Assembly: GCA_903813345.2 (NCBI GenBank)
Contig: CAIIXF020000002.1
Span: 3,136,001 to 3,200,000 of the forward strand
Length of the DNA stretch: 64,000 bases
Source: Owenia fusiformis
Lineage: Eukaryota; Annelida; Polychaeta; Sabellida; Oweniidae
Direction: 5' to 3'
Part shown: positions 1 through 64,000 of the stretch, piece by piece
Numbering within the stretch: the first letter of the stretch is position 1
Layout of the letters: each line of letters begins with the position of its first letter
Made by a program: the position numbers and the translations under genes
The notes under the pieces: generated by a model
The model's database searches: none
What the model saw: only the letters and a program-made list of their open reading frames with translations
What the model was told of the DNA's origin: nothing

Positions 1-1069
1 GGTAAGATTATTTCATACACTTATACATTTCTTGTGAATGTCATGGTGTGTATCCTAGTCAACCCCTCAATCATACGCTTCACATGCCTCTCTGTATCAA
101 GAGTGGAATGCATTTTAAGGTAAGATTATTTCATGCGCTTATACATTTCCTGTGAATGTCTTGGTGTGTACACGAGTCAACCCCTCAATCATACGCTTCA
201 CATGCATCCCTGTATTAAGAGTAGAATGCATTTTAAGGTAAGATTATTTCATACACTTATACATTTCTTGTGAATGTCATGGTGTGTATCCTAGTCAACC
301 CCTCAATCATACGCTTCACATGCCTCTCTGTATCAAGAGTGGAATGCATTTTAAGGTAAGATTATTTCATACACTTATACATTTCTTGTGAATGTCATGG
401 TGTGTATCCTAGTCAACCCCTCAATCATACACTTCACATGCCTCTCTGTATCAAGAGTGGAATGCATTTTAAGGTAAGATTATATCATACGCTTACACAT
501 TTCCTGTTAATGTCATGTTGTGTTTACGACTCAACCCCTCAATCATACACTTCACATGCCTCCCTGTATCAAGAGTGGAATGCATTTTAAGGCAAGATTA
601 TTTCATTCGCTTATACATTTCCTGTTAATGTCATTATATGTATACGAGTCAACCCCTCAATCATACGCTTCACATGCCTCCCTGTACCAAGAGTGGAATG
701 CATTTTAAGGTAAGATTATTTCATACGCTTATACATTTCTTGCTAATGTCATGGTGTGCATACGAATCAACCCCTCAATCATACACTTCACATGCCTCCT
801 CCCTGTATTAAGAGTAGAATGCATTTTAAGGTAAGATTATTTCGTACACTTATACATTTCTTGTGAATGTCATGGTGTGCATACAAATCAACCCCTCAAT
901 CATACGCTTCACATGCCTCCTCCCTGTATTAAGAGAAGAATGCATTTTAAGGTAAGATTATTTCGTACACTTATACATTTCTTGTGAATGTCATGGTGTG
1001 CATACAAATCAACCCCTCAATCATACGCTTCACATGCCTCCCTGTATCAAGAGTGGAATGCATTTTAAT
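1..1069 (+). repeat. 118-121 bp minisatellite containing a BLTP1 exon 3' end and its splice donor
   Basis: Head-to-tail units with GGTAAGATT junctions at 2, 120, 238, 356, 474, 592 (here GC instead of GT), 710, 831 and 952, then a partial last copy that ends TTTTAATGGAAG and lacks the donor. The period is 118, then 121 after a 3-base TCC insertion. Read in the phase required by the next exon (1258), the 3' part of each unit encodes NPSIIRFTCLSVSRVECIL followed by Arg, which flows into LPSLDMVFST. Each unit is therefore an exon tail plus GTAAG donor. The functional copy is probably the one whose donor is at base 2, at the very edge of the window. Confidence 0.88.
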
Positions 1070-1257
1070 GGAAGTCTTTATAGAAGGACTCGAAGGACTT
1101 CAAATAAAAGTTTAGTTGTCCCACATATGCATTGTTAAGCATAGTTCCTCTGCTTAAGAAGAAATTTTTAGTATGGCCATTTTCCTTTGAATATACATGA
1201 ACATGAAACCAACATTTTAAGATATATTCACATTGAATTCATGTTGCATATTAACAG

Positions 1258-1358
1258 GTTGCCATCCCTTGACATGGTTTTCTCCACAAAGAGGATTGAA
1301 ACAGAGAACCCCCTCGTGACATCCAAAGATGGGGGAACTCCTCCAATGAAATCAAAAT
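1258..1358 (+). CDS. BLTP1: BLTP1 exon (window exon 1)
   Basis: The acceptor is TTAACAG, the donor T|GTAAGT. The first base completes an Arg codon split with the upstream exon. It encodes 33 whole codons including LPSLDMVFSTKRIETENP, a conserved BLTP1 block, and ends in phase 1. Confidence 0.88.
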
Positions 1359-4300
1359 GTAAGTAGGATACAAACATTTCAGATGAAGATTCTGCTAATT
1401 TGATGAAATCTTAGCCAAGAGGCCTGTCACAAATTAGTTTTCAACATTTAGAGTAAAGGGAAAAAATATCTCAATTATTTTTTGACCTTGAATAAAACAT
1501 TTTTTAAAACAGGTGAGAAGCAATTACCCAAATATTATAAGTTATGTGTCGATATTTTCCATCCGAGCCTGTTTGTTAAATCGCAGGCAATGTTGGGTCA
1601 GATATTTGTTTTCTATTCTAAATTGTCAAGTCTGAGTATATATTAATGTCATCCCAATAATTGTGAAATACTCCTAATTGATATGACCCCAAATAATGTT
1701 TTGATATGATCTATTAAAAAATTGTATTTTTGAGATTACTGAATAGGATCTGAAACTGTGAATGAGCAAGTTTTTATATTGCAGTAAACCGCGAAAGGTC
1801 TGCGAGTGGAAATCAAGGTCAAGGTCGTAATCTCAACTCTGGTTCCGTAGAGAATCTTCTCCCAGGGGGTGGTCTACAAGTGACAGCGTGTCTCAGTGAC
1901 TTCTCCCTCTTTATCTTCCATCCCTATGGGGGTCAGAACAAGAAAAGTGGCGAAAGCCTGCTTGGGGGACCTGTCATGACTCCCCCCTCTTTGGGTAAAT
2001 AAAAAATATTATTACATTTTTTTAATTTTAATTTTGATTCTAAAATGTTTTTAACTTTATTATGTACAGTCGTAAAATATATATTAGAATGTATTACATA
2101 CCTAGCGAAGCATTTGTATGGAAGTCAATGGAGCTGAAGGACGGCTATATATTCCTGTATAGCCGCCAAACTTTTTACCATGACAATCGTATGACGTCAC
2201 GTTTCATTTCTTACATGTTCACTTTGCACACAGATGTGTGACGTCATTGATATAACATGAAAACAAAGCATTTTTGTCTTTTCACGCATTTCTGCATATT
2301 ATATTCATGAAATGTAATGTAAAATGTACTTTAGGTATGTAATACAACAATTATGTCAGTATCATTGAATATATGCCTTCGGTCTGTCGTAAATATAACC
2401 CTCGCAAGCTCGGGCTATATTATTCACATAGTGCTGTTAGACTTAGTATGCCAATTTGTGGAAACAATCAAAGGGGTCCAGGGGCACACTCTCATCTGAA
2501 AATATTTTGATTTTGATGTTTTTTTATATAATATTTATTTCAATCTAGTGGGAAAGTATTTTCAAATTATTTAGATTTATTTTAGCTATATGCATTAGCA
2601 TACGTCGTACTTAAATGAGCGTAACAGGGTTTACATGAAAACGTCCAACAACATACTCTTAATTTGATTTCACTGAATATTTCAGAATGATATATTTCAC
2701 TGATATAAGTGTAATTGACATTCATGCTGTATTTATTTATCACATTAAAGGGTCTATGACAGATGGCGCTGCGTCACCTCTCTCTGCGGCAACAGGACGT
2801 AAAGATTCACTCAGCCTCAATGTGGAGTTTGTCAAAGTAAACATATCCAGGAGCAGGAAGGGAATCATTCAAGCCTCAGACACACACATTAGTCCAAATC
2901 AATTGAAGGCCGGAGGAAAGAAACCTAGTGGAGGTGCATCAAATATTATAAGATTTTCAAGTAAGTTAATTAAATATCATTAAATCTTACAAGTATCAAA
3001 TATTATAAGGTTTTCAAGTAAGTTAATTAAATATCATTAAATCTTACAAGTATCAAATATTATAAGGTTTTCAAGTAAGTTAATTAAATATCATTAAATC
3101 TTACAAGTATCAAATATTATAAGGTTTTCAAGTAAGTTAATTAAATATCATTAAATCGTACAAGTATCAAATATTATAAGGTTTTCAAGTAAGTTAATTA
3201 AATATCATTAAATCTTACAAGTATCAAATATTATAAGGTTTTCAAGTAAGTTAATTAAATATCATTAAATCTTACAAGTATCAAATATTATAAGGTTTTC
3301 AAGTAAGTTAATTAAATATCATTAAATGTTATAAGTATGGCATCTTAAGATTATAATATTAAATATCATCAGATTATCAAATGTAATCTGATCTCAAGTT
3401 CGCTATTACCTGGCCCAAGCTATTTCAAGTGCTCTACAACTCTGTGAAAATAATGTATTTCTTTCTTTATGAGTGTGTCAGAATCTTAAAGAATTTAAAA
3501 GAATTGAGCAAGTCCAAGTTTGCTTAATGTCTCTGAATATTTCATTACTTTATTATTCTTTCAGCCATATGTGATATTGGATCTGCCTCATTTAAATATA
3601 ACATGAGAAGATTGTCTGAAATCCTAGCTCTGCCCAAAGCATGGTATAGAAAGACCCAATTATTAAGTCTTTTTATTTGACCATATTATTTTCCAGCAAT
3701 ATGTGACATTGGATCTGCCTCATTTAAGTATGACATGAGAAGGTTATCTGAAATCCTTGCTCTGCCCAAAGCATGGTATAGAAAGGGACTCGCTAGAAGA
3801 CTCTTCCTGGGAGATGAAAGTGCACACAATATCGAGGAGTCGGGTAGGTGAAATAAAAAGCCACATATGATGTAATTTGTAATTATTTGCTGTTACATTG
3901 AGATTGACAGACATGCTTTGTTATCCCAACGAATGAAGTTCAGTAGGGATAAAGTGAAGCAAACTAAGTGTTAAAGTTAAGTGTTAAATGGGATCCTTTT
4001 AATGATAAACTTTCGATGATTGATTTTCCTTGATAATTTAAGCATTATTGACTATACAATATTGTATGCATCGACATATTTCAATATCTTTGATTCTGTA
4101 AAAATATATACAAATATGTAGCTGTTCTTGACTAAAATAAATATATATTAAAAAAATATATAAAAAAATAAAAGAAAGCGAAGCCCTCTGTCTGTCAGTC
4201 GGTCCGTCCTTCTGTCTATCCACAAGATAACTCTAATACCAGTCAACAGATTTTCTTCATATGTGGTGGAAATAACCAACCTCTGCAACCATATGAAATC

Positions 4301-7300
4301 AAATTGTATTATACGAGGGTTGTCCCAGAAGTAATGCACTATATGCTTTAACTTTATCAATAATTGATATTTTTCCATGAAATTTTCAGTAAATGTTCCT
4401 TAGAGACATTTTTATTATTCTACAAATTTTCATGTTGACTGATAAAACTTTATTGATGTTATAATAAAATCAAGTTGGTGAGTTTGGGTAGGGCGGGGCA
4501 GGTTACACAGTCACGTCAAATGGAACAAAAAATTGAAAATATGAAATAATTAATCAACAAATACCATTTTGTGTAGCTATAAGAAGTATGGTCAAAAATA
4601 CATTTTAAGATACTAAATTACTATGACCACATCCTAGATTTAATGGATGTATATTGCACAGTGTCCCATCTCACATTTTCTCAAAATATTGCCCTTTGCA
4701 TGTTATGTACTTTTGATGCCTGACAGGTCAAACACTCTTGGTAATTTCTTCCACTGTGACTTGTTGAGTTTTTGCCTCCCATGTTTGGAGTTGTCATCCA
4801 GGGTCAAATCATCTGTTTTAAATATCTTCTGATACCTCATAATTGTAGTTCTATCTGGTATATACTCCTTATATACTTTCTTCATGGTAGCATAAGTTTT
4901 TTGTGGCTGTGAGTCCAAGTGAAGTATGAAATTAGGCCATCAAACTCAAGGTCCTCTGTTATCAGGTGAGAATTGCAGCCATTTTTGTAATTTCTTGACT
5001 GTGACTGTATTTGAATTCGTGACTATTGAAATGTGGTATTATGACATCACAGTGCTAAATGTCATTATTTGTACTTGGTTAACATCATGCTGAATAATTT
5101 AACAATTTCCCAAACATTTTGATCATTAAAAGGAAAGAAATATTAATAAAATAACACTTTACATCTTTTCAAAATTAGAAAAATTGGTACCTGCCTCGCC
5201 CACCCCTACCCCCATGTTGTTATAGCAACCGTATTACGACTTAATATTATTGTTTGATGCTGAAACTTCAGAATATAATAGATAAAACTTCAATTGTTAT
5301 ATACACAAAATTTCAGCTGAATTGAAGAATATTAGAGAAAGTTAGAGCATATAGTGCATTACTTCTGGGACAACCCTCGTACATGTATTCTATTGTATTG
5401 TATTGTACTTATTGCACTGAATGATGCATCATTTGTTGTTCTCAATGAAGATGAAGAAGACGAAGATACAAAATCAAGTGCCACACCCCCCACACCTGAG
5501 ACTCCCCTTCCCTACAACTTCCCCCGAGAGGACACATCACCCTCAAGAAGTGAGAGCCCCGAGGATGGTTCAACCAATCAGAATATAGCTGGGCCTGAGG
5601 AACGTAGAAGCAAAGATTTATGGAGTAAAGAGTTGCCAAATAAACCAGAAAAGCTCTTAATAGGTAAGAGGTGATTCAAATAAGTCATCTATCACCTTAG
5701 ATCATAAAGTACTTTGAAAAATGGCATACAATGTATTTCTATTTAGCATATTAATAAGGTGATTTACTTATTGTATTTTTATACAGTTGTTGTTCTGTTA
5801 ATATTAAGGTTCCATAAAACAAAAACTCAATAAAAGAACACTATAAATAGATCCTTACTGAAATTGGTGTTATCTCCAAAAACGTGATGCTTAACCATTT
5901 GTAATGATAAGGATCGGTTTTTGATTGATGATTTCATTTAGGACAGTCGCAACCATGTTGAATTAAATACTGGTACTATTTATCAGGTGGCACACCACTA
6001 TCGCCAACAAGCAGTAACAAGGCAAAGCTCCTACCTCCATTACTAAAATCACCAGTCCACCATGCACCTTTGATTCCCCAGAGTTACGACACTGTGGACC
6101 ATTTCCGCAAACTTCCCATATTGGCTAGTGTCTCGTCGAATGACAGCACCAGTAGCCAATCAAAATCGTTGAATAGTTGGGAAACGTTGGTGATGTTTGC
6201 ATTGAATCTGTCTCAATTAGATGTCCACGTCAATATGGGGAATGTCATGGGACTCACAACGTAAGTACATATGAAATGTTAGTAAATTATATAGGCAAAG
6301 TTATGTACTCCAGGTATTTTTTGTCTGCAATTTACTTTCGCGCTTTTTGTGATTGTAGTGAAATCGCGAAAAAACTAATCTTAGCAAAATTGGCAATTAA
6401 ATTTGTGAAACTTTTTATTTTTTAATTGTCGCAAAAATCTGACTGTCTCAACATGCCTTGGTGGTTCAACCTTTGATGATTGATAGAAATAGAAAGTTAT
6501 TCTATATTTACTTTAAATAAATCTTTACTTTTGAATAGATGGTTCACAAAAGATCTAAAGTCTCAGGGAAGATTTGCTATCGACAGTAATTGTCGCAAAA
6601 ATCTGACTGTCACAACATGCCTTGGTGGTTCAACCTTAGATGCCAAGGGAGGAATTGTTGGTGGTGCCATAGAAATACAAGATATTACAACTACAAGTAT
6701 GTTTTTTGTGTTGAAAATATAGATTAAAATGAATTTCAAGTAAATCAATTTTACTTTGTAGTAATTAGATTCCTTCAAGAATAATATATATTTTTGAATG
6801 TTTCTTTCATTTGTCACATTTATGTTTTATTTCTAAATTGTGTAACAGTATAATATTTCTTCATGTCTTTTCATTTCTCATATATATTTTCTCATGTGTC
6901 TTTTGACTTCATTCTTAAACTTCTGTAGCTTTCTCAGTTTAATTTGAATTCTTTTATTTAATTTAACTTCTTCTTTTAACTTCTTTTATTTAATTTAACT
7001 TCTTAATTTATTTTAAACCTCAATTAGTGATCTCTTTCCTAAAAGCTTCCTGTATTTTTCTCATTTACATTTTTCCAGTTAAGAATATTTCCATAATACC
7101 ACTTTCTTGAGTTATACTTAAATTTTGTTCTTTGGTTTTCTTCAGTTAAAGTGAAGGAAGACCCTGGATTGGACCCAGATCACAAATGTGGAATTGTTCT
7201 TTCTGCCATTGAAGCAAGACTTGATTACATGGGATCTAGTGTCCTAATGGGACGTACTAGTCAACTTGAGGTAGGAAATTGTCACCCCTGCCCACTCAAT

Positions 7301-10300
7301 TGTCTCTGCTATAGTATGCTACATTAGGGAGCATTTCAAAAGATTGATATCGGAAAATTAACTGTATTTGCACAGTTAGGGAGGGAGGGGGTCATTGGAC
7401 TTAACAGTAAGTGTTCCAACATCATTCCTGGGAATTTTTGGTGATTGCTCTTTTTGTCAAGTGCATTTTCGGTACGAAAAATAAAAAAAAACATGTACAC
7501 AACAAAAATAAAATTATACAAAAATGAGTTGCTCCCATAAAAATAAAACATTGGCTACTGCCTTTGAGATTTAACTATCTTCTTTCTGCATGATCTGAAA
7601 TGGCCACTCCCTTTTGATATTACATAATAATATGTTATGGTCACCATTTTATGGATGGTGTTTAGCGGTTAGTGTTAAGAATTTGTTGTTCAGTTGTCAG
7701 CGTCTGTAACAAATGGCAGGTGGTGACATTTTGTCGTGTTAATGCCTTCTTCATTTTTGTTCAGGTTAGTTTGGCAGATGAGTGGAGAGTGGGAGATATG
7801 GGAAGTGATGATGAACTATTAGCAACCAAGAGGTAGGAATCTAAGTCTCAAAATCCAACTTTCAAAATCTCATTATTAGATTATAAGATTTATTTTACAT
7901 CTCTTTTATTCTTTATTTGACTTTATGTAAAAATTTAAACAATTCCATGTTTTTTTAGCTCACATGGTGAGCTATTGCAATCACTCACTTGTCCATCTGT
8001 CTGTCCCTCTGTCAACAATTGGCCAGTGTTAAAACCTCTGACAATAGGATTCCCTGTTTAAGTTATGTTTGTTCAACATCAATATAAAAAACCCCCCTAT
8101 GATTCCTGGTTCAAAAGCTTGCCTATTTTCAAAATGGCCACCATTTTTGCCTCGGGAAATTCACTTTTGTTATTATTTTGTTTTGTTTTATTTAATTAAT
8201 GATTTTGTGGAAATTACATTTGTAGACCCGCATTGATATTTGTCCATGGTGAGCTACAATGGGATAAATTCCATTTGATGATTTCAAAGTCAACGACCCC
8301 TGATCTTATCAAGATGGTATCCAAAGTGGAGGAATTCTTCATACAACAATTACATAGCAGTAAACGTGTATTTTCTAATTTTGGAACACTTGCGGCAATT
8401 TCTAAACCCAAGAAGAGAATTATCTCTCTAGATGAAGGTAATGTGTATGTTCATTTTTATCAGATATTAAAAGCTGAAAAAAAAGTAATAAATACATATG
8501 GTTTATCATAGATTCTTATCAGGAAATAGTCTCAGAGTAACATCTGGTAAAAGGATACATCAGCAATTTCAGCTTTGGCATTTGCATGACTTGTTTTCCA
8601 ATGGTATACTTTTGCAGTAAACCACATTTTGTCAATATGTACAATAATGTTAAACATTTATTTGTTGTGTTAATAAGACAGGCGTAAAGCGTGAGAAATG
8701 TGTGATAACTGATGTACATTCATTTCACTTAAAACTACAATCATATATTTTACAGAAAAAATATCTGAAGCAAAGCATCATCGCCATTGGCAGAAAGTCC
8801 TGGAGCACATAGCTGGTTGTACGTTCAAGATGCTCAAACTTCAACTTCCAAATAAGGGCACAATTGTTGGCGGAACTATGTACCTACAGGGAGACAATCT
8901 CTCATTAGCTTGTTTCCATGGTATCAACTTTCGGTCAAAATCGTGGGCATTGTTTACGATGAACGAACCAAACATTTCATTTGCAACTGAATCACAGCAG
9001 ATTACAACTGAAGGTAGATGATCACTGCATATTTGAATCAACATTTAGTAATTTATATATTTTTGAATAGATGTCACTGCATGGACCTTGAAAAAGTATT
9101 TCATAAAAAATTGTTACAGAATGCAGCAAAGTTATTATGTCACCACCAAAAGTGGTGACATATTGTTATGGTCTCCGTTTTTTTATGTCACCACCAAAAG
9201 TGGTGACATATTGTTATGGTCACCGTTTTTTTGCGACGGCGGTTGGCGTCCGGCGGTTGGTGGTTGGCGTCCGGCGGTTGGCGTCCGGCGGTTGGCGTCC
9301 AGCGTCTGTAACAATTTCTTACAACTTCCTATAACTTAACAAATACTGTTTAGACTGACTTCAATTTTTTTCTAAATCATCTACATGTTCTCAGAAGTTC
9401 AAATCTGACTTTAGATTTGACATTTGACCTTCAATGACCTTCTCAAGGTCAAAAAGGTCTTTTTTCAACTTGCTTCACATTGACTAAATTTTTTTTCAAA
9501 ATCATCTACATGTTCTCAGAAATTCAAATCTGACTTTAGATTTGACATTTGACCTTCAATGACCTTCTCAAGGTCAAAAAGGTCTTTTTTCAACTTGCTT
9601 CACATTGACTAAATTTTTTTTCAAAATCATCTACATGTTCTCAGAAATTCAAATCTGACTTTAGATTTGACATTTGACCTTCAAATCTGACTTTAGATTT
9701 GACATTTGACCTTCAATGAGCTTCTCAAGGTCAAAAAAAGGTCAAAAAGGTCTGTTTTCAACTTGCTTCAAATTGACTAAATTTTTTTTTCAAAATCATC
9801 TACGTGTTCTCAGAAATTCAAATCTGACTTAAGATTTGAATTAAGATTTGACATTTGACCTTCAATGACCTTCTCAAGGTCAAAAAAGGTCAAAAAGGTA
9901 TGTTTTCAACTTGCTTCAAATTGATTAAAAAAAATTTTCAAAATCATCTACGTGTTCTCAGAAATTCAAATCTGACTTTAGATTTGACTTAAGATTTGAC
10001 ATTTGACCTTCAATTACCTTCTCAAAGTCAAAAAAGGTCAAAAAGGTCTTTTTTCAACTTGCTTCAAATTGACTAAATTTTTTTTTCAAAATCATCTACA
10101 TGTTCTCAGAAATTCAAATCTGACTTTAGATTTGACATTTGACCTTCAATGACCTTCTCAAGGTCAAAAAAGGTCAAAAAGGTCTGTTTTCAACTTGCTT
10201 CAAATTGACTAAATTTCTTTTTCAAAATCATCTACGTGTTCTCAGAAATTCAAATCTGACTTAAGATTTTACATTTGACCTTCAATGACCTTCTCAAGGT

Positions 10301-13300
10301 CAAAAAAGGTCAAAAAGGTCTGTTTTCAACTTGCTTCAAATTGACTAAAAAAAATTTTCAAAATCATCTACGTGTCCTCAGAAATTCAAATCTGACTTTA
10401 GATTTGACTTAAGATTTGACATTTGACCTTCAATGACCTTCTCAAGGTCAAAAAAGGTCAAAAAGGTCTGTTTTCAACTTGCTTCAAATTGACTAAATTT
10501 TTTTTCAAAATCATCTACATGTTCTCAGAAATTCAAATCTGACTTTAGATTTGACTGAAGATTTGACATTTGACCTTCAATGACCTTCTCAAAGTCAAAA
10601 AAGGTCAAAAAGGTCTTTTTTCAACTTGCTTCAAATTGACTAAATTTTTTTTTCAAAATCATCTACATGCTCTCAGAAATTCAAATCTGACTTTAGATTT
10701 GACATTTGACCTTCAATGACCTTCTCAATGTCAAAAAAGGTCAAAAAGGTATATTTTCATCTTGCTTCAAATTGACTAAATTTTTTTTCAAAATCATCTA
10801 CATGTTCTCAGAAATTCAAATATGACTTTAGATTTGACATTTGACCTTCAATGACCTTCTCAAGGTCAAAAAAGGTCAAAAATGTCTTTTTTCAACTTGC
10901 TTCAAATTGACTAATTTTTTTTTTCAAAATCATCTACATGTTCTTAGAAATTCAAATCTGACTTAAGATTTGACATTTGACCTTTAATGACCTTCTCAAG
11001 GTCAAAAAAGGTCAAAAAGGTCTGTTTTCAACTTGCTTCAAATTGACCAAATTTTTTTTTCAAAATCATCTACATCTTTTCAGAAGTTCAAATTTGACTT
11101 TACAAGTTCTCAGAAATTCAAATCTGACTTAAGTTTGAACTCATAATATTGTGAGCAACTAGGTGGTGACATTTTGTCATGTTAATGCCTTGTCAAAATT
11201 TATATCAGTAGCAATTTTTACAGTAGCAAAGCAATAATAGTTCCCACAAATTCAATGGGTTTTGCAGTTGCACTCTAAACCATAAGGTTCCCACTAATTC
11301 AATGTGTTTTACTGTAGCAGAAACCATATGTTTTCACATACCTAGACGACCAAATAAAATTATTTATTAGCAAAGCCTAATAGCAAGCATATATTGAAAT
11401 GTTGACTTGAGGTCAACTCCCATATGTTAAAATAATATCTTTGGTTTTACACCAAGTTAATCCCCCTATTTACAGACTCAGCAGACACTCACATAGTCCA
11501 GAATCTGTCCTTCCAACTGGGTCACAACATTACTGAACTGTCCAATAAGAAACAAGAGATGGCTGTTATATGCAAGCTGTCTCGTGGTCACTATATGCCT
11601 CCACCTTTCACCAGTGTACAGGAATGGTTCCATTATGCATTTGCATCAACCAACTTCAAAAGTAAGAGATCAATTATTCTTTGTTCACTACATTACAATA
11701 AACACACTATATATTTCTTCAATATGATTGAAGTTTCACATTGTGGTATAGATAGGAAATTTCCATAAGATTTAGAATTGACATTCCATAGGAAGGGAGG
11801 ATAGGGGGGAAATTTCCACAGTGATAATCAATATATATGAGAATGGTTCACATTTATCTAAAATATTGAGCTTACAAGTTGTAAAGCCGTAAGGAAAACT
11901 GAGAAGAGAATTCCAGAAAAAAGGAAACGTTGGATTCATAATTAAATTGATCGTTTTTCAGATTTAGATAGCTTCCCAACAATGAAGCGACAGCCTTGTG
12001 ACAGTCCTAGTCCCACTGAGAGACGATCATCATCGAGAAAGTCGCAAGATTACAGCCATGACACTGAAGTGATATTCTCCCTCCCTGCTCTACAACTTCA
12101 TTTAAAGACAGAGCATCTACAAGCCTCTATTGAACCTCTGTGTACAGGTACATGTTTATATTCTCTCTCCCTGCTCTACAACTTCATTTAAAGACAGAGC
12201 ATCTGCAAGCCTCCATTGAACCTCTGTGTACAGGTACATGATTGTATTCTCCCTCCCTGATCTACAGCTTCATTTAAAGACAGAGCATCTGCAAGCCTCC
12301 ATTGAACCTCTGTGTACAGGTACATGTTTGTATTCTCCCTCCCTGATCTACAGCTTCATTTAAAGACAGAGCATCTACAAGCCTCTATTGAACCTCTGTG
12401 TACAGGTACATGTTTATATTCTCTCTCCCTGCTCTACAACTTCATTTAAAGACAGAGCATCTGCAAGCCTCCATTGAACCTCTCTGTACAGGTACATGTT
12501 TATATTCTCTCTCCCTGCTCTACAACTTCATTTAAAGACAGAGCATCTGCAAGCCTCCATTGAACCTCTCTGTACAGGTACATGTTTGTATTCTCCCTCC
12601 CTGCTCTACAGCCTCATTTAAAGACAGAGCATCTACAAGCCTCCATTGAACCACTTTGTACAGGTACATGTTTATATTCTCCCTCCCTGCTCTACAACTT
12701 CATTTAAAGACAGAGCATCTGCAAGCCTCTATTGAACCTCTTTGTACAGGTACATGTTTATATTCTCCCTCCCTGCTCTACAACTTCATTTAAAGACAGA
12801 GCATCTGCAAGCCTCTATTGAACCTCTCTGTACAGGTACATGTTTATATTCTCCCTCCCTGCTCTACAACTTCATTTAAAGACAGAGCATCTGCAAGCCT
12901 CTATTGAACCTCTTTGTACAGGTACATGTTTATATTCTCCCTCCCTGCTCTACAACTTCATTTAAAGACAGAGCATCTGCAAGCCTCCATTGAACCTCTC
13001 TGTACAGGTACATGTTTGTATTCTCCCTCCCTGCTCTACAACTTCATTTAAAGACAGAGCATCTGCAAGCCTCTATTGAACCTCTTTGTACAGGTACATG
13101 TTTATATTCTCCCTCCCTGCTCTACAACTTCATTTAAAGACAGAGCATCTACAAGCCTCCATTGAACCTCTGTGTACAGGTACATGTTTATATTCTCTCT
13201 CCCTGCTCTACAACTTCATTTAAAGACAGAGCATCTGCAAGCCTCCATTGAACCTCTGTGTACAGGTACATGTTTATATTCTCCCTCCCTGCTCTACAAC

Positions 13301-16300
13301 TTCATTTAAAGACAGAGCATCTGCAAGCCTCCATTGAACCTCTTTGTACAGGTACATGTTTATATTCTCCCTCCCTGCTCTACAACTTCATTTAAAGACA
13401 GAGCATCTGCAAGCCTCCATTGAACCTCTGTGTACAGGTACATGTTTATATTCTCCCTCCCTGCTCTACAACTTCATTTAAAGACAGAGCATCTGCAAGC
13501 CTCCATTGAACCTCTGTGTACAGGTACATGTTTATATTCTCCCTCCCTGCTCTACAACTTCATTTAAAGACAGAGCATCTGCAAGCCTCCATTGAACCTC
13601 TGTGTACAGGTACATGTTTATATTCTCCCTCCCTGCTCTACAACTTCATTTAAAGACAGAGCATCTGCAAGCCTCTATTGAACCTCTTTGTACAGGTACA
13701 TGTTTATATTCTCCCTCCCTGCTCTACAACTTCATTTAAAGACAGAGCATCTGCAAGCCTCTATTGAACCTCTTTGTACAGGTACATGTTTATATTCTCC
13801 CTCCCTGCTCTACAACTTCATTTAAAGACAGAGCATCTGCAAGCCTCCATTGAACCTCTTTGTACAGGTACATGTTTATATTCTCCCTCCCTGCTCTACA
13901 ACTTCATTTAAAGACAGAGCATCTGCAAGCCTCCATTGAACCTCTGTGTACAGGTACATGTTTATATTCTCCCTCCCTGCTCTACAGCCTCATTTAAAGA
14001 CAGAGCATCTGCAAGCCTCCATTGAACCTCTTTGTACAGGTACATGTTGTAACAACCTAGTTTAAGGTACATGTTGTAACAACCTAGTTTAAGGTACATG
14101 TTGTAACAACCTAGTTTAAGGTACATGTTGTAACAACCTAGTTTAAGGTACATGTTGTAACAACCTAGTTTAAGGTACATGTTGTAACAACCTAGTTTAA
14201 GGTACATGTTGTAACAACCTAGTTTAAGGTACATGTTGTGACAACCTAGTTTAAGGTACATTTTGTAACAACCTTGTTACAGGTAGATGTCAAACAACCT
14301 GCTTATAGTGCACCCTTTTCAAACTGCATGCAAGAAATGTTGATTTCAATGCAGATGTCATGCACACATGATGTGTCACAATCTACATGGGATGCAATGT
14401 TGTAAGTTTGAAGGGGTGACATCTGACCCCCCTGCCCATCTGTGCTATGAATAACATGTACAAATAAAGTTAGAAAATATTCACTCAACCCACAGTCCCT
14501 CTGTTATATTTTCCTTTCATGTGTTTCAGAGCCTCGGCCAATTGTGGAGTGCAGCTTTGTGACAGAGTTTGAGGATCATATATTCGTTGCCATGGATGCA
14601 GAAGCTGTCCTCTTTTTACATGATCTTGTTAACTCTTATATCAAGGAAAAGGACAAAGGTAGGTCTGACAAAGGTTAACCCTAGAATTCCTCTGAAACAT
14701 TTTCAATTGGTCTTCTCATTCTACTTTATTTAGTTTGGTTCTTTTGATCAGGTATTCATGTCCAGATTTAAAAGACCTTTTCAATAAACCCTTCCACCTT
14801 TTAGTCCATCAAAGAAGACTATGATATACTGTGACAAAAGATCAGGTGTTATATCGATGAATAAACACCGCAGCGCTAGGCACAAACGTTTCCTGTACCC
14901 TGAATGACCAAAGGGAGTGATTTATTCGAAAGCTTTTGTGCCTAGCCATAAGGGGTTTATTTGTCAATGTAACACCTGATCAGAGGTCTATGTTATGATT
15001 CCAACATGAAAACTCCCAAAAATGATATTTCAGATATTCATTATGGTCCGCCATTACTACAGCCACACGTTATGACGTCACACATTACTCGTATTACCCT
15101 GGAGAATTATTGACTTTGTTCACAGTTTATATAGAAGGCATGAATACAGTCATGTTTGAATTGCAATCATATGTATTTAATGCAGTAGGCCTAAGTTTAT
15201 TCTATTTTTGATTCCTTTTTTATTTTAGTTCCCATCCTGGAATTTTCCCCTCTATATTTTCAATCATGATGGAAATTTCCCCTCTATATTCCTCCAATTT
15301 GATATTTTTCAGCTCTAATGGGACGACCAGGATCATACAGTGCCTACAGAGACAGAGACAAAGAGGCTGATAAAAAATCCGAGACTGACACATCCCTCTA
15401 CGAAGACTTTAGGGAATACCAGTGTAAAACATGGCACTTGGAACCCACTGTCAGGTAACGTAGGGAATTAGTTTTATGCAAGCTGTGTGTTTGTAATTTG
15501 TTAATATATCGATTCAAACCTGATAGTTCTGGCACATATACGAGGGTGATCATAAAGTTCTCATAATATCTCTCTAATTTCTTTACTTTTCAATATTTTC
15601 CTATGAAATTTTCACAGAATGTACAGCATGAAATGTTTTATTAATCCAGGAAAGAATATTTAGGATAACAGAAACATTAAATAAGAAATGGTCTCAGACT
15701 CTGGTATCACATCTAATGAAGCTTGAAAGCATCCCCTATGACACTACACAATCCACATGATCAATTTTTTCAATAGTAAAAGCACTTAACAACATATTCA
15801 AGTTAACATCTTAACGTGTTTGGTAATTTATGAGAGTTTATTATGTGTGTTAAAATGGTTAATTAGAGCCATACTCTCAATTACTTTTATTTACCCCGGG
15901 TGCCTTGATTTCCCGTTACTATGGCAACCATTTCTTATTTAATATTTCTGTTAAACTAAATATTTTTAGCTGATTTAATAAGACATTCTATGCTGCACAT
16001 TCTGTGAAAATTTCATTAGAATATAATAAAAAATATAGAAATTAGAGGGATATTATGAGAACTTTATGATCAACCCTCGTATGTACTGTATATTGTATAA
16101 TTTCATTCACTATTATATTCTAGTTGATACTTAATTATTATGTCACTGCCATATTATTATGTCATCGCCATATTATTATGTCATCGCCATATTCTCTTTT
16201 TTGTGGATGGTGTGTGATGGTTGGCATCTGTAATAAATGGTGGTGTGACATTTTGCATATTGGTGCCTTGTTTATAACATTATATGTCACTATCAGATTG

Positions 16301-16549
16301 TGGAATTTTTCTAAATATTATTTTCTATTCTATATTAGGTTGTTATATTGGGCTGGGAAGAAGATAGATCCAGTAGGTGTGGACTATGTTCTTCAGAAGT
16401 TAGGCTTCCAACATGCGAGACTCACCATTCCAAAATGGATGCAGCGTGGATTTATGGACCCTCTTGACAAAATATTAGCTGTGCTTGTTGATCGTCTTGT
16501 TTTAGTACTTCGAAAAACACCAAAGACTCAAGAAGAGCAAAATAAGTAA
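1258..16549 (+). CDS. BLTP1: Bridge-like lipid transfer protein 1 (KIAA1109/tweek), C-terminal ~942 residues; 5' part lies before the window
   Basis: Sixteen exons: 1258-1358, 1785-1994, 2751-2960, 3697-3843, 5451-5663, 5987-6260, 6539-6696, 7146-7270, 7765-7832, 8226-8437, 8756-9013, 11476-11661, 11962-12147, 14530-14658, 15313-15454, 16339-16549. Every junction is AG/GT and every codon phase matches; the sum gives 942 residues and a TAA stop. Segments I recognise from the family are SLDMVFST, RKDSLSLNVEFVKV, DIGSASFKYDMRRLSEIL, LGGSTLDAKGG, VECSFVTEFEDHIFVAMDAE and the terminal WHLEPTVRLLYWAGKKIDP block of the FSA C-terminal domain. The family's proteins are ~5000 residues, membrane-anchored, rod-shaped lipid conduits at ER contact sites, so about the last fifth is here. 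Known of the family: bulk phospholipid transfer, and endocytosis/synaptic roles for fly tweek. Inferred: orthology, from the block order. The exact starts of exons 3 and 5 are the least certain junctions. Confidence 0.93.
1785..1994 (+). CDS. BLTP1: BLTP1 exon (window exon 2)
   Basis: The acceptor is TATTGCAG, the donor G|GTAAAT. It encodes a polar Ser/Asn/Gly-rich linker followed by LQVTACLSDFSLFIFHPYGG, a strand-forming block typical of the lipid-groove repeats. It ends with one base of a Gly codon that exon 2751 completes. Confidence 0.87.
2091..2345. mobile_element. Short inverted-repeat element (MITE-like) in a BLTP1 intron
   Basis: GTATTACATACCT at 2091 is the exact reverse complement of AGGTATGTAATAC ending at 2345, and inside it ATGACGTCAC near 2192 faces TGTGACGTCAT near 2238. 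The palindromic layout suggests a small non-autonomous DNA transposon. No clear target duplication was identified. Confidence 0.42.
2751..2960 (+). CDS. BLTP1: BLTP1 exon (window exon 3)
   Basis: The acceptor is ATTAAAG, the donor TTTTCAA|GTAAGT. It encodes GRKDSLSLNVEFVKVNISRS, a recognisable family block, then a basic, Lys-rich stretch ending SNIIRFS. The donor end of this exon has seeded the 57 bp tandem array that follows it. Confidence 0.86.
2941..3331 (+). repeat. 57 bp minisatellite copying the end of BLTP1 exon 3 and its donor
   Basis: GTAAGT donors recur exactly every 57 bases at 2961 (the real one), 3018, 3075, 3132, 3189, 3246 and 3303. Each copy carries the exon tail ATCAAATATTATAAGGTTTTC before the donor, then TTAATTAAATATCATTAAAT of the intron. 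Copies are nearly identical. Reading past the first donor in frame meets TAA within about 30 bases, so only the first donor keeps the protein open. Confidence 0.93.
3565..3653 (+). pseudogene. Truncated duplicate of the next BLTP1 exon
   Basis: After a proper TTCTTTCAG acceptor this copy encodes ICDIGSASFKYNMRRLSEIL and then KAWYRK, matching the start of the exon at 3697 with about 7 differences in ~88 bases (Asp to Asn is one). Similarity stops after AGAAAG and is followed by unrelated sequence with an early stop and no donor. It is a partial tandem exon duplication about 130 bases upstream of the intact exon; it may still compete for splicing because its acceptor is intact. Confidence 0.83.
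3697..3843 (+). CDS. BLTP1: BLTP1 exon (window exon 4)
   Basis: The acceptor is TTTTCCAG, the donor CGG|GTAGGT. It encodes DIGSASFKYDMRRLSEIL and ARRLFLGDE, one of the best-conserved stretches in this part of the family, ending in phase 1. Confidence 0.9.
3926..4290 (+). repeat. Dispersed repeat with GTCCGTCC-type head, interrupted by an insertion
   Basis: TATCCCAACGAATGAAGTTC at ~3924 and the block GAAGCCCTCTGTCTGTCAGTC at ~4177 to GTGGTGGAA are contiguous in the better copy at 62630-62745, but here are separated by ~215 unrelated AT-rich bases bounded by GAAGC on both sides. That is the pattern of a later insertion with a 5-base duplication. A mariner element then lands in the same unit at 4312. 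Confidence 0.6.
4312..5381 (-). mobile_element. mariner-like element remnant in a BLTP1 intron
   Basis: A 1070-base unit including TA on both sides. The left end is CGAGGGTTGTCCCAGAAGTA; the right end is its reverse complement and the terminal repeat reaches ~35 bases. On the minus strand 4918-4703 reads like the helix-turn-helix part of a mariner transposase (VYKEYIPDRTTIMRYQKIF, then LTLDDNSKHGRQ). The remaining transposase cannot be read through, so it is dead or non-autonomous. Confidence 0.8.
5451..5663 (+). CDS. BLTP1: BLTP1 exon (window exon 5)
   Basis: The donor is ATAG|GTAAGA. The start is chosen at CTCAATGAAG because two bases (AT) complete the Gly/Asp codon left by exon 4; another AG six bases downstream would also keep frame. 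It encodes an acidic, Pro/Thr/Ser-rich linker (DEEDEDTKSSATPPTPETP), probably disordered. Confidence 0.75.
5987..6260 (+). CDS. BLTP1: BLTP1 exon (window exon 6)
   Basis: The acceptor is TTTATCAG, the donor ACAAC|GTAAGT. The first half is a Ser/Pro/Leu-rich linker, the second encodes SWETLVMFALNLSQLDVHVN then MGNVMGLTT, a family strand-turn-strand block. It ends in phase 2. Confidence 0.9.
6426..6479 (+). pseudogene. Internal fragment of the next BLTP1 exon, duplicated in the intron
   Basis: About 53 bases from TTGTCGCAAAAATCTGACTG to TTCAACC match 6587-6641 inside exon 7 with only about two changes. There is no acceptor or donor, so it cannot be an exon by itself. It is recent, given the near identity. 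Confidence 0.85.
6539..6696 (+). CDS. BLTP1: BLTP1 exon (window exon 7)
   Basis: The acceptor is TTTGAATAG, the donor ACAA|GTATGT. It encodes WFTKDLKSQGRFAIDS and TCLGGSTLDAKGGIVGGAIE, a signature of the BLTP1 C-terminal region. Confidence 0.92.
7146..7270 (+). CDS. BLTP1: BLTP1 exon (window exon 8)
   Basis: The acceptor is TTTTCTTCAG, the donor GAG|GTAGGA. It encodes CGIVLSAIEARLDYMGSSVL followed by MGRTSQLE, and ends in phase 0. Confidence 0.91.
7629..7755. mobile_element. Short copy of the GTCACCACC/GGTGGTGAC element family
   Basis: It starts TATGTTATGGTCACC and ends GGTGGTGACATTTTGTCGTG, with GTCTGTAACAAATGGC between. The ends match those of the large copy at 9134-11197 and the short ones at 16137 and 17271. 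It lies just upstream of the acceptor of the 7765 exon. Confidence 0.6.
7765..7832 (+). CDS. BLTP1: BLTP1 exon (window exon 9)
   Basis: The acceptor is TTGTTCAG, the donor AAGAG|GTAGGA. At 68 bases it is the shortest exon; it encodes VSLADEWRVGDMGSDDELL, starts in phase 0 and ends in phase 2. Confidence 0.87.
7955..8190. repeat. Dispersed repeat fragment (AGCTCACATGGTGAGCTA type)
   Basis: AGCTCACATGGTGAGCTA opens a segment with TGTCCATCTGTCTGTCCCTC and AAATGGCCACCATTTTTGCC. This layout resembles dispersed repeats common in lophotrochozoan genomes and the Gene-2 intron repeat at 27830-29047. No ends were defined. Confidence 0.4.
8226..8437 (+). CDS. BLTP1: BLTP1 exon (window exon 10)
   Basis: The acceptor is ACATTTGTAG, the donor GAAG|GTAATG. 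It encodes ALIFVHGELQWDKFHLMISK and KMVSKVEEFFIQQLHSSKRV, matching the family in order and spacing. Confidence 0.91.
8756..9013 (+). CDS. BLTP1: BLTP1 exon (window exon 11)
   Basis: The acceptor is ATTTTACAG, the donor GAAG|GTAGAT. It encodes HRHWQKVLEHIAG, LPNKGTIVGGTMYLQGDNLS and FRSKSWALFTMNEPNISFAT, strongly family-like. Confidence 0.92.
9134..11197. mobile_element. ~2 kb element with inverted GTCACCACC ends and a tandem AGGTCA-rich core
   Basis: The left end ATGTCACCACC (twice, in a 51-base tandem) is the reverse complement of GGTGGTGACAT near 11161. The left end folds as a perfect palindrome, TATGTCACCACC-AAAA-GTGGTGACATA. A GC-rich GGTTGGCGTCC repeat follows, then about thirteen units of 120-170 bases between ~9370 and ~11130, each with TCATCTAC, TTCTCAGAAATTCAAATCTG and AAGGTCAAAAAAGGTC. 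A tandem core between conserved arms resembles bivalve 'pearl'/Helentron-associated elements; that assignment is an inference. Confidence 0.72.
11476..11661 (+). CDS. BLTP1: BLTP1 exon (window exon 12)
   Basis: The acceptor is TATTTACAG, the donor AAAA|GTAAGA. It encodes VQNLSFQLGHNITELSNKKQ and FTSVQEWFHYAFASTNFK. Its acceptor lies ~280 bases after the end of the AGGTCA-rich element. Confidence 0.92.
11962..12147 (+). CDS. BLTP1: BLTP1 exon (window exon 13), source of the 86 bp array
   Basis: The acceptor is GTTTTTCAG, the donor TGTACAG|GTACAT. It encodes a Ser/Arg-rich linker, then EVIFSLPALQLHLKTEHLQA and SIEPLCT. The last ~86 bases and the donor are repeated 22 more times downstream; only the first donor gives an open frame into the 14530 exon. 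Confidence 0.9.
12062..14040 (+). repeat. 86 bp minisatellite: 23 donors from BLTP1 exon 13 tail
   Basis: TACAG|GTACATG occurs at 12148 and then every 86 bases to 14040 with no indels at the positions checked, i.e. 22 periods. Each unit repeats ATTCTCCCTCCCTGCTCTAC, AAAGACAGAGCATCTGCAAG and the donor. Variation is limited to a few positions (CTACAA/CTGCAA, CTCT/CTCC, GTG/TTG). 86 is not a multiple of three, and each unit has an in-frame TAA if read through from the exon. Confidence 0.96.
14040..14290 (+). repeat. 27 bp minisatellite growing out of the last 86 bp unit
   Basis: GGTACATGTTGTAACAACCT followed by AGTTTAA recurs every 27 bases: junctions at 14040, 14067, 14094, 14121, 14148, 14175, 14202, 14229 and 14256, plus a decayed one at 14283 (AGGTAGATG). 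The unit starts with the same GGTACATG splice-donor sequence as the 86 bp array. There are no unique spacers, so it is not CRISPR-like. Confidence 0.95.
14530..14658 (+). CDS. BLTP1: BLTP1 exon (window exon 14)
   Basis: The acceptor is GTGTTTCAG, the donor AAAG|GTAGGT. It encodes PRPIVECSFVTEFEDHIFVA followed by MDAEAVLFLHDLVNSY, the start of the conserved FSA C-terminal block. Confidence 0.94.
14840..14981. mobile_element. Hairpin element (MITE-like) in a BLTP1 intron
   Basis: GATCAGGTGTTA at 14840 pairs with TAACACCTGATC ending at 14981, and GGCACAAACG with the facing CTTTTGTGCC, giving ~49-base imperfect arms around a ~45-base loop. Confidence 0.6.
15313..15454 (+). CDS. BLTP1: BLTP1 exon (window exon 15)
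   Basis: The acceptor is ATTTTTCAG, the donor TCAG|GTAACG. It encodes ALMGRPGSYSAYRDRDKEAD and YEDFREYQCKTWHLEPTV, leading into the last exon. Confidence 0.94.
15541..16079. mobile_element. 539 bp TA-flanked MITE (CGAGGGTGATCATAAAGTTC ends)
   Basis: TA flanks both sides (15539-15540, 16080-16081). The left end CGAGGGTGATCATAAAGTTC and the right end are inverted copies, extending over TCTCATAATATCTC. There is no coding potential. A 105-base internally deleted relative lies at 36090-36194. Confidence 0.85.
16137..16274. mobile_element. Short GTCACTGCC/GGTGTGACATTTTG element copy
   Basis: Three tandem TTATTATGTCATCGCCATA units start it and GGTGGTGTGACATTTTGCAT ends it, like the family at 9134, 7629 and 17271. 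It lies ~65 bases before the acceptor of the terminal exon. Confidence 0.6.
16339..16549 (+). CDS. BLTP1: BLTP1 terminal coding exon with TAA stop
   Basis: The acceptor is CTATATTAG. It encodes LLYWAGKKIDPVGVDYVLQK, IPKWMQRGFMDPLDKILAVL and a basic/polar end TPKTQEEQNK, then TAA at 16547-16549. This is the end of the FSA C-terminal domain; family members end in similar short charged tails. Confidence 0.95.
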
Positions 16550-17159
16550 AGTTTTAAGTACACCGCAGTGAATAGAAGAAAGTGAACATATTTTATAGTT
16601 ACATGTTTTTTGACAACATGATGACGATCTTAATGAAACAAATGACGAGGTTTAAAATAATGACATGTAAAGTGATAAGTATAGTTTTGGTTAGGCGCTG
16701 GTGTAAACCATTTGAGGAGATGTGTAATTTTACATATTTAAGTCCTCTGAATATATGTAACTTAACCTCTAATATTAATAGAAAATACGCATATATACTT
16801 AGAAATTCGCCATACACGTATCTCATACTTATGTATTGATAGATAAGTGAAATTGGACGTCAATACATTTAAGATAGTTCATTGAATTTATATGAAATGA
16901 TAAATGTGCATCATTGATTATTATTATTATTATTATATCTTGGTTACCCCCATATTTGGCGAGCAATACCTCATTGGTATATTCCGTATTTTACGTATTT
17001 TTACACTCGAAGACAGAGCCAGAAACCCCTCCTTGGAGGAGCCCTGTGTTCTTTTATGTGCACAGGTACACAGACATACAGGTACACACCACAGCCTTTT
17101 ATACGAGTCGTGAACCACTCAGTCAAACACCCAGAATTACATAACGCACAAACAAACTT
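16550..17159 (+). other. BLTP1 3' flank, probably 3' untranslated region
   Basis: AT-rich sequence without open frames of note and with a short TTATTATTATT run at 16917-16936. The first AATAAA after the stop is at 17432, so this stretch is probably transcribed. I see no other structure. Confidence 0.4.
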
Positions 17160-17240
17160 GTCTGAACCGGGAATCGAACCCGGGGCCAAGCGATATTGGT
17201 AACCTTGACTCTGCCTCTGAGCCATAGCGGGATATACCAT
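17160..17240 (-). repeat. tRNA-derived sequence (SINE or tRNA pseudogene)
   Basis: On the minus strand TGGCTCAGAGG fits an internal promoter A box and GGGTTCGATTCCCGG is a B box with a paired T-arm stem. The acceptor stem does not close convincingly and no clean anticodon arm can be drawn, so it is better called tRNA-derived than a working tRNA. Confidence 0.6.
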
Positions 17241-17270
17241 ATGAAATCTACATTAAGATACGATATCAGT

Positions 17271-17403
17271 ATTATTATGTCACCACCAAATATGGTAACA
17301 AATTGTTATGGTCCAGCTTTTTTGTGGACGTCGTTCGGTGGTCAGCAGTCTGCGTCTGTAACAACTGGTCGATGGTGACATTTTGCATGTTATTGCCTTG
17401 TTT
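17271..17403. mobile_element. Short GTCACCACC/GGTGACATTTTG element copy
   Basis: It begins TTATGTCACCACCAAATATG, continues GTTATGGTCCAGCTTTTTTG and CTGCGTCTGTAACAA and ends GATGGTGACATTTTGCATGT, i.e. both arms of the 9134-11197 element without its tandem core. Confidence 0.68.
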
Positions 17404-17431
17404 AAACAATGTAAATTACTAATTTCAAAAT

Positions 17432-17437
17432 AATAAA
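17432..17437 (+). promoter_or_regulatory. Candidate BLTP1 poly(A) signal
   Basis: AATAAA 883 bases after the stop, the first canonical hexamer I find. A second one at 18788 lies inside a duplicated segment. Confidence 0.4.
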
Positions 17438-18003
17438 ATTTTGAAACTTCAGTTTAAATATAAGATAATATTGTGAAACCTAAGTTGAAGTCCTAAATGA
17501 TTTTATGACAATTTTTCACTTTTTTCAACTGTTTTATTTTGTTTTAATGAAATCACAATACATTGTTTTATCAGATATTTTTGAAAACATCTATACAAGT
17601 TTACAGTTTCGATTAACTTTAGGTCTTCATTTTGAATATATCCTACTTCGACTTTTTGGTACTTAGCTTCCGAACTTGCTTTTTTAAAAGAAAATGTGGG
17701 ATGTAATGGTTTATATTGATTAAAAGATAAATTATTATTCAACTAGAAATCCATACAAGTTAGTATAGCTGACATCAGAATCTAGTCAATAACACTATAT
17801 TTGTTTAGAACGATATTACCATCATTGAGATTACATGTAGCATTGGCCGAAGCTTGAAAATCAATTTATTACATCATATAATTTTGAAATGCTCCCTGAT
17901 AGTGGAATGATATACATGTATTCATAGTTGAATTGTGTAAAGTTAAGAATTTCTGAATCAATTGTTTTAACAATGGATATGATACATGTAGATAGTAAGA
18001 GAC
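17438..18003. other. Intergenic, nothing recognised
   Basis: AT-rich sequence between the candidate BLTP1 poly(A) signal and the 85 bp repeats. Only short chance frames occur; no exon-like or element-like structure is seen. Confidence 0.4.
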
Positions 18004-18235
18004 CGATGTACTCATTTTATTTAACTTATTGACGTTCTTATGAATGACCACATCAGTCAGCTATATATGATAACGTTATGGTTAGGACGATGTACTCATT
18101 TTACTTAACTTACTGAAGTGCTTATGAATGACCACATCAGTCAGCTATATATGATAACGTTATGGTTAGGACAATGTACTCATTTTACTTAACTTTCTGA
18201 TTAGTGCTTATGAATGACCACATCAGTCAGCTTTG
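18004..18235. repeat. 85 bp tandem repeat, about 2.7 copies
   Basis: Units start at ~18006, ~18091 and ~18174 with GATGTACTCATTTTACTTAA and contain ATGAATGACCACATCAGTCA and GATAACGTTATGGTTAGGAC. The last copy runs into the segment duplicated at 59575. Confidence 0.9.
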
Positions 18236-19103
18236 TTTACACGTGCAATAATAATATAATAAAAATGGTAGATATAAGTAAATACATGTATATAAATAAT
18301 GCTCATAATGATAGCCATGCATCGTGTATTGAACCCCCTCTTCCCCTCCCAACACTACTGTATATATTTCCCCTCCTAACACTATATATTCCCCTCCTTA
18401 CATATATTTCCTTTCAAAAAGTGGGATGGGTGGGTGAGTATTTATACTGTATAGGGGTCAACCTCTTGGTTCTAGGCTATTATGTATACACGGCTACCTA
18501 CCATACATCATGGTACGGTGAGTTACTTTGTCTAGTGCATTGGGCTGTAGGCTATCCATAAGCGACTCGTCAATTTAATATGCTGAGCTCCATGACGACC
18601 CTATAAATTTCACCGTATGATGACGTCTGATTGGTACCAGTATAATAGTAAAATATAATCGATTTCCAATATAGAACACTTGGATATATATATTTAGTTA
18701 TGTTTTATATACTTGTATGGGAAAGTAGACATTTGTAAATATTTCATGCTAAGAAACTATGTATATATTATTGAAATGTAATGAAAAAATAAATGTACAA
18801 GACGACTTTAGTCAAGGTAATTTTATGATTTGTTAAATGTTTATAAAGTATTTAAAACCCTTTATTCAGGCGGACAGAGGTGTCTGCATTTTCAAACAAA
18901 ATGGACATAAAATATTTTTTGATGACGCAACAACCATAAATTTCATGCCCGCGTTTTAAATATGAAATATAAAAACTTCATTCAAATCATTTCCCACGGG
19001 GCGTTTTCTTAATTCTCTGTATAGATTGTCTCATATTGCTTACCATTTTATTTTTGTATAAACTTTATTCACTAAATTGAAAAAATACAATTTCTACATA
19101 AAA
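18217..19103 (+). repeat. Segment duplicated in the same orientation at 59575-61388
   Basis: Long runs match between the two places: CACATCAGTCAGCTTTGT, CCCTCTTCCCCTCCCAACAC, AAGTGGGATGGGTGGGTGAG (with changes), GGCGGACAGAGGTGTCTGCA. The match ends at TACAATTTCTACATAA in both. This copy is uninterrupted; the other carries a TA-flanked insertion. AATAAA at 18788-18793 is within it. Confidence 0.9.
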
Positions 19104-20007
19104 GTACAAGTTTCCAAATTTCAAAGTTGCGCCTAAACACTAACAGATTCATAATTTATTTATTCTCAAAATCCCCTTCATTGTTGTAGAATTAAATTTA
19201 AACTTTGAATATTTACATATTATTTTGCATTAGTGCAATATCCTAGATGCGAGTAGAAATAATCATGATTTACGTCAATAAAAATTCACAATTCAGTCAA
19301 ACTGATGTCATATTTGGAATCTACATGTAAAATTACATCTAGAAATGAGGTTTTGAAAAGAGTTTATCAACTTTGAAAATTTAATTTTCTTTGAAAATGT
19401 GACTTCTAGGTCGGGGAGATTCCCCATAGACCCAATGTTGTAAAACCACAAAAAGTGAAATATATATTCTTGTGTTGGGCAGATAATATTTTTTTCCTTT
19501 ACTGGACATATTTTAATTTGTATAACTATTACATACATAAGGGTAATGTGAAAAGTGAACCACTAAAACTGATGAATATTCAGGTTTAAGGGAATTTTGT
19601 AATACCCTGCCATGTTATTTCCCCCGAATCAGCTACCTGGTGGCGAAACTGGTAACAACCTACTCGCATCTGAGTAATTGACAAATGCGTTTTTATGACT
19701 TTCTACTTCAATAATGTTACGTATTTTACAAATTACGTTTGACAAATTCCGTTCCGAATTGTTGGTGATTTTTCTGTCCACATGGCTCGATTAAAACATT
19801 TAAATTAACTAATGTTACATTGAACAACATTTTAGAAAAAATCCGTTTAAGCATACTGCTCAGACCAATATTCCTCTGACTTTGACACTATTATCAAATA
19901 TTTTTTCACAAACCCTTTTCTTGACTGCACATTGATTTTCTGCACGGAATATAGAGACAACTGGTATTCTACAAAATCGCTCCTTCGCGAATTATTATGT
20001 CTAGTTT
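19104..20007. other. Intergenic DNA between the convergent genes
   Basis: AT-rich; no exon of either neighbour can be read here and no element ends were found. It probably holds the unread 3' tails of both genes. Confidence 0.35.
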
Positions 20008-20049
20008 TTTATTGTTATTGGCACTTGTGCTTTTATATTTATATTTATT
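20008..20049 (-). promoter_or_regulatory. Poly(A) signals of the flytrap gene
   Basis: On the minus strand AATAAA lies at 20049-20044 and again at 20013-20008, 99 and 135 bases past the TGA stop. This tight spacing supports the transcript really ending here. Confidence 0.65.
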
Positions 20050-20147
20050 GTTATGTTTAATAATGATGTATTTCAGAATCATCTTTGTTATTTTATGCAT
20101 GCTATTTTTTATCATATAGGCCTAATACACTAAACTTCTCTGGTATT

Positions 20148-20314
20148 TCAATTCTCCACACAGTTAAAGCATTTGAATTCCTCCCCATAGGGGACACACG
20201 CATCACATTTTGGGTATCCTTCCCTCCTTGCTTGTGAACAGTCCCAACATTTTGAATTCAGCTTGTTCCTATTTCTTCCCAATCTACATCTTCTACAGAA
20301 ATAGCCACAAAATT
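20148..20314 (-). CDS. Flytrap gene exon 8: cysteine-rich tail and stop
   Basis: The acceptor on the minus strand is TTTTCAG; two bases complete a Lys codon from exon 7. It encodes 54 residues with nine cysteines (residues 490, 494, 497, 510, 513, 524, 527, 536, 539), including FCGYFCRRCRLG, KCWDCSQ, KCDACVP and KCFNCVEN, then TGA at 20150-20148. The position matches the cysteine-rich domain of class C receptors, but here it closes the protein. Confidence 0.85.
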
Positions 20315-23300
20315 CTGAAAATCCAAAATATTAAGATGGAGAAGTAGTTTATTGTTTCCCTCTTAAACTGACAGAAATGGATTCGAAACTCCTATTGAGT
20401 CAATGATCCCTCACAACCACAGAAAAATCATTACTCATAATTTTGTTTGCCGGCGTATTCTAAAGTACATAAGGTATCTTTACACAAATGGTATCATTTG
20501 AAACCTTATGTCTATTATCCTCTTCGTTTGCCATCATTTTTTCTTAGTTTTCCTTGCATATTAGTTTATTATCTATGACATTAAACACAAACATGTAAAT
20601 ATAACTATTTTTGACAATTTTTGATCAACTTCCAGTTTTTAATTTTATATTGTTCAATTTATGTTCTACCATATTATAGTAAATACTATTTGCATGCACA
20701 TCAAACAAGCCTAGTGCACATTTTCATGAACATGACTAGCTTTAAAATTATACTATTTGTGCAAAGATATATTATTACTTTGGGATATTTCGGTTCAAAA
20801 AAGTATAGGGCAAAACACGTTTTTTCAGAGTTTCCAGTCCATTTCTGTAACTCCTTTGTTGATGAAACGCTCGCCAATCACTAAAATTGTGTATCTTGTC
20901 GATGTTTTTTAGCAAAGCAAACATGTTTTAAAAGACGAGTTACATATAATACAAGGGTCAGGGTTGAAAGGGCAATTATTAACAGTTTTGATGGCATTTC
21001 AAATAAAAAGGAGCTTTTATGATTTGGTGAGCTAAATTCAACATTTTTATCTTACTTGTGGGTGCTATATTGTAGGGTAGGCAGATACGTGGGCAGGCTG
21101 GTGTCTTAATTTAATTTTATCAAAAATAAATAGTTAAAGGAATAGTCACCAAAAACCAGAATGAAATACAAACTTTATTTTGTTGAGGTACGAGTACTTC
21201 TTTTAATTTAAACTGACTTTTCTTGTATAACTACAATATCGTGGAGTGTTATTTTGTTCCAACGAGGGTTGGATAGATGTTTAACTTTATTCCAAACAAG
21301 TGGTAACAAGAACAAAAAATGTCAGATGGGTTTACTTAAAATATTATATAAAAAATTAATATAAAATTATATTTAAATTGAATTTTTACCATTCAAAAAT
21401 GACTCTTGCACAGACGATATGTTTTTTAGATTTTTTCGACAACTGAATTACCAGAAAAAATGTTAAATTAATAAAATCATATAAGTCCTTTATTCTCTTA
21501 TAAACTTGGTTTATGTTTTAACCCATGTACGATTCTTGATAATAATAATGAAAAAATATTTTTTTATCTTACTTTTGGAACATTCAGATTGTGGCAATTT
21601 GTCGTAATAGCCGTCTTCTGGAAAACCTACATGTTTTGAATCTGGTGTATAAGACCTACCCTCACTGCCTGATGCACCTATCTGAAATGTGAATGATTTG
21701 AATGAACATCTCCTTACTAGGATATGTATACCATTGGTCAACTCTATTTGACAAAGTCATTGCACGGTCAAAGCTCAATATCTTGGTATTTGGCGTTTTA
21801 ATGCATTTGAGGGCTGTCATGACCCTTGGCGACCCATGATTACGTGACCTCAGGTAATAGGTAAGTCAAATGTCAGTATCTAAGTTTTTGGTGAGTTAAG
21901 GTCCATTAGGCTGCTGTGACCCTTGGTGACAAATAATTAGGTGACCTGAGGTCAAGTTCATCCCAAGTCAAAGGTCAATATCGAGGTGTTTAGCGCTTTA
22001 AGACCCCGGGGGTGCTGTAACCCTTTGCGATCCCATGATTAGGCCACCTGGGAGATCAAGGTCAACGTTATATTGTCTAATAATATGAAAAATGTTACAC
22101 GACGTATTACTTTATTTTCATCAGTCATTGCTTTTGAGTACAAACTCGCTTTATGCACATATACAGAGTGGGCCAAAAACACCCCTAGCCATTAGTCCTA
22201 ATAAATATTCATTCTTTAACAAAAACACCATCAAAGATGTATCATTTTAAAGATAAAATAGTTTGATATGAAAATTGAGGTGTTTTAGGCCCCCATAATA
22301 GGTCACTTCGTTGCAAATTAAAGTATCTTTAACATGATATATCATTCATGATTTTTTGCTAAAAAATAAATATTTATCGAGACTATTGGCAATGGGATGT
22401 TTTTTGGCCCAACCTGTATATACGTTTTTACCTTGATTGGAGTCCCATCCTCTTGCCAGTAGAAAAAATTATAAGCCCTGAAACTCTCTCCGTCGCGTAT
22501 TGCAAAGTCTTGGCCTACAATAAACAACTTTGAGAACTTTTGTTGGACTTTAAATAATATACCTGTTTCTTCTTATAGTGTGCATAAGACTAAATATTAT
22601 TGTCTCACTGTTTTATAATGCTTTAAAGATATAAGTAATTTATATTTCTGAGTTATAATTAGCGCTAGTGATTTCAGGCATCTGTCACAAATTGATTTGG
22701 TTCAAATATCAAAGCATTACGTCAACTATGAAGCAGTTTAATTCGATGAAAACTAAAAATATCGAAATCGGCACTTCCCGTCCGCCATCTTTGATGCGAA
22801 TGTGACGTACGTTACCTTCGCTTGGTACTGACCAGTGGATAAATGTAAATGATTATACCATCAATGCCTGTGAAGCACACGTTGTCCAAAGCTTCCGTAA
22901 ATTCCTCTCCAAATGCTGTTCCAAATTTTTCACATATAGCCTCGGCGCTTCTGTTACACTTCTGTTCAAATCTCCCAAGTGTAGCTTTACCAATCGCAAG
23001 AACGGCATTAATAACCTGCATTACGAAAGTGTCTTGGCTATAGGTTGGAGCTTCTGTTATAATCATGTTTGTCGAACAGTCGGTATCACAATTGAACAGA
23101 GATTTGAAGTATGAGTCAGTGAGAACACTGCGGGAAGAAGTTTGGCCAAATCTGCAGAAAAAGTAGACCATATTTTTGAAGCATATATGCAGAGAACAGT
23201 ATGGTTTCCTCTTTTTCCACATCAACATTGCATATATTGCAGCCATGTCTTACATGTCTCGTGTCCTGGGCCCAATATAAGTTATGTCTCCAAAGTGAGT

Positions 23301-26300
23301 CCACCCTAGTAGGGATCGAACCCATTCTTTCCGGGCGAGTGCTCCACTACTGAGCTATGGAGCTGTCTTGGTGATTGGTGATTTCTTTGAACCTTTTTTA
23401 CTCTTTGTATGATTTTAATTGTCTTGAATGGATTGAATTTTCTACTGTATGTACTACCTACTGTAATTGTGAAATCTTACCTAAGCTTTGACAAATGCCC
23501 ATCAAATTGTTTGACAGGTTCTCCATACAGGCCTGCTGATATTGAGCCTTTGGCTGCTTTTTCATGACCTTTAACGAAATTTTCAGTTTTCCCCCAACTC
23601 TCGGTTCCAATAAATACAAGACCTACACGTTATAGACATATGCATTAAGATTTTTAAAGGGTCTTACATCAGGGGGGGGGGGGGAGATCTCCCAAAGTTC
23701 AGCCTTCATATTCGATAACATGGTACCGATGTGCTAGATCCATATAAGGCTTACATGACCATATAGGAATCCAACTGACCGTTGTCCGCCATTTTGAATA
23801 TCATGTGATAGATCCATATAAGACTTGTATGACCATATGGGATGGCTAAGGGAATCCCTGAATACGATAGAATATGATAGTATTATGGGAGCTACTCACT
23901 TCTCCTGGTCTTACATCATGTAAATATGATAATTGTTGATTCATTCGTACTAGTGAGTGTTACGCGGTATATGGCATACATTCATGGTTGCGCGGTATTT
24001 GTGATACGGGTGAATATGCCATACTCACCTGCAGAATATGCCATATACCGCAGGTGAATATGACATATACCGCAGGTGAAAACGTGATACAGAAAACCTT
24101 GATTTGATTGGTTGCGAGAATCGACTCTAAATGTAAAACTACGCTGCATAGTTTTGCCTTGGTCACATAGGCTCCGATTTTCACTACGGCGCCCGGCCGA
24201 TTGAGTATCCTGTTCACAAATGTATTCAGTTTTGAACAGAATACTCAATCGGCCGGGCGCCGGCCGATGAATCGCAGCAAATGTGACCCAGGCATGAGTG
24301 CGTCGAGTACTAATATATGAATCCTGGATTGATTGAGTAAGTTTATTACGTGAGATTGGTGACTGATACTTCTGCTAAGTTAATATATTCGATACACAGT
24401 ACTGTTGATTCAGTAATCATTATAATAATTTATTAAGTTTTACTTGTTCGTTCAATCGATGCAATTGACAATTGCGTACTTCCGTATCACGTTCTCATTG
24501 GTTAGTGTGTATGCCATATACCACAGGTGAATCTGTCATACACCGCAAGTGAATATGCCATATTCGTTGCGGAATATGACATATTTTTGTATCGTGTTTA
24601 CCGCGTAACAGTGAGTAGGCCTATAAAATTCCATAATTTAGCAGCTGTCCGAGAAGCAACAACAAGAACATTATAAGCACTAGCAGTGGTGCAAAACTTA
24701 TTGGAAGGGCAGTCTGAGGGTGGGTATATTACCAGATTAATTTTAAATATGAACTAACGTTTTCCTCTTTCATTTCCAAGATATTTTTCCTTGGCTTCTA
24801 GTAATGGTCTGATACTTGTATCTCCTGCCACATACAAAACTATATCAGTCTTGGAGGTGCTGTTTATGATGGCTGAAATTATTTGTTCATTGCTGTTCCT
24901 CTTCTGTAAGCTCTGAAAATAAGTAGATCTAGTCGGAGTTAGTCCAGTCACGAAATACCCTATTATCGCCCATATCTTTTCAAAAATCCCCGGCGATCTC
25001 CTCCAGGAAAATTTTGGAGACGCACTTTGCGTTTATAAGAGAGAATACGGTATAAACTTTGAAATATTATCAAATTCTGAAGAATTACTTTTTGAGGTAA
25101 ATTCATATTCTCGTAAAGTTAATTCGCTTCCCATTGTAAGCGTGTACACCAGTTCTGATGATTTACACACAATTACACATAAGATTTAATCATATCGTAT
25201 TATATAGAAGAGATAAAATTATAATTAATTACTGTCATTTAGTGCAGGAGATTTAAAATAACAAATCTAGTTGGATTTAATTTGTACATATGCTACGCCG
25301 TCCTGGCAATTATAATACAATTTTTATACAAGTCATTTGCATTTGGCAAGGAGGATTGGCTCCCAGGATCGAAACTCGATATTTTCCAACAATGAAAACG
25401 GCGTTATGTCTTTATTTTCTGAAATTATAACCGACTATGAATTCAAAATAAACAGTTCAAAAGATTCTTACCAATATCTCGATCATTTCTTGTGAGTTTT
25501 GGAGTTTTTCGTTAAGAAATAAGACAAAAATTAAGGATTCAAATGTTGTTTGAATTCGAATTTTGTATCACATGTCCATATATGAGACAATATCGATGTT
25601 GTACTCTTGGAGCCAATCCTCCTTGTGCATTTTGAGTAAAAAGAGTTAAAGTTACATTTGAGTCACTTCCTTCTAAATAAGGTTGTAAAGGATCGCTTAA
25701 TGCATGAATCCTGTACAGTGCGTATCAAAAAATCGCAACAGATTGGTATCTCGGAAAAGCACAAAACCAGTGATAACAGCATTGACACTGGTGATCCACT
25801 CGATTACGCTGGTTACCAAAACGAACCGTTTTGGTAACAAAATGTCGGAACGACGAAGGCACGATTTTTCTTTTTTCCTTATTTCACGCGTTGTAGGCAG
25901 AATCCCCACGTCGTTTTTTCTCACAACGTGCAGCAGTATCATATGTTTTAGAAAATGTACATGTTTGCGAAAAAATAGCTCAGAGGACAACAGAATCGTC
26001 GATTTACTTCCTCACTTAAGTTACATGAACGGTTTTTCGAAAAACAGTTAAGATCTGCACTTTTAACCCAAACCGTTTATGTAACTTAAGTGAGGAAGTA
26101 AATCGACGATTCTGTTGTCTTCTGAACTATTTATTCGCAAATATGTACAATTTCTTAAACATATGATACTGATACACGTTTGTGTTAGAAAATGTCGTGG
26201 TAATTTTGCCTACAACGTGTAAAATAAGGAAACGAGAAAATCGTACCTTCCGGATGTTCCGACATTTTGTTACCAAAACGAACCGTTTTGGTAACCAGCG

Positions 26301-29300
26301 TAATCGAGTGGATCACCAGTGATTGATTTCATTCAATGCACCATAAAGCCATGTGACTCCTCTTTACAATGATATATCATTCATTGATATTTGGTCATGG
26401 TTGGGCGAATAATCATTCCATTTGCAAAGTGGGCCAAAATTAGCTTGGGACCAAGTTATAAACATCGCAAAAGTCAGTGTACGGAGCCCGATGCAATATT
26501 GGAAGAAAACATAAAACCAATGCTGACTGCATCCTTTTCATTCAATGTACCAAAAAGCCAAATTACTCCTCTTTGCAATGGAATATCATTCATCCACTGG
26601 GGGTCATCTCTGGCCGAATAATCATTAATTTTGCAAAGTGGGGCAAAATTCAGCTCGGACCCAAGTTTTAAACATTCCGAAAGTCAGTACAAGGGGCATA
26701 GGGGCTATTGGAAGAAGGTGTGACAGGTATGGCATAGACAGTAAAGTGTTCATACTCATACTCTTGCAAGAATACATCCTATACCCCTCCAAATTGCCAC
26801 CAATTCCTTGCACATTAAGATGCGCTCATCTGTCCACGTCATGCATGGTTCAGCCCTGAGTCATATGTGGGTTAAAGCAGAGAAAAACAGCCCATGGGCA
26901 ATTCTTTAAAAAGGTTTTGCAATATCTGGTGGAGGAATTGTGAGCACAGATGCTCCTGAGATAGCTCCAAAAGAAAAGTCACAACAAGTCAGGGGAACTT
27001 CCATTGGCACCTAGCCCTTGCACTGATTTTGGTCCAGAGCCGATTTTGACCCACTGTGCAAATGGAAGAATTTCTTACCCAACCATTACCACATGTGAAT
27101 GAATGACATATCATTGCAAAGAGGAGAGACGTGGCTTTATGGTACATTGAATGAAATTGATGTAGTCATCACTAGTTTTGTGATTTTACGAGATAACTAC
27201 TTGTTGCGTTTTTTTTATACGCCCTGTATATCACAAAATTTAACAAAATGTAACAAAGATTCTTAAGTGTTCATATTTGATACATGATCATTTAATATCT
27301 TGACACCGTATACTATAGTAGAAATTGAAAACAGCCCAATGTACCTTTTGGAAAAGGGAATGGATTTGCGGTACACCTTTCGGGGTGACGCCATTTAAAG
27401 TGTCATAAAAATTACGCCTTGCCCTAGATTTACATTATCATTATCTCAATGAAATCCTCTGTCCCGTAACCGGTAAACTGAGCTCTTTGGTAATCGGGAG
27501 CGGGAGTTTTTTTTAAAACGGACTGGAAAAATACCAAGGGACTCAATTAGAAAGCCTTTAAAATGAACATACAGAACTACCTACTATAACATCAAGATAA
27601 ATTGTACTTACATTTAGCATGTGAGTAGAGGATATGCATCTCCCCTCCTTTTCAAATGCTGCTTTGAATGCATTTGCCAAATCCATGGCATACGATGACT
27701 CATCCTGAATGATTACGTGAACATTGGGCCAGCCAAGACTCGTGAATAATGCTGCAAACGCAGGCCCCTGTAAGAACAACCCACATAACAAAACATATTT
27801 TGATTATTAGTGGCCATCTTGAATTTCCTTCTTGAGCTATTTAAGTTATCACAGATACGAAAAATGGTGGCGATTTTAAAATTCAACTGCCATCTTGAAA
27901 ATTCTTTGTCAAAACAGAGGAACTGTGTCTTTAGGTATCATAATATAAAATTCGATCCAAATCTGTTCGCCAGTACTTGAGTTATCAAAGATTATGTATT
28001 TTACAAAAATTGGCCGTCATTCTGATATTTAGTTGCCATTTTGAAAATCTTTTCTTCAGGGTAGTTCCTTTTTCCCTTAGCATCAGCATATATAATTACT
28101 TGAACCATATCCGTCATCCGTCAACTATCTAGTTTTTGAGTTATCAACAATTATGTTTTTTTATGAAAAATGGCTGCCATTTTGGTATTGAGCAGCAATT
28201 CTAAAACTCTCTTCTTCAGCAAAGCTCCTTTATTTATCCCTAGGCATCAGCATATACCAAATCCGCTCACTTGTTTTGAGTTACCAAAGATTACGTTTTT
28301 GGCCATTTTGAAATTCATCTGTCAACTTGTAAATTCTTTCTTGAACAAATCTACTTTTGTCCCTAGGCATCATCATATTTTGAACCAAACCCGTTCATTG
28401 GTATTTGACGTTTTTTACGAAAAATGGCTGCCATTTTGATATTTAGCAGCCATTTTGAAAATATCTTTTCCATGATAGCTCCTTTGTCCCTAGGCATCAG
28501 CATATACAATCTGAACCAAATCCGTCAACTAGTATTTGAGTTACGTGTATCAAAGATTTAGTTTTTTTTATGAAAAATGGCGGGCATTTTGAAATTCAGC
28601 TGTCATCTTGAAAATTCCTTCTTGAACAAATCCTCTTTTGTCCCTAGGCATCGTCCTATGAAATTTGAACCACATCCCTTCATTGGTATTTGAGTTATCA
28701 AAGATTACGTTTTTTTACGAAAAATGGCCGCCATTTGGATATTTAGCAGCCATTTTGAAAATCTCATATTTAGCTAAGCTACTACTCAAAAGGCTTCAGC
28801 ACACAAAATTTGAACCAAATCCGTCTACTAGTATTTGAGTAATCAACGATTACATTTTACGAAAAATGGCGGCCATTTTGAATTAAATGGCCATATTGGA
28901 AATTCCTTCTCGAGCAGAGGTTCTACTCTCATAAAGCATAAGGCCATAAAATTTGAATCAACCGGTATTTGAGTTATCGCCCGGACGAACAGACAAACGG
29001 ACGGACGGCTTTCCTATATCCCCCTCGAACTTCGTCCGATGGGATGATAAACCTGTATTGACAAGACATCGTCGCTGATTGGTCAAATCGACAGACAAAT
29101 GACGCCATTCAATGACAGTTTCAACATTTTCAAACAAGGCTGCGATTGACAATACAAGTATGTTGATTTCTGACGTATTAAGCAATATCAAATAGGTCGT
29201 TATTTCACATCAAGATAGTTATATGCTAACATATGGTCAAAACATCACAACAACGTGTTACATTCAAAAATTAGCAGGTCATAATTCGGACAAACGAAGG

Positions 29301-30743
29301 TAATAAATAAGAGACGTAATTATATCTATCATCTCTGAGGCTCTTGGGTTTCCCTCCTCTTCTTCTTCATCGTCTACACCAATAGTTGGAAAGTATTTTG
29401 GTAAAGCATCCAAGCATGCGATTTTACTCAGATTATCTTAATAATAGGGGTCGCCCATTGGTCCAAATCCCATTTGTCCAAAACCCAAGCATCCGAATTC
29501 CTTTGGTTCGAATCCCGATGGTCCGAATCCTAATGCTCCGTCTCCAATTGGGCCGAATCCCAATCGTCCGAATCTCGTTCGTCAGAATCTCATTTCCCGA
29601 ATCCCATTCGTCCAAAACCTTATGACCTGAACATTGTAATCAATAGCACTACCACGAAGTATGATTAATTTATAGTCGTCCAGTTAAATGTATTACCTAC
29701 CAACAAAATATGTCAGATAAAGAATAAGACCCCAGCCTAGGTTTAACGTTGCTGAAGTATCTGTTTGTCTGCCCTGACATCTCCTCCTACACCGTTTGAC
29801 CTTAGGCCCTCATACTTTGTCAACATACTAAGTGGGTCGGTGGGCATTCTACGAAGGTCAGAGGTCAATGTCATGCCAAGGTAAAAGGTTAATATTCATG
29901 TTTTTGGCTATTTATGACATTTGGACTGTGTTGTGACCCTTGACGACCAATGATTAGATGTCTGAGGTCAAGGTTAACTTTATGGGTCTAAGTCATTCCA
30001 AGGTCAAAGGTCAATGTCTTGGTATTCGGTGATTAGGTATTTGGCGATATAAGGACCAATGAGATTCAGACCTTTGGTATTTGAATCAGAATTCACTCTG
30101 TTTAATATTTCTTGTTAATGTGCCAAAGCAATTTTCTACTGCAACAAATGGCCTTACAATGTATATATCTAGCCACTATTTAACAATGCAAATCAAATCA
30201 AATCAAATATATTCTTACCTGCCTACTGTCCGATGGTACAGTTCTGACAACATATGGGAACCTAGTTCTGTCACTTAATTGAGGGCTTGTAGCAAATGGA
30301 GCCACTAACGCTGTCTTTACGGTCTTCAAATATTCTGCAACTTTCATAGTTCTATCACTGCTTTCAGATCCAACAAATCCCACAACCCTATCTGGGTCAA
30401 TACGGGCACCAGTTGAATCATTGACCTCCAGAACACCTTCGTAAAAGACTTTAGTAATTTGCAATCCGTGTTCTGCTGATGAACAGTCATCCAAGAAAAT
30501 TGCTCCGATTTTGAAACCTACCAACTGTTCGTTATTCCTATTTACATATTCAAGAGCAAGGTCGACAGCTTCCATATACTGGAAAGGATATAATCTCATA
30601 TCCCTGCAACCATTCTCTGTTAGACCAAACATTACCACGATGTACAAATCACCATCTATGACAACGTTTGAAGGATAAGGTAGAGAGCCAACAAAGGTCA
30701 AGGACAAAATAGCCAATACTTTCACGAAGACGTGTATCATCAT
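20148..30743 (-). CDS. Predicted secreted class C GPCR-like Venus-flytrap (ANF-receptor family) protein with CxxC tail; no 7TM
   Basis: Eight coding exons in minus order: 30743-30219, 27767-27612, 24912-24759, 23622-23481, 23151-22859, 22514-22432, 21681-21573, 20314-20148. All junctions are GT/AG, all phases fit, and the total is 1629 bases = 542 residues + TGA. Residues 1-~23 form a signal peptide. Residues ~30-480 are a type I periplasmic-binding (ANF_receptor) fold: ENGCRDMRLYPFQYMEAV, GFVGSESSDRTMKVAEYL, FPYVVRTVPSDSRQ, SLGWPNVHVIIQDESSYAMD, LVFIGTESWG, CFTGIDG. Relatives are the extracellular domains of metabotropic glutamate receptors. Residues 485-542 hold ten cysteines with four CxxC pairs. 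The frame then stops, with poly(A) signals ~100 bases on. Ligand and partner are unknown. An unannotated splice to downstream 7TM exons is the main alternative, but none was seen. Confidence 0.87.
20318..21572. other. Intron 7 of the flytrap gene
   Basis: AT-rich and without a definable element or conserved open frame. No exon encoding membrane helices was seen on the minus strand. Confidence 0.4.
21573..21681 (-). CDS. Flytrap gene exon 7
   Basis: The acceptor is CACATTTCAG, the donor CCAAAA|GTAAGA. It encodes residues 452-487, IGASGSEGRSYTPDSK then a Tyr-rich stretch and the first tail cysteine (485). It begins in phase 0 and ends in phase 1. Confidence 0.83.
21770..22070 (+). repeat. Degenerate repeat with TGACCCTTGG / GGTCAAGGTCAA motifs
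   Basis: Three loose units contain CTGTGACCCTTGGTGAC, GATTAGGTGACCTGAGGTC and CAAAGGTCAATATC. The same motifs recur at 29790-30060 in another intron of this gene, so it is a dispersed family. Confidence 0.55.
22164..22416. mobile_element. 253 bp TA-flanked MITE next to a splice donor
   Basis: TA at 22162-22163 and 22417-22418. The left end is CAGAGTGGGCCAAAAACACC; the right end reads CAGGTTGGGCCAAAAAACAT in reverse complement. There is no coding potential. Its inner edge is 15 bases from the end of exon 6. Confidence 0.85.
22432..22514 (-). CDS. Flytrap gene exon 6
   Basis: The acceptor is TTTATTGTAG, the donor ATCAAG|GTAAAAAC. It encodes residues 425-451, QDFAIRDGESFRAYNFFYWQ then EDGTPIK, lining up with the 'FDxxGDxxxxYxIxxxQ' strand pair of class C flytraps. 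Confidence 0.82.
22859..23151 (-). CDS. Flytrap gene exon 5
   Basis: The acceptor is TTTTCTGCAG. The donor was set at GATG|GTATAA because it alone gives the TGIDG-QDF join expected from the fold and the correct phase; reading on gives IIIYIYPLVS and a stop. It encodes residues 327-423, including LTDSYFKSLFNCDTDCSTNM, MQVINAVLAIGKATLG and DNVCFTGID, the second lobe. Confidence 0.8.
23285..23370 (-). repeat. tRNA-derived SINE
   Basis: On the minus strand AGCTCCATAGCTCAGTAGTG gives an A-box-like region and GGGTTCGATCCC a B box, followed by a body containing GTGGACTCACTTTGGAGAC and TGGGCCCAGGACACGAGAC to about 23246. It sits in intron 4 and overlaps the spurious 5' extension of the exon 5 frame. 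Confidence 0.65.
23481..23622 (-). CDS. Flytrap gene exon 4
   Basis: The acceptor is ACGTGTAG, the donor CTTAG|GTAAGA. Two bases complete Arg 279, and the last two join the next exon to give Arg 326. It encodes LVFIGTESWGKTENFVKGHE and GSISAGLYGEPVKQFDGHLS, equivalent to the IGSDGW...EGA...FDxYF stretch of metabotropic glutamate receptors. No ATG or long frame marks it; it was found by looking for the missing segment. Confidence 0.85.
23957..24610. mobile_element. ~650 bp inverted-repeat element with internal hairpin in intron 3
   Basis: TGTTACGCGGTA at the left faces ACCGCGTAACA at the right, with GTGAG on both outer sides as a possible 5-base duplication. Subterminal copies of GAATATGCCATATACCGCAG repeat about five times in both orientations. 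The centre holds a 27-base-arm hairpin (24189-24260). Confidence 0.8.
24189..24260. repeat. GC-rich hairpin, ~27-base arms
   Basis: GCGCCCGGCCGATTGAGTAT pairs with ATACTCAATCGGCCGGGCGC and the stem continues through CTGTTC/GAACAG around an 18-base loop, with one unpaired base. It stands out by its GC content. Confidence 0.93.
24759..24912 (-). CDS. Flytrap gene exon 3
   Basis: The acceptor is TTATTTTCAG, the donor AAAC|GTTAGT. It encodes residues 228-278, SLQKRNSNEQIISAIINS and TDIVLYVAGDTSIRPLLEAK, the strand-helix where flytrap proteins read 'vvvvfaxexxxxxlleaa'. It starts in phase 0 and ends in phase 1. Confidence 0.85.
25716..27226. mobile_element. Tc1/mariner-type MITE (~970 bp) split by a nested foldback element
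   Basis: TA flanks at 25714-25715 and 27227-27228. The ends CAGTGCGTATCAAAAAATCG and (reverse complement) CAGGGCGTATAAAAAAAACG extend inward as ~200-base inverted arms (CATTCAATG, TTGCAAAG, GAATGATAT). Removing the nested 536-base insertion and one ATTGA leaves ~970 bases, close to the 956-base unbroken copy at 60106-61061 in the opposite orientation. Confidence 0.88.
25786..26321. mobile_element. 536 bp foldback element, CACTGGTGATCC ends, ATTGA duplication
   Basis: Almost the whole element is an inverted repeat: CACTGGTGATCCACTCGATT at the left, its complement at the right, and near the centre TTACTTCCTCACTTAAGTTA facing TAACTTAAGTGAGGAAGTAA. ATTGA lies on both sides (25781-25785, 26322-26326). 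A decayed relative is at 50365-50763. Confidence 0.9.
27612..27767 (-). CDS. Flytrap gene exon 2
   Basis: The acceptor is TTCTTACAG, the donor CTAAAT|GTAAGT. It encodes residues 176-227, starting GPAFAALFTSLGW straight after PSDSRQ of exon 1, then IQDESSYAMDLANAFKAAFE. It is 156 bases, phase 0 at both ends. Confidence 0.88.
27830..29047 (-). repeat. Dispersed element with tandem ~150-170 base units (AAAATGGCGGCCATTTT)
   Basis: Seven or so degenerate units carry GAAAAATGGCNGCCATTTTG, CCCTAGGCATCAGCATATA and ACCAAATCCGT. The head on the minus strand, ATCCCATCGGACGAAGTTCG with GTCCGTCCGTTTGTC, matches the heads at 3924 and 62630. It fills most of intron 1 near exon 2. Confidence 0.72.
29438..29635. 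repeat. Degenerate 15-base tandem repeat (CGAATCCCATTGGTC type)
   Basis: About a dozen 15-base units such as GTCCGAATCCCGATG and GGGCCGAATCCCAATC. Because the period is a multiple of three it keeps frames open on both strands. There is no sign of a gene. Confidence 0.75.
30001..30013 (+). promoter_or_regulatory. Perfect DR1 nuclear-receptor-type sequence inside a repeat
   Basis: AGGTCA-A-AGGTCA, the consensus direct repeat with one spacer base, 206 bases from exon 1 of the flytrap gene on its intron side. It is part of the CAAGGTCAAAGGTCA repeat family, so may be incidental. Confidence 0.35.
30219..30743 (-). CDS. Flytrap gene exon 1: start codon, signal peptide and first lobe
   Basis: Two ATGs in tandem at 30743 and 30740; the first is used here. 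Residues 5-20 are hydrophobic (VFVKVLAILSLTFVGS) and followed by a turn, fitting a cleaved signal peptide. The rest is the N-terminal lobe, ending VRTVPSDSRQ at the CAG|GTAAGA donor, phase 0. Just upstream TCTCTAATAG (30752-30751) looks like an acceptor, so a 5' untranslated exon probably lies further right. Confidence 0.88.
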
Positions 30744-30839
30744 AATTTTCCTATTAGAGAAATAAAAATAAGATTACTATTAACATGTCGTAAATATAAA
30801 AGCTCTAGTCAGGTACATACATCTTAAATGAATAAGAAC

Positions 30840-30912
30840 ACAAGGAGCACATGCGTCTCGAACTCGCAACCTCGTGGTTACGGCGCCCAATCGCCTAGCC
30901 CTGTAGTCCCAA
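30840..30912 (-). repeat. tRNA-derived sequence upstream of the flytrap gene
   Basis: Minus strand GGGCTAGGCGATTGGGCGCC then GAGGTTGCGAGTTCGAGACG, giving a B box GAGTTCGAGAC and an A-box-like TAGGCGATTGG. The stems are imperfect. Confidence 0.5.
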
Positions 30913-31169
30913 TTATTCAAGGAAGAGCATTATTCCCTCCTTTATTGATAATGTTCATCGCTGAATAAAAGTCCATAGCTGAAAACGTATTGAGACCCAT
31001 TTTGTGAAAAACTAGCATAATTTAAGCATTTGTAATTCTAATATAAAAGTGATTCATTTGTAACATTTATCTTGTCAGTACCTGAGAAACAATACAAAAC
31101 GTCGATACACTTATTGCATAATTTTTTGGTATTGATAAGAAAAATAAACTCAAATTTATAGCTTAGACA

Positions 31170-31476
31170 CCACCCTATGCAGACAGAGCCTGTGGGAAAT
31201 ATTGGGTGCGGCGCAAATGAGCGGAGGGTGCGGAGCTAACGGTCATTTTTGAATTTAAAATTGGGATATTTCTGAAACTAAGCCGTTTTGGCTTATTATC
31301 ACAATTGTATTGATATTTGGTGTCAAATACACATATCTTGGTATATTTGAAGTCCCAAAACGGCTTAGTTTCAGAAATATCCCAAATTTAAATTCAAAAA
31401 TGACCGTTAGCTCCGCACCCTCCGCTCATTTGCTCCCCACCCAATATTTCCCACAGGCTCTGTCTGCATAGGGTGG
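31170..31476. repeat. ~307 bp near-perfect palindrome (foldback MITE)
   Basis: CCACCCTATGCAGACAGAGC at the left pairs with GCTCTGTCTGCATAGGGTGG at the right; pairing continues through GAGCGGAGGGTGCGGAGCTA and AGCCGTTTTGG for ~125 bases each side with few mismatches, around a loop of ~55 AT-rich bases. No coding potential. Confidence 0.95.
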
Positions 31477-32110
31477 AAACCTAAATCATATATTTAAAAT
31501 CATTTTGTATTATTTTCTGTTGCATTGTGTACAAATTGGGAAAAAATGGGATTTCATGTTTTGGTAGTTTTTTGACCTCTGTTAATAGCAGGAATAATTC
31601 AGCCTGAAAGCGGGAAGTATATTAAAAGGTTATAATAAAAATTATTAGGGAACATATGTAGGTATATGTTAATGTTAGGTCAAATATCGCTGTGCTATAG
31701 TGTGCTTCCAACTCCTTTATTATACGTCCTAGAGATTTCATACCATGGACTATAGTGCATTTTAGAAGTGTAAATATCATGTCTTTCATTTAACAACCAA
31801 ATTCAAAAAAATGTCCCATTTGATGTCGCCGTATGTTATCTCGGAAAATATTAGAGGTGTATCTTTAGTTTCTGTATATATTTCATCAATAACTTCAAGG
31901 CCATTCATTCTCATTCATTTCTGAATTAGAATTTCATAAATGTATTTTTATCAGGGCCCTAAAGTGTCTGCCGCCGTTTTGAATTTTGATTTTCAAGTCA
32001 TGTTTACAGGTATTTATTATTACGTTTTATTTGATTTCCAAACTAATCTACTTCGCCACCGCATGTTTCCAAGAGAAAGTGATAAACGAAACCGTACTCA
32101 TCTTGAACGA
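31477..32110. other. Upstream DNA of the flytrap gene, nothing recognised
   Basis: AT-rich, no exon-like frame or element end. It may contain the unrecognised first exon or promoter. Confidence 0.35.
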
Positions 32111-32117
32111 TATAATA

Positions 32118-32302
32118 TTTTGAGATTTCACCTTCAATGACCTTGTCAGGGTCAAAAAGGTCTTTTTTCAACTTGCTTAAAATTGACCAATTTTTATTTT
32201 TAAAATTATCTTCAAGTTCTCGGAAATTCAAATCTGACTTAAGATTGAACTAATAATATTTTGAGCAACTACGTGGTGACATTTTGTCATGTTAATGCCT
32301 TC
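32118..32302. mobile_element. Truncated right arm of the AGGTCA-core element
   Basis: TCACCTTCAATGACCTTGTC, GGTCAAAAAGGTCTTTTTTC and the end ACGTGGTGACATTTTGTCAT match the last core unit and right arm at ~10980-11190. The left arm is absent. Confidence 0.8.
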
Positions 32303-34777
32303 ATGTGTGGGCAGGTGGATGGGTTCGACCCCCCCCTTTACTGAAAGCTGGCTACGGGCATGTTGCTCATATTGCATGTGAAGTATTAAAGATAGCAATA
32401 GATGCAAACGTATTCTTGCACTTACAATGACTAAGATGTGCAGGCACCATTTATGATTTCGGGCAAAGGCGAAACATTCATCATAGGGAACAACAAGCGG
32501 CATTCAAATCATAATGTCATGAAAAAACACGCAGTGTGGGCAATGAGGGAATGAGAAACATCACTCAAAGTTGTATGGTTATGTGTCGGTCATGGAAATA
32601 AAAAGAAAGCATAGCATTTTGAATAGGAATGTAAAGGTTACATGCATCGCTATTCCCACAAAGTTATAACATGATCATATGTGAAACTGAGAGTGAAATA
32701 TATTGTTTCTTGGTTTGGCAACGACTCATTCTTTGCTGTAATTTAAACATGAACATAAAAATACGAATACAACTAGCTTTTGATCGTTCATTTATATTTC
32801 ACATTATTTTAAAGTATTTTTGTATCCTCCAACACATGCTCATTGAAATTTTACAAAGACAATTCAATTAATTAAAAAATTAGATAATAATGATCTAAAC
32901 ACTTTCATTAATTAAGTACTTTCATTTCTCAAAATAATAATCTAACAATTTTTTTGTCAAAGATGATATCTTAATGTTTGGAGGATACAAATTATTGGAT
33001 AGCCTAATCTAGACAACTTGAATGACGACAGAAAAAACCTACACTCAATCATATATGTCCATTGTCTGCAATCGAAGATATGTTATCAAAATGCACCTTC
33101 TGGCATAGCTTTCACCAAATAATGCATCAATAGTGTATATTAATATGGCCGATTTGTTGGAGGATACAAATATTTGACAAATCGTATACATATAGTAAAA
33201 CATACTTAATTATGTGACTCAGACATATCAAACATACCGCTTTCAAGAGTTGGTTGCACATACATTTTATTAACATGCTCAAAAATATCAACGCAATCGA
33301 TACATTTTAGGTTAAGAAATCCGAGTTTATATTTGCCGAAAAATAAAATATTTTTATTTGTCTAAAAATCCATAATTAAAGTGATATTTTTTAAAAAGAT
33401 AAGCAATATTCCAAACAGGTACCTTGTGGTAATGATTGCTTAAAGTCTGGTCAACAAAATATAACATATTACATGTCCATGAAATCAACATATACTCGTA
33501 TGTCGCAGTCTCTAGTACAACAACAGATTTTTAAAATATACATTATCGTAAATTGTCCCATAACTTGTTGCTAAAATGCGGCATTATTATTGGTTTTAGA
33601 TTTATGACGCAAGTGTGTTTGAGTCTGTCGTTGATTACAAATTGGATGTTGCACTTATCTCGCATGGAAATTCACATATATCAGAACACATGCATCACAT
33701 GCATCATACTTATCTTGCCGATCTTACAGAATATCCATACACAAAACTAAGTTTAACTTATGATAAATTAATTTAATATTGCATAAAACTAGCTTGGTTG
33801 TATTTTTGATAGCTTGGGAATTCGATAACTTTTGTTATTAATGGTGAATTCAACGTTGCGTACGTAAGTTAACATTCAAAGATGTCAAAATTCGTATATT
33901 TACGTTTAAATCGTATTGATTCATGACTACCCAATCTTGGTTAATACACTGCATTTGTTATCTTTATTTTTCTGATCTAAACAAAAACTACATACAGAAA
34001 TCCTCTTTACTTTATGCTGTTTAAGGCGAGATATGTTTTTTTCAGAATCGTTTTCAGTAACTGCAGGAAAAACACACCCAATCAGGTTTCTCTTCGTTAA
34101 AGCTTTCCTTTTAACTCAAAAATAATATATTTTCCTTCGTTTGTAATCCATTATATAAGTTGCTATATACGAGTATGACACATTTATGATCAATGAAAAG
34201 TTTTACAATTTAAAAACCGAATGGTTAATTTTACGACCATGTAATTTTGCTTTTCTGTACATATTCAGAATATAGACACATATTGCAGAAATAAATAATA
34301 TTGCAAAAAATAATTGATTGGATCTAAAGTTTACGCAATAAACTAAATATATATTCATAGTAACGGAGGTTTTTAATACCTTATTCCAATAGATTTTGGT
34401 TGACGTATAATATGCCATATCTTGAAAACGAGGAGGAGATTGTTCAAAATATTCCACAGTGTTATCTATCAATATCTGTTCTTTTGTCTCAACAAAAAAA
34501 TAATCAGTGATACTCTGATTTGATAAACTGATTTTTCAAACCTGAATTGGGACATTTTTTTAATTTAGTTGTTAAATGTTTATTTCTTATTCATACTCAA
34601 CGTACTGCTAAATGAAGCAAAACCAATATAAACGATCAAAAAATAGGCAAAATAAGCTTTCCAATTGTGTGCTGAATGTGTAACTAGCTACAAAAACTAC
34701 TTTTATATGTAGTGCTGCCAATTTGCAACAGATATTTTTTCATCTTGTATTACAGTTTGATGTACCTCAGTTTTTTT
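32303..34777. other. Intergenic, no gene recognised
   Basis: AT-rich; GGAGGATACAAAT recurs at ~32979 and ~33159. Short frames have no family resemblance. Confidence 0.35.
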
Positions 34778-35127
34778 GCCGCCTGGACCAAGGTGGATTT
34801 CTTCCTACCCACCCTACCATGTAGGGTTAATTTTTTAATTTATTCTCTTGCATAATTATAGGCAACAACAACAAAAATTTGACGTTTAAGGTATATAAGC
34901 GATTGGCAATTTTTAACGATATTAGTATCTTTTTTTATATGGATTCTGAATCTAAAATTAGAATTGAAATCCGACTTTCGGTTCAGCGTCTTTGACCTTA
35001 TGAAATTTCCAAAAAACAATTCGTGATATCCCCATGTTAAGGCAATGGCACGGCTGGTGGTAAATTTATAAAATTCGGATCCTGTATTGTGGATTGGTAG
35101 GTTGAAATCCACCAAGGTCCAGGCGGC
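34778..35127. mobile_element. 350 bp inverted-repeat element
   Basis: GCCGCCTGGACCAAGGTGGA at the left and the reverse complement GCCGCCTGGACCTTGGTGGA from the right, extending through TTTC and CCTACC to ~35-base arms. Target duplication not clear. Confidence 0.75.
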
Positions 35128-36087
35128 TAATTAAATAATTCTATTTCTCAGTCACTCAATGTATGATTTAATTCTTTTATAGAGGCAATTACAAAATACA
35201 GAATGATATGTCTAGTGGCGTGCTGTGTGCATGGATAGTAATTTTAAAAAGTAATAATAAAACTAACTCGTGTCAGTCCTCACAAATATTTTTTCATCTA
35301 TTATTAATCTATGCATTGTACCCGATTTCTCAATTTTTGAAGACTGTTATATTATGCAAGAGATGAAAAGAAGACATTAATCTTTCCAATGGTGCAATTC
35401 ATGTGTGTCTAACTTTTCAAATCATAACAAAAATACGTAGTTTAATTGTCAGTTTGCGAAAATATTTTGTCATCTATTGTTACAGTTCTATGTCCCCGAA
35501 GGTTTATATAAAGCTTTTTGTCTAAAATATATTAGATTAGACACTTAAACATGTTCCATATACAATCAAGCTATTCGATAGTTTCCAACATACTTTCAAA
35601 CTTCTCCTGACATTGATCAGCTTTACCTGATGTTTTCCAGCTTTACCTGATGTTGTCCTGTAAAAGATATATTGTTGACCTGTCTTGCGTTCCCGACCTG
35701 TTCAATTCCTTTTGAATGAAGCTCTCGATATGATTATCCTCCTCTTGATGTATAATTATCTACCCACCTACATACTGACATACACAGGATGGGCCAAAAA
35801 ATGTGAAATTTTTCATCATGCATAATTTTCGATAGACTCACTTTGAAATTGTTCCTGAAATGGGATAAATGAATCTTCAGGGGTTTTGGATAAGAAATAC
35901 GGATATCAAGGTTATGATGAATGTAGACAAATACTTTGAGCAACTATTTTACACGGATATTAGTCACACCCCACACAAAAGTAGCATCCATATTTCAGCT
36001 TGTAAGAGAGACATACAGGTTAAGGTGTTCATTGTAATCTCAAAGTCAAAAAATGGAATATTAGAAATATCATATGAAATCCTATTA
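35128..36087. other. Intergenic; includes a single MITE end
   Basis: TACACAGGATGGGCCAAAAA at ~35781 resembles one end of the 22164 element, without an obvious partner. Otherwise nothing is recognised. Confidence 0.35.
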
Positions 36088-36089
36088 TA

Positions 36090-36194
36090 TGAGGGGTTAT
36101 CATTCTATGCTGCACGTTTGTGTAAATTTCATTAGAATATATTGAAAATAAAGAAATAAGAGAGATATTATGAGAACTTAATGATAACCCCTCA
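36090..36194. mobile_element. 105 bp mini-MITE derived from the 15541 family
   Basis: TA at 36088-36089 and 36195-36196; ends TGAGGGGTTATCATT and AATGATAACCCCTCA. CTATGCTGCACG through TATTATGAGAACTT matches the right ~105 bases of 15541-16079, so most of the parent is deleted and the left end rebuilt. Confidence 0.82.
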
Positions 36195-36196
36195 TA

Positions 36197-37570
36197 CATT
36201 ATGCCAAATTAGTAAAATGGATTCAGCATCAAGAAGATAAGTGACTGGAGAAATCTGTATAAGGAAGACTATTCTGAGATAATATTGGTGGCAAGGAAGA
36301 TTAGTAATGCGCTAGATTAAGCCTACAAATGATAGAACTTGTTATTTATATTTATAATTCTAATATGATACGTGACGTCACAATAGCTAGAACAATTGAT
36401 TTACTGGTCTATATTGGAGTATGTATGACCACTAAAATTCATAAATGCAAATAGTTGTGTTTCTTGTCTGTTTATCATGAAAGACCTCATTCGCTACGCG
36501 ATTTCGGTCTTTTAACATTACCTGTAAACCATGAGCTAATTTACATTCACAACTGTATTAACTTTTTACCCGACTAATATAGATATGGTTGTCCCAGGTC
36601 GGGGTTGACTGTATAATTGATTGCCACATCCCTTGCAAAAGTAATACTAAAATCCATGCGTTTGTAAAAAAATAAATTACAAAATGTATGTTTTCAGGAC
36701 CACCTAGTAGAATATTAAATAATGACATGACATTAAATTAAACAATGACATTTACATTGAATTCTATTGCCATTGTAATATTTTAGTGGATGTTTTCATG
36801 CTTCATCTACTGTTACACAGATGAATTGCAAATGAATAAATTCATGCACGTCAATTGGTAATTAAATGAGTAATAAAGAAGTATGAAATCGGGTTTTTAT
36901 TACTCTTACCGTGTTTGAGATATCAATGTCCATAAGTTTCATCCCTCCCCTGCCCATTACCACTGCAAGAACCCCCCTCCCGTGATATTTCAGTTATTTG
37001 TCCAAACTTTCATCATAGCATAATACCAATCATAACTTTATGGAACATAACATTAATCGGAAATGTGTTCATTCAGTCATACACTTTGGAGACGGAGCTA
37101 AATGAAGAAATCGGGATAGTCGAGATAATGGTTATGAAATACAGATATACGTGCTGCAGTGTATAGTAATAGGTTTAAGTATATGAGGCGAGGCTGAAAT
37201 AATTGAGATCTGATTTCATGCGGAACATAATTCAATGTAATCTTATTAGAAATATATTTTACTTGGTTGCATCCAGAATAAGATAAAATAAAACGTTCAT
37301 ATCGCCAGGGGGAAGATAAAACAATGCGTTTTGTAAAACGGTTCAAAATGTTGTGTTCCAAGGTTGTCTGTGTAAACCAGAGCGCTTAATATCAATGATT
37401 CATTATCGTACCTAAAAAGGTACGATATTGTCGTCAGGATGGCAGACTGGCGGACGGCGTCTCACTTTTTTCGAACTCCCGTGCAGTGATATATCACTGC
37501 GGCGGGCAGGTATCTCATCGTAAGCATGGTAACTTCGTAATAAACAACTGACGTGATTGGTTCTTGTCCC
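36197..37570. other. Intergenic, no gene recognised
   Basis: AT-rich sequence with short unconnected frames. Just before the next element TACCTAAAAAGGTA (37410) is a small palindrome. Confidence 0.35.
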
Positions 37571-37575
37571 ATGCT

Positions 37576-39981
37576 CACTGCTACCCACCTAGTTACACTG
37601 GCGTATCGTCAGTGTATCATGGCGAAACTACTTCCGGGATTTGAATTCGGTAAGATATTTTTATTTCTCGATTTACATCTACTTATAAGTCACGATGTGG
37701 ATTATAATTTGGCTCGAAGTTATGGGAGATAGTCTAGTTTGAGAATATGTCGATGGTTTTAGGTTTGGTATGTTAACGAAGACACATTTCACATACTTAG
37801 TCCCTCGCTTTTGTTACACTGACGATCGGCATTAATATTGCCAATATTACACTGACGAAGAGGTTTGCTTACACTGACGAATGGATAATATTATAGAGAA
37901 AGTTGATCTGTGGAATGTAATGAACATAGGACGTAGCCATACGCCCGGTAACATATATAAAAATCGCCTCGATATTTTTATACATGTTCCCGGGCCTATG
38001 GAGGTAGCTTTCTATCAAATCTCGGAGGTTTCTGGCAGGTGCCCAGGGGAGGTATGTGAAGCTGAAGCTGATATATTGAATCAAATCCTTTCAATTATTC
38101 TTATGTAATTATGATATGTGCATAACACCTCGAAATATTTAAACAAAACAGGCATCATATTCTCAATTAATAATAAAATTGGAGTCCCAATTTACTCGTA
38201 GTATATAACATGCGGTTGATGTGATAGCGCGATTGGGAGTGCGCAGTTTATTTACATTATTTTGCTACAACTATCATCACATTTGGTTTGACTGGCTGTT
38301 TTGACCAAGAGCCATCTACTTCTACTGCAATGGCGGACACTAGTGGGGTAATTTTAATGTTTGCTGTTTAAGGATTTAGCCTCAGACTCAGTGCATTGTG
38401 GAATGACCATTCCTTGAAGGACGTTGCTTTCCAAAATTTGCTCGAGATGCTTGCATCAAATGTCAATTTTAGGACACAACGCTTGAAAGGAATTGTCATT
38501 CCACAATGCATTGATTCTTGGGCTTAAATTATTTTCACACATCGCAAAATATTTTCTACAAAGTCACTTAAAACATACAAAATCACTAAAATAACATATT
38601 TCTTCTGAAACTTTTTGCGAGGGTCAAGTATTTGAAAAACATCAATTACAGCTCCTCACCTAGCAACTATACAAAACAAATGCATTATTGATTATTTTAT
38701 AATTCACTAAAGTATCATCATATTTGAAATGTACACATAGATTACATTTAGAAATGCTTTCAATTCATTTTTAATTATCAGATTCACTTGCACTGTTGAT
38801 GAAGATTTTGATGATCAATCATCTTTAGCCGGTATATGATCGATTTTTTGCGTAAATAAGAATCCTAAATTCACTGATTGTCTTTAAATGCCTCTGACTA
38901 TTGAAATTAATAGGTGACAATTGATGATGCACGGGATGGTAAGACAATATTTGTGACTTGCTCTTTTCATTTGTATGTTCACAATAATTGATAAGGATTG
39001 TTTTCCCTAGAATGATATTTGCAATGGTCATGTTCAATAATGCAAAACTATGTACGTTTGACCACACCCGGGGACAACACACATAAGTGTAACGTTTTAG
39101 AAACATGTCTATGGCCAGAGATACCTCTCCAATATACGAGCTTCGGCTTTTTTCACAATTTTGGCTAAAAATCATACGAAAGTGCTCAGAATGGTGAAAA
39201 CTGCATGGTTTTGTAAAAATTGGGAACATCATGATATTGGCAAAGTGTTCTAGGGACTACACTGTTTATATATTTACATTTAATTTAGATAATGTTTGAA
39301 TCGGGATCGTCCGAAGTTGTTTTCCTGACCTTACCTCGTCCTTTTAAGAACTAGAATGCCTTACGAGTCGAATCGAATTATGCTGGGTACATAAAAAGTT
39401 CAGTCAAGTATTAATGCAAATAAGAAAATATCCTCTGAGATAGGCTGGCATTTACTGATTTTACTCCTGAAGAATATCTCTCTTTCATCACATTTTTTTC
39501 AAACTGTATTTCTTTTAAAGAGAACATAAAAAATCTCCCAGCTTTGTGACGGTCCCGATTTTTATTTTTTTCATTGTTCTGTGTTCACCTGTTTTAGTAT
39601 GGCCATCACATGGGAGATCCATGACTCTCTGAAATAGTTTAACCATACATACGAAATTGTTACCTAGTATACACAACTGTTAAAATGGTTCGTCAGTGTT
39701 GCAACAGCTCCAAATCAAAGATTCGTCAGTGTGATATTGGTCGTTCGTCAGTGTAACAAAAGCGAGGGACTAAATACGTGCATTGTGTCTTCGTTAACAA
39801 ACCAAACCTAAAACCATCGACACATTCTCAAACTAGACTATCTTCCTTAAGTTCGAGCCAAATTATTATCCACAACGTGACTTATAAGTAGGTGTTACCT
39901 AATTTACCGAAACCTAGTCCCGGAAGTAGTTCCGCCATGATACACTGACGATACGTCTGTGTAACTAGGTGGGTAGCAGTG
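37576..39981. mobile_element. 2.4 kb foldback element, CACTGCTACCC ends, ATGCT duplication
   Basis: Arms of ~280-300 bases: CACTGCTACCCACCTAGTTA, GTCAGTGTATCATGGCG, CTTATAAGTCACG, GATAGTCTAGTTTGAGAAT and GTCCCTCGCTTTTGTTACAC occur at both ends in opposite orientation, with TTACACTGACGA repeats on the inner side. ATGCT flanks both (37571-37575, 39982-39986). The 1.8 kb centre has a ~25-base GTGCATTGTGGAATGAC palindrome at 38390-38512 and a 135-codon minus frame (39232-38825) of no recognised family. Confidence 0.9.
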
Positions 39982-40168
39982 ATGCTCAGATCGCGTGATT
40001 GTAAAAAGATATCTGATAATAATGCATATCATATTGAAGAAAAATCATTTGTGCTTTATAAAAATACAATTTCAGCGAATTTCGACCTTTGATGTTCACA
40101 CAACAGTCATTACCATTTTGGTGTTTTTACAAAAAATTCTTTATTTATTGTTGTCTAAGTCAATAGTA

Positions 40169-41260
40169 CGAGGGGTGATCCAAAAGTCTTGGACGCACCG
40201 CTCTAGCTTTGCTATTTTCTAATATAATTATATGAAACTTTCAGATAATAAAGATCAACATCTTAACAACTTTGTGTATAAGTTTCAACAGAAAATAATA
40301 TGTTTTAGCTACTTTTTTAAATATTTTTTGATATTGGGTCCCTGCCACCCGGAACGGTATTTGAATATAGCAAATCACGTCACAACTGTTAATTTGAAAA
40401 ATACTTTAGGTGCAGGTGCACAACCTAACACCAGTCATGATATGAGAGAATTTCCAATTTTTCAATCTGAGTGTCATCTGCCATCATCATCTTCACATAA
40501 CAAAATATACTTTTAAACATATTTTCCATGAATTTGAACATATTTTCCGTGCCGCTTTACCCTTGAATGGAAGATATTTATGAAACCGCCATAATGCTTA
40601 TGTGATACGAATGTTCCTTGAGTGCCACTCTAAACCTCATCCAATGAGTAAAAACATTTTCTTTCAACCCTCCTTTCAACTTCAAAAAAGGAAGAAAATC
40701 ACACGGAGCCATATCTAGACTGTATTGCGCAGATGGGAGCTGCTCAAGGTCAATAATAGTGAGAATATTTTGTAGTATTCTTTGCTTCACTTTGATTTCT
40801 TTCATGTTCTGCATTTCAGCAGCCATCTTGCAGCAAAAATGATACCAGAATGAGGGTTACTTGTCTGATGTCATTTTCTTAGAATTTGACATATACGGCC
40901 ATTGTCATATGTGACATTATAATTAAAGCACAATTAATTGGTTGCCTGGTAACAAAGGAAGTAAACTAACATGGTTAAATATTCAAAATTCAAAGAAAGA
41001 TAGTGGTTAAAACTTGCGAAGCAAGTCATATGGCGGCAACGTTTAAGGCTGAAAGTTGCCTTATGCGAATACCGTTCCGGGTAGCAGGGTCCCTATATTA
41101 AAAACGATCTAGAAAACTACATAAAATATATCATTTCACCATGGAATTAATACACAAAGTAGTTAGGTTGTTGGTCTTTATTATTGAAAGGTTTAAAGTA
41201 ATTTTATCAAAAACCAACAAAATTAGAGCAGGGCGTCCAAGACTTTTGGATCACCCCTCG
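40169..41260 (-). mobile_element. mariner-derived element, copy A
   Basis: TA flanks (40167-40168, 41261-41262); ends CGAGGGGTGATCCAAAAGTC and its inverted partner. On the minus strand ~40755-40600 reads YSLDMAPCDFLPFLKLKGGL, the mariner 'YSPDLAPSDF' region around the third catalytic Asp; the rest of the transposase is missing. Both arms keep long inverted sections (AACAAATGCTA excluded). Confidence 0.85.
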
Positions 41261-41262
41261 TA

Positions 41263-43409
41263 TGTAAATATTAACCAATTTAAATATATTAAAATGTAAT
41301 ATATGAAATACTGAAGAAAAGATACAATTAAAATTATTTTCATGGAAAGCACATAGGGCAATATTGACAAAATGCAAATGCTATTTTGGTAGGTTCTGGG
41401 CTAGCAATGGGTACATTTCAACTGTGACTGTAATGGATTACTATTGACTTTTATCTACATCACAGGGCAATATTTAAGCAACTTAAATACAAGGAAAATC
41501 AAAGATTTCCTCTCATTTCTAAAACGAGGAACAAAAGCATGAATTCAAGGAAAATAAATGATGGCCTGTGCCAAATTATATAACATATGAGAAATTTGTG
41601 GCACAGTAAAGGATATGTATAGGATATCATATGATTTTAAATGATTTTATCTTTATCTCCGAGTTGATATCAATATCTTGCCAAGTTAGCATAGCGAATT
41701 AGCGCAGATATTGATATCAATGAGTTGGATTAACACAATATCACGAAAATGCATAGAATGTTATATTTTCCCATAGTTCACCTCTAAAACTAAACAAAGC
41801 ATATCAAAACAACATCCATTCATTCATTCATCCCCGTGATGTCATGAAATCACTATGTAACAAAACACATCATATTGGTGGTAGTTTTCAAATCCCTGCC
41901 AAAAGGTGATATCTGTGAAATATTTTCCGTATTCCACAGATATCACTTTTTCCACGCATTTGCAAAATATCATAAATATGTTTTTATGTTACCTAACAGA
42001 GCGGAACAGAGTTCAACTATGGGATAAAGAATAAAAATAGGTACATAATTGAATTACCACTCCAGAAATATTAAAAATGAGGGTTTAAAGAAAGAATATT
42101 GAATATGAGATTCAAAAAGACAAGTGGCCTCATGTCTCACGTTACCCAAACCCCAGATCCTTGATGTCATATATACTTGTATACTGTATATCAATGTTTT
42201 TTACTGGGAGGATTAAATATGGAGTGTATAGCAATGGTCAATACGATATTTCCAGATGGATATGTTTCCCTAGAAGCGGAACCCAAACTCAGTCATGACA
42301 TAGAAGCTAACTTTTGCAATTAATAGAAACTTGTTTTTTGTTATATTTTTGTGTTCTATATTTGAGATGAAATAATATGAGATTCATTTCTACAAGAGGA
42401 TGGAACGAATGTGAACTTGTATATTGAACTATACTCCTTTTCTGAATAAACAGAACAACATTTTATCCAAGCCAATTAAGAAAACCAAGGCCAATGAGTG
42501 TACACAATAACAATTTTTTCTGGACTCACTTATTATGTAAGAATGAATTGTATTACTGTTTACTGCATTAAATGTCAAGTATACTATCTGTATTTTATTT
42601 CAAATGCCTATCTCACTTATCGAAGGTATACAAGAAATGTTATTTTGAAACAAATTCCGCACAACCAAAACCATGTCCACATAATATGACAAATCCAAGA
42701 TGACTGCCACAATTTTAGATCCATGCACATGTGAAGAAGTTAGAAATACACATGGTCCACAAGTTCCATCCCCAATAAAATGGGAAGTTTAAGGTTTTTA
42801 CACATATCAACTCTATTCCTATATACTTTATATTTGTGGTAAGGCTTGTGATCTAGGTAAACTTAGCATGTTCATGTACCTCCTATCCTCTGAAGCTAAA
42901 AACAGAAATGGTGACTTCAATTGAGAAAAATGAATCTTATGGGCTCCATATACATTTTGAGTGGCTGTCCGGCTTAAGTTAGATACTACTGATAATCTGA
43001 GATTGAAAATTATGTCAAGTTTAGTCCTCAGCCTCTCATAACGGATAACTTCAAGGTAATTGTGTTGTTACTGCAAAAACCTCTATTTCTTCATCGCAAA
43101 TCTACCATCTTTTGCATCTGTCAAAACCCTTCATTTCATGTTAATTTTCAGACTTTTGCTTGTGCCATCATTAAATATATATATTCAACTTGTTATTCAG
43201 AATATTTTAAGAACTTTTCATGAATTATTTTATTTTCACACTTTTGAAAAAATGACTAAGTCAGAGAATGGCCTCTTAATGGCATGTCCCCTTTTGGGGA
43301 TTTTCTTCATCTACCCGCCGCAGTGTCAATACCGAGACACTGCATGGGAGTTCGACTTTTTTTGTTATCGCGATTCCAGAAAAAGCGCTAAACAGAATTA
43401 TTTAAAATA
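41263..43409. other. Intergenic between the two mariner copies
   Basis: No gene recognised. A small hairpin GGTGATATCTGTG/CACAGATATCAC lies at ~41906-41949 and TTGATATCAATATC/GATATTGATATCAA at ~41664-41718. Confidence 0.4.
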
Positions 43410-43411
43410 TA

Positions 43412-44493
43412 CGAGGGTGATCCAAAAGTCTTTGACGTCCCGCTCTAACTTTGCTATTTTCTAACATGAAACTTTCAGATAATAAAGATCAACATCTTAA
43501 CAACTTTGTGTATACGTTTCAACAGAAACTAATATATTTTAGCTACTTTTCTAAATATTTTTTTACACCTGGTCCCTGCCACCCGGAACGGTATCTAAAT
43601 ATAGCAAATCACGTCACAACTGTTATAATATGGCAAATACTTTAGGTGCAGGTGCACAACCTAACACCAGTCACGATATGAGAGAATTTCCGATTTTCAG
43701 TCTGAGTGTCATCTGCCATCATCATCTTCACACATTAAGACCTACTTTTCAACATATTTTCCACGGATTTGAACACATTTTTCATACCGCTTTACCAATG
43801 AATGAAATACATTTATGAAACGGCCATTGCCTATGTGATACAAATGCTGCTGGAGTGCCACTCTTAACCTCATCCAATGAGTATAAACATTTTTTCAACC
43901 CTCCTTTCAACTTGGAGAAAAGGAAGAAAATCACTCGGAGCCATATCTAGACTGTATCGTACATATGGTAACTGCTCAATGTCAATAATAGTGAAAATAT
44001 ATTGAAGTATTCTTTGTTCCACTTTGATTTCTTTCATGTTCGGCATTTCAGCAGCCATCTTGGAGCAAAAATGACACCAGAATGAGGGTTGATTGTCTGA
44101 AGTCATTTTCTTAGAACTTGACATATACGGCCATTGCCATTTGTGACATTATGCTTAAAACACAATTAATTGGTTGCCTAGTAACAAAGGAAGTAAACTA
44201 ACATGGTTTAACATTCAATATTTAAGGAAAAATAGTGGTCAAGACTTGCAAAACAAGTCAAATAGCGGCAACATTTAAGGCTGAAAGATGCCATGTGCGA
44301 ATACCGTTCCGCTCGGCAAGGTCACTATATTAATAACTGTCGAGAAAACTACATAAAATATATCATTTCACCATGAAACTGATACACAAAGTAGAATAGG
44401 TTGTTGGTCTTTATTATTGGAAAGTTTAAAGTAATTTTATCAAAAACCAACAAAATTAGAGCAGGGTGTCCAAGACTTTTTGATCACCCCTCG
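43412..44493 (-). mobile_element. mariner-derived element, copy B
   Basis: TA flanks (43410-43411, 44494-44495). Nearly colinear with copy A over its whole length (TTCAGATAATAAAGATCAAC, GGTGCAGGTGCACAACCTAA). Minus strand YSLDMAPSDFLPFL keeps the Asp motif; other transposase blocks are gone. Confidence 0.86.
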
Positions 44494-44770
44494 TATAACG
44501 GAATAACATCAAATTGAACACAGGTTACATGGTAAGAAGTTTATAGAGCTGATTAACCTTTCGGTGGCCATCTTGCTTTCTGGGTCAACAAGCTCACATT
44601 ACTTTATATGGGCTTGTGTTCAGTACATTTAATGATGCACACAATCAACTAGATAGAATATGAATAAATTGATTAATAAATTCACAGTAATTTACATGTA
44701 TATTAATTTACACATAGTTTATCATTTACTCATATCTCGCCTAAAGTATCATTGTTATTTGTAGCTGAGA

Positions 44771-44818
44771 CATTGTTCTATACGTTAACGTATAGACATT
44801 GTTCTATACGTTAATAAA
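44771..44818. repeat. Short direct/inverted repeat ACATTGTTCTATACGTTAA
   Basis: ACATTGTTCTATACGTTAA occurs twice 25 bases apart, and TATACGTTAACGTATA between them is a perfect palindrome. Confidence 0.85.
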
Positions 44819-44863
44819 ATTCTGCCAACATACAGTAGAGTATGTTTACACAATTATATAGAC

Positions 44864-46317
44864 AACAGGATCTTAAGAGGTTCTGGACAAATCATTTGAT
44901 TCTGGACTTGACATATTTTTTTTCCAACGAAATCACATCCAAGGGTTGAATTTTTATTGGATATTTAGAGAGCGAGTCCTGTATTGATTTCAATAAAAAG
45001 GTTAAAATAGAACGCTATTTGAGAGTTAATCTTATACTTTCATTACATTGATAAATTAAGGCAAATTCTGAAAAATTTTAAAGTGCATTTTTTATGAAAT
45101 ATTATCCAAGTATTTAGATGAAACGGTCTTATTTAAATACAAATCATAACATGATGATATTTTTTCATAAAATATTTCTTCAAGAAATTCAATTGAAGGC
45201 TCAAGATAAAACGAGCTAATTTAGGTGAAAACCCTTACATGATGATGTGTTTTCATGACTTCTTTCATAAAATTCCATCAAGGGGTGAAAATAAAATGAT
45301 CGAATTTAAGTGATTTAAGGATCACGAGGATAGGTTTTCTTGGATATTTTCTATGAAATCCCATCCAGTGGTCAAGGTAAAATTTTTATTTGGTATATTT
45401 GGTCACGTGTTCGAACCCATAGAACCATATAGGAACGTCATTTTGAATGTTACGTGATAAATCCATATAAGGCTTTTAGAACAATGTGGGGAAAGATGAG
45501 GGGAAACCCCTGACACCTGTTCACGATTTTATCCGAACGTTCATCGGATCATTTCGGTTTTTATGCACTTCATTATTTTACCGAAGTTTGCCGATTCGAT
45601 TCGTCGTATTTCGGAATATTGGGGACAATTTTATACTCCATTGGGAGTATTTTTAATCTACTTCTTATTACGAAGATTCCCGAACCTTGTTCGGATTAAT
45701 CCGGATTTTCTGACCTACTTCATCTACCGAGATTTAACGAGTTTACATTCGGCTCATTTCGGAATCCTGGTGACAATTTTATACTCCATTGGAGTATTTT
45801 TGATCTACTTCTCTGGATTTTTGATCTACTTCTTATGACGAAGATTCCCGAATCAGTTCGGATTAATCCGGATTTTCTGACCTACTTTATCTACCGAGAT
45901 TTAACGAGTTAACATTCGTCTCATTTCGGAATCCTGGTGACAATTTTATACTCCATTGGAGTATTTTTGATCTACTTTTTCTGGATTTTGCCCTACTTAT
46001 TATAAGTTGACAGCAAGCAAATCAAAAAGTTCGCCATGAACGGGTTTCGATCGACTAACCTAGAGAGTGGAAGCTAAACACGCTAGCCATGAGGCTAACG
46101 TTTACCTGTGTGAGATGATAAAAGTACCATATATTTATACCGAGCGTCAATTTAGAATGATCTTCGCTTTTGACTCCACTTAAATACAACTCGTCAGTTG
46201 TATCCAGAATAGGTGAACGCCTATGGTGTTAGTGAATAACCAAATCCCAGGCGAGTGGTTCGTATCCCACCGTGATATGTTATTTTTGCTTTATTAATAC
46301 GACAGAAAGGAGCAAGG
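44864..46317 (+). repeat. Left arm of the large inverted repeat
   Basis: Contains two to three ~180-base internal units (GATTTAACGAGTT, TTTCGGAATCCTGGTGACAA, CTCCATTGGAGTATTTTT) and near 46230 AGTGGTTCGTATCCC, a B-box-like sequence. It has two more short tracts of the internal unit than the right arm. Confidence 0.93.
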
Positions 46318-46731
46318 TGTAGGTTTGAAAACAAGACGTACGTTTATTTCAATACAGTTTTAGAAACATTAACCTCTGATAATTGAAGGATTTCCACTTC
46401 TGAAGCGCGACTAGATCTAAGAAGTTCATTAATCAAGACAGTGTAAACCTTTTAGATATATGTTAGACAATGTACACGCCCCGTGTGGAATCAACTAAAT
46501 GCTACATTTTGGATTTCATTGAGATCCTGTCATAGTTCTAAAATTTATTTTTCTGGAACATCATTTTTTCAACACTGATACAAATTTCCCTGACATTTCC
46601 ATGACATGTCTACAGTTTCAAAATTCCCGGACTCTTTGGCCCTTTTTGACCTTATTTTAAAATTCTCTGACATTTCAGGCACTTGGAAAATTAAATCAAA
46701 ACCCTGACATTTCCAGGTGTGTACGAACGCT

Positions 46732-47566
46732 TAGCCTTGCCCAAGTCGGTCTCTTTTACTATCTTGATTTCTATTATGACCGCCTTGTACCAAAGAGAAA
46801 GCCACGTGCTTTACCGACTCAATGTTTATGTCGGTAAAATTTGACCAATCAACGACGGCCCTACAGCGTTAGCTCATTATTATGCACGGTCAAAAACAAG
46901 TACACTTTTTACTTTTCGCCGGGACTTTTCACGAACAAACTTGCATGAATTCATCATGAAAATACAAATATTTTATCAGATAAATATCAATCAGAGTTTA
47001 GTGGATGCCGGAGCATCGATCGGTAACCGGAGGTGAGAAGATTTCAACAATAAACGTTGAAACGATCGCTGAATTCAAATGAACATGTAGGCTGAGACCC
47101 CGGCTGAGATTCAATCACTGACTACATGACCAGCTACATTAGACTCGGTCTTGCATTTATATCGCGAAATCAGTTTTAAATCTATTGCATGATTTAATTT
47201 ATATTAATGACTCTTACATTCCCTATGTACATTTAATTACATAATATATTGTAACTCTAAAGAAACAATCCATCAGATCATCGGCATTGAATTTCAAATC
47301 GGGAAGATTGCTTTGCTTATGCAGGTCAACCTGATAACGTTTTTGATTGGTCAATCAGCCTGAAGTCACACGTCGTGTCCAGACTGTCCACGCGTATTAT
47401 TGTTAATCAATAAGGTTTCGCGATACCCCTGATAGCGTAGGTATTATGGAAATCTCGAAACCGTTGAATAACTCTGCATAATATCAGCGTAGGTGTATTG
47501 GATTGTACAAGGCGGTAATAATTCAAGATCAGATAAGTAAAAAAAATACCGACTTGGGCAAGGCTA
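46732..47566. mobile_element. 835 bp inverted-repeat element with 9-base duplication (Mutator-like?)
   Basis: TAGCCTTGCCCAAGTCGGT at the left and its reverse complement at the right; ACGAACGCT on both sides (46723-46731, 47567-47575). Further inside GACCGCCTTGTAC faces GTACAAGGCGG. A 9-base duplication is typical of Mutator-like elements. No transposase is seen. Confidence 0.85.
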
Positions 47567-47575
47567 ACGAACGCT

Positions 47576-48197
47576 GGAATTATTCTTAAAATATCCTTCA
47601 AACAAAAGGGGAAAATGCTATGCACAAATACTCTAATTTAGTTTGTATTGTAATGCGTTGTATTACATTGCATTGCATTGTATTGTGTATTTATTTGAGT
47701 GTCCGTTGACGGTAAAGAAGGCATTTAAAAGTTATTTGTGAAACTTAATAAACTTAATAAACAATAATTTAACAGTATTCTGTTATGGCAAAGTATATTT
47801 CATTTTTTCTCTTGTTCTCTACAATCTGCGTTGAGGACACTGAAGCATATGTCTGTATTTTGTTGGTGGGGAACAGCGTATCCTATCGTTCACGGAGCAA
47901 ATTCAACTCTCGTTCACGAGTACCTTGTTTTTGGGCTCTTGTCCCAAAGATAACGATTGTATAAGGTTGCATAATCAGGATTATGAGCTTTCATGTTCTC
48001 ATAGTTACATCTGTTGTAAAACGAATCTTGTCGCAACCTCTGCGAATCACGACAGCATAACATTTGAATCACGTTGACATCATTGCAAAATTAGGCTAAA
48101 TATGCTAAGTCAAGACGTTAATTAGCCCACGAAAGTTCATGGGTAACTTGAGAACTACAAAATACAACCAAATACTTTTCGAACGTACAATAGCAAT
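47576..48197. other. Spacer inside the large unit
   Basis: Includes a TATTGTATTGCATTGCATTG-like ATTGT repeat near 47646-47690. No gene recognised. Confidence 0.35.
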
Positions 48198-49959
48198 GAC
48201 GTGTCGCAAAAAGGTGGCGCATTTGTTTTTAAGGGTATCGCGTGAATGTAACTTTGATTCCCCGAATTATAAGATAATATTCTAATTAAAGTTATATATC
48301 ATTTTAAAGCTGTTTCGATGAAGATTTTAGATCAACTACACTCCGTTCACGATTCTTGCGCGTTCGTTTTTAAAAAAGAGTTTTTTACCAAAACATCTGG
48401 CAAATATCCCATGTTGACACGTTACATTTTGAATTATTTTTCGTCTTTAAACGCTCATAACTCAAACAATATATGACTATTATACTTATTTTTCGTCTTG
48501 AAAAAGGTAGATAGAAGTTTTATTTCAAAGGATGAATTTTAGTAAGCGTCCCATATTGTGACGTCATAGAGTCTGAAAAATAGAATCTGTTGACAGCGAC
48601 CTTTTTTGCTCATTTTTTGCTACCTTCAACTTTTCAGGTGTACATTAAACAAAAAATACGAGATCAATTTTTAATAAATCATACATGATTATTTTGCTCC
48701 TAAACTCTAGTTTATTAATAAATAGTTGATTATGTTCACAAAAGTATGTGTTTTCTGTTGTATGTGGAAAAGTGGAGGACGAAAGGTTTTCAAAATTCAT
48801 TAAAATATGGCTAATTTACGCCATTCGCCTATTTTCAAGCACAGCAACACGTATATTTATTTCACCTAAAATATCAATTGATTCGTGTTTTATGATGCTC
48901 CTATAGGCCAAGCAAATGGGCTCATAAAAGGCCCAAACATCCCAAAAATTGCAACAGTTTTTAAATTAGTCTTATATTATGTATTAATATCAGTTGAAAA
49001 ACATATCAAAAATATAGAAAAATGTATGCAGTGGACAAATATGAAATTTCACTTCCTAGGTACCCCCTACAACCCCACCCCAAAATTGAGTATTGGTAGG
49101 AAACAATTTTTTCTTCCCAAATGGAATACTTTAGTCAAGTATTCAAGCTTTATTATGATAAATCACATATTCACAAATAATTAAAATATTATTTTAATCA
49201 ATTTTGAGACCAGTAATTAGTCATTTGACCCCAAAGTATAACAAAATAGGCCACAAAACAGGCATGTTATCACATATCTATTATATATTTTAGGATCAGT
49301 TTGTCAGAAAAGCATGAAAAAAATCATGGTGTTACATATTCATATGAACTTTATATTTGGTGAGTGTCAGAATTCTAAGGTGTATACTTAGGAAGAAAAA
49401 AATTATTTCATTTTCATAGTTTTGCCCCGCCCACTATAGGGGAGACTATAGTTTTGATGATTAACTCCCACAATGCATCACATTTGAATTAGAGTTGACA
49501 TCTAAATCATTTATAAAGGCTTGTCATCATCTAAAATACAAGTTTTGTGATTAGTATTATTAGTATGAATTAGTATGAAAAATAGGAATTATTAGTTGCA
49601 CCAGGTGAAATGTTAAGGTGACCTCACTTTTATTTGATGAATAATTACATATCACAGGGTATTTGATAACTGCTCTATACTAGGCTTATCTAAATAATGC
49701 AAGTTGTAGTTTTTGTGGAATTTAATATTGTTTAAATTATTAATTACAATCCGCAATTACAAAATTTGCATATATTTAAATTCATCAGATAAATAAATCA
49801 TTACATAAGAGTACATTACTATGGAACTATCAATTGGATGTATAATGCTGTAGAAACAAATTTATGGTTATTAAACGGAATTTAAACTGACAGAGAACAT
49901 TAAAATCTCAGATATCTGGGGAGTCTTTCATTAATATAATTTCAGTGCATAGGAATGAT

Positions 49960-50352
49960 GGTAATTCTGTCTGTCAGGTTGGAAAACATTGAGTGTACAT
50001 GTGCTGCATTCAGAATCGGATGCAGATATTGTGATTGTGAAAACTGCAATCCAAAGTGTCCAAACCTCAAATACAGTACTCCTACAGATCTCCTTGTGCT
50101 TCTCATTTATCATGCACAAAACCCAAACTTCAACATTTTCTTCAAACCTGAACCAAAAGCAGCAACCCAAGAAACAAAATGTTGGAATATAAATGAAATA
50201 AGATTGTCTTTGGGAAAAGTGGTCTGTGACAATATTTTGTTTCTTTTCTGGGGTGTGACATCGCATTCAGGTTATATATGGCATAGACAAGAGGCTATCA
50301 TTGAGGCAGATAAAAAAGACTGGGTTCTTGAGAAAACAAGCGGTTGTTTTTA
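49960..50352 (+). pseudogene. Frameshifted relic of an invertebrate multicopy nuclease-like (PIN/FEN-like) gene
   Basis: One frame reads KTLSVHVLHSESDADIVIVK (49980-50050), the next TDLLVLLIYHAQNPNFNIFF, then FKPEPKAATQETKCWNINEI and GKVVCDNILFLFWGV (50085-50260). Together they match the 'H-E-A-D-A-D...DTDLLVLL.YHA...KRRVWNI...ILFLHA..GCDTTS' pattern I know from repeated uncharacterised genes in molluscs and cnidarians. The frame shifts between ~50050 and 50085 and the end is degraded before a MITE at 50365. Functional assignment is uncertain. Confidence 0.6.
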
Positions 50353-50364
50353 AATTACCAAAAG

Positions 50365-50763
50365 CACTGGTGATCCGCTCGATTACACTTGTCGTTTCGG
50401 TAACAAAATGTCTAAACGTCGAAAGTACGATATTTCTTTTTTCCTTTTTTTCATGCGTTGTAGGCAGAATCCCCACGATGTTTTTTCTCACAGAATTGTT
50501 GATTTAATTCCTTACTTAAGTTAAATAAACGGTTTGGGTTAAAAGTGCAGATCTTAATTGTTTATCGAAATACCGTTTATGTAACTTTAGTGAGGAATTA
50601 AATCGAAGATTCTGTTGTCTTCTGAACTATTTGTTCGCAAATATGTACATTTTTTAAATGTTGTGGGAATTCTGCCTACAATGTGTGAAATAAGGAAAAA
50701 AGAAAAATCAAACCTTCGATGTTCCGACATTTTGTTACAACGTAAACAAGTAGAAAACCAGTG
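50365..50763. mobile_element. Decayed copy of the CACTGGTGATCC foldback element
   Basis: CACTGGTGATCCGCTCGATT at the left, ACATTTTGTTAC then AACCAGTG at the right, and the central TTAAGTTA/TAACTT inverted stretch. Many differences and internal loss relative to 25786-26321. Confidence 0.82.
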
Positions 50764-51229
50764 AAATGCAAGCAACTCTGTCATTGCAGAGGAACATGCT
50801 CTTTTGTCAATTTATGGTGGAAAAATGGTGAAACCCTAAATTATCTTAGGCTTCTAAAATTCTAATAAAAGAGAGCAGCAAGATCTGAATTATTGCAGCC
50901 CCGTGTTCTTCCTCCATTTTCTGATGCTGCGGAATACCACAGTTACAGAGTGTACCATCAGATCCAGGAGTGGGAGGGAAATAAACTGCCTCCATTATAA
51001 TTGGGCTGGGAAATAAGCAACGAAACTATGTACCAATTGCCTAAATGCAGCTCCCCTTTCTCAAGGATCATCCATTGTGTGTGTAAGCTAAAGCAGATTG
51101 TATTTCTGAGATGTTCTTGTAGAAAAATGAAATAACTGTTCTTTGACATGTAAGGTATGCAAAGGCATTTGTGCAAATACCTCCATTACTGATCATGAGA
51201 ATAATGATGACTAAATAATGAACACTGGC

Positions 51230-51495
51230 AGATCTGGGCCCCTCCCACCCCCTTGGGCGGGCCCAGAATCAAAATTGGGCCCAAAAAGGCCTTAAAGCCC
51301 CGAAAAATGGGCCTTTTGGTCATAAATGGGCCTTTTAAAGCCTTATTTTTTAATTGAAGAAAATGGGTCTCAATATTTCAAAATGTGGGCCCACTTCAGG
51401 GTTTTAGGGGCCCAAATTTTTTTCCGTGGAAGTTTTTTTCTCAGACCTGACATTTGCCCCCCCCCCCTTGTTGGTTCCCATATCCGCCCCTGATG
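51230..51495. repeat. GGGCC-rich repeat segment
   Basis: GGGCGGGCCCAGAATC, TTGGGCCCAAAAAGGCC, AATGGGCCTTTT (twice) and CCCCCCCCCC stand out in AT-rich surroundings. Probably a low-complexity or dispersed repeat; ends not defined. Confidence 0.45.
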
Positions 51496-51862
51496 AAGGC
51501 TGGTGATAGACAAGGTTATAACTGATTGTTGTTACAACATAATAGTATTAAGCTTATTTAATCAGCATTATTTTTTGCTCTCTATAAGTAAGACACATAT
51601 ATGAAGGATTACAAAATTAAGGCAGCATTTTTGATAATGAACATAACATAATCGAACCAGGCCCTGTATAAAGACCAGGGATTTACTTTGCGTTACATTA
51701 GTTAACTCAGGAGGATTTATTAAAGTAGAAACCTTTTCCTCATTTTTTATTGAATTTCATCTTGAAATCGAACATTCTTCAGTTGAACTTCTTCATTTCA
51801 TTTCTCAATATCACTGTGTGGTTAAGAACACCTTAGTCAAAAGTAACAATTTCTCCTTAATA

Positions 51863-52418
51863 CAGGGCGAGCCAAAAAGGTAACCCAAACAAATCTTAAT
51901 AATCCAGTCCAATCACCCTGCATGGATTTAGTGTCATATTTGGCAGAATTGAGTCTTGGTCAATGTATTATCAATCTACCCAGTCTCAGTGGTCTCTAGT
52001 GGTCACGATTTTATGGCCATTTTATAACATGCCATGAAATATGGGTGTCATGCCTGGAGGCCAACTTGAACGTATCGTGCGTTGTTGTTCAAATCAGGAG
52101 CATAAAAATCATGTGTTATGACTCTCATCTTCATTCTTATCTCTTGTTTTAATGTTTCAAGTGTTGTTAGTATCGAAAAAAGGTCCACAGATAAAAAAAA
52201 CTGTTGGTATTGATGTCCAGTCAGTTAGGCACATTTCGATATTTTGAGCACATTTTGTAAATGGCCATAAAATCGTGACTATTAAGGATAGATCAATGAC
52301 ACTAAGTAGAATGAAAGAACATTGAACAAGGTGATTGTGCCAAATATGATGTCAAACCCATGCTGAATGACTGGGTTATTAACAAACATTTGGTTGGGTC
52401 ACCTTTTTTGGCTCATAT
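51863..52418. mobile_element. ~556 bp MITE with CAGGGCGAGCCAAAAAGG left end
   Basis: TA then CAGGGCGAGCCAAAAAGGTA; the right end in reverse complement reads ATGAGCCAAAAAAGGTGACC with its last bases decayed. Internally ATCGTGAC/GTCACGAT and GGCCATAAAATCGTGAC face each other. Confidence 0.7.
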
Positions 52419-53499
52419 TAATAAACTGATGTCAGGGACAGGGATATTTAACATTTTGTTGCCTTTTCAAGGAAATTTTTTGACCACTGATTGTAACAAA
52501 TCGTTCTCTGTTTTACCAGAAAAGGTATATTATATATCAAATTGAATTTAAAAGGAAAAAACATTTGATAATTTAACAGTTATCAACTAAAAGTAGGTCT
52601 TCCCCTATATTTCACCTGGCATTTGCTGTTTTTCTACTTTTTTTACATAATCCTTTCCTGAAAACCTCAAAAAACTGTTTTCAGGACAAAATAAGCCTTT
52701 ACCAATAATTTAGTTGTGCTATTGAGTTCAAATATGACATATCTTGGAAGTAATTAAACAAAAGTAAGGTCACCCCAAAAGTGGGTGTGGTAAAATATTG
52801 AAATTTCAAATATTATTTTCACGCTCAATATTCACTTAATGACCCTGATACTCATCAAAGACAATGTTCAGGTGTACAATACCCTCAATGATATTTTTCA
52901 TGCAATTCTGATGAAATGATACAGAAATAAATACATTGTTATTATTAAATTCGGGCTATTTGATTGCCTATTTTCAGATATTTGGCGCTAGAAATGCCAA
53001 TTATTGCACTCAAATAGTTGGTTAACAATTTTTAGTTGCTCTTATGTCAGTAAAGTTATCATAATATTACTCGTTTAGTTGACAAGAGTATTCCAGTTTG
53101 AAATAAAAAAATATCTACAATCCCATGCTCAAATTTGGAGGGGGTACCTGGAATGTGACATTTCATATTTGTCCACTGCATATATTTTTCTATATTTTTG
53201 ATATGTTTTTCAACTGGTATCAATATACAATATAAGCCTAATTTAAAAACTGTTGCAATTTTTGGGATGTTAAACTTCCATTTGCCTAGCCTACTAGCCC
53301 ATTAACAATATATATATGATATCAGAGTTATTCGTCTAAAATGTTTTGAGATATAGAGGTAAATGTGGAGGACGAAAGGATTTTCATGTGTGTACATTTT
53401 TCTCAAAAACGTCACATTCTATCATGTTAAAAGCGAGGATCCTCTGGATTACGCCACAAAATGTGTAACAATGCGTGCGCGAGCATTTTGCGACACGTC

Positions 53500-54300
53500 A
53501 ATATTTCTCACCTAACGTCTTCATAGTTTTAGGAACGTATTTTAAACGCATGATAGCCAAATATATCAAGATACTATATCTGCCTAAATGAAGTTATCTA
53601 GTGTTTACAAAGTTTTGAAATATATTATATCCAGATCCATCAGAAATTAACTTATCCATTTACATTACTTTACTAGTTCTAGTATCTTGCATGACTCGTT
53701 CATAAGAATTCTTTAATTCTACCTCGTTCCCAATACGTCCTCAGACAGACAAGAAATTGAAGTCACACCCGTAAATCCCAAGTGATTAAGTATAGAATGT
53801 TTTATTCTTTTACGATTTGATAAGAGACCGAGACTAAGAAATTAAATGCGACGAAATATTTTGACAACGTAATTTGTATACTGTTTTATTCTTAAAGTTC
53901 TATGCGATAAATTATTTTATCTGTTTCAAAATGTTTCATTTTATTTTGCCTATATAAAAGAGATTGAAGAAGATAAGATAAACTGTTCCGTAATATATAT
54001 TGTGTTTTAATAACCTTTTTTTAGAATCACAATGTAAAATAAATCTCCCGTTCCTGCCATTCTGGTAACGCCATGCAATGGATGCAATTCAAAGTGAGAG
54101 AGAGATCTATGAATAACAGAATGCGTCCATGCCATTAATTTGGCCAAATACATGGCATGAAACTGACGTAAGTTTAAGTAAGCTACGCCCCCCGCTTTCT
54201 CTGGTAAATTATGACTTTATTTTTCGGAGTAATGGGTTTCGGACAACTGGGTTTCGGAGAACTGGGGTGTACCCGATTACGCTTTGCACGCCGCTTTAAA
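53500..54300. other. Spacer inside the large unit
   Basis: AT-rich; no gene or element recognised apart from short runs (GGGTTTCGGA twice near 54234). Confidence 0.35.
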
Positions 54301-54309
54301 ATCCCGATG

Positions 54310-54760
54310 ACTCCAGAGGTAGTTTAATCCGGTAGCCGACAGGCGTTTCTTGCATTATTGAATACAAGCTAACCTTATATTCGCGAATGCAACTAACGCC
54401 TTCCGGCTACCTGATTAACCCAGTATAATATGACCAAGTCATTTAAATATGAATGGAATAGTGGCAGGTACTATTCGTATTGACATGAGTTTCCAGTAAA
54501 ATAATAGGTTAATCCGGTAGCCGACAGGCGTTAGTTGCATTTGCGAATACAAGCTAAGACTATGATTTGGGAATGGAAGATTTCAGCTTCCGGATTAACC
54601 TACCATTCTATGGGCGACTCATTTAAATATGAAAAGAACCTGACAATATTCCATTAATATTTTAATGAATTGCCCATAAAATAGTAAAGTAGGTTTATCC
54701 GGTAGCCGACAGGCGTTAGCGGCATTCGCGAATACAAGCTCCTTTATTTCATAATTTGGG
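54310..54760. repeat. ~190 bp tandem repeat, three copies, CCGGTAGCCGACAGGCGTT
   Basis: CCGGTAGCCGACAGGCGTT at ~54330, ~54515 and ~54697, each followed by TTCGCGAATACAAGCTA-like sequence. Within a unit the end CCTTCCGGCTACCTGATTAA is inverted to the start, so each unit can fold. Confidence 0.85.
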
Positions 54761-55572
54761 AAATATATATTTTCACAATATTGAAATAGATGGTGGTTCA
54801 AAGTGGAATACATATCATACAAGTGTCACAGATATTTTTAGTGCATATATGGTCTGTCTTTGCATGACTTTGTAGAACATATCAAAACCCTGGGATCCAC
54901 AGGGTAACAGTAAGTACATTTCGTTAGATCTTCCGAAGTTCATGCTTCAAAGTTGTCAAAGTTGTAAAAGGGTAATCCTTTTTTGAGTACGAAAGCGTAC
55001 TTTTTGTTCAATAGCCTTTCCCAGCTGCTAATCTTTTGAGTGCATCGTGCATTCAACGAATTGTATTCACTTATTAACCAATCAGTGCCAGGAACAAAAT
55101 GCACGCTTACTTTTTGGGCTAAGTTTAGTGTTTTATGAAGCATGCTACATACAAATGTTACGCTTTTGCTCATTTACTTTGAGAACTATCTATAGGTACA
55201 CATTACCAATTGACTCCTAGATTTGAGTGAACAAGTACCTCGTATTTTTCATTTTTCGATATTTTGAGATTTGTTGGCTGATGAGTAACTTGATATTTTA
55301 TGTCTAAATATATTAAAGTGGTTAATAGTAATAGTTTTATTGTACACCATAAACTGTTAACGTTTTAGAATTGGGACACAATATATGATTTGATAATAGA
55401 ACAATACATGTATATGTCTTACTCTAAACTCGGTGGTTTGTTTGTTAGTATGTTTTCTTAACAGCTCAATAACTGTTGTATTAATAAGGCGTTATACTAT
55501 GAAAAAAAGATTAAACGATGTAGGCATAGGCAGAGGGAGTATCACACTACCCTACCACGTGAACACATTTAA

Positions 55573-55762
55573 AAAGAATACAGGGTACAGTTAAGTTGCA
55601 AATAGAGCGGGTATTCTTTGTCCTTTTCCATAGGACTTTTCTGGTGATAGTGCGTTGCAAACTGCTCGATGAATCTATACAATGTAAAATCTAGTATTCC
55701 TCCAGAACTATGGAAATAAACAAAGGTCCTCCATTTGCAACTTCACTGTAGCCTGTATTCCT
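55573..55762. mobile_element. ~190 bp TTAA-flanked MITE
   Basis: Left AGAATACAGGGTACAGTTAA and right, in reverse complement, GGAATACAGGCTACAGTGAA; both continue GTTGCAAAT. TTAA lies outside both ends (55569-55572, 55763-55766), the duplication of piggyBac/Kolobok-type elements. A third copy of the end follows at 55763. Confidence 0.72.
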
Positions 55763-55799
55763 TTAAAGAAATACGGGCTACAGTATTGGGGTATAGTAG

Positions 55800-57350
55800 T
55801 TTGATTTTTCAATATATCACTAATCTAGCTTCTTTCCTTGAAAAAACATGAGTTTTGATGTACGTATATCAAACATGGGCCACTGCACTATATTGAACCA
55901 GGGTGCCGGTGTTACATAATGTGATTTTATGGGCCATCATACAACCACCTCTTGCCCACTTTATTCATGTTTTGGATTACAGTTTATACACAATGCATAA
56001 ACAGCATGAAACAATCATTTCTACTTGTGGATTAGATTTGTATACATCTCTTTGTGAACTGAGTGTTATGTTCAATATGTGAAAATATCATGGACTTAAA
56101 TTGTACTTATATTTATAACCTGACCACATTTGCATATGTTCAACAACTGACTGAGTGATCGAGTTCATCAAACAATGTTCGTAATAGAGGTCATGAACTT
56201 TGCTTTATTCATAATCCTATTTCTGCAACTGACTCATATGATGCATCTTATTATATAATATTATATGATTTATTTTGATTAGCAGTGTCTCATAAGCCAT
56301 TGGTGGCTCGAGGCTTTTTGGATGATTGTACAGATGTATATGTATGAAATTAAGCATGCGACACTTAAATAAAAAACAATACAATATTAAGCTTATAAAC
56401 TTGCTGATCATATGATTTTAATATTTTAATACTACATGATACTCATATCAAAATACCAATGTATTTGTGAACAACTCTTACGTTTGATATTGTACGAATT
56501 TTCTGATTTGCTGTAGTAGTCGAAAATGCAACATATAACAATGTTATGTTACTTTGTGTCATATGAAAAATAAATTCGTACAAAGATGAGTTTTATTTCG
56601 TTTGTTATTCAATGTAGAATACACGTTGTACATTATTTCATGTATAGGATATTGACAATAATCAGACTATCGTATTACAATACAGAAGAATAAAAGAGAG
56701 AATAAAATAATGATATATGCATTCTAATTTGAGATTGACATGCGTAAAGGTATCAATATTTTATCTAGTATTTCATTTTATCCCTCCCATCCCATCCCAC
56801 CCGCTCATCAGCAATCTAATCTAACAATTATCTCACTATATGCTTATGACATATTCATGTATACGTTGTTTGTCTTTTTTTCAAATCAACCCACGGAAAT
56901 ATGCAATACACCAAGTTAAAAAAGTGGTACGAATCATAAAAGCGACGTTGGGTGTTTCACTAGTAATTTTTATATGAAAAATCTAGAAATATTACCCAAA
57001 TTAAACTATGACTATTCAAAAGAAGACATTCAAATCTATATTATGTAAAAAATCAAATTTGTCCGAAGCAGGGATAACGCTCAATTAGAGTGACGAACTT
57101 TGTTCTCCAAACCGAGAATGGTCTTTTATGAAAAAAGTTATGAAAACACATCACCAGATCATGTAAAGCTGTTTTACCTAAAAGATCGTTTTATCTTCAC
57201 CCTTCGATTGGATTTCATGAAAAAATATTTTTATGAAAAAATAGGATTTGTAGGATATCGACGCTCTAACATGTAGTTTTAATCACACGCAGGTATCTGG
57301 TTTTATTGCGTGTAGAATGTATCGATATCAGGACCGCTACATGCCAGTGA
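55800..57350. other. Spacer inside the large unit
   Basis: No gene recognised. From ~57110 sequence such as GTTATGAAAACACATCA and GATCGTTTTATCTTCACCCT is a diverged copy of the arm's own outer part. Confidence 0.4.
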
Positions 57351-58785
57351 CCTTGCTCCTTTCTGTCGTATTAAAAAAGCAAAAATAACATATCACGGTG
57401 GGGTGCGAACCACTCGCCTGGGACTTGGTTATTCACTAGTACCATAGGCGTTCATCTATTCTGGATACAACTGACGAGTTGTATTTACGTGCAGTCAAAA
57501 GTGAAGATCATTTTGAATTGACGCTCGGTATAAATATATATTACTTTTATCCTTTCGTATCGGTTGCACGTTAGCCTCATGGCTAACGTGCCTAGCTTCC
57601 TTGCTCTAGGTTAGTCGATCGAGACCCGTTCATGGCGAATTTTTTGATTTGCTTGTTGTAAAGATATAATAAGTAGGGCAAAATCCAGAAAAAGTAGATC
57701 AAAAATACTCCAATGGAGTATAAAATTGTCACCAGGATTCCGAAATGAGACGAATGTAAACTCGTTAAATCTCGGTAGATGAAGTAGGTCAGAAAATCCG
57801 GATTAATCCGAACAAGGTTCGGAAATCTTCGTCATAAGAAGTAGATCAAAAATACTCCAATGGAGTATAAAATTGTCACCAGGATTCCGAAATGAGCCGA
57901 ATGTAAACTCGTTAAATCTCGGTAGATGAAGTAGGTCAGAAAATCCGGATTAATCCGAACAAGGTTCGGGAATCTTCGTAATAAGAAGTAGATTAAAAAT
58001 ACTCCCAATGGAGTATAAAATTGTCCCCAATATTCCGAAATACGACGAATCGAATCGGCAAACTTCGGTAAAATAATGAAGTGCATAAAAACCGAAATGA
58101 TCCGATGAACGTTCGGATAAAATCGTGAACAGGTGTCAGGGGTTTCCCCTCATCTTTCCCCACATTGTTCTAAAAGCCTTATATGGATTTATCACGTAAC
58201 ATTCAAAATGACGTTCCTATATGGTTCTATGGGTTCGAACACGTGACCAAATATACCAAATAAAAATTTTACCTTGACCACTGGATGGGATTTCATAGAA
58301 AATATCCAAGAAAACCTATCCTCGTGATCCTTAAATCACTTAAATTCGATCATTTTATTTTCACCCCTTGATGGAATTTTATGAAAGAAGTCATGAAAAC
58401 ACATCATCATGTAAGGGTTTTCACCTAAATTAGCTCGTTTTATCTTGAGCCTTCAATTGAATTTCTTGAAGAAATATTTTATGAAAAAATATCATCATGT
58501 TATGATTTGTATTTAAATAAGACCGTTTCATCTAAATACTTGGATAATATTTCATAAAAAATGCACTTTAAAATTTTTCAGAATTTGCCTTAATTTATCA
58601 ATGTAATGAAAGTATAAGATTAACTCTCAAATAGCGTTCTATTTTAACCTTTTTATTGAAATCAATACAGGACTCGCTCTCTAAATATCCAATAAAAATT
58701 CAACCCTTGGATGTGATTTCGTTGGAAAAAAAATATGTCAAGTCCAGAATCAAATGATTTGTCCAGAACCTCTTAAGATCCTGTT
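57351..58785 (-). repeat. Right arm of the large inverted repeat
   Basis: Reverse complement of 44864-46317. Ends at GATCCTGTT, then AGAC. Near identity over long stretches (e.g. GATTTGTCCAGAACCTCTTA); tRNA-like GCCTCATGGCTAACGTG near 57570 also occurs in the left arm. Confidence 0.93.
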
Positions 58786-59574
58786 AGACTCTAGTCTTAC
58801 ATTTTTCTTTTTTTATTTAGAAGACTATTTTTTCTAGCACATGATATGTCTTTTATATGCCATTGTGGTGTCTAAGATTGTGACATGTTTCATGTTTTGT
58901 ATATATCTTTTATGACAAATAAATAAATAAATTGTGATTTCTTATTATAGAAACTAATATATTATTGGCATCTTGTGTAAATCGGTATGCATGAACAATT
59001 CCGTGGTAAAACGTGGTGCCATGTCCTTTGAATAAACCTCCTTAACTATTGAATACTAATACGAAATTAGGATCGCACTTTTGGGCGCTTCCAAGTGTCT
59101 TTCTCAACCTGTTTTTTAGCACAAAATAAATCTATAAAATTCCAAAATATTTATCTAAACCAAGAATAACTAATGCTCTACGGTAAAAGCTTATGACATT
59201 GATATGTTAGTCCACAGAATAATGTTTAGAACTCAATGTCACAAAGTTCTTAGGATCGTTATATGATTTGATACTCTGCGGTCATGTAGAGCTATGTGCT
59301 GGTTCACGGGAGGCCGATGTACATCTCTACACATTCTCTCTCTCTCTCATTGGGGTTTTTGAGCTCATTTGAAGTCGTTCGTATCTTGGCTCTTCTGCTG
59401 TATCTTCAGTGGAAAAGACTTCATCTCCAGTCATCATTGCTTCATTTTGATAAATGGCTTCTGATGTATTATCTTTTAGTCCATCATTCTTTTAATGTTG
59501 GATCGGCTTTCCGCCAATTTGATTGGGTTTCTGGGGCATTGGCATTTCAACCGTCCTGTGTAACAGGGGTCAAT
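58786..59574. other. Intergenic, no gene recognised
   Basis: A 109-codon plus frame (59296-59625) has no family features and runs into the duplicated segment. Otherwise AT-rich sequence. Confidence 0.35.
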
Positions 59575-61388
59575 GACTACATCAGTCAGCTTTGTATACA
59601 GTCACGTGCAATAATAATACAATAAAAATTGTAGATATGGTGAATATATGAATAATGCTCATAATGATAGTCGTGCATCATGTATTGTACCCCCTCTTCC
59701 CCTCCCAACACTACTGTATATATTTCCCCTTCTAACACGATCCATTCCCCTATTAACATTATATATTTCCTTTCAAAAAAATGGGATGGGTGAGTGAATA
59801 TTTATATAGGGGTCAACCACTTGGCTCTAGGCTATTATGTTTACACGGCTACCTACCAGACATCATGCTACGGTGAGTTACTTTGTCTAGGGCGATTGGG
59901 CTGTAGGCTATCCATAAGCGACTCGTCAATTTGATATGCTGAGCTTAACGAGGACGCTATAAATTTCACCGTTTAGTAACAGTATAATAGTAAAATATAA
60001 TCGATTTCCAATATTGAACACTTGGATATATATTTAGTTATGTTTTATATACTTGTATGGGAAAGTAGTCATTTGTAAATATTTCATGCTAAGAAACTAT
60101 GTCTACAGGGCGTATAAAAAACGCAACAAGTAGTTATCTCGTAAAATCACAAAACTAGTGATGACTACATCAATTTCATTCAATGTACCATAAAGTCACG
60201 TCTCTCGTCTTTGCAATGATGTGTCATTCATTCACATGTGGTAATGGTTGGGTGAGAAATCCTTCCATTTGCACAGTGGGTCAAGATCAGCTCTGGACCA
60301 AGTTTTAGATATTGCAAATATCAGTGCAAGGGCTAAGTGCCAATGGAAGTTCCCCTGACTTGAATTGGTGTGACTTTTTCTTTTGGAGCTATCTCCTTCG
60401 CCAGAAATTGCAAAACCTCGAGAAAGAATTGCCCATGGGCTGCTTTTCTCTGCACAGATGACTCAGGGCTGAACCATGCATGATGGGGACAGATGAGCGC
60501 ATCTTTATGTGCAAGGAAGTGGTGGCAATTTGGAGGGGTATAGGATGTATTCTTGCAAGAGTATGAGTATGAACACTTTACTGTCTATGCCACACCTGTC
60601 ACACCTTCTTCCAATAGCCCCTATGCCCCTTGTACTGCATTTCGCAATGTTTGAAACTTGAGTCCGAGCTGAATTTTGCCCCACTTTGCAAAATTAATTA
60701 TTCGGCCAGCCATGACTCCCTGTGAATGAATGATATTACATTGCAAAGAAGAGTAATTTGGCTTTTTGGTACATTAAATGAAAAGGATGCAGTCAGCATT
60801 GGTTTTATGTTTTCTTCCAATATTGCATCGGGCTCCGTAAAATGACTTTTGCGATGTTTATAACTTGGCCCCAAGCTAATTTCGGCCCACTTTGCAAATG
60901 GAATGATTACTCGCCCAACCATGACCAAATATCAATGAATGATATATCATTGTAAAGAGGAGACACATAGCTTTATGGTGCGTTGAATGAAATCAATGCT
61001 GTTATCACCGGTTTTGTGCTTTTCTGAGATAACAATATGTTGTGTTTTTTGATACGCACTGTATATTGTTGAAATGTAATGAGAAAATAAATGTACAAGG
61101 CGACTTGAGTAATCGTATGATTTGTTAAATGTTTATAAAGTATCTAAAACCCTTTATTCAGGCGGACAGAGGTGTCTGCATTTTCAAACAAAACGGATAT
61201 AAAATATTTTTTGGTGGCTTCAACCATTAATTTCATGCCCGCGTTTTAAATATGAAGCAAAACAAGTTCATTCAAATCATTTCCCATGGGACGTTTTCCC
61301 AATTCTCTGTATAGATTGTCCCATAATGCTTACCATCTTATTTTTGTATAAACTTTATTCACTAAATTGAAAAAATACAATTTCTACA
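59575..61388 (+). repeat. Second copy of the 18217-19103 segment, split by a MITE
   Basis: 59575-60103 and 61064-61388 together match 18217-19103. The break is exactly at a TA, where the element 60106-61061 has inserted. Confidence 0.9.
60106..61061. mobile_element. 956 bp Tc1/mariner-type MITE, unbroken copy
   Basis: TA at 60104-60105 and 61062-61063; ends CAGGGCGTATAAAAAACGCA and (reverse) CAGTGCGTATCAAAAAACAC. Opposite orientation to the copy at 25716-27226. At ~60985 ATGAAATCAATGCTGTTATC shows the uninterrupted ATTGA site where the other copy carries its foldback insertion. No transposase. Confidence 0.9.
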
Positions 61389-61436
61389 TAATTACGAAGC
61401 TTTAAAAGGGACATTTTTTCATTTCTATTTTTGAAA

Positions 61437-61680
61437 ATCATAATTAACTTTTAAAAACTCACAAAATACTTATTGAAAATTTAAAAACTTTAATAAAAAT
61501 AAAAATAGTTTTTTAAAATCATAATTAACTTATAAAAACTCACATAATACTTATTGAAAATTTAAAAACTTAAATAAAAATGTAAATAGTTTTTTAAAAT
61601 CATAAATAACTTTTGAAAACTCGCAAAACACTTATTTAAAATTCAAAAACTTTAATAAAAATTGAAGTAACTTTTGTAAT
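61437..61680. repeat. 80 bp AT-rich tandem repeat, three copies
   Basis: AATCATAATTAACTT recurs at ~61437, ~61517 and ~61597 with ACTCACAAAATACTTATTGA and ACTTTAATAAAAAT in each unit. Confidence 0.82.
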
Positions 61681-62361
61681 TTGAAAATTTAATTTTTTAA
61701 TTTCAAAATATATATAAAAAAATTAAATAAATTGATTTAAAAATCAATTTAAAGATTTAAAAACACTTTTAGAAAATCCTTAAAACTTTAGACTCTATTT
61801 TAGGATTTCAAAAATCAAATATGTAAATGTAAAATGATTTATAGAAATTATAATAATTTTTTAGAAATATTTTTGCAATTTTTTTTTGCAAAACTGATTT
61901 TGGAAATTCATAAGTCAGTTCAGATTTTTAGATAACTCTGAAATTTTTTAAAAGTCTTCTGTAAAGGAAAACTTTATGTGGCGTGTCACGGTTGAAATTA
62001 ACGGAAGTGAAGGAAGCGGGAATTGTCAAGCAGAAAAGTGAGTATATGTAGGCCTAGTTGTCTATACTAGTGGACTATCTTTTATATATTTTACCTTTGT
62101 AAGGCAATCTATTTGTTCAAAATAACGTAGATGTTGCACTTTACAGATAAACCATTCAAAAGCCAGACATGACGTGAACCACGTGTGCATCACCCCCCCT
62201 CAGACCGGCCTGGACAAAAATTCATTCAAAATCATGCAGTTTTTCAACAATTTAGAACTCAGTTCAAGTGATTTTTGGCCAAAGTTGATCACCCTGATTT
62301 TTTTTAATGGGATGGTTAGCTAGAGCAGGGGTTTCACTGACTGAATACTAGACACAGGGCC
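61681..62361. other. Intergenic, nothing recognised
   Basis: AT-rich first half, then mixed sequence with a CACCCCCCCTCAGACC tract near 62190. No exon or element defined. Confidence 0.35.
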
Positions 62362-62364
62362 AGG

Positions 62365-63625
62365 GCTCCTAGCCTGGGGTGTTCACTGTATATAAACCTT
62401 GACGGGGGGGATCCTCGGCTCATGTGGGGTCCCTTTTTTGACATTTGGTATGGCAATGGACCCAATTTTTAGGATCTGGAATGAGAATGCCCCCTAAATT
62501 ATGATTTGAGGTATGGCAATGGTCAGATTTTTCCACTCCTGGTATGAGAATGGTCATGGAAAATACATTGCCTCTCACTTGTGTATGGCATTGGTCTAGT
62601 AGTTACACATATCCTTAATTATCCCAACGAACGAAGTTCTGTAGGGATATAGTGAAGCCCTCCGTCTGTCAGTCCGTCCGTCCGTCCGTCCGGAAGATAA
62701 CTCAAATACCAGTTGACGGATTTTCTTCATATTTGGTGGAACGATGTATATTGGTGAATAGTTTTACCCAAAAAAAAATTTTCCATGATGGCCGCCGCTT
62801 TAAAAATGACTAGACTTTTTCGTAAAAATCATGAATTTTTCATTCGAAACCAAAGTAATAAATATTTTTGTTTGAAATTTTGGTAGTATATTCACAACAT
62901 CTATTTATTTCACATATATTCCTTGTTTTTCATGCTGACCCCCTGGGGCCGTGTATGGGGGGTCAGGAAAACAGAAATATTCGTTAATTTTGAGGTATTT
63001 CTGAAGTATAGCTTTATTATACTCAAATGAAAGGCAATTTAGAGTTGATTGTATCTTTTTTCAGATTCAGACCTTGTGAAATTCAAAATGGCCGCCTAAT
63101 GTTGGATTTCGCAATAATTTTGCGATCCCTTCAAAGTATGCCTATATTATACTCAAATTGAAGGAATTTTAGAGTAGATCACAATTATGGTATTATTTTT
63201 CAGATTTGTACCTCAGAAAATTCAAAATGGCTGCCTTTCAGGAATTCGCAATCATAAAATCTAAATTTTTCAATTCTATGACTGATTGGAATTAATTTGG
63301 TAATTGATATATTGTTCGTTGGGATTTGCTACTTCGCGGAGTTGCAGTTTTCTAGTTTGAGGTTGTTTTGGATCGTTTTCCTCAAAGATCTGCCTTCTTC
63401 TCGGGGCTTTAGACATTTTAAATGGCCTTAGTCTTACATCTGGACATGTGGTATGGCAATGGTCTTATATTTGGACATTTGGTGTGCTTTGGGGCATTAT
63501 TTTTGTCAGTATGGGAACACATTGAAATTTAACAGATTGGTATGGGAACATATTGATCATATTTGAGGGTTCAGCCTAGGAACCCGCTGAATTTTGTATA
63601 CAGTGAACCTCCCGGGCCTAGGGCA
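62365..63625. repeat. Inverted-end repeat with GGTATGGCAATGG motifs, containing a nested element
   Basis: CTCCTAGCCTGGGGTGTTCACTGTATA-like sequence at 62367-62391 faces TATACAGTGAACCTCC-GGCCTAGG at 63597-63623. GGTATGGCAATGG recurs near 62447, 62508 and 63451. The middle (62630-63350) belongs to a different family. Confidence 0.6.
62630..63350. repeat. GTCCGTCC-head dispersed element (best copy)
   Basis: ATCCCAACGAACGAAGTTCT with GTCCGTCCGTCCGTCCGG at the left; GTTCGTTGGGAT then GCTACTTCGCGGAGTTGCAG at the right. CCCAACGAAC/GTTCGTTGGG are inverted. Internal units repeat ATTCAAAATGGCNGCC, like the intron repeat at 27830-29047. Confidence 0.68.
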
Positions 63626-63814
63626 CTCCCCCCAGTTTTCCGTGAGTTAAAATACTGAATTCTGCAAGTGAAATTAGTGAATTCTGCAAAGAAAAAAGCC
63701 AATTCTGCTGGAATTCTGCGGGGTTCCTCTGAGTTTTTTTTGTGAAAAATAAGACATGGATAATAGGCTAAGAGTTAATGACCCGCTATCAAACATGTGA
63801 GAAATGAAAGTACC

Positions 63815-63823
63815 AGATCTTCG

Positions 63824-63857
<34 letters not shown>

Positions 63858-63863
63858 TCTTCG
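63815..63863. repeat. 32-base poly(A) flanked by AGATCTTCG direct repeats
   Basis: AGATCTTCG (63815-63823), then 32 A (63824-63855), then GATCTTCG (63856-63863). It looks like a target duplication around a bare poly(A) tract. Confidence 0.9.
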
Positions 63864-64000
63864 ATCGTTTTCATTGCAAATTCAGTTTAAAATCAACACG
63901 TAATCGCGTGGCGTTATATGTGGCACGATCACAGGAATTGTAAATCTTATCCAAATATGACATTGGGTCTGAAAAAAGAATGTCTGATTGAATATTTTCC

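Follow-up and report, generated by a model that had tools for sequence, protein, structure and literature searches.

The term mirage was coined for minisatellites of amphioxus Adh3, and the accessible text of two papers extends it to troponin C, to the globins and, imperfectly, to PGBD5 (PMC3087553, PMC3902484). As described there, the globin mirages lie in BflGb6 and BflGb9 and affect both boundaries (PMC3087553, PMC3902484), haplotypes of 6 and 3 units are recorded (PMC3087553, PMC3902484), and splicing was apparently regular by RT-PCR (PMC3087553). PMC2572611 has among its references a paper on a human interferon-induced transcript in which a minisatellite multiplies the splice donor. For the annelids, the available text on intron minisatellites of earthworm metallothionein does not mention overlap with exon edges (PMC12783039), and our search of the open-access literature found no report of such arrays in the phylum.

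The window analyzed here is a 64,000-nucleotide stretch of Owenia fusiformis DNA, and the 3′ end of BLTP1 occupies the first 16.5 kb of it. Seventeen exons, taken with their first donors and canonical sites, join into a single frame of 998 amino acids whose stop ends at 16549. A Pfam search with the product gives BLTP1_C (E = 1.1e-245), and the product also matches the structure of a BLTP1-family protein (PDB 9cap, E = 4.5e-44). Detection with TRF recovered all four arrays that the initial annotation had reported in this part of the gene. The features discussed below are the following.

-750 to -582, just outside the window, plus strand: BLTP1 exon 1, in the 17-exon open frame
1 to 1068 in the window, starting at position 9312 of locus L001, plus strand: 118-bp minisatellite of the exon 1 tail and AAG/GTAAGAT donor, the slash marking the exon end (TRF)
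1258 to 1358, plus strand: BLTP1 exon 2, in the 17-exon open frame
2751 to 2960, plus strand: BLTP1 exon 4, its final 23 bp being part of the first 57-bp unit
2938 to 3338, plus strand: 57-bp minisatellite of the exon 4 tail and CAA/GTAAGTT donor, 7 copies (TRF)
3551 to 3653, plus strand: single partial copy, upstream of the original at 3684-3785, of the exon 5 acceptor and exon start (91% identity)
3697 to 3843, plus strand: BLTP1 exon 5, in the 17-exon open frame
6423 to 6478, plus strand: partial copy of the exon 8 interior (original 6587-6642), in the intron before it (96% identity)
11962 to 12147, plus strand: BLTP1 exon 14, its final 76 bp being part of the first 86-bp unit
12072 to 14048, plus strand: 86-bp minisatellite of the exon 14 tail and ACAG/GTACATG donor, 23 copies (TRF)
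14038 to 14290, plus strand: 27-bp minisatellite, 9.4 copies, opening with the final 86-bp unit's donor (TRF)
14530 to 14658, plus strand: BLTP1 exon 15, in the 17-exon open frame

The three arrays of exon tail plus donor are thereby confirmed by TRF and by the 998-aa frame, as is the fourth array, of 27 bp, which begins at the donor of the final 86-bp unit and contains 8 exact AGGTACATG copies. The 118-bp array continues upstream of the window to L001 9312 and has 14.9 copies in all. The exonic part amounts to 107, 23 and 76 bp in the 118-, 57- and 86-bp arrays, respectively, and each array runs past the donor. Donor copies in the context of the real site number 13 (12 GT and 1 GC), 7 and 23, in agreement with the 7- to 23-fold multiplication claimed at the outset. 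With simple matrices whose consensus frequencies come from general knowledge, the first donor scores 6.4 in the 118-bp, 5.1 in the 57-bp and 2.5 in the 86-bp array, and the other copies score equally with few exceptions (in the 118-bp array one GC site, one copy at 4.4 and one at 6.3). Every later donor tested in the three arrays leads to a stop 1, 7 or 14 amino acids beyond the exon end. The early stops of the initial annotation thus stand, and its explanation that only the first donor keeps the frame does not: a period of 57 bp is divisible by 3, and in the other two arrays, too, some of the later donors are in phase, so failure is by stop and not by loss of frame.

Several other features lie in the window or near it. 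The intronic copy of the exon 5 acceptor at 3551-3653 outscores its original (5.7 versus 3.6). Between 9135 and 11102 of the window, away from exon edges, an intronic repeat opens with an inverted motif (TTATGTCACCACC...GGTGACATA) and has units of 125-136 bp in tandem within it. Tandem repeats at 45649-46003 (167 bp) and 57692-58050 (147 bp) have consensus units that, judged by eye, apparently form one family in opposite orientation. A gene on the opposite strand with eight SRCR domain matches (L001 4500-8141, minus) apparently lies inside a BLTP1 intron; the BLTP1 exon before it was not located.

We compared the BLTP1 tail with exons elsewhere in the genome. The sample comprises exons of dynein heavy chains (PF08393), myosin heads (PF00063) and upstream BLTP1 (PF25040) with 181 kb around them, and a second set from PF12774 and PF25039 (77 kb). 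It holds 253 profile-matched exons, from family searches that score the best candidates only. For PF08393, 79 of 80 hits fall inside the sampled stretches; for PF00063, 92 hits are listed and 79 were entered, 73 of which fall inside. The entries exclude a run of 12 tandem copies of an exon (C9:37986009-37994334) and a single hit at C9:37982984. PF25040 gave 24 hits, 15 being the BLTP1 tail and the 9 upstream ones being used, and 92 of 93 hits were used for PF12774 and PF25039. A further 55 exons were mapped by comparison with paralogues, their edges unrefined; simple splice-site scores are the basis on which the edges of the sampled exons were set. An array is a TRF row with a period of at least 25 bp and at least 2.5 copies, overlapping rows being merged, and an edge array includes 3 or more exonic bp; arrays truncated at the end of a fragment were retained. 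The excluded myosin copies (G000:C9:37986009-37994334, minus) are twelve tandem matches to one stretch of the myosin head (about 18-84 of the profile) beside further myosin exons, and apparently form a large alternative-exon cluster.

Outside the BLTP1 tail there are 37 arrays, and 10 of them lie across the edge of an exon: acceptors are involved in 6 (L009, L018, L033 and L035, with L040 and L062 in BLTP1) and donors in 4 (L011, L015, L028 and L043). With the tail included the count is 42 arrays, with 7 donor and 6 acceptor edges, so that splice-edge arrays occur on about 4% of the sampled exons (13/325). Dynein, myosin and other genes carry them too. BLTP1 is nevertheless enriched, having edge arrays on 5 of 31 exons versus 8 of 294 (P = 0.004), three at donors and two at acceptors. 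The enrichment is perhaps due in part to the denser arrays there (13 in 44.6 kb versus 29 in 232.9 kb elsewhere). In the tail itself 3 of 5 arrays lie at exon edges versus 0.82 expected (P = 0.03), for a gene that was picked because of its arrays. GC content is 35% over L001-L041, as against about 41% in amphioxus, and the genome has three matches above the cut-off to the erythrocruorin-linker family (Eryth_link_C), an annelid family; an origin from amphioxus, the taxon known for mirages, is therefore not supported. A search for mollusc haemocyanin gave no match, as it did in the control genomes, and a COX1 search for a mitochondrial contig gave none.

A donor-specific process is rejected by these counts, since acceptor arrays are as common outside the tail, and a gene-specific effect is rejected as the sole cause, since other genes have edge arrays, though BLTP1 is over-represented. 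The initial annotation had emphasized donors and a single gene, and neither emphasis is borne out. It had proposed to compare 5′ with 3′ splice sites over all introns; in the sampled exons both edges are hit, and the donor bias falls away. It had included neither the acceptor arrays upstream in BLTP1 (L040 and L062) nor any remark on the partial copies of exons 5 and 8.

We consider the edge arrays, from their sequence, to be probably mirage minisatellites, that is, tolerated tandem duplications spanning a splice site; they occur in many genes, at donors as well as acceptors, and BLTP1 is particularly rich in them. Short stretches of about 30-260 bp would be duplicated in tandem all over genes, and the duplicated units would expand via slippage or unequal exchange. 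A duplication inside an exon would break the protein and be lost. A duplication over one splice site would be tolerated, because one terminal copy would serve as the normal exon edge and the others would fall in the intron, the site being chosen by position: presumably the first donor in donor arrays and the last acceptor in acceptor arrays. We infer this tolerance from the reading frame and from the finding that, at the sampled loci outside the tail, not one array is confined to an exon (0 of 37 versus 4.8 expected if tolerated).

The main alternative, which we regard as improbable, is that duplication is by its nature directed to splice boundaries, for instance by breaks linked to transcription or by splicing complexes that have paused. 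Under the neutral expectation duplications start anywhere and survive only if they are intronic or span one edge, and the expected number is set by unit length and the exon map. Outside the tail the 10 edge arrays among 37 compare with 4.36 expected from the profile exons only (P = 0.007) and with 5.45 when the 55 paralogue-mapped exons are added (P = 0.033), a 1.8-fold excess. Removal of the arrays cut by fragment ends gives 10 of 32 versus 4.53 (P = 0.008), which favors a preference. Against it, the expectation rose with the 55 added exons and may rise further, and the excess weakens without BLTP1 (8 of 29 versus 4.6, P = 0.07) and when the threshold is lowered to 1.9 copies (11 of 50 versus 6.61, P = 0.053). 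The PF12774 set, a second group of dynein exons sampled later, shows no excess, with 1 of 6 versus 0.87 expected. Tolerance explains most of the edge-array pattern, and a splice-site preference is weak and unproven. The earlier proposal of either a process that prefers boundaries or a selection regime that tolerates them is accordingly upheld in its second half, and only weakly in its first.

Word patterns counted over the whole genome also bear on a preference. The donor pattern, three AGGTAAGT words spaced 26-56 bp with the backwards word as control, has 428 matches versus 339, though the backwards word is the commoner one singly (14 versus 26 in the 333 kb sampled). For the acceptor pattern of three TTTTCAGG words there are 260 matches versus 61 backwards, and singly 31 versus 15 in the same 333 kb. 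Both excesses point toward a preference, but such counts are weak tests of enrichment: overlapping matches in long arrays are counted many times, which gives such arrays the greatest weight, and no list of arrays accompanies the control. We read upstream of all 13 arrays among the donor matches listed (part of the 428). In 4 of them, the exon that terminates at the first donor belongs to a recognizable protein (Muted family, 5.9e-15; CTDNEP1, 7.6e-12; UGDH, 2.2e-18; FANCI, 1.2e-15), and 3 further ones have weak matches (tetraspanin, 0.058; Cep192, 0.004; ABCC5, 0.01). Three of the 13 gave no Pfam match; the other unassigned ones are two without a Pfam search and the L070 array, which ran past the sampled stretch. 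Copies in the acceptor-word arrays at G000:C3:2522786-2523641 and C3:24932651-24932820 read like protein-coding exons, which we take to be the P-loop exon of a septin and an exon of alanyl-tRNA synthetase, respectively.

If the edge arrays are tolerated duplications, the splicing machinery would have to choose among similar sites. The clear acceptor arrays have 6 (L009), 5 (L033), 4 (L035), 8 (L040) and 5 (L062) copies, and the last copy belongs to the real exon. In 8 of the 11 clear edge arrays (the three of the BLTP1 tail, L015, L009, L033, L035 and L062), only the copy nearest the far end of the exon avoids a stop. The frame is open at all 5 later donors in L043 and at 5 of the 7 earlier acceptors in L040, where the two farthest lead to stops, and the real donor of L028 is ambiguous; position need not decide in these 3 of 11. 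The weakest edge cases are L011, in which no donor copy is intact, and L018, with 3 exonic bp only. Since most copies score about as well as the site used, the choice should depend on position. Lower-scoring copies are one at 0.6 in L043, one at -0.1 in L033 and one without AG in L062, and some copies in L009 score above the used site. The 114-bp acceptor array of L040 (6607-7505; G000:C2:3103607-3104505), in BLTP1, is open over the last 6 of its 8 copies, and may be translated.

The first donor and the last acceptor are both the copy that gives the shortest exon. With exon definition and intron definition understood as in the available text of PMC3488318, this choice would fit recognition across exons, and recognition across introns predicts the opposite copies; the step from mode of recognition to choice of copy is our own. 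A genome with many edge arrays is in this respect a natural experiment on how splicing chooses among similar sites: use of first donors and last acceptors would indicate that exons are recognized as units, and use of the opposite copies that introns are.

A further possibility gives the exon copy the role of master of its array, the intronic units being copied from, or exchanging with, a unit under selection; the exon unit would then be the source that renews the intronic ones. It would account for intronic copies that differ mostly at synonymous positions though translation would be expected for few of them. We hold both the mechanism and this account of the differences to be doubtful. Third codon positions account for 6 of the 9 variable columns of the 86-bp tail array, for 9 of 14 in L040 and for 8 of 12 in L035, and over 20 pooled arrays third-position sites vary at 56 of 302 versus 76 of 600 first and second positions (P = 0.013). 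The excess is carried by those three arrays, which were singled out afterwards; the other 17 give 33 of 220 versus 64 of 432. There is no excess in the nine arrays found by pattern (12 of 117 versus 22 of 223, P = 0.52) or in the 118-bp array, where third positions make up 14 of the 39 variable columns (P = 0.37).

The remaining explanations are far less probable. Functional arrays, whose decoy sites slow or regulate splicing or yield NMD-targeted isoforms, would suit the up to 23 intact donor copies in one intron, but the arrays occur in unrelated genes, at either edge and with differing periods and copy numbers, which makes a function very unlikely. Equally remote is intron gain in progress, in which copies with spare splice sites feed new introns or exons. 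In the accessible parts of the reports, amphioxus globins are suggested as candidates for such gain (PMC3087553) and a potato gene is a described case (PMC4974935), and the 6 in-frame open copies of L040 would be consistent with it; in the BLTP1 tail, however, no new intron is seen and the later copies carry stops. An assembly artefact or chance overlap is hardly credible, given that the arrays, as they stand in the assembly, have units differing in their exonic part in 19 of 20 cases (the exception being L028) and recur on many contigs.

With tolerated duplication as the preferred reading, the Owenia arrays can be set beside the known systems. In the human gene, which we take to be IFI6 (6-16), one minisatellite likewise supplies multiple splice donors; it differs from the present case in being a single human gene with a short unit, of which the inner donors are reportedly used. 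The likeness to the potato gene, as far as the accessible report describes it, is that spare splice sites come from a tandem duplication that crosses the boundary of intron and exon (PMC4974935). The BLTP1 tail differs: its single frame leaves the surplus copies within introns that are already there; no new intron appears in a former exon, and existing introns grow. This suggests how introns can grow out of exon sequence. The amphioxus mirages, in the available descriptions, are closest: in both cases minisatellites copy an exon-intron boundary, many copies keep intact signals, either boundary may be involved and the genes are unrelated. Here too the units span the boundary, many copies carry AG or GT, and both 5′ and 3′ boundaries are found. 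Those descriptions include RT-PCR and haplotype evidence, whereas the present arrays are known from the sequence and frame of one haplotype; they differ further in lying in an annelid genome, in that one gene has five, and in that a base rate over conserved exons has been estimated. In summary, the annelid arrays extend a kind known from amphioxus, with a first base rate, and suggest that mirages are not peculiar to lancelets.
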